Source: a virus
DNA length: 21,525 nucleotides
Direction: 5' to 3' (one strand)
IMG/VR virus record: IMGVR_UViG_3300042294_000403
Coordinates: 1 to 21,525 of that record
In this document: piece by piece, positions 1 to 21,525 of the stretch
How positions within the stretch are numbered: position 1 is the first letter of the stretch
Layout: each line of letters begins with the position of its first letter
Made by a program: the position numbers and the translations under genes
The notes under the pieces: model-generated
The model's input: the letters and a program-made list of their open reading frames with translations, nothing else
What the model was told of the DNA's origin: nothing
Databases searched by the model: none

Positions 1-752
1 GCGCGTCCAGCACTGCCTCCGCCGCCAAACCAAAATGTTCCGCCTATATTTTGACCGCTAGAAGTTACAGAGCCAATAGTGCTATATGTTGTAGTTCCTT
101 GACCACCAGCGCCCGCACCAGGGGCTATTGCACCTGCCCCGCCTGTTGCGCCAGCGCCGCCTCCACCACCGCCGCATACATCAGAAGAAGAAGAACCAGT
201 AAAATTTCCTGTTCCTCCACTATTTCCTTGAGTCGGTACTGCAGGACTTTGAGAAATATAACCACCAACGCCCTCACTTTCGCCATCATTTATGTAGTAA
301 CTGCCGCCACCACCTGATGATCCTCCTGATTGACCTACTAATCTTGCGTCATAACCTGCACCGCCGCCGCCTCTGCCGCCGCCAGTTGCCGTTATTGAAC
401 CAATAACAGAAGCATTTCCATTTGTTGTACTTGGGCCACCAGCACCAACGGTTACTGATAAATTTGAACTAGATGATTGAGAAGTTGCAAATATAATTCC
501 GCCTGCTCCGCCTCCACCGCCCGCAGTGTAAACAACTGGCAACGAAGATGTTTTAGACCAACCACTTCCGCCTCCGCCTCCGCCTGCAATAACTAATGCA
601 TCAAAAGTAAGCGCTTTGCCAGTGATGCCTAAAGTTCCATTATCAGTAAATTTGCGGTAATAATAAGTTGCGTCAGAGTAAAGAGTGCCACCTGTAACAA
701 CAGGCTTACCCACAACAGATGATCCAATGAGGCCGCCCAAAACGCCGCTCAT
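1..752 (-). CDS. Glycine-rich phage tail fibre / adhesin, 3' end outside window
   Basis: The frame is open from an ATG at 752 to the window edge (about 250 residues), so the C-terminus is missing. The N-terminus reads MSGVLGGLIGSSVVGKP, followed by a tyrosine-rich motif (GGTLYSDATYYYRKFTDNG, residues 21-39) and, from about residue 56, long runs of Gly broken by Ser, Thr, Ala and Tyr. Glycine-rich domains of this kind are known from phage receptor-binding tips and fibres, where they form polyglycine helices. The start overlaps the stop of the upstream gene as ATGA, so translation is probably coupled. Its first residues match those of the neighbour at 749-1651 and its Tyr motif matches the protein at 19660-20808, so the three are paralogues. 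A host-recognition role is inferred. Confidence 0.8.
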   Translation of the reverse strand, partial: MSGVLGGLIGSSVVGKPVVTGGTLYSDATYYYRKFTDNGTLGITGKALTFDALVIAGGGGGGSGWSKTSSLPVVYTAGGGGGAGGIIFATSQSSSSNLSVTVGAGGPSTTNGNASVIGSITATGGGRGGGGAGYDARLVGQSGGSSGGGGSYYINDGESEGVGGYISQSPAVPTQGNSGGTGNFTGSSSSDVCGGGGGGAGATGGAGAIAPGAGAGGQGTTTYSTIGSVTSSGQNIGGTFWFGGGGSAGR

Positions 753-1651
753 ACCGTCAAACTTCCATTTCCAGTAAATTTGTAATAAGTAAAACCGCCA
801 GTTTCATAGCGGGTTGGTGAACCAGTTGTTGCACTGGCAGTGTAACTTCCCGTGGCTCTTAAAATAACTATTCCGCTTCCGCCGTTACCGCCGCCGCCGC
901 TATCAAATGGCCCAAAAACAGTACCGCCTCCGCCGCCACCGCCTGTTGAACCTGCGGCTGAAAATCCATAATAATTGCCTCCGCCCTGGTATCCATTACC
1001 GCCTCCGCCGCCACCGCCTACGCCAAGATAACCACCACCGCCGCCGCCTGCATAATTGCCTGACACTCCTGATGAGGTTGCACTTGCCCATACTGAATAA
1101 GCACCAGTTGCCCCACCGCCGTTACCACCTATCGCGTTATTGCCACTGCTACCACCACCACCGCCTGCACCGCCACCGCCTGCACCTCCTGATGCTGACT
1201 CACCTGAACAACTGCCGCCAGCGTTACCCTGTCCTGAAGTTCCTCCGCCGCCTCCGCCAGTTAGCGAACTTCCTCCGCCACCTGAACCACCTGATTGACC
1301 CGCACCTGATGTACTTGGAGATTGCGCTCTACCGCCACCGACTGCGGTTGTAAATCCTGTTACTGATGAGTTTCCACCGTTTGTTGAATTGGTAGAATAA
1401 CGGAAGAAAAATTCATTATTCCAACTGTAATTATCAGCACCGCCTCCGCCACCAACTGCAACTGTTAAAACTGTGCCGCTGTTTAATGATTGTGTTGCGC
1501 TTACAACTCCACCAGCACCGCCGCCACCGCCGCCATATTGATAATTACCACCACCAGCGCCGCCGCCTCCGCCTGCAATAATAAGGCTTGTAAAACTTAT
1601 TGCAGGAGGTTTACCAACTGCCGCAATTACACTGCCTAGAACACCACTCAT
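749..1651 (-). CDS. Glycine-rich phage tail fibre / adhesin, tandem paralogue
   Basis: The product has 300 residues from the ATG at 1651, which overlaps the preceding stop as TAATG. An in-frame ATG at 1681 was not used because it lies inside the upstream gene and would add a non-conserved extension. The N-terminus (MSGVLGSVIAAVGKPP) resembles that of the next gene, which suggests a shared virion-attachment or assembly segment after tandem duplication. Residues from about 25 to 270 are glycine-rich with patches of Ser, Thr, Ala, Asn and Tyr. The last 16 residues (GGFTYYKFTGNGSLTV) are a version of the Tyr motif that sits near the N-terminus of its two relatives. It is likely a surface-exposed receptor-binding or decoration protein; no enzymatic motif is visible. 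Confidence 0.82.
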   Translation of the reverse strand: MSGVLGSVIAAVGKPPAISFTSLIIAGGGGGAGGGNYQYGGGGGGAGGVVSATQSLNSGTVLTVAVGGGGGADNYSWNNEFFFRYSTNSTNGGNSSVTGFTTAVGGGRAQSPSTSGAGQSGGSGGGGSSLTGGGGGGTSGQGNAGGSCSGESASGGAGGGGAGGGGGSSGNNAIGGNGGGATGAYSVWASATSSGVSGNYAGGGGGGYLGVGGGGGGGNGYQGGGNYYGFSAAGSTGGGGGGGTVFGPFDSGGGGNGGSGIVILRATGSYTASATTGSPTRYETGGFTYYKFTGNGSLTV

Positions 1652-2517
1652 TATGTAAGTCCATTGCCACTGATAATCCATGATGTAGAAGTAATTTTAA
1701 CGGCTGTTGCAATACCAAACGCTGCAAGTGTGCGTGAACCTGTAGTTCCTGTACCGGCCAAAATTAAAGTGTCAGTTGTAATTGCAATAGTAACTGTTGT
1801 GCCAGTAGCAGCAATAAATACAACTGTTGTACCAATTGGGTAAGCAACTGATCCGTTAGCAGGGATAGTAACTGTACGGGTTGCAGTTGAATAAATATGT
1901 TCTCCAGCGTCCGCTGCAACTAATGTGTATGAACCAGTTGTTGCCGCTGCGCTTTGCGGAATTCCCATATAACCAACACCTCTTGAAGATGTAGTTGTTG
2001 TTGCGTCTAAAACAAGACCTGTAACAGAAGTAGTAAAGTTGTTTGCGCCAGTCCAGGTGTTGTTTGTACCTAGAATATCTGCACCTGAAATACCTTGAGT
2101 ACCAGTCAAACCTTGAGTACCGGTAGTTCCCTGAGCGCCAGTTAATCCCTGCAAACCTTGTGTACCCTGGCTACCAATTGTTCCTTGCAAACCTTCAGTG
2201 CCTTGAACGCCTTGTGTGCCTTGCGATCCTGTTAATCCCTGCGCACCAGTTATACCTTGTACGCCCTCCGTTCCTTGCAAACCTGTTGTGCCCTGGATAC
2301 CCTGCGTTCCAGTTGTGCCCTGTGTGCCAGTTGTACCTTGTGCGCCAGCGGCTCCCGCTGTGTAAGCATAAGCAAGAGAATTCCACGCGGTTACGCCATC
2401 ACCCAACTTAAATTTAGATGTGTCGGTTTCAAGACCCATCTCGCCAGCGGCAAGTGTTGGATTAGCGCTTGTCCACGCGCTTGCTATGTCGCGGCGATTT
2501 TGTAAGCGTGATGTCAT
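1651..2517 (-). CDS. Collagen-like phage tail fibre with phage-fibre N-terminal domain
   Basis: The product has 288 residues in three parts. Residues 1-56 (RRDIASAWTSANPTLAAGEMGLETDT, then KLGDGVTAWNSL) match the short N-terminal domain typical of phage fibres and of the major tropism determinant, which joins the fibre to the virion. Residues about 57-142 are Gly-X-Y collagen-like triplets, mostly G-x-Q. Residues 143-288 form a beta-rich C-terminal domain that contains SYTLVAADAGEHI and IPANGSVAYPIGTTV; the partial protein at 21173-21525 carries the same pattern. The start has a good ribosome-binding site, AAAGGA, 7 nt upstream. The gene follows the large collagen-like gene after a 22-nt gap and is coupled to the glycine-rich fibre downstream. 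Its function as a side or tail fibre is inferred from architecture. Confidence 0.85.
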   Translation of the reverse strand: MTSRLQNRRDIASAWTSANPTLAAGEMGLETDTSKFKLGDGVTAWNSLAYAYTAGAAGAQGTTGTQGTTGTQGIQGTTGLQGTEGVQGITGAQGLTGSQGTQGVQGTEGLQGTIGSQGTQGLQGLTGAQGTTGTQGLTGTQGISGADILGTNNTWTGANNFTTSVTGLVLDATTTTSSRGVGYMGIPQSAAATTGSYTLVAADAGEHIYSTATRTVTIPANGSVAYPIGTTVVFIAATGTTVTIAITTDTLILAGTGTTGSRTLAAFGIATAVKITSTSWIISGNGLT

Positions 2518-2539
2518 AGTTCTGTCCTTTTTCTATTAG

Positions 2540-5344
2540 TTAGAATGAAACCGTTGCTCCGCCAGCATCAATTGTATATGTCCATGATGATGTAGTCGCT
2601 ATTCCTGAATTATAGATGATGTCTGTGTTAGGTGTGACATTTCCGCCATCTAAATAATTAACAATGTAGGCATTTGCGTCCTCACCAGTAACACCTTGAA
2701 CACCTTGAGTACCAAACAAACCTTGCGGCCCTTGTAAACCTTGTACTGATTGCGTTCCTTGTGTTCCTTGCAGACCTTCAAGACCCTGTATTCCTTGAAT
2801 TCCTTCAGTACCCTGAGTACCTGTTAAGCCCTGAGTACCAACTAAACCTTGCGAACCAGTTGTTCCCTGTGAGCCTGTAGTACCTTGAATACCCTGCGTA
2901 CCTTGCGTTCCAACAATACCTTGAATTCCTTCTGTACCCTGAACTCCTTGAATACCAGTTTCACCAGTTGCACCTTGAGTTCCAGTTAATCCCTGAACTC
3001 CTTGTGTACCAGTAATTCCCTGTAATCCTTCAATGCCTTGAATTCCTTCAAGTCCTTGAGTACCAGTTGTTCCTTGAGAACCATTTAATCCGTTAGCACC
3101 CTGAGATCCAGTAACGCCTTGCAATCCCTCAAGTCCTTGAGTTCCCTGTGTGCCTTGTGTTCCGTTAGTTCCCTGGCTACCTGTGACTCCTTGCAATCCT
3201 TCAGTTCCCTGAGTTCCTTGCAGACCTTCTAAGCCTTGCGCGCCAGTCGTTCCTTGCGTTCCATCATGGCCCTGAATTCCTTGCACACCCTGCGTACCAG
3301 TAGTTCCTTGAATACCGTCTAAGCCCTGTGATCCTGTTTGTCCTTGAGAACCAGTTGTACCCTGAACGCCTTGCGTTCCTTGAATACCGTTTAATCCTTG
3401 AGTACCTGTTTGGCCTTGAATTCCAGTGAAACCTTGAGTTCCCTCAACACCTTGAATTCCTTCTACGCCCTGCGATCCAGTTTCGCCTTGAGCGCCAACA
3501 AGTCCTTGTGTACCTGTTGCGCCTTGCAAGCCAGTAATTCCCTGAGCGCCTTGAGATCCAGTAATTCCCTGAGATCCTGTAACACCCTGCAAACCTTCTG
3601 CGCCTTGAATTCCAGTAGTGCCTTGAATTCCCTGCAAACCAGTAGTTCCCTGCGCACCTGTCGTACCTTGCGCGCCAGTTGTTCCTTGAACGCCCACGCT
3701 TTGAGTAATAAGAGAAATGTTATGATTATTGGCAAAGTTTGTTGTGCCTGTTCCGCTTGAGTCTAAAAGTGCAACAGGAAAAGTGAAATAACTATTAGGA
3801 ACATTTGTAGGTGTGCCGTTTACTTGCCATTCTTGATAATTGGCAGAGTCACTTCTATCTTGAATAAAGAAGATGTCACCATTTTTAATGTTTGCTAATA
3901 AGAAATCAATGTCCACATTTGCATCTGTTAAATGAGATACATAAATGTTTGTTGAGTTAATTTGTGTGGCATTATTCCATTTAATGTCACCAGCATTAGG
4001 GGGAGGTGTTTGTGAATTTGCTACCGCTACATAATCAAAAATAGATGATGATGTACCGCTTGCACCAGTATTACCCTGCACACCTTGAATACCATCTAAA
4101 CCTTGAACACCCTGGCTACCAATAGTTCCTTGTACGCCTTGAGTTCCCTGCGCTCCAACAGTTCCCTGAATTCCATCAAGTCCTTGTGAACCTGTTACAC
4201 CCTGAACACCAATAACACCTTGTGTTCCTTGCGCTCCATCTGCACCTTGAATACCTTCAGTTCCCTGTGATCCAGTTATGCCTTGAATACCCGTTGTGCC
4301 TTGCGCACCTGCAACACCCTGTAAACCTGTTAAACCTTGCGCGCCAATAGCACTCTGAATACCTTGTGTACCTTGAGCGCCTTCTAAACCTTGAAGTCCT
4401 TCAATACCTTGCGTACCTTCAACACCCTGCACACCAATAATTCCTTGCGCGCCTGTGTTGCCTTGAATTCCATTAAGCCCTTGAGATCCATCATGACCTT
4501 GAACGCCTTGTATTCCTTGCGCTCCTGTATTGCCTTGAATACCAGTTAAACCTTGAGAACCAATTGTTCCAGTTGTACCTTGAGAACCTGTCTCACCAAT
4601 TGCTCCTTGTGAACCAGTTAAACCTTGAGATCCAATTGTTCCTTGTGATCCCGCTCCACCTGTAGTTCCTTGAACACCAGTAATGCCCTGAACACCTTCA
4701 ATACCTTGAGAACCAATTGTTCCTTGTATTCCTGTTGCACCTTGAACACCATTAGTACCAGTTATACCTTGCGCACCGATTGTTCCCTGAACACCAATTA
4801 AACCTTGTGTTCCAGTTGCGCCCTGCGCACCAATTGTTCCTTGAGATCCTGTAAAACCTTGAGTGCCGGTTGATCCTTGCACACCAAACGCACCTTGAAT
4901 ACCTTCAAGGCCTTGCGCACCAGTTGTGCCTTGCGTACCAACAGATCCTTGTACACCAATTGAACCTTGAATACCTGTGTTGCCTTGAATACCTTGAGTT
5001 CCCTGACTACCTGCAACACCTTGCAAACCAGCGTCACCTTGAATACCAGTTAATCCTTGTGAGCCGGTAGTTCCTTGCGCACCAATTGTGCCTTGCGCGC
5101 CATTAAATCCTTGTACACCTGTAACACCCTGCGGGCCTGCAATACCTTGTGTGCCTTGTGCTTGATTAAAGCCACCGCCCTGTAAACCCTGTGTTCCTTG
5201 AACACCTTGCGCAGAAAAGTTTCCTGAAGGCCCTTGAATACCTTGAGCGCCTGGTTGCCCCGCAGGGCCAGGAGTAACAACAATAACATTTGGAGTTCCA
5301 ACAGGGTTTGGATTGTTAAGAAAACTGTTTGGGTTGTATGTCAT
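2540..5344 (-). CDS. Large collagen-like phage structural protein (934 aa)
   Basis: After a short N-terminal segment ([20 protein letters not shown]) the protein has two long collagen-like Gly-X-Y tracts, about residues 27-432 and 550-885. They are separated by a non-repetitive domain (about 433-549, with [20 protein letters not shown] and [15 protein letters not shown]) and followed by a short C-terminal domain. The triplets are unusual for collagen in having almost no proline; Gln dominates the Y position and Thr, Ile, Leu, Val or Glu the X position. Collagen-like tracts in phage proteins form rod-like triple helices in fibres and capsid decorations. The ATG overlaps the preceding stop as ATGA. 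Codons differ between repeat copies, so the tract is old enough to have diverged at the DNA level. It is probably a trimeric fibre shaft. Confidence 0.85.
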
Positions 5345-5886
5345 CTTGTCACCTCTGCATTTACATTTAATTCACCTTGAACAAGTCGTGTTTTCACACC
5401 AGTAGGTGATGTTATCTCTAAATCATAATAATACGGGCCTGCACTAATTGCCGCCGTTTGTGCCGCTGTTGCGCGAACTGCAAGAGTTCCACTAGGCCCA
5501 TCAATTGTAATGCCACTTGTGTCTGTAAGCGTTAAAACTGCAATTGTGTCATTAGGCAATGAACGCAACTGCATGCGGGCTGTGTAACCAGTAATATCCA
5601 CTGCGCTTAGTGCGTCTCCGCCTTGAATGTACAAACCAGTTGCAGCATTAGTCACTGTAAATTGCGTTGAGGTGCGTGAAGCAATGGTTACATTGCCTAA
5701 GTTATATTGGCTAGGCAAAATGCCATCAATGTAAACAGTTTGTCCTGCGCTAAATCCGTTTTCTGCGGTGTATGTAATAGTTGTTCCATTGCCTACTGCA
5801 TTTGTAATAGTTGCAGGCTGTGTGTACAAGAAATTGCGAAACCAATCAGCACCTTGATCAATTATTGTGTTGTAATTGTCAGCCAT
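5341..5886 (-). CDS. Small phage structural protein, tail- or fibre-associated
   Basis: The product has 181 residues. The N-terminus (IIDQGADWFRNFLY) and C-terminal half (DITGYTARMQLRS, ITIDGPSGTLAVRATAAQT, YYYDLEITSPTGVKTRLVQG) match a widespread family of small beta-rich phage structural proteins, usually found next to fibre genes. Between them, at about residues 24-90, lies an inserted module (GNGTTITYTAENGFSAGQTVYIDGI, then TIASRTSTQFTVTNAATG) that recurs in many phage tail proteins. The start overlaps the large-terminase stop as TAATG and the stop overlaps the collagen-like start as ATGA, so it is translated with both. Assembly or attachment of the collagen-like fibre is a reasonable guess; no catalytic residues are seen. 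Confidence 0.7.
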   Translation of the reverse strand: MADNYNTIIDQGADWFRNFLYTQPATITNAVGNGTTITYTAENGFSAGQTVYIDGILPSQYNLGNVTIASRTSTQFTVTNAATGLYIQGGDALSAVDITGYTARMQLRSLPNDTIAVLTLTDTSGITIDGPSGTLAVRATAAQTAAISAGPYYYDLEITSPTGVKTRLVQGELNVNAEVTR

Positions 5887-7307
5887 TACGCTCCTTGTGC
5901 CACTTCAGACTTTGGGGCAATCATAGCGGTATTACATGCAGAACAATGTGTAAATGATTTAGGCATTGGCAGTCCGCACTTAGGGCAGTGATTAGCAATG
6001 GCGTTAAAGTAATTACTAACTGTAACTTTTCCTAATAGATCGCTAAAACCCTGCACCATTGCATCAATGCGGTCAGGTGAGTTTGGTTCATCTACAGTCC
6101 AGGTACACATCTGATCTTCTAACTCTGCAAACTCGCCAATGTGGTGAATACGCCCTTGCTCATACATAGCCGCTACCGGTTCTGCTCGCAATTTCTTACC
6201 CACATGCGCTCGCACTTCTCTGATTGGTAATGTTGGCCGTACCTGCTTCAACACTGCGCCCACCATGTCACCGCCCTGGTTTACTTCAACCAAAACAGCA
6301 TCAGCCTTGTATGAGTCAAACAGTTCTACCGCCTTTGTAGCCCATTGCAGCGGTGATCCTCTAAATGAATAATCACCAAGCACATAACCCTGGCCATCAG
6401 AAGTAGATCCAACTACAACAATGCCCGTTTCATCTGATTTCTCTGAGTTAGTTACGGCAGGATCAACGCTTACAACAATGCGCGCCATAGTTGGGGCTGT
6501 TGCAATGCGTGTGCGGTCAATCAAGCCTCTAGTCCACAACGCGCCTTCAACATCATCAAGGATTTCTCCATAAAGTTCCTGGCGGCCTAACCGTGTTCCG
6601 TTGTAACGGGCTTGTAATTCCATCAGAGCGCTGGGGGCTAGATTTGCGGCGTTATCAAATGTGCTTCCCCTGGTAATAATCACTGAGCCATCTGTACGGC
6701 CTGCAAGCATGCGTATAAGGGCTGTAGAGCGGGGTGTGGTGGTAACAATAACCCGCGGTTTCTTTCCCAGGCGTAAGCCAAACTGCAACTGATCCCAGGC
6801 ATCTTGATAACGCCATGCACCTAATTCATCACACCAAGCGCCATGATGCTGCGGGCCACGGAAACGCTCAGGGTTATCTGCACTAAATAGTTTTATGCGG
6901 CTACCGTTCTTGAGCAGGATCTCACCAATAGAACGGTTGTAGTTCTCAAGCATTTGGTAACGCTGCAAGATGGCAACAATGCCTGACTCACCTTCTGCGC
7001 ATGTATCTCTAGCATCTGAAAAAGTAGGAGCAACAACAGCCCAGCGCGTAGCGGGTTGAACTATTGCTTGCCAGGCTATTTCTTCTGCGCCTAAGCGTGT
7101 CTTGCCAAATCCACGGCCTGCCATTGCAAGCCAAATGTTCCATTCACCTTCAGGTGGTAGTTGTTCCTTCCGCGCCAGTTTGTTCTTCCATATCCACCGG
7201 CTCGCCTTGATCCGTGAGTTCTGTGATGGTTGCAATGTCTCCAATTGTTGAGGCTTCAATAATTCTTGCGACTCGTTCAACTTCTCTGTCCAAATCTGAT
7301 CCGTCAT
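5886..7307 (-). CDS. terL: Terminase large subunit (TerL), with C-terminal zinc ribbon
   Basis: This 473-residue ATP-driven DNA packaging motor and headful or site-specific nuclease has the expected motifs in order: Walker A GRGFGKT (64-70), Walker B acidic pair D160-E161 in AWCDELGAW, motif III TTTPR (189-193), and RNase H-type nuclease acidic residues at about D282 (VVSVDPAV), E341 (VLVEVNQGGD) and D412 or D415. The last 33 residues add CPKCG and HCSAC (C441, C444, C455, C458), a zinc-ribbon-like tail. The ATG at 7307 has a ribosome-binding site AGAGGTGG 6 nt upstream, which supports this start even though it lies 158 nt inside the small-terminase gene. It is followed by TAATG coupling to a structural gene. 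Confidence 0.95.
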   Translation of the reverse strand: MTDQIWTEKLNESQELLKPQQLETLQPSQNSRIKASRWIWKNKLARKEQLPPEGEWNIWLAMAGRGFGKTRLGAEEIAWQAIVQPATRWAVVAPTFSDARDTCAEGESGIVAILQRYQMLENYNRSIGEILLKNGSRIKLFSADNPERFRGPQHHGAWCDELGAWRYQDAWDQLQFGLRLGKKPRVIVTTTPRSTALIRMLAGRTDGSVIITRGSTFDNAANLAPSALMELQARYNGTRLGRQELYGEILDDVEGALWTRGLIDRTRIATAPTMARIVVSVDPAVTNSEKSDETGIVVVGSTSDGQGYVLGDYSFRGSPLQWATKAVELFDSYKADAVLVEVNQGGDMVGAVLKQVRPTLPIREVRAHVGKKLRAEPVAAMYEQGRIHHIGEFAELEDQMCTWTVDEPNSPDRIDAMVQGFSDLLGKVTVSNYFNAIANHCPKCGLPMPKSFTHCSACNTAMIAPKSEVAQGA

Positions 7308-7647
7308 AAGTAACCACCTCTGCTTGTACCTTCAATGGTGCGTCTAATCCCAATAACTTTGCGCGTTTATCAATTACGCGTAGAACAAAATCTGCGGCTC
7401 TTAAATTACCGTTTACCGCAGGTTGCCAATATGTACGCTGCAAATTGTCTAAGCGATCTAGTTCCAGTTCACGGTGTTCTTCTATCGCTGCAACAGGGTG
7501 ACGCATGAGAGCGCGCTTGTAAGCCTTAACGACACCAGCAATGCTCATGTCCACCATAGTTGCAATCTCACGCCACACATAACCTTCATGGCGCAACTCA
7601 ATTATGGTTGTTTCTTTTTCTACCAAATCACGCGTATTTTCTACCAT
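7150..7647 (-). CDS. terS: Terminase small subunit (TerS)
   Basis: The product has 165 residues. The N-terminal part (TTIIELRHEGYVWREIATMVDMSIAGVVKAYKRAL, about 14-48) is a helix-turn-helix, followed by a helical region (LELDRLDNLQRTYW, AADFVLRVIDKRAKLLGLDAP) typical of small-terminase DNA-recognition proteins that choose the packaging start. The final 52 or so residues are acidic and Thr-rich and are encoded in the same DNA as the start of TerL in another frame. It is the first gene after an intrinsic terminator and has its own candidate promoter. There is no ribosome-binding site before the ATG, so the message may be leaderless. The identification rests on the HTH, length and position directly before TerL. 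Confidence 0.85.
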   Translation of the reverse strand: MVENTRDLVEKETTIIELRHEGYVWREIATMVDMSIAGVVKAYKRALMRHPVAAIEEHRELELDRLDNLQRTYWQPAVNGNLRAADFVLRVIDKRAKLLGLDAPLKVQAEVVTYDGSDLDREVERVARIIEASTIGDIATITELTDQGEPVDMEEQTGAEGTTTT

Positions 7648-7656
7648 AATATGTTG

Positions 7657-7685
7657 ATGTTAATGTTTTAGAAAGTTTCCTGCAA
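7657..7685 (-). promoter_or_regulatory. Candidate promoter for terminase operon, probably leaderless
   Basis: On the minus strand a weak -35-like TTGCAG (7680-7685) is followed after 17 nt by TAACAT (7657-7662), a TAnnnT-type -10 box. Only 9 nt separate the -10 box from the ATG of the small terminase, so transcription would begin at or next to the start codon. This agrees with the lack of a Shine-Dalgarno sequence there; leaderless messages are common in Actinobacteria. The site lies just downstream of a terminator, where a new promoter is expected. Confidence 0.45.
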
Positions 7686-7689
7686 GTTG

Positions 7690-7724
7690 AAAGAACAAAA
7701 CCCACACTCATCATTGAATGTGGG
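7690..7724 (-). terminator. Intrinsic terminator at the end of the early block
   Basis: Read on the minus strand, CCCACATTCA / TGAGTGTGGG form a 10-bp stem with one mismatch and a 4-nt loop (7701-7724), followed by the T-rich tract TTTTGTTCTTTC. It lies between the last small early gene (7772-7861) and the small-terminase gene, so it separates two transcription units. Confidence 0.7.
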
Positions 7725-7740
7725 CTGTGTCCAGCACTCA

Positions 7741-7757
7741 ATCCCCACGGTGGGGAT
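7741..7757. repeat. 17-bp palindrome ATCCCCACGGTGGGGAT
   Basis: This is a perfect inverted repeat, ATCCCCAC and GTGGGGAT around one central base. It lies in the 124-nt non-coding stretch between 7648 and 7771, just upstream of the terminator on the minus strand. It could be a protein-binding operator or the stem of a second terminator (7 bp with a 3-nt loop), but no T-run follows it directly, which favours a binding site. Confidence 0.5.
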
Positions 7758-7771
7758 CAGGTACGCGTAAC

Positions 7772-7861
7772 TTATCTAACTCCTAGCGCCATTGCAACTA
7801 CAGCAATAAACAAACTGAGAACAATAAAAAGCATTACTCCATCATAAGGTGTGTTGTTCAT
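7772..7861 (-). CDS. 29-residue single-pass membrane micro-protein
   Basis: The product MNNTPYDGVMLFIVLSLFIAVVAMALGVR is a short polar N-terminus followed by one hydrophobic helix (about residues 9-27) and a terminal Arg. The ATG overlaps the preceding stop as ATGA, the coupling used throughout this genome, which supports a real gene despite its size. It is the last gene before the terminator at 7690-7724. No function can be assigned. Confidence 0.6.
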   Translation of the reverse strand: MNNTPYDGVMLFIVLSLFIAVVAMALGVR

Positions 7862-8043
7862 GGCTTACCTGTTCTTACAAGATTAAGACGCGCATCAAGC
7901 AATTCATCTAACTGCTCTGTAAGCATCTCTTTTTTGCGCCAATCCATGCGATTGCCGTATTCATCTGTTTTGAGCATGGCGTAAACATGACTTAGACATT
8001 CATCTATCTGAGCCACTGTTACTTCATCTTCAATAACGATCAC
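7858..8043 (-). CDS. Hypothetical protein, 61 aa
   Basis: The product (GTG start; begins MIVIEDEVTVAQIDECLSH) is predicted to be mostly helical with a charged, heptad-like C-terminal half (WRKKEMLTEQLDELLDARLNLV). I do not recognise the family. Start choice is uncertain: the only ATG nearby (8045) is followed at once by a stop, so GTG at 8043 is the best option, 9 nt after the HTH gene. The stop is coupled as ATGA to a membrane micro-protein. Confidence 0.6.
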   Translation of the reverse strand: MIVIEDEVTVAQIDECLSHVYAMLKTDEYGNRMDWRKKEMLTEQLDELLDARLNLVRTGKP

Positions 8044-8052
8044 ATGAAGATG

Positions 8053-8238
8053 TTAGCCTTGATTACGCTCCTGGCGCTTTAAAAAGTAGTTTTCAACATC
8101 TGCTTTTGTATAGAACACATTACGGCCTGACTTCTGCACCCATGTAAGAGTCTTACGGTGTTGGATCTGTCGTAAGTTGTTTAATGTAATTCCCAAACGC
8201 TCACATACTTCAGCGGCGCTCATTAGATCATCTACCAC
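8053..8238 (-). CDS. Excisionase-like helix-turn-helix DNA-binding protein
   Basis: This 61-residue protein has the pattern MSAAEVCERLGITLNNLRQIQHRK...VFYTKADVENYF, the small winged-HTH (helix-turn-helix 17, AlpA/Xis type) fold: an N-terminal HTH that reads DNA and a C-terminal wing from TKADVENYF. Such proteins act as excisionases, transcription activators or DNA-bending accessory factors. The GTG start at 8238 is chosen because GGGAGG lies 7 nt upstream; an internal ATG at 8223 lacks such a site. The gene overlaps the SSB stop by 7 nt. No integrase is visible in the window, so excision is only one option. Confidence 0.72.
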   Translation of the reverse strand: MVDDLMSAAEVCERLGITLNNLRQIQHRKTLTWVQKSGRNVFYTKADVENYFLKRQERNQG

Positions 8239-8594
8239 GGTGCTACCTCCCTAGATGGTTGTGCTTTTGGCTTTCCTAATCGTGGAACTAAACCTACTTC
8301 TTTGGCAGCAATCTCCAAAGCAGTTTTCTCATTACCTTCTTTGTCGGTGTAACTCTTTTGTTCAAGATCGCCAACAACTAAAACACTGTCACCTTTTCTA
8401 AAAGTGTCTGCAACTGCTTCAGCCTTTGCGCCAAAAACAATTACTTTAAACCAACTTACTTCTCCATCTTTCCACTCACCATTAACTTGCTTGCGTGGTG
8501 TGTAGGCTAATGAAAAATTACAATACGCTGTATTGTTTTTTGAAAACTTTAGGTCAGGATCACTGCCTAAATTACCTTTTACGCTTATGTGCAT
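8232..8594 (-). CDS. ssb: Single-stranded DNA-binding protein (SSB)
   Basis: The 120-residue product has the bacterial and phage SSB OB-fold signature: KGNLGSDPDLKFSKNNTAYCNFSLAYTPRK..., then VSWFKVIVFGAKAEAVADTFRKGDSVLVVGDLEQKSYTDKEG. It would coat and protect single-stranded DNA in replication and recombination. The protein ends soon after the OB fold (PSREVAPW) and lacks the Gly/Pro-rich linker and acidic DDDIPF tip by which host SSB recruits partners. It starts at the HNH stop (TAATG) and is co-transcribed with HNH and the excisionase-like gene. Confidence 0.93.
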   Translation of the reverse strand: MHISVKGNLGSDPDLKFSKNNTAYCNFSLAYTPRKQVNGEWKDGEVSWFKVIVFGAKAEAVADTFRKGDSVLVVGDLEQKSYTDKEGNEKTALEIAAKEVGLVPRLGKPKAQPSREVAPW

Positions 8595-8935
8595 TAGTCA
8601 CCTTCCATCATTACGGCTTCAGTACCGTCATCTTGTAGTAATACAATTGAACCATCAGGCTTCACAAAAGGAAACTCATGTGGCTCTTTGTATGACGGCA
8701 CAATCCAACCCTTTTGCTCTGCGCTTGCAGGCTTGAGGTGAATACTATCGGTTTTTAGATTATGGCAGCCGTGATGGATCAAGATAAGGTTAGAAACGGT
8801 GTCTTTGCCGCCCCTGGATTTTAGTTTGCGGTGATGCAGGGCCATATTTTCAATCAAGCCAGGGCCACCGCAGACTTCGCAATAGCCATTAGCCCTGTTA
8901 ATTACGGTAGCAACAACCTTCTTATCAATCGCCAT
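8594..8935 (-). CDS. HNH endonuclease
   Basis: The 113-residue protein carries a compact HNH fold: zinc-binding CEVCG (C19, C22), the catalytic region MALHHRKLKSRGG (H34-H35), then SNLILIHHGCHN (H54, H55, C57, H58, N59). HNH proteins of this size in phages cut or nick DNA, often in packaging or replication. I chose the ATG at 8935 (MAIDKKVV), with an AG-rich upstream stretch; an ATG at 8947 would add MKKK. The start overlaps the end of an upstream 30-residue ORF by 11 nt and the stop is TAATG-coupled to SSB. Here it sits among replication genes rather than next to the terminase. Confidence 0.9.
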   Translation of the reverse strand: MAIDKKVVATVINRANGYCEVCGGPGLIENMALHHRKLKSRGGKDTVSNLILIHHGCHNLKTDSIHLKPASAEQKGWIVPSYKEPHEFPFVKPDGSIVLLQDDGTEAVMMEGD

Positions 8936-9017
8936 CTTCTTCTTCATCTTCCCATTCAGTAGGATCTACCGTAGGAAGATCAACCCGTAGCGGCAAGCCA
9001 AAAGGTGATGTGGTCAT
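8925..9017 (-). CDS. 30-residue acidic micro-protein
   Basis: The ORF reads MTTSPFGLPLRVDLPTVDPT, then EWEDEEEDGD. It starts in a TAATG overlap with the transglycosylase stop and ends inside the start of the HNH gene, so it bridges two coupled genes. Its acidic tail is encoded by an AG-rich stretch that also gives the HNH gene its ribosome-binding region, so it may serve partly as a coupling leader. No known family. Confidence 0.5.
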   Translation of the reverse strand: MTTSPFGLPLRVDLPTVDPTEWEDEEEDGD

Positions 9018-9442
9018 TAGTACCAACCTCCACGCATATCAGGGCCAGCCTGCTTTTTCCAAAATTCCCACGCGTTACAAGGTGTTTTGTAACGCTTATA
9101 GACATAGCGTAACCCAGCCTTGATTTGCGTGTGGGCATCTTTTGGCTTAAATGGGTACTTGTAATTGGCCCAGGTGCTAGGCAAAAACTGGAACAGCCCA
9201 AATGCGCCTGATGATGGATTAAGCGCATTTACGCGCCACCCACTCTCCTTGTAAAGCAATTGTTCCAAACAGGCAAACTGCTTTTTATGATCAGGGTAAC
9301 TTTTCTTCAACATTGTGGCGGCAATAACTTTAGGTGGCATTTGATGCAACTCTATTTTTGGTGCTTGAGCCGCCGCAGGTGAAGCAAACACAATTCCTAC
9401 CGCTAATGCGGCGCTTAAAAGGATTTGTGTTACGCGCTTCAG
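9017..9442 (-). CDS. Secreted lysozyme-like lytic transglycosylase, probable CTG start
   Basis: The mature part holds a transglycosylase/lysozyme-like fold: FACLEQLLYKESGWRVNA with the catalytic Glu, NPSSGAFGLFQFLPSTWANY, and a C-terminus (PCNAWEFWKKQAGPDMRGGWY) usual for actinophage cell-wall enzymes that cut the glycan strand of peptidoglycan. The only conventional start, GTG at 9391, gives a stunted N-terminus. Starting at CTG 9442 gives a classic signal peptide: LKRV, hydrophobic ILLSAALAVGIVFA, then an AAAQA cleavage site. AAAGG lies 8 nt before this CTG. The upstream in-frame codons end at the TAA of the 29-residue zinc peptide (9446-9448). It is probably exported to the wall, unlike the CHAP endolysin; 141 residues. 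Confidence 0.8.
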   Translation of the reverse strand: MKRVTQILLSAALAVGIVFASPAAAQAPKIELHQMPPKVIAATMLKKSYPDHKKQFACLEQLLYKESGWRVNALNPSSGAFGLFQFLPSTWANYKYPFKPKDAHTQIKAGLRYVYKRYKTPCNAWEFWKKQAGPDMRGGWY

Positions 9443-9445
9443 GCT

Positions 9446-9535
9446 TTAGCCTTTCGCCAACTTTCTACACACTTCGCAAGCGGCGTTACCGTAAACCCAA
9501 CTACCGCACATACAACGATTAACTAAACTGTCCAT
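9446..9535 (-). CDS. 29-residue zinc-knuckle micro-protein
   Basis: The product MDSLVNRCMCGSWVYGNAAC... has four Cys (C8, C10, C20, C23) arranged as a small metal-binding knuckle with a basic C-terminus. A good ribosome-binding site (GAGAGGGG, 7 nt before the ATG) supports translation. The stop codon is the in-frame TAA directly before the CTG start of the transglycosylase, so translation could be coupled by reinitiation. Function unknown; nucleic-acid or protein binding is possible. Confidence 0.6.
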   Translation of the reverse strand: MDSLVNRCMCGSWVYGNAACEVCRKLAKG

Positions 9536-9559
9536 TGCTTTACCCCTCTCAGGTTATTT

Positions 9560-9643
9560 TTAGGACTGCTCTATTTTATAGCAAATTTCAGAGATTACAA
9601 CGCCTAAAAGCGTCACAATAATTACGCTTGCAATAAACATCAT
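9560..9643 (-). CDS. 27-residue single-pass membrane micro-protein
   Basis: The ORF encodes MMFIASVIIVTLLGVVISEI followed by CYKIEQS: one hydrophobic helix (residues 2-20) and a polar tail. Its ATG overlaps the preceding stop as ATGA, the standard coupling in this genome. It resembles the 29-residue membrane peptide at 7772-7861 in design but not in sequence. No function assigned. Confidence 0.5.
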   Translation of the reverse strand: MMFIASVIIVTLLGVVISEICYKIEQS

Positions 9644-9891
9644 TCTTCTTCCTGTCCTTCCAACTGTAAACGCATTTTAATTACATGTGCTTTGCTTAAT
9701 CTCACGCCTTCTAAAAAGCCTATGTAGCGTTCTCTTTCTTCTGTGTCTAATTTGTTTTTAACATAAAGACTTTCTTGCCATACAGTCAAAGCATCTTCAA
9801 TTTCTTGCAATAGTTTTTTTGTATGGTTTATTTGAAGTTCCAACAAACTTTGTTCTACTGTTTTGTAATCAATTACATTAAATTCACTCAT
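9640..9891 (-). CDS. Hypothetical coiled-coil protein, 83 aa
   Basis: The protein begins MSEFNVIDYKTVEQSLLELQ and is predicted to be almost all helical and highly charged (NHTKKLLQEIEDALTVW, DTEERERYIGFLEGVRLSK), ending in an acidic GQEEE. It is probably a cytoplasmic dimer. Its start (ATGA) and stop (ATGA) are both coupled to neighbours that encode small membrane proteins. I do not recognise the family. Confidence 0.7.
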   Translation of the reverse strand: MSEFNVIDYKTVEQSLLELQINHTKKLLQEIEDALTVWQESLYVKNKLDTEERERYIGFLEGVRLSKAHVIKMRLQLEGQEEE

Positions 9892-10070
9892 TTGCCTACC
9901 ACCTCATCAATCATTGCTGAACATGATCCATAACCTAAAAAGTTGCCTTGATCGCCTACATAACAAACATCAGCGGTTGCCGTTGTAAACCAAACTGTAA
10001 ACGCCAACACTAACAACCAAATAACTAGCCAACCGCGTGTTGTGATTGAGTCCTTAATCTTCTTTTCCAT
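9888..10070 (-). CDS. Small membrane protein, 60 aa
   Basis: The start at ATG 10070 (MEKKIKDSITTRGWLVIWLL) is chosen because AGGAGG lies 9 nt upstream; longer frames reaching 10154 overlap a more convincing gene. Basic N-terminus, one hydrophobic segment (about residues 12-35, LVIWLLVLAFTVWFTTATA), then a short exposed part with two Cys (CYVGDQGNFLGYGSC). It could be a signal-anchored or, if cleaved after TATA, a secreted Cys peptide. It overlaps the zinc-ribbon gene upstream by 17 nt. Function unknown. Confidence 0.68.
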   Translation of the reverse strand: MEKKIKDSITTRGWLVIWLLVLAFTVWFTTATADVCYVGDQGNFLGYGSCSAMIDEVVGK

Positions 10071-10221
10071 TGCTTGCCTTCCTCCTAAAGTATTCATTTT
10101 TGCCGCACCACTCGCACTCGCTAAGCGGGCTGCCTTCTTCTGCTTCAAATACAATTACAAAATTTGCAGGTGAACCATAAGTTCCGCACCAAAAACATCT
10201 AGGATCGTTGCTTATAGACAT
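10054..10221 (-). CDS. Zinc-ribbon micro-protein, 55 aa
   Basis: The ORF encodes a two-knuckle zinc ribbon: CFWCG (C9, C12) and CEWCG (C36, C39) separated by a short beta-prone segment (ANFVIVFEAEEG), with a basic C-terminus (YFRRKAS). The spacing is that of a structural Zn site. It overlaps the gene upstream by 23 nt and the membrane-protein gene downstream by 17 nt; there is no strong ribosome-binding site, so it probably depends on coupling. It is one of several Cys-knuckle mini-proteins in this block. Confidence 0.65.
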   Translation of the reverse strand: MSISNDPRCFWCGTYGSPANFVIVFEAEEGSPLSECEWCGKNEYFRRKASNGKED

Positions 10222-10369
10222 TGTGGATCTGCGGGTTCATGTCAGCCAATTTATCTTGAATTAAAAACGCTACTTGTTCGCGTTGCATGCCATTGATCAT
10301 TGACTGGCTTTTGTTAGGTGGAATTACAAAATCATTGTAATCAACCGTTATTTCTAATTTAAATTTCAC
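10199..10369 (-). CDS. Hypothetical protein, 56 aa, GTG start
   Basis: From a GTG at 10369 the product reads MKFKLEITVDYNDFVIPPNK, then SQSMINGMQREQVAFLIQDKLADM. A short beta strand is followed by an amphipathic helix. The start is supported by GGGGA about 10 nt upstream, within the end of the preceding gene. It is conserved in style with small actinophage ORFs, but no family is recognised. Confidence 0.6.
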   Translation of the reverse strand: MKFKLEITVDYNDFVIPPNKSQSMINGMQREQVAFLIQDKLADMNPQIHNVYKQRS

Positions 10370-10372
10370 TGA

Positions 10373-10546
10373 TTAGTTTCCCCAATTCTTTAACTTTAAT
10401 GGAGAAATACGGCGCTTGATCATGCGGCGTGAATTTTTTGTATCTACATAACGGTAAATGTTTACATCTCCGTCAATAGTAATTCCATAAACAGTCCACA
10501 TTGCTTTGCCATTGATTGTTACATTAGCCCCAATTGTTGTGGTCAT
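10373..10546 (-). CDS. Hypothetical basic protein, 57 aa
   Basis: The ORF reads MTTTIGANVTINGKAMWTVY, then GITIDGDVNIYRYVD and a basic tail (TKNSRRMIKRRISPLKLKNW). It appears to be a small beta-barrel or SH3-like strand set with a positively charged C-terminus, which could bind nucleic acid. It starts 2 nt after the preceding stop, with TAGGT upstream. No family recognised. Confidence 0.62.
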   Translation of the reverse strand: MTTTIGANVTINGKAMWTVYGITIDGDVNIYRYVDTKNSRRMIKRRISPLKLKNWGN

Positions 10547-10548
10547 AA

Positions 10549-10800
10549 TTAGTTACCTACCTTGAAATAAACACGGAGTACGCGTGTACCATTTTCGTTA
10601 TACATCTCAAGGCAACCTTCGCCATTACCAAAATTAGCGCACATAACTTTTTCAGGATTTGCGTTCATAATTCTTTTAATGCGCTTTTGACCTGCAACAG
10701 AGTCAGCACCAGCATAATTGCCACCGCACCCACAAGCACAACCTGTTTTACCGTTGTATGTGTCTGTTGCGTTTTCTAACATTGTTTGTGTTGATAACAT
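10549..10800 (-). CDS. Hypothetical Cys-containing actinophage protein, 83 aa
   Basis: The product begins MLSTQTMLENATDTYNGKTG and contains CACGCGGNY (C21, C23, C25) plus two later Cys (VMCANFGNGEGCLEMY). The C-terminus (NGTRVLRVYFKVG) is a beta strand pair. The pattern is familiar from small uncharacterised proteins of actinophages, possibly a metal-binding fold. It is the first gene after the strongest promoter seen in the window and leads a run of small genes, so it may be expressed early and at a high level. Ribosome-binding site AAAGGA lies about 14 nt upstream, with CAGG closer. Confidence 0.72.
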   Translation of the reverse strand: MLSTQTMLENATDTYNGKTGCACGCGGNYAGADSVAGQKRIKRIMNANPEKVMCANFGNGEGCLEMYNENGTRVLRVYFKVGN

Positions 10801-10843
10801 CTTTGCCTGCTTCCTTTGGGAGTCCGTCTCCCTTATATGGAAT

Positions 10844-10872
10844 AAATTACGGCATGGTTATACGCGTGTCAA
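10844..10872 (-). promoter_or_regulatory. Strong sigma-70-type promoter for the 10.8-7.8 kb gene run
   Basis: The minus strand shows a perfect -35 box TTGACA (10867-10872), a 17-nt spacer and TAATTT (10844-10849) as the -10 box. The predicted transcript starts about 37 nt before the ATG at 10800. It lies in the 120-nt gap 10801-10920 after RusA. That gap also contains two runs of seven A on the minus strand upstream of the -35 box, which could act as an UP-like element. Confidence 0.75.
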
Positions 10873-10920
10873 GTGTTTTTGGCACTTTTTTTCTGACTTT
10901 TTTTGTGGTGTCTGTCACAT

Positions 10921-11301
10921 TTACGCAAGCATTTTGGCCCACATTTGAACCCAAAGCCCAGGCGTAACCCCATATTGCTTAGCCGCGGTCAGGCGTACCA
11001 CCTGCCCATCATCACGGTAGGCAATGGCTGTAAGGCCGTCTAAGACGGCTCTGACCAGTTTATCCAGGTCAGGGGCAACAGATGGCTCAGGGCGGTTGAC
11101 GGTCTTTGGGCGGGCCATTGTGAAAATCATGTCTATCTCCACCGGCTCAAGGTGCGGTTTTGCCCCTGCTTCCCTGGCCCGTAAAGCAATGGCAGAACGC
11201 CACGCAGCCAGTTCTGAACCTTTGGCATGAATGACATGCCCATTGATGACTTTCATAGATCCTTGCGGAACTGGTTGGCCATCTACCTGAAAAGTAATCA
11301 C
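10921..11301 (-). CDS. rusA: RusA-family Holliday junction resolvase
   Basis: The 126-residue protein matches RusA: N-terminal ITFQVDGQPVPQGSMKV, a helix with ELAAWRSAIALRAREAG, then the catalytic region PEPSVAPDLDKLVRAVLDGL and YRDDGQVV. The aspartates at 78, 80, 88 and 97-98 are those of the metal-binding active site that cuts four-way DNA junctions symmetrically. It would resolve recombination intermediates or branched concatemers before packaging. It starts with GTG in a GTGA overlap with the gene upstream and is the last gene before a promoter-bearing gap. Confidence 0.93.
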   Translation of the reverse strand: MITFQVDGQPVPQGSMKVINGHVIHAKGSELAAWRSAIALRAREAGAKPHLEPVEIDMIFTMARPKTVNRPEPSVAPDLDKLVRAVLDGLTAIAYRDDGQVVRLTAAKQYGVTPGLWVQMWAKMLA

Positions 11302-11486
11302 CTGATCAGTGTAATGAGATCCTGCGCGCTCGCAATTTGATCAGCACCCATTTCATTTACACCATGAAAATCATAAATGCCGGAATGATCAGGGCCTTGA
11401 ATATATTTCACCATGAGATCATGGCCTTTAGCCAGTACATGATCACCTGGTTGCACTATTGCGGGATCAACTAATTGCTTAGTCAT
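11298..11486 (-). CDS. Hypothetical protein, 62 aa
   Basis: The start at ATG 11486 (MTKQLVDPAIVQPGDHVLAK) is supported by a perfect AGGAGG 6 nt upstream; a longer frame to 11630 would overlap the initiator gene without need. The sequence suggests a small beta-rich fold (GDHVLAKGHDLMVKYIQG, SGIYDFHGVNEMG) and a C-terminal helix. It resembles small SH3-like phage proteins but is not recognised. The stop is GTGA-coupled to RusA, so it probably works in the same replication/recombination unit. Confidence 0.72.
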   Translation of the reverse strand: MTKQLVDPAIVQPGDHVLAKGHDLMVKYIQGPDHSGIYDFHGVNEMGADQIASAQDLITLIR

Positions 11487-11496
11487 AATTCCTCCT

Positions 11497-11525
11497 GTAA
11501 TGGTTACATCAATGGTAACAGTTAC
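11497..11525. promoter_or_regulatory. Cluster of GTTAC/GTAAC half-sites upstream of the small pre-RusA gene
   Basis: Within 29 bp the sequence reads GTAA-tgg-TTAC-atcaatg-GTAAC-a-GTTAC, four alternately oriented half-sites. It lies in the 53-nt gap between the initiator stop and the next start. The same GTTAC core is clustered inside the initiator gene at 11994-12032, so the initiator could bind both sites and regulate the genes downstream. This is inference from repetition only. Confidence 0.35.
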
Positions 11526-11539
11526 AGATAATTTTTGCG

Positions 11540-12325
11540 TTAATTTATAGGACTCTTTTTGAAAAGATTGCGTAATTCTGCGGGTGGTGGAACTGCGCGT
11601 GATCTTTGTTCTTCCTGTTCCCTGAACCATTGCGCGGCTTCCTCTCGTTCCTTTTCGCTCTTGTTTCGCATTTCCTGTAATTTTTTCTGTTGAATTTCTG
11701 TAGAAGCGTCTAATGGCGGTAAAGGTTCATCAAGCCATCTATGGGCGTTTAACCAGGTTGCAGGGTATGCAGTGAAGGTCTTAGTCCTGTTTGGGTCTGA
11801 TTTGTACCTCTGAGCGCCTTTAATGATTACTTCAGGATCAATCTCTTTGATCTTTGTGTAGAAACTCTTTCGCGCTTTTTCTTTACCTATCTTGATTGGA
11901 TAAACAGCCCAAAATTGATCGAATAAATCTTTCTTTCTTTTATCTGTTTCTGTTTCTGTTTCTGTTTCTGTTTCTGTTTCTGTTTCTGATAGCGTTACAT
12001 CACCGTTACTTTTTTCTCTGTAACGCGTTACACGATTGCGTACCTGCTCACGCTTTTCTTCTACCGTCTTACGGCTTGTTTGATGCTCGCAATAGTCATG
12101 AATTTGCGCACCTGTCTCAACCGTTATCCAAAGGCCTGCTTCTACTAATTCTTGATAGGCGTTGCCATTGTCCAAACGATTGATTACAGCCTGGGCCAAA
12201 AAGCCATCAGTAAGATATTGATTGGCGTAACACAAACCTTCAATGTAAAGCCTAAAAGCCTTGTCACTGAGCGGCAAGATTTTAGGATTATTGGGCAAAG
12301 TGTCATCTAATTTAATCCAGGTCAT
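11540..12325 (-). CDS. Phage replication initiator (DnaD/lambda-O-like)
   Basis: The 261-residue protein has two parts. The N-terminal domain (MTWIKLDDTLPNNPKI...LSDKAFRLYIEGLCYANQY...LVEAGLWI) is the winged-helix domain of phage replication initiators. A linker with (TE)n repeats (about residues 113-127) leads to a C-terminal domain (LFDQFWAVYPIKIGKEKARK, then AQRYKSDP and FTAYPATWLNAHRW) found in helicase-loader or DnaD-like replication proteins. It probably binds the phage origin and recruits host helicase, since no phage polymerase or helicase is seen. GGAAGG precedes the ATG, which overlaps the WhiB stop as ATGA. The linker DNA contains repeats that resemble an origin. Confidence 0.85.
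   Translation of the reverse strand: MTWIKLDDTLPNNPKILPLSDKAFRLYIEGLCYANQYLTDGFLAQAVINRLDNGNAYQELVEAGLWITVETGAQIHDYCEHQTSRKTVEEKREQVRNRVTRYREKSNGDVTLSETETETETETETETDKRKKDLFDQFWAVYPIKIGKEKARKSFYTKIKEIDPEVIIKGAQRYKSDPNRTKTFTAYPATWLNAHRWLDEPLPPLDASTEIQQKKLQEMRNKSEKEREEAAQWFREQEEQRSRAVPPPAELRNLFKKSPIN
11944..11988. repeat. Hexanucleotide tandem repeat (CTGTTT)7
   Basis: Seven perfect CTGTTT units plus CTG lie inside the replication initiator gene; on the coding strand they give alternating Thr-Glu codons. The unit length keeps the frame, so copy-number change would only vary linker length. The repeat continues a pyrimidine-rich strand that begins near 11927. Confidence 0.95.
11994..12032. other. 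Candidate replication origin: CGTTAC sites and 14-bp palindrome in the initiator gene
   Basis: CGTTAC occurs at 11993-11998, 12004-12009 and 12026-12031, and inverted at 12020-12025; the last two form the perfect palindrome TGTAACGCGTTACA (12019-12032). They lie directly beside the hexamer tandem repeat and between the two domains of the initiator. In lambda and related phages the origin iterons lie in the equivalent interdomain part of gene O. The position and repetition are seen; the origin role is inferred. Confidence 0.4.
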
Positions 12326-12666
12326 GTTGCCTTCCTTTTACATTCTTTAATTTGTTCTAATGAAATACCCATTTGCCTTAAAGCGTTCAAACCTCTGATG
12401 CGTTGATTGGGATACATCAATGGTTTATCTATGCTTGCCCTTTCCTGGCTAGTCATTCCGCCCCACATTCCGTAATTTTCATTTTGGAACGCGTAGGTTA
12501 AACAATCTTTCCAAATAGGGCAAGAGACGCAAATGGATCGCACTGCGTTGATGTGATCATAGGCATCAACAGATCTTTGTTCTTCTATGTCGTAAAAAAG
12601 ATCTGTGTGAACTTCTAGTCGTTTACATTCTGCATCTTCCCAATTTACTTCTGTGTACTTGGGCAA
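12322..12666 (-). CDS. WhiB-like Fe-S transcription factor
   Basis: The 114-residue product has the four Cys of the WhiB family, C14, C46, C49 and C55 (C-x31-C-x2-C-x5-C), which hold a 4Fe-4S cluster, then the family turn GMWGGMTSQER (66-76) and a basic C-terminus. WhiB proteins bind the host primary sigma factor and alter promoter choice; the mycobacteriophage TM4 example represses a host WhiB gene. I chose TTG at 12666 because AGGAG lies 7 nt upstream; the ATG at 12711 would add an Arg-rich stretch inside the nuclease gene. It overlaps that gene by 22 nt and is ATGA-coupled to the replication initiator. Confidence 0.93.
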   Translation of the reverse strand: MPKYTEVNWEDAECKRLEVHTDLFYDIEEQRSVDAYDHINAVRSICVSCPIWKDCLTYAFQNENYGMWGGMTSQERASIDKPLMYPNQRIRGLNALRQMGISLEQIKECKRKAT

Positions 12667-13316
12667 CCTTCTTCTCCTGTCGGATCGTAGTAGGGGCAGA
12701 AGTCTGCGCAAAATGCCAATGGCTTTTCAGGTCTAGGTTGTAATTGTTGAGCAACCATTTCACGCGTTTTTTCTAAATGCTCTAAGGCTTGTAATGCAAT
12801 TGTTTCATCATAAGGTTGCATATAAATCAAAATGTCAGACATTTTTCCATCACGCGGAATACCAACAAGGGCCACATCTTTAACGGTGTAACCATTTTGT
12901 GTGAGCAAATAACCGTAAAGATGTATCTGCCAAATTTGCTGCCGGTTGTTTGCACCAAAGTAACGGCCGCTACCCTTTTTTATAGTTTTCCAATCAATAA
13001 CGGTGTGGTTGATTTTGTCGTATGCGTCCACATGGCCAGGCACTCCATTGGCTTCCACGGCAATTTCTAATTCATATTGAACGCCAAACGGATCTTCACG
13101 CCTAATGGCTTCTTCAATTCCTGTGTGAATAAAAGTTCCTAAAATTGCGCCCAATTTGTCACCGACATTTGTTGGATCAGTTTGCGCAATGTCATGCCAA
13201 AGCCGGCGCTGACACCCACCAATTGCAGATGGGCCAATGGCTACTTGTTGTGATCTAGCCCTGGCATTGTCATTTGCAACCAAAGTTTTCACAACCATGC
13301 TTTGTAAATCAATCAC
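12645..13316 (-). CDS. Cas4/RecB-like PD-(D/E)XK nuclease with Fe-S cysteines
   Basis: The 223-residue protein shows the motifs of a Cas4-type exonuclease: C35 in GGCQRRLWH, H64 (GTFIHTGIEEA), the active-site pair D97 (GHVDAYD) and D108-x-K110 (VIDWKT), the QxxxY motif (QIWQIHLYGYLL, 130-134), and three C-terminal Cys (C203, C207, C218) that with C35 would hold a 4Fe-4S cluster. Such phage nucleases resect DNA ends and usually pair with a single-strand annealing protein; a candidate partner is at 14402-14992. There are no CRISPR genes nearby. GTG start, with GAGG 8 nt upstream and a GTGA overlap with the previous gene. Confidence 0.9.
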   Translation of the reverse strand: MIDLQSMVVKTLVANDNARARSQQVAIGPSAIGGCQRRLWHDIAQTDPTNVGDKLGAILGTFIHTGIEEAIRREDPFGVQYELEIAVEANGVPGHVDAYDKINHTVIDWKTIKKGSGRYFGANNRQQIWQIHLYGYLLTQNGYTVKDVALVGIPRDGKMSDILIYMQPYDETIALQALEHLEKTREMVAQQLQPRPEKPLAFCADFCPYYDPTGEEGCPSTQK

Positions 13317-13489
13317 AAATTATCCTCATTCCATTGTTTGCCGCGTAAATCTTCCATCATTGCCATGTGATCAATTTCTAATTGCTTAATTTTTTTACTT
13401 ATTTTGTACAGTTTAAATGCCATACGCAACGGATACACCCAATAGCCAATTAACAAACCAAGAACAAATGCAATCCAAAATGTGATCAT
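13313..13489 (-). CDS. Small membrane protein, 58 aa
   Basis: The product starts MITFWIAFVLGLLIGYWVYP, a single N-terminal membrane helix (about residues 2-19), followed by a basic helical tail (KLYKISKKIKQLEIDHMAMMEDL) that could form a coiled coil inside the cell. It is coupled on both sides: ATGA to the upstream coiled-coil gene and GTGA to the Cas4-like nuclease. A role in superinfection exclusion or in tethering has precedent for this design but is not shown here. Confidence 0.75.
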   Translation of the reverse strand: MITFWIAFVLGLLIGYWVYPLRMAFKLYKISKKIKQLEIDHMAMMEDLRGKQWNEDNL

Positions 13490-13854
13490 GTGAGATCCAT
13501 GCTTGTGCGGACTGATGTGCCAACTGAGCGGGCAATGTCCACCTGCATCTTGAGCCTGTTTGTATTAGCGCGTGTTGCTAAAACTTTGGCTTGAACAATT
13601 GACAAGTCTTTGTGTAATTCCTCATTTTGTATAAGCGCCATGTCCTCACGCTCTCCAACTGTGTAATTTTTTCCAGTCGGTGATGATTGCGTTGCAAAAG
13701 TCATACGAGATTTGGCCATGGCAATTTCATACTCCGCTTTGACGCTGTGATAAATCGTTTCAACCTCTACAAGATTTTTGTGCGCATCATCTACTTCTTT
13801 GGAAAGCCCGCGTAATTTTTGCTCCACCATTGCAGGCGTAATAATTTCACTCAT
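13486..13854 (-). CDS. Hypothetical coiled-coil protein, 122 aa
   Basis: The sequence is nearly all helical: EQKLRGLSKEVDDAHKNLVE, VKAEYEIAMAKSRMTFA and a second helical half (MALIQNEELHKDLSIVQAKVLATRANTNRLKMQVDIA), a predicted antiparallel coiled coil. Proteins of this kind are common beside recombination genes in actinophages, but the function is unknown. TTG at 13857 and ATG at 13854 are adjacent possible starts; ATG is used, with GAGGAAAC just upstream. It overlaps the upstream stop by 8 nt (ATGAGTGA) and the membrane gene by 4. Confidence 0.75.
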   Translation of the reverse strand: MSEIITPAMVEQKLRGLSKEVDDAHKNLVEVETIYHSVKAEYEIAMAKSRMTFATQSSPTGKNYTVGEREDMALIQNEELHKDLSIVQAKVLATRANTNRLKMQVDIARSVGTSVRTSMDLT

Positions 13855-14107
13855 CAACTGTTTCCTCTTTTACCAGGCTAATGTTTGAATTCTCCCGCTT
13901 GTTCTGCAAAGCAATTACTTTGCCTGCATCTGATGACATATTAAAAGGATCAGGAACAAGCATGAAGCCTGCACTGTCTAATTTTTCTGCAAGATCTTCA
14001 GGAAATATGTCTAACTCTTGAGCCACTGCGCGAATTGCAATTATGTTGTAATGAACTGCAACCTTTAATCCGTTTGATGGTTCAAATTTGTTTTCTTTTT
14101 TACTCAT
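13847..14107 (-). CDS. Hypothetical protein, 86 aa
   Basis: The start at ATG 14107 (MSKKENKFEPSNGLKVAVHY) overlaps the preceding stop as ATGA; a longer frame to 14137 was dropped. After a basic N-terminus the middle part (NIIAIRAVAQELDIFPEDLAEKLDSAGFMLV) looks like paired helices, possibly a helix-turn-helix variant, followed by a polar tail. No family recognised. It lies between a winged-helix protein and a coiled-coil protein in one coupled operon. Confidence 0.68.
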   Translation of the reverse strand: MSKKENKFEPSNGLKVAVHYNIIAIRAVAQELDIFPEDLAEKLDSAGFMLVPDPFNMSSDAGKVIALQNKRENSNISLVKEETVDE

Positions 14108-14409
14108 AACATCATTCCTTCCTCTACTGCGCGCCAAACTATGCAGTCATTGTTGTGGTGGTTTTTTCTTACTGTACCTGTGTCAATAATGTAACCCTCT
14201 TTTACAAGGCTTATGCGTGTAGGACGCACTGTATTGCCCTCTATCTGTAATGTTTTCTCAATCTCATAATCCGTAGCACCGCGCAATCCCTGTTTCAAAA
14301 TGTATTCATATACTTTGCGCTTGAGCGATCCAGTTCTAGGCAAAACTTTTTCTGCGGCGGCTATTGAAGTGCGCTGAGCGTTGTTGGCAATGATTACGCT
14401 GTTATCCAT
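14104..14409 (-). CDS. Winged-helix DNA-binding protein
   Basis: The 101-residue protein contains a clear winged HTH: SLKRKVYEYILKQGLRGATDYEIEKTLQ (helices 1 and 2), NTVRPTRISLVKEGYI (recognition helix), then a beta wing (IDTGTVRKNHHNNDCIVWRAV). This is the layout of small phage regulators and of initiator N-terminal domains. It starts in an 8-nt overlap with the recombination-like gene (ATGGATAA). It may regulate the early operon; no operator has been tied to it, though a palindrome lies at the operon head (15011-15024). Confidence 0.8.
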   Translation of the reverse strand: MDNSVIIANNAQRTSIAAAEKVLPRTGSLKRKVYEYILKQGLRGATDYEIEKTLQIEGNTVRPTRISLVKEGYIIDTGTVRKNHHNNDCIVWRAVEEGMML

Positions 14410-14992
14410 TGAGAGCCGCCCTGCGTGTCAAAAGATGATCACGCAAAGTTGCGCCTTCAATTACAACATCAAGCAAATCAAGATTTAATTGCCATGCGCT
14501 TCTAAGTTCGTCCTCTGTTGTTTTAGTTTCAATCAAACTGAAAACTGCAAATGCGCTTGCTTTTTCTTCTTCTGTGTATTCACGCTTTGTTGCAGGCGCT
14601 TTTGCTTGCGGTGCTTCTGTTGTTTTTGTTTGGCGGTTGCGCACTTCTTCAGATGATGCAATGCCTTTCTTTGTGTCCACTGCAAGAGCGGCAACCATTG
14701 CGCGCCCCCAGGCGGCTGTTTCAGCGTTTTGTAGTTCAGAGTCACGGGTAAAGTTGGTTGGCCCTGGAATTGGCTCGTATGCCCAACCTACGCCTGGTAA
14801 TTGATCATCAGGTGTGCGGTATGCCGCAGCGCTGTACACCATGTAACTTTTAATACTGCCGTCAGGCATCTTTACTTCAATTACATACGGGTCTTTCCAT
14901 GACTGTAGTGAACCATGCGGAAATTTTTCTCTAAACTCAATAATTCTCGTTGCCACATCAATGTAATCTAATGGGCCTTTGTAACTTGCCAT
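14402..14992 (-). CDS. Putative single-strand annealing (Erf/Sak-like) recombination protein
   Basis: The 196-residue protein has a conserved N-terminal domain (DYIDVATRIIEFREKFPHGS, VKMPDGSIKSYMVYSAAAYR, then ELQNAETAAWGRAMVAALAV and GIASSEEVRNRQ) seen in many actinophages. The NAET..AWGRA..AL element is like that of Erf-type annealing proteins, in which a related motif ends the annealing core. Residues 120-145 are a low-complexity linker (TKTTEAPQAKAPATK) before a helical C-terminal domain. With the Cas4-like nuclease in the same operon it would form a typical nuclease plus annealase pair. First gene of its operon; AGGAAGG lies upstream of the ATG. Confidence 0.6.
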   Translation of the reverse strand: MASYKGPLDYIDVATRIIEFREKFPHGSLQSWKDPYVIEVKMPDGSIKSYMVYSAAAYRTPDDQLPGVGWAYEPIPGPTNFTRDSELQNAETAAWGRAMVAALAVDTKKGIASSEEVRNRQTKTTEAPQAKAPATKREYTEEEKASAFAVFSLIETKTTEDELRSAWQLNLDLLDVVIEGATLRDHLLTRRAALNG

Positions 14993-15124
14993 TTGTAACC
15001 TTCCTGTTTGGGGCTAACTAGCCCGTGTAGGAGAATTGAACCCTATGGCGCTGACAAACACAAGAACCCGTAATTTATCGGCGTGGCGCGGCGGTAATGG
15101 CATACTTATAGCCAGGGGGAAATT
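14993..15124. promoter_or_regulatory. Divergent intergenic region with palindrome
   Basis: This 132-nt gap separates the minus-strand recombination operon from the only plus-strand gene. It contains GGGCTAACTAGCCC (15011-15024), two 6-bp arms around a 2-nt centre, close to the minus-strand start, so it could be an operator. The plus-strand gene has AGGGGGA 4-10 nt before its ATG. CCGTAATTTAT at 15068-15078 on the plus strand also occurs at the -10 box of the strong promoter at 10844-10872; a -35-like CTGACA (15051-15056) is only 14 nt away, shorter than usual. No convincing minus-strand promoter was found. Confidence 0.45.
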
Positions 15125-15331
15125 ATGGCGTACTCACAAATTTCAATCCGCTTAGGCGGTCTTATGGTTGAACTGGGAACAGAAGCAACTTATCCCGACA
15201 TGGTTAGTGATTTGACGGGGCGCTGTCTATCTACTTTTAAAGACGCAATGGACAAAGCCGTAGAAGCGGGCGTTGATGTTTCTGACATGCGCCTAATTAC
15301 ATCTGATTATTCAGATGATGATGAAGATTAG
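15125..15331 (+). CDS. Small acidic protein, only plus-strand gene (68 aa)
   Basis: The protein MAYSQISIRLGGLMVELGTE... has a short beta strand (SQISIRLGGLMVEL), a helix (FKDAMDKAVEAGVD) and a very acidic tail (SDYSDDDED). The ATG is preceded by AGGGGGA with good spacing. Its stop overlaps the stop of the converging phosphoesterase gene by 4 nt (15328-15331). Function unknown; an acidic, possibly DNA-mimicking or regulatory role is only a guess. Its isolated orientation suggests separate control from the rest of the block. Confidence 0.7.
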   Translation: MAYSQISIRLGGLMVELGTEATYPDMVSDLTGRCLSTFKDAMDKAVEAGVDVSDMRLITSDYSDDDED

Positions 15332-16359
15332 TCTAACCAAACTTGATATTGGGCTGTTGTTCTGCCCTTAATTGGATCTACAAAATGTAAACGCTGTGAT
15401 GGTTTGCCACTAGCGGCCATTGAGTCACGGGCATAACGATTATCTGACTCTGTTGATCCTGTCCAATAAATGTTGTAGTGCTTTTGAATTGGCTCTTGTG
15501 CATGTCGGTGGTAATGGCCTAGAAAAATGTCGTGAAAATCGTAATCATGTGCGCCCGCTTTCCAACGGTTAGCACCTGCAATCCATGCGGCAGGGCTTGC
15601 AAATCCTGACCGGCCTAATTCATCACCGTGCATAAGCAAAGCGCGGTAGTTACCAATTTCAACTTCTTGAATATCTTCAGGGCAATCCTCCCAGGTTAAA
15701 CGCTTTTCTCCTGCAAGGATTTGGCGGCTCATTTCATAAACCATGCGATCCACATTGTCAGATTTAGGCACTTCTGCGCGCTTGCCACCAATGCGCCCAT
15801 GATTTCCCCATTCAGCAATCACTGTGACCTTTTCAAAATTGGCTAACATTTCGCGCACAAAATCCACGCAAAGCCTTGAAACACTGGTGAATTGGCCAAA
15901 CAATGAAGCATCTATCTGCCATAACTGCGCAGGATAATTAAACAAACCTTCAACCATGTCACCGCCAAACATCACTACACATTCTTTCACAGGGTGGTGG
16001 TGGCGTTGCAAATCAGTTAGATGTACAACTTTTTCAGAAAACTGCATTACGCGCTCACGCATAATTTCAGTGTTGTAACTGGTTGTAACTTTTGCGCCTT
16101 GCCAATCCGTTGTGTGGATCAAAGCAACTTCAGCATTTATTTTGCGTGTGTCTTTTTGTGGCGCAGAAACAGGTGGCACTGCACCCAACGAGATCATTGC
16201 ATCATAAGCGCCGCGGTGAGTTGCCTCTACTAAATCTTCACTGCGCTCTTTAGACTGCTTCAATTGTTTTTGCAATCGTAAAATTACCTGGCGTAATTCT
16301 TTCACATCTTGCGACTCTATGCCTTCAGGCATGTCCTGTAATCTTTTTTCAAGGCTCAT
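15328..16359 (-). CDS. Calcineurin-like metallophosphoesterase
   Basis: The 343-residue protein carries a two-metal phosphoesterase core: TTDWQG (D85; the usual D-x-H is D-x-Q here), GGDMVEG (132-138), EWGNHGR (N186, H187), LLMHGDELG (H244), and LGHYHRHA (281-286). The N-terminal 50 residues are a coiled coil (LRQVILRLQKQLKQSKERSEDL). SbcD/Mre11-like nucleases and phage phosphoesterases share this fold, so a role in nucleic-acid processing is likely but the substrate is unknown. It follows the DUF6378-like gene with an 11-nt overlap and converges on the plus-strand gene. Confidence 0.88.
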   Translation of the reverse strand: MSLEKRLQDMPEGIESQDVKELRQVILRLQKQLKQSKERSEDLVEATHRGAYDAMISLGAVPPVSAPQKDTRKINAEVALIHTTDWQGAKVTTSYNTEIMRERVMQFSEKVVHLTDLQRHHHPVKECVVMFGGDMVEGLFNYPAQLWQIDASLFGQFTSVSRLCVDFVREMLANFEKVTVIAEWGNHGRIGGKRAEVPKSDNVDRMVYEMSRQILAGEKRLTWEDCPEDIQEVEIGNYRALLMHGDELGRSGFASPAAWIAGANRWKAGAHDYDFHDIFLGHYHRHAQEPIQKHYNIYWTGSTESDNRYARDSMAASGKPSQRLHFVDPIKGRTTAQYQVWLD

Positions 16360-16606
16360 TTGTAAACACGATCTCCTTGCCGTGGTGTGTGTAGCCTTCT
16401 TTGTCTATCCAACTATCTTCATGTTCTAGGTTCGCTGTAATCCGTACTGATTTTGCCGCATCAAACATCAACGCAACAATGGCAGGGTCAATGTCCTCAA
16501 TGTCTAAAAGCGCGCCCCACATGCGGCCTATGGCTGTGAAGTTTTTGCGAGCGCTTCCATATTCATGTTGGCGATCATCAAGAACTTCTTTTACTCTTTT
16601 GGACAC
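16349..16606 (-). CDS. DUF6378-like phage protein
   Basis: The 85-residue product (VLDDRQHEYGSARKNFTAIG, RMWGALL, IDPAIVALMFDAAKSVRITAN, DSWIDKEGY) matches the pattern of a phage family often placed near nucleotide-metabolism genes. Its D-RQ-EYG...F..IG.MW and later D..DA.G.A helical parts are reminiscent of MazG/dUTPase-like all-alpha pyrophosphatases, though this is not proven. GTG at 16606 is the start, overlapping the preceding gene by 16 nt. The function is unknown. Confidence 0.72.
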   Translation of the reverse strand: MSKRVKEVLDDRQHEYGSARKNFTAIGRMWGALLDIEDIDPAIVALMFDAAKSVRITANLEHEDSWIDKEGYTHHGKEIVFTNEP

Positions 16607-16839
16607 CTACAAGTTCCACTTCTATGAAGTCTAATTGTGTCGGCACTGCATTTGTGGCCATCTGACCGCAATGCCTGAACAATTAAACTGACTGGATAAC
16701 CTTTTTCCCAGGCTTCATCTAATGTTTTCTTATCACTTGCCGTTAGATTGTCGTACATTTCTTGATAAGTACAAACGCCACCTACTCGCCTAATGCTTCG
16801 TTTACTTAAAATTTCACCAAACGCGTTTTCTAATGCCAT
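16591..16839 (-). CDS. Small HTH-like protein with C-terminal Cys tail, 82 aa
   Basis: The start at ATG 16839 (MALENAFGEILSKRSIRRVG) has an excellent AAGGAGG 7 nt upstream; a longer frame reaching 16902 would run into the terminator. The middle part (LTASDKKTLDEAWEKGYPVS, LIVQALRSDGHKCSADTIRLHRSGTCRCPKE) looks like a helix-turn-helix module with a basic recognition helix and a C-terminal HRxGxCxCP tail, a pattern frequent in small actinophage DNA-binding proteins. It opens the transcription unit after the lysis terminator and may regulate or take part in packaging. Confidence 0.75.
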   Translation of the reverse strand: MALENAFGEILSKRSIRRVGGVCTYQEMYDNLTASDKKTLDEAWEKGYPVSLIVQALRSDGHKCSADTIRLHRSGTCRCPKE

Positions 16840-16872
16840 GTTTGCCTCCTTGAATAAAGCGTACCGCAAAGT

Positions 16873-16895
16873 AAAAAGCCCCGCGTTAGCGGGGC
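16873..16895 (-). terminator. Strong intrinsic terminator after lysis block
   Basis: On the minus strand GCCCCGC-TAAC-GCGGGGC (16878-16895), a perfect 7-bp GC stem with a 4-nt loop, is followed directly by TTTTT (16873-16877). It lies 7 nt after the stop of the last lysis gene, so it ends the late transcript. Confidence 0.95.
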
Positions 16896-16901
16896 AGTTC
16901 A

Positions 16902-17159
16902 CTATTTCGTTTTCTTTTTGGCCGCGGGCTTTTTGCTTGCCTTTGCCAACTTGTCAATCTCTGCCGTTACTACATCTGCAACCAAGCCAAATGCAGGGTC
17001 TTTCTTGTCAATGCCACGGATTGCAGGGCCAACAACTGCCGCCGCTGTTGCAAATGCAAGCGCTTTAATGTCAGTTACTCCTGCGGCATAAAGCGCAACA
17101 GCGGTAACTGCAAAGTGGCGGATTGCTGATTTCAACATGTCTAGGTGCTTCTGTTCCAT
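16902..17159 (-). CDS. Small membrane protein, holin candidate (85 aa)
   Basis: The sequence MEQKHLDMLKSAIRHFAVTA has an amphipathic start and one or two weakly hydrophobic helices (VTAVALYAAGV, KALAFATAAAVVGPAIRGI), then a helical tail that ends in a Lys/Ala run (KASKKPAAKKKTK). Small proteins of this composition commonly sit beside actinophage endolysins and are considered holin or lysis-accessory proteins. The ATG lies 2 nt after the endolysin stop, with AAGGAG upstream. The terminator follows. It could instead be a non-lytic membrane factor. Confidence 0.7.
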   Translation of the reverse strand: MEQKHLDMLKSAIRHFAVTAVALYAAGVTDIKALAFATAAAVVGPAIRGIDKKDPAFGLVADVVTAEIDKLAKASKKPAAKKKTK

Positions 17160-17161
17160 TG

Positions 17162-17629
17162 TTACTCCTTTGGGCGGGCTACCGCCATGATTGTTTTATA
17201 GTCACGCCTCTTGAGGTAAAAGCCATCACCGTTTGATTGGCTTCCTGATTTACCACTTGAGGTATTGCCCTCAAATACTTGTAGGTACTTGAGCGTTGTA
17301 TGGTGGAACTTAACAATGCCCACATGATCAGGCTGAGCATCTTCATCAAATTGAAAGAACACAAGATCCCCGCGCTTAGCCTGACCAATAGGCACAAGTT
17401 GATTGTTCTTTGTTAGGTACTTCAGCCACGCATCACATGAGGCAAAACCTTTTTTGGTATTCGCTACTGACGCGATAATTCCAGCATCAAAATACATCTT
17501 TGATGCAGACATTGCGCACCAGGGTTGATTGTTTAGGCCAAACCATTTGCCAAATGTGGTGTCATTGTTTGGGCCTTCTGTGTAATTAACTGATGCTTCA
17601 CAAAGTTCTATGACTTTATTTAGGCTCAT
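17162..17629 (-). CDS. CHAP-domain endolysin
   Basis: The 155-residue protein is a single CHAP (NlpC/P60-like) domain: nucleophile C38 in NQPWCAMSASKMY, H102 in AQPDHVGIVKFHH, and a third polar residue near E120-N122 (FEGNTSSG). RGDLVFFQFD is the typical strand before the His. Such enzymes cut peptide amide bonds in peptidoglycan (amidase or endopeptidase). There is no signal peptide and no separate cell-wall-binding domain, so release should need a holin. It overlaps the two-TM gene by 14 nt. The host's wall is also targeted by the transglycosylase at 9017-9442. Confidence 0.93.
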   Translation of the reverse strand: MSLNKVIELCEASVNYTEGPNNDTTFGKWFGLNNQPWCAMSASKMYFDAGIIASVANTKKGFASCDAWLKYLTKNNQLVPIGQAKRGDLVFFQFDEDAQPDHVGIVKFHHTTLKYLQVFEGNTSSGKSGSQSNGDGFYLKRRDYKTIMAVARPKE

Positions 17630-17897
17630 CTTCTTTTCCTTCCTGTGGCTTTGGTTTAGATTTTAGTCCATTAGCCGACAAAATGCCCGATAGCGTTCCC
17701 GTAAGAAATACGCATAGGGTAGAAACAAGATCAATAAAGGCCGCATCATTAGGCGCTTGTGCCATAGGTTGCGTGACAAACACCAGCGCATACAACATGG
17801 CAAAGACTGAACCCGCAAAGACTAGGGCAAGCAAAATTCCTATGGTGACAATTAAGCGGGCATGTAATTCTTCAGGTGTGTATTTGCGTCTAGCCAT
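17616..17897 (-). CDS. Two-TM membrane protein, likely holin (93 aa)
   Basis: The start is ATG 17897 (MARRKYTPEELHARLIVTIG), overlapping the lipoprotein stop as ATGGCTAG; the upstream in-frame Met at 17912 was not used. Two hydrophobic helices (about residues 13-40, LIVTIGILLALVFAGSVFAMLYALVFV, and 53-75, FIDLVSTLCVFLTGTLSGILSA) are followed by a charged Lys/Glu/Pro tail. This layout immediately before the endolysin is that of a class II holin. Confidence 0.8.
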   Translation of the reverse strand: MARRKYTPEELHARLIVTIGILLALVFAGSVFAMLYALVFVTQPMAQAPNDAAFIDLVSTLCVFLTGTLSGILSANGLKSKPKPQEGKEDEPK

Positions 17898-18081
17898 TTT
17901 GGAACTCCACATTAGGTAATAAGTCCTTTGTACATTGTCCTACCGCTTCACATTGCGGCGGGTTACATTCTGCCTTTTCCCAGTTTACAAATTCCTGACA
18001 TGGATAGCGCGTGTAGCCTTGATACCCGCACCCGCTTAGCAAAATTGTTAATGCTATGCCTACGGTTAAATGCCTACGCAC
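17890..18081 (-). CDS. Small lipoprotein, o-spanin-like
   Basis: The 63-residue product from GTG 18081 has a lipoprotein signal peptide (MRRHLTVGIALTILLSGCG; lipobox LLSGC with C18) and a Cys/Pro-rich mature part (YPCQEFVNWEKAECNPPQCEAVGQCTKDL). Proteins with this mature pattern are frequent near phage lysis genes. It overlaps the membrane/coiled-coil gene by 8 nt (GTGCGTAG). The pair resembles Rz/Rz1, but an outer membrane is not expected in an actinobacterial host, so it may act at the cytoplasmic membrane or wall. Confidence 0.78.
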   Translation of the reverse strand: MRRHLTVGIALTILLSGCGYQGYTRYPCQEFVNWEKAECNPPQCEAVGQCTKDLLPNVEFQNG

Positions 18082-18319
18082 TTTTGGCTTTCAATACAGC
18101 CAAATCCGTAATTACTATTTGTTGATTTTTATGCACTTCTTTAAGTTGTTGCTCCATGCCTCTGCCCTCATTGAACAACGCGTATTCAATGCGCGCTAAT
18201 TTGCCATCTTGAGCAGTCAGGCGTTCATCAAGTTTGCGCCAAACCTTAAACCCCGCAACAGGCAAAATAATTACAAGAAAGAAAATGTCAAGAAGTGTGC
18301 GGGCAGTGTCTAAATTCAT
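18074..18319 (-). CDS. Membrane-anchored coiled-coil protein, i-spanin-like
   Basis: The 81-residue protein has one N-terminal membrane helix (LLDIFFLVIILPVAGFKVW, about 9-27) followed by a charged helical domain (KLDERLTAQDGKLARIEYAL, GRGMEQQLKEVHKNQQIVIT) that should form a coiled coil. This is the layout of an inner-membrane spanin or of the tail/lysis membrane proteins of the same size in many phages. There is no strong ribosome-binding site. The next gene is the overlapping lipoprotein, then the holin and endolysin. Confidence 0.75.
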   Translation of the reverse strand: MNLDTARTLLDIFFLVIILPVAGFKVWRKLDERLTAQDGKLARIEYALFNEGRGMEQQLKEVHKNQQIVITDLAVLKAKSA

Positions 18320-18335
18320 GGGAAAATGTTATCAA

Positions 18336-18551
18336 TTATGTCCAAGTAATGACGCGAACAGTGCCAGTGCTATCTACTATCTTTGCCTGGTTAGTTGTAA
18401 TGTTTAACCACGCATCACCAATACGCGGGTAAGTTGGATCTGTAGTTACATTAGGAAATGTAAAGCGTGTAGCCGTTTCTAATTTATTTAAACGGTTATA
18501 GATGTCTGTAAAAATTCTATTGAGATCTTGAGGCTGATTTAAATACGGCAT
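18336..18551 (-). CDS. Small tail accessory protein, 71 aa
   Basis: The product MPYLNQPQDLNRIFTDIYNR... has an N-terminal helix with a coiled-coil look (IFTDIYNRLNKLETATRF) and a C-terminal beta part (YPRIGDAWLNITTNQAKIVDSTGTVRVI) of a kind found in short fibre or baseplate-associated proteins. It starts at the stop of the minor tail gene (TAATG), so its product is probably made in step with the tail tip. No known family. Confidence 0.72.
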   Translation of the reverse strand: MPYLNQPQDLNRIFTDIYNRLNKLETATRFTFPNVTTDPTYPRIGDAWLNITTNQAKIVDSTGTVRVITWT

Positions 18552-19660
18552 TATGCTTCACCTGCTCCTTGCGCCAGGGTTAAGGTCACGCGTTCAGGCC
18601 CATTTTCACCTGGTTGCACTGACAAACCAACAATACGATAAATCTCATCTAATGTATTAGGGAAACGGCTATCAGTAATGATTATGCGAGCGTCATCACC
18701 TACCTCATAAGATCCAAATACCGGATCAACATAAGCAGGCACTACCACTTTAAGAACTGTTGGAGGATAAGAAGTAGCAACCGATTGAGCAATAGCCAAA
18801 TTGTCTAAAACGGTTTGATCTGTAATATCCGAGTAATTAGCGGTAGTTTCTAGCAACGCCCAACCCGTAGATAATTTAGTAATGTCTTGAGCAATTGCAA
18901 TTAGTTTGCCTTCATTACTGCCAGCGCCTAATGCGTAAACGGTGTTGGCAACAATTGATCCATCTTCAGGGTACTCATATTCAACCATGTTGCCGGCAGG
19001 AAATGTAAAAACAGGAACATTTGGATCGCCAAATGAATAAGCCAAACCACTACGCGGATAATAAGTATTAAAGTATTTTTCAGGTTGCCCGTTAATGTCA
19101 TAATCAACATCAATAGCAAAATCAAAACCATCAGATTGACGGCTTAAATCTTGAATGGCTTGAAATACATTTTTTAATTCATAATTGTAATAAATGCGAT
19201 CTACAAGAATACCTGATGTTGTTTGTCCGGCTGAGTTATATCCAACACCAATGTCACCGTAAGTTGCGTTTTGCGCATTTTCAATAAGTGTTTTTGCTAT
19301 AAGTAATTGATCTACATTTGTGAATTGAACATCTTGTGTAACGCGCCTATGATCAAAATATGAAATCCATTCTTGAGCGTTAAAAGTAAGGGTTTGTGTA
19401 GTGCTGTTATAGGAGCGCCCCCACACAACTCCGCCCCATACCAAAATGCCGTCACGATCTACATACATTCCGCAACGGGCAGGAATAGTGGCAAGTTCAA
19501 CATTATATTTATCGGCGTTTACACCCGACAATAGAAGGTGTCCTTGAAAACTACCAGGCTGATTTAATTGCTGAGTAAAACCAACGCCAGTTAAAGGCAA
19601 TTCACCAATAATCGTATTGCTTGATAAATCAACAAATAAATAACGGTATGTGGTAGCCAT
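18551..19660 (-). CDS. Minor tail protein (siphovirus tail-tip / hub-like)
   Basis: The 369-residue protein has the features of the siphovirus Gp37/hub-type tail proteins of actinophages: an N-terminal beta domain (YRYLFVDLSSNTIIGELPLT, GVGFTQQLNQPGSFQGHLLL), CGMYVDRDGILVWGGVVWGR, FNAQEWISYFDHRRV, a middle helical part (ELKNVFQAIQDLSRQSDGFD), and a C-terminal beta part (YEVGDDARIIITDSRFP, IVGLSVQPGENG). These proteins sit at the tail tip and connect the tail tube to fibres. Both ends are TAATG overlaps with a fibre gene upstream and a small tail gene downstream. Confidence 0.85.
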   Translation of the reverse strand: MATTYRYLFVDLSSNTIIGELPLTGVGFTQQLNQPGSFQGHLLLSGVNADKYNVELATIPARCGMYVDRDGILVWGGVVWGRSYNSTTQTLTFNAQEWISYFDHRRVTQDVQFTNVDQLLIAKTLIENAQNATYGDIGVGYNSAGQTTSGILVDRIYYNYELKNVFQAIQDLSRQSDGFDFAIDVDYDINGQPEKYFNTYYPRSGLAYSFGDPNVPVFTFPAGNMVEYEYPEDGSIVANTVYALGAGSNEGKLIAIAQDITKLSTGWALLETTANYSDITDQTVLDNLAIAQSVATSYPPTVLKVVVPAYVDPVFGSYEVGDDARIIITDSRFPNTLDEIYRIVGLSVQPGENGPERVTLTLAQGAGEA

Positions 19661-20808
19661 TAGCCACCTACTTGAGCGCGTGTATAACGCACTACAACAA
19701 TTCCTGAACCTCCATTAGCGCCAGGTTGAGATCCTTGATTGTCTCCATTCAAACCACCGCCACCACCACCGCCGCCAGTGTTTGTTGTTCCAGTAACAGG
19801 TGATGTGTAACCCGTACCTGGGCCTGATCCTCCTGCACCACCGCCGCCTGATCCGCCAGTTGTTGCTGTAAAAGCCGCAAATAAACCACCACCACCACCG
19901 CCACCAACAAATCCACTAGCAAGAGATGAAATAGGAGGCCAAGAAGAATATGTGTTTACTCCATTAGCGCCATTGTTTGATGAAGTTGCTGCCGCTCCTG
20001 CGCCACCGCCACCACCGCCTGCAAGAGTTGTAAAATTGCCTGCAACTGATCCAGCGTTACCTTGTCCTGATGTTCCTGCTCCGCCTGCATAAAATGTAGT
20101 TGAAGGAGTACCGCTTACAACTGGTGAGTCAATTGCTCCACCGCCGCCTGAACCACCTGTTGCACCTACCGCCTGAGTTCCACCTAATCCACCCGCAGTT
20201 GCAGAATAAGAACTTAAAGAAGAATTAGATCCACTGCCGCCAATTGTTGCTGAATAACTACCAATAGAAAGTGCTTGAGAAGCATCATATTTAACTCCGC
20301 CTGCACCTCCGCCGCCGCCAACAAAGCGTATGAAGTTACCGCTTGAACCTGTAAAATAACCAGCGCCACCAGCGCCACCGCCTGCAACAACAAGAATATC
20401 TGCGGTAAGTGGGCCATCTGCAATTCCTAATGTGCCGTTACCAGTAAAGGCTCTGTAATAATAAGTTGCATCAGATGACAATGTTCCGCCTGTAACAACA
20501 GGAAGAACAGGCGTGACGCTATTTGATGCGGCTGAAGCAATAGATGAAACACCATAAGAAGTATTTGTTACAACTGTAAATGTGTATGCCGTGTTGTTAG
20601 TTAATCCAGTCACGGTTAAAGGTGAACCTGATCCCGTAGCAGTCAATCCGCCAGGAGAAGAAGTTGCGGTGTAAGTAATAGCGCCACCTTTGCCTGTGTA
20701 GGTAGGGGGTGTAAAAGTAACCGTTGCTTGCGTATTGCCAGCGGTTGCTGTTCCAATTGTGGGTGCGCCAGGTTGCCCACCTGAACCTACAAAACTTGTG
20801 TACAGCAT
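19660..20808 (-). CDS. Fibronectin-III plus glycine-rich tail fibre
   Basis: The 382-residue protein begins with a fibronectin type III domain (about residues 14-98: PGAPTIGTATAGNTQATVTF, then TNNTAYTFTVVTNTSYG). A linker with GGTLSSDATYYYRAFTGNG (108-126) follows; the partial protein at 1-752 carries almost the same motif. The rest (from about 139) is glycine-rich with Ser/Thr/Ala/Tyr patches and ends GSGIVVVRYTRAQVGG. FN3 domains in phage tails bind surface sugars or polymers. It is a probable receptor-binding fibre, coupled as TAATG on both sides. Confidence 0.85.
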   Translation of the reverse strand: MLYTSFVGSGGQPGAPTIGTATAGNTQATVTFTPPTYTGKGGAITYTATSSPGGLTATGSGSPLTVTGLTNNTAYTFTVVTNTSYGVSSIASAASNSVTPVLPVVTGGTLSSDATYYYRAFTGNGTLGIADGPLTADILVVAGGGAGGAGYFTGSSGNFIRFVGGGGGAGGVKYDASQALSIGSYSATIGGSGSNSSLSSYSATAGGLGGTQAVGATGGSGGGGAIDSPVVSGTPSTTFYAGGAGTSGQGNAGSVAGNFTTLAGGGGGGAGAAATSSNNGANGVNTYSSWPPISSLASGFVGGGGGGGLFAAFTATTGGSGGGGAGGSGPGTGYTSPVTGTTNTGGGGGGGGLNGDNQGSQPGANGGSGIVVVRYTRAQVGG

Positions 20809-21173
20809 TAACTTTCCTCAATGATCTCTAAACCTTCAACTTTAATTTTTACATTTGGATCAGGTTTTGGAGCATTTGGATCTTCCCATTGACATGTTTC
20901 TTCATTCAAAACCCATGTAATTGTTTCATCAAATGCAGGTTTTGGAGATATAAAAGCATTACGAGTTTCATCATAAACATACCCAATACCCGCGTAATTT
21001 TTACGGAATGTAGCGTTGTAAGAAGTTTGTTTCCAATTTGTATAACCGCCTGACCATTCAGTTAAAAAAGCAATACCTGATGCTTCTTCATTGTTTGGAT
21101 CTAGTACATCATTACTAACAACATTTACTTCAAGAACAATGTTGTTTTCATCTAGTTTTGCAAAATGTGCCAT
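20808..21173 (-). CDS. Conserved small phage virion protein, 121 aa
   Basis: From ATG 21173 (MAHFAKLDENNIVLEVNVVS) the protein shows a pattern widespread in phages of aquatic bacteria: NDVLDPNNEE, GIAFLTEWSGGYTNWKQTSY, YAGIGYVYDETRNAFISPKP and LNEETCQWEDP. The family is uncharacterised and found with tail genes. A longer frame to 21203 was dropped because it overlaps the upstream gene and lacks the conserved first residues. The start overlaps the upstream stop as TAATG and the stop overlaps the FN3 fibre start likewise. Confidence 0.82.
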   Translation of the reverse strand: MAHFAKLDENNIVLEVNVVSNDVLDPNNEEASGIAFLTEWSGGYTNWKQTSYNATFRKNYAGIGYVYDETRNAFISPKPAFDETITWVLNEETCQWEDPNAPKPDPNVKIKVEGLEIIEES

Positions 21174-21525
21174 TATGCGCTCAAATCTCCCGTTAGTAAC
21201 CAATTGTTTGCTGATATTTGTGTTAAAGCCGCTCCTGAATACTGCGTTCTTAATTTTAATCCTGGTGTTGAGTTTACTGTAACTCCACCAGCACCGGCAA
21301 CAGTTACTTGCCCCACACCAAATTGAGCAAGTGCAATTTGCGCGCCAACAGGGAGTGCAACAGTTCCATTAGTAGGAACAGTTAATGTTATTGCAGAAGC
21401 ATTAGATAATGTAACTATTTTTCCATTGTCTGCCAAAGCCAGGGTGTAACTTGTTCCCGTTTGTGCATTTGTAGCAACGCTTACCGCTAAAGTTACAGCG
21501 CCACTTGATCCGCCCCCTGTTAAAC
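21173..21525 (-). CDS. Tail-fibre-type protein, 5' end outside window
   Basis: The frame is open to the right window edge (about 116 residues visible) and no start is certain, so this is the C-terminal part of a longer gene. The visible part begins LTGGGSSGAVTLAVSVATNA and contains SYTLALADNGKIVTLSNASA, VPTNGTVALPVGAQIALAQF and NWLLTGDLSA, a beta-rich domain that matches the C-terminal domain of the collagen-like fibre at 1651-2517 in pattern. Its position ahead of other tail genes supports a fibre or tail-tip role. Confidence 0.75.
   Translation of the reverse strand, partial: LTGGGSSGAVTLAVSVATNAQTGTSYTLALADNGKIVTLSNASAITLTVPTNGTVALPVGAQIALAQFGVGQVTVAGAGGVTVNSTPGLKLRTQYSGAALTQISANNWLLTGDLSA

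Follow-up and report, generated by a model that had tools for sequence, protein, structure and literature searches.

Does the linker of this viral initiator gene, with its two kinds of short repeats, hold the origin at which the initiator acts? The window, that is, the whole stretch of DNA analysed (21,525 nucleotides, positions 1 to 21,525 of IMG/VR record IMGVR_UViG_3300042294_000403), encodes an initiator with the following parts.

11540..12325, minus strand: replication initiator gene, 261 aa, with matches to PHROG "replication initiation protein" families
About aa 1-109: winged-helix N-domain, predicted from the AlphaFold model and winged-helix matches
Residues 108-124: predicted disordered linker, a low-confidence segment of the AlphaFold model, lying over the repeat array
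About aa 126-206: helical C-domain with an FWxxYP...TWLN..RW signature

The gene product matches PHROG families 2447, 3926, 9474, and 270, each described as "replication initiation protein" (E values of 1e-25 to 3e-22). Its AlphaFold model (mean pLDDT, 76.5) consists of two folded parts and the low-confidence segment 108-124. Fold searches show that residues 5 to 83 match winged helices (Z of about 6 to 7), including origin-recognition and plasmid-initiator domains; the N-domain resembles a generic winged helix, a common fold that is no proof of initiator function. The C-domain, which was not modelled alone, gave no convincing match in the fold search. The protein has no Pfam match at all, is not recognized by the model of the O-like protein family (its PHROG hits are to other initiator families), and had no match in a sequence search of the PDB or relative in the cellular genomes searched; 346 phage records match it or one of its domains. 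The window also carries a WhiB-like gene and, because such genes in phages are regarded as pointing to actinobacterial hosts (PMC10202952), we infer an actinobacterial host, probably a freshwater one, judging by the setting of that study. At 2540-5344, the window encodes a long protein with collagen-like GxxGxQG repeats.

Read along the gene strand, the locus runs from the N-domain code through the phased GTAACG sites, the GAAACA array, and a weak A/T-rich stretch to the C-domain code and includes the sequence cgtGTAACGCGTTACagagaaaaaaGTAACGgtgatGTAACGctatca(GAAACA)7gataaaagaaagaaagatttatt. The elements are as follows.

12019..12032, unstranded: inverted pair of candidate initiator sites, forming the palindrome TGTAACGCGTTACA; GTA ACG CGT TAC is invariant in 17 of 17 distinct clade members
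12004..12009, minus strand: direct GTAACG copy lying 22 bp from the first site on the gene strand; L005 and L006 carry a degenerate version
11993..11998, minus strand: direct site GTAACG, 11 bp beyond the 12004-12009 site; 11-bp phasing is also seen in relatives
11944..11988, minus strand: strand-asymmetric array of tandem repeats, which reads (GAAACA)7 along the gene strand; in relatives whose peptides differ, its ACAGA core recurs every 6 or 7 nt
11922..11946, unstranded: weak A/T-rich duplex by nearest-neighbour energy, 3' of the array on the gene strand, a candidate unwinding element

On the strand as numbered, CGTTAC occurs at 11993-11998, 12004-12009, and 12026-12031 and inverted, as GTAACG, at 12020-12025; seven CTGTTT units occupy 11944-11985, and a partial CTG extends to 11988. 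The repeats, the four sites (three direct, one inverted), and the palindrome all lie where the original prediction had placed them. The sites span codons 99-111, at the end of the N-terminal part, between the DNA-binding and C-terminal domains, with the linker predicted to be disordered from 108 to 124.

When the amino acid sequence was kept and its codons were resampled from the phage's remaining genes, 0.1% of trials yielded four sites within 60 bp, and 3 of 2,000 yielded any 6-mer present four times upstream of the array. Under a stricter null model, which draws codons from this gene only and considers 130 bp, the site cluster has a P of 0.12 for the window sequence alone; the single sequence is therefore suggestive, and the comparison of relatives decides. 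GTAACG is not a rare hexamer in the window (18 observed versus 6.8 expected), and the argument therefore rests on its clustering and conservation rather than on its mere presence. In a generic repeat scan of the window and its near relatives, the linker did not stand out and repeats elsewhere in the genomes scored higher; a ranking of repeat clusters put the linker first only in Andrew, Vendetta, and Dardanus (7-mers) and second in Rousseau and B22. A scan for promoters and terminators gave no excess over shuffled sequences.

The P of 0.12 is what might be seen if selection acted solely on the linker peptide (RVTRYR...VT, ETETET) and the DNA repeats came from codon bias, an explanation that the relatives make very improbable. 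The comparison covers 80 IMG/VR loci encoding initiator relatives and includes a close set of 17 distinct members with 70 to 100% amino acid identity. In the close set, the site block is codon-invariant at 10 of 11 amino-acid-invariant residues, versus 35 of 121 elsewhere (P = 8e-5; P = 4e-8 with the array included). The residues between the sites vary (G-D, A-D, A-H, T-L, A-V, A-I), and the codons of the last site are constant. The spacing of the gene-strand sites, 22 and 11 bp, recurs in relatives as 11-bp steps.

More distant relatives carry other sites in the same place. The sister group L020-L028, with a similar N-domain, has GTACG/CGTAC where the window has its sites (codon redrawing, P = 0.046 for L020 and L025 and 0.001 for L027). 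The L048, L055, and L071 groups share the C-domain, and their linkers carry GGGGCGAC repeats; in L048, the N-domain has hits to HTH_36 and to O-like PHROG families. The linker repeats of L063 are ATCGCA. N-domain type and sites change together, with relatives swapping the sites as a set, which a peptide-level explanation does not predict any more than it does the codon invariance; judged from these alignments, the site block is under DNA-level constraint matched to the N-domain type. The comparison gives good support to the proposals of an origin between the initiator domains and of CGTTAC as its candidate initiator site. Relatives lacking both repeat types, named beforehand as contrary evidence, were not found among those that keep the N-domain; these have GTAACG, an altered form of that site or, at a minimum, the ACAGA array.

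HNH endonuclease-like sequence lies inside or directly after the initiator N-domain, at the candidate origin, in L037, L038, L042, and L043, as well as in L045, L079, and L080. In several cultured phages, a free-standing HNH gene immediately precedes the initiator gene on its upstream side.

An array made up entirely of GAA and ACA codons has a P of about 7e-4 from codon usage. The linker array is the strongest tandem array of period 4 to 9 genome-wide in 9 of 16 genomes or records (the window, G001-G004, Rousseau, B22, MrSmee, and Appa). Its ACAGA core is spaced at 6 nt in the window and at 6 to 7 nt in L018-L042, where the encoded peptide shifts from ETETET to EYRIQNTENRTQ, NRIQNTD, or DNRIQNTDNIN and the DNA pattern is kept, independently of the reading frame. 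Distant cultured phages have arrays of GAGACA (Catfish, ThulaThula, Asapag, and Rousseau) or GGAACAGA (Beakin), and others have C-rich units, namely, CCCGA (Yvonnetastic, Dardanus, Vendetta, Hans, and Malibo), CCCAT (MrSmee), GTCCC (Appa), and CCCGTA (B22). Of 35 initiator genes compared with codon redrawing, 20 exceed expectation for arrays and 13 for site-like repeats; the genes are partly related, which makes combined P values optimistic, and in many single relatives, the sites fall short of significance.

That the array DNA stays while the peptide changes also argues against selection on the peptide only, as do B22, Grizzly, and Tweety (L097, L100, and L104), whose short initiators consist of the N-domain only and whose repeats and array lie beyond the stop codon. 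The array cannot be taken as proven noncoding in these three phages: each has one shifted frame that runs through it without a stop, so that it may be translated, and a frameshifted longer initiator product is possible.

Alternatively, the array could be a non-functional product of slippage, perhaps driven by recurrent initiation close by, in a disordered linker that tolerates it; this concerns the array only and is compatible with the sites being a real origin. Copy number indeed differs between close relatives, the linker is predicted to be disordered, and the unit sequence varies widely across phages. Arrays are not universal either: in the groups L041-L078, which share the C-domain, the linker mostly contains repeats but no clean short array. 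Part of the array uniformity may well come from slippage. As an account of the whole array, it is doubtful, if a serious contender, given that the ACAGA core is kept with 6- and 7-nt units across clades with different peptides, that it also occurs in phages with distant initiators (GAGACA and GGAACAGA), and that the array, where present, is on the same side of the sites, ahead of the weak duplex.

That duplex, 11922-11946, is the weakest 25 bp by nearest-neighbour energy (P = 0.045 for the window alone) and lies downstream of the sites, with the array in between. Across 16 phages, duplex stability falls below expectation over the 65 bp 3' of the array (Fisher P = 1.3e-10; 4e-9 when the four closest relatives are left out) and shows no such deficit on the 5' side (P = 0.2). 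The proposal that the skewed repeat serves as an unwinding or spacer element held in part. The window array is itself moderately weak, ranking near the 90th percentile within the window; the lowest stability is that of the adjacent stretch, and the array as the unwinding element itself was rejected for the C-rich arrays (CCCGA and CCCAT) of several relatives. Inverted repeats with stems of 8 to 10 bp occur just 3' of the array in L083, L087, L102, and L034. Hairpins at this position show a mild excess over 19 loci (Fisher P = 0.001) and are absent in the window.

The same sites could instead be an operator only, bound inside the gene by the initiator or another regulator for transcription control, with replication starting elsewhere. 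Initiators often autoregulate, and there is a separate conserved palindrome pair just downstream of the initiator gene. This alternative is unlikely: the linker sites are far from the gene start, inside the gene, and adjoin the weak duplex and the array, and the downstream palindromes remain constant while the linker sites change, which suggests that the two answer to different proteins. The downstream pair consists of two TGTAAnnnTTACA palindromes at 11496-11526, between the initiator stop codon and the ribosome site of the next gene. The pair is similar in relatives even with different linker sites and, being conserved in groups with other linker sites, was rejected as extra initiator sites; it probably serves the downstream gene as an operator or promoter element.

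GC skew, suggested earlier as a check on the position of the origin, was calculated for the window and 15 other genomes or records and was uninformative: the extrema do not fall at the initiator and lie kilobases from it in 4 of 4 near-full-length relatives, where the skew is dominated by gene direction. Skew follows gene direction in phages transcribed mostly one way, and the extrema elsewhere were therefore not counted as refutation.

Codon constraint, in-place exchange of the sites, the persistent array core, and a weak duplex on the 3' side only all favor the reading of this locus as a lambda-type replication origin inside the initiator gene, between its two domains, to which we assign a probability of about 0.8; GTAACG/CGTTAC is a well-supported candidate for the initiator site. 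In the proposed mechanism, the N-terminal winged helix would bind the helically phased GTAACG sites, the inverted pair and the direct sites at 22 and 11 bp, so that an initiator multimer forms on one face of the helix. The multimer would strain the adjacent DNA and the weak A/T stretch beyond the array would open, after which the strand-asymmetric array could become single-stranded on a defined strand, holding the bubble or orienting helicase loading, and the C-domain might recruit the replicative helicase or a loader for it. Cultured Gordonia, Mycobacterium, Arthrobacter, and Brevibacterium phages have the same three-part layout with sites and arrays of their own, and in several cultured actinophages a gene for a DnaB-like helicase or helicase loader directly follows the initiator gene.

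The description of the origin as lambda-like fits the layout and not the protein. In lambda, the origin is found in the middle of the initiator gene O, with initiator sites adjoining an A/T-rich tract (PMC7466680). The window resembles lambda and its lambdoid relatives in the mid-gene origin and the sites near an A/T-rich tract, and the exchange of N-domains accompanied by that of sites in related groups is a further lambda-type likeness. The lambda iterons are 18 bp long, whereas the window has 6-bp half-sites phased at 11 and 22 bp, along with an additional strand-asymmetric tandem array between the sites and the weak duplex. Unlike the O protein, its initiator has no Pfam match, and its C-domain belongs to another family.

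Among other systems, oriL of SPP1 has direct repeats and an A/T-rich unwinding element inside gene 38, which encodes the origin-binding protein (PMC6316719); it is similar to the window in this arrangement and differs in the protein and the repeats, and SPP1 has a second origin. In the mycobacterial prophages Miko and Rachaly, the origin is suspected to be upstream of or within repA, as in lambda, with no repeats found, and RepA is described as a relative of the pMSC262-family plasmid RepA (PMC7157519). These too are actinophage initiators. The DnaA-trios and the DnaD recognition element of Bacillus subtilis are strand-specific single-stranded motifs beside duplex sites, proposed to steer helicase loading (PMC10201434). 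They provide an analogy only: the proteins are different, and the TnnT motif occurs in the TTTCTG strand and not in CCCGA-type arrays. No description of the three-part array layout was found in the literature searched, whose partial coverage cannot show the layout to be undescribed.

The three-part layout with its strand-asymmetric array would be a variant of the lambda-type intragenic origin. More tentatively, and with the odds somewhat against it, actinophage initiators of this class could all share such an origin, made up of exchangeable phased sites, a strand-asymmetric short array, and a weak duplex. The array would then serve to capture single strands or to orient the helicase, as an element of a type not described for lambda, and low-complexity linker peptides such as ETETET and RPDPTRPDPT would be its by-products. 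To our knowledge, the origins of such phages are mostly unmapped, and the layout would offer a sequence rule for finding candidate origins in phages, including cultured Gordonia, Mycobacterium, Arthrobacter, and Microbacterium phages. It would also account for odd low-complexity linkers in annotated initiators as DNA elements that happen to be translated, and would point to short fragments as candidate replicons.
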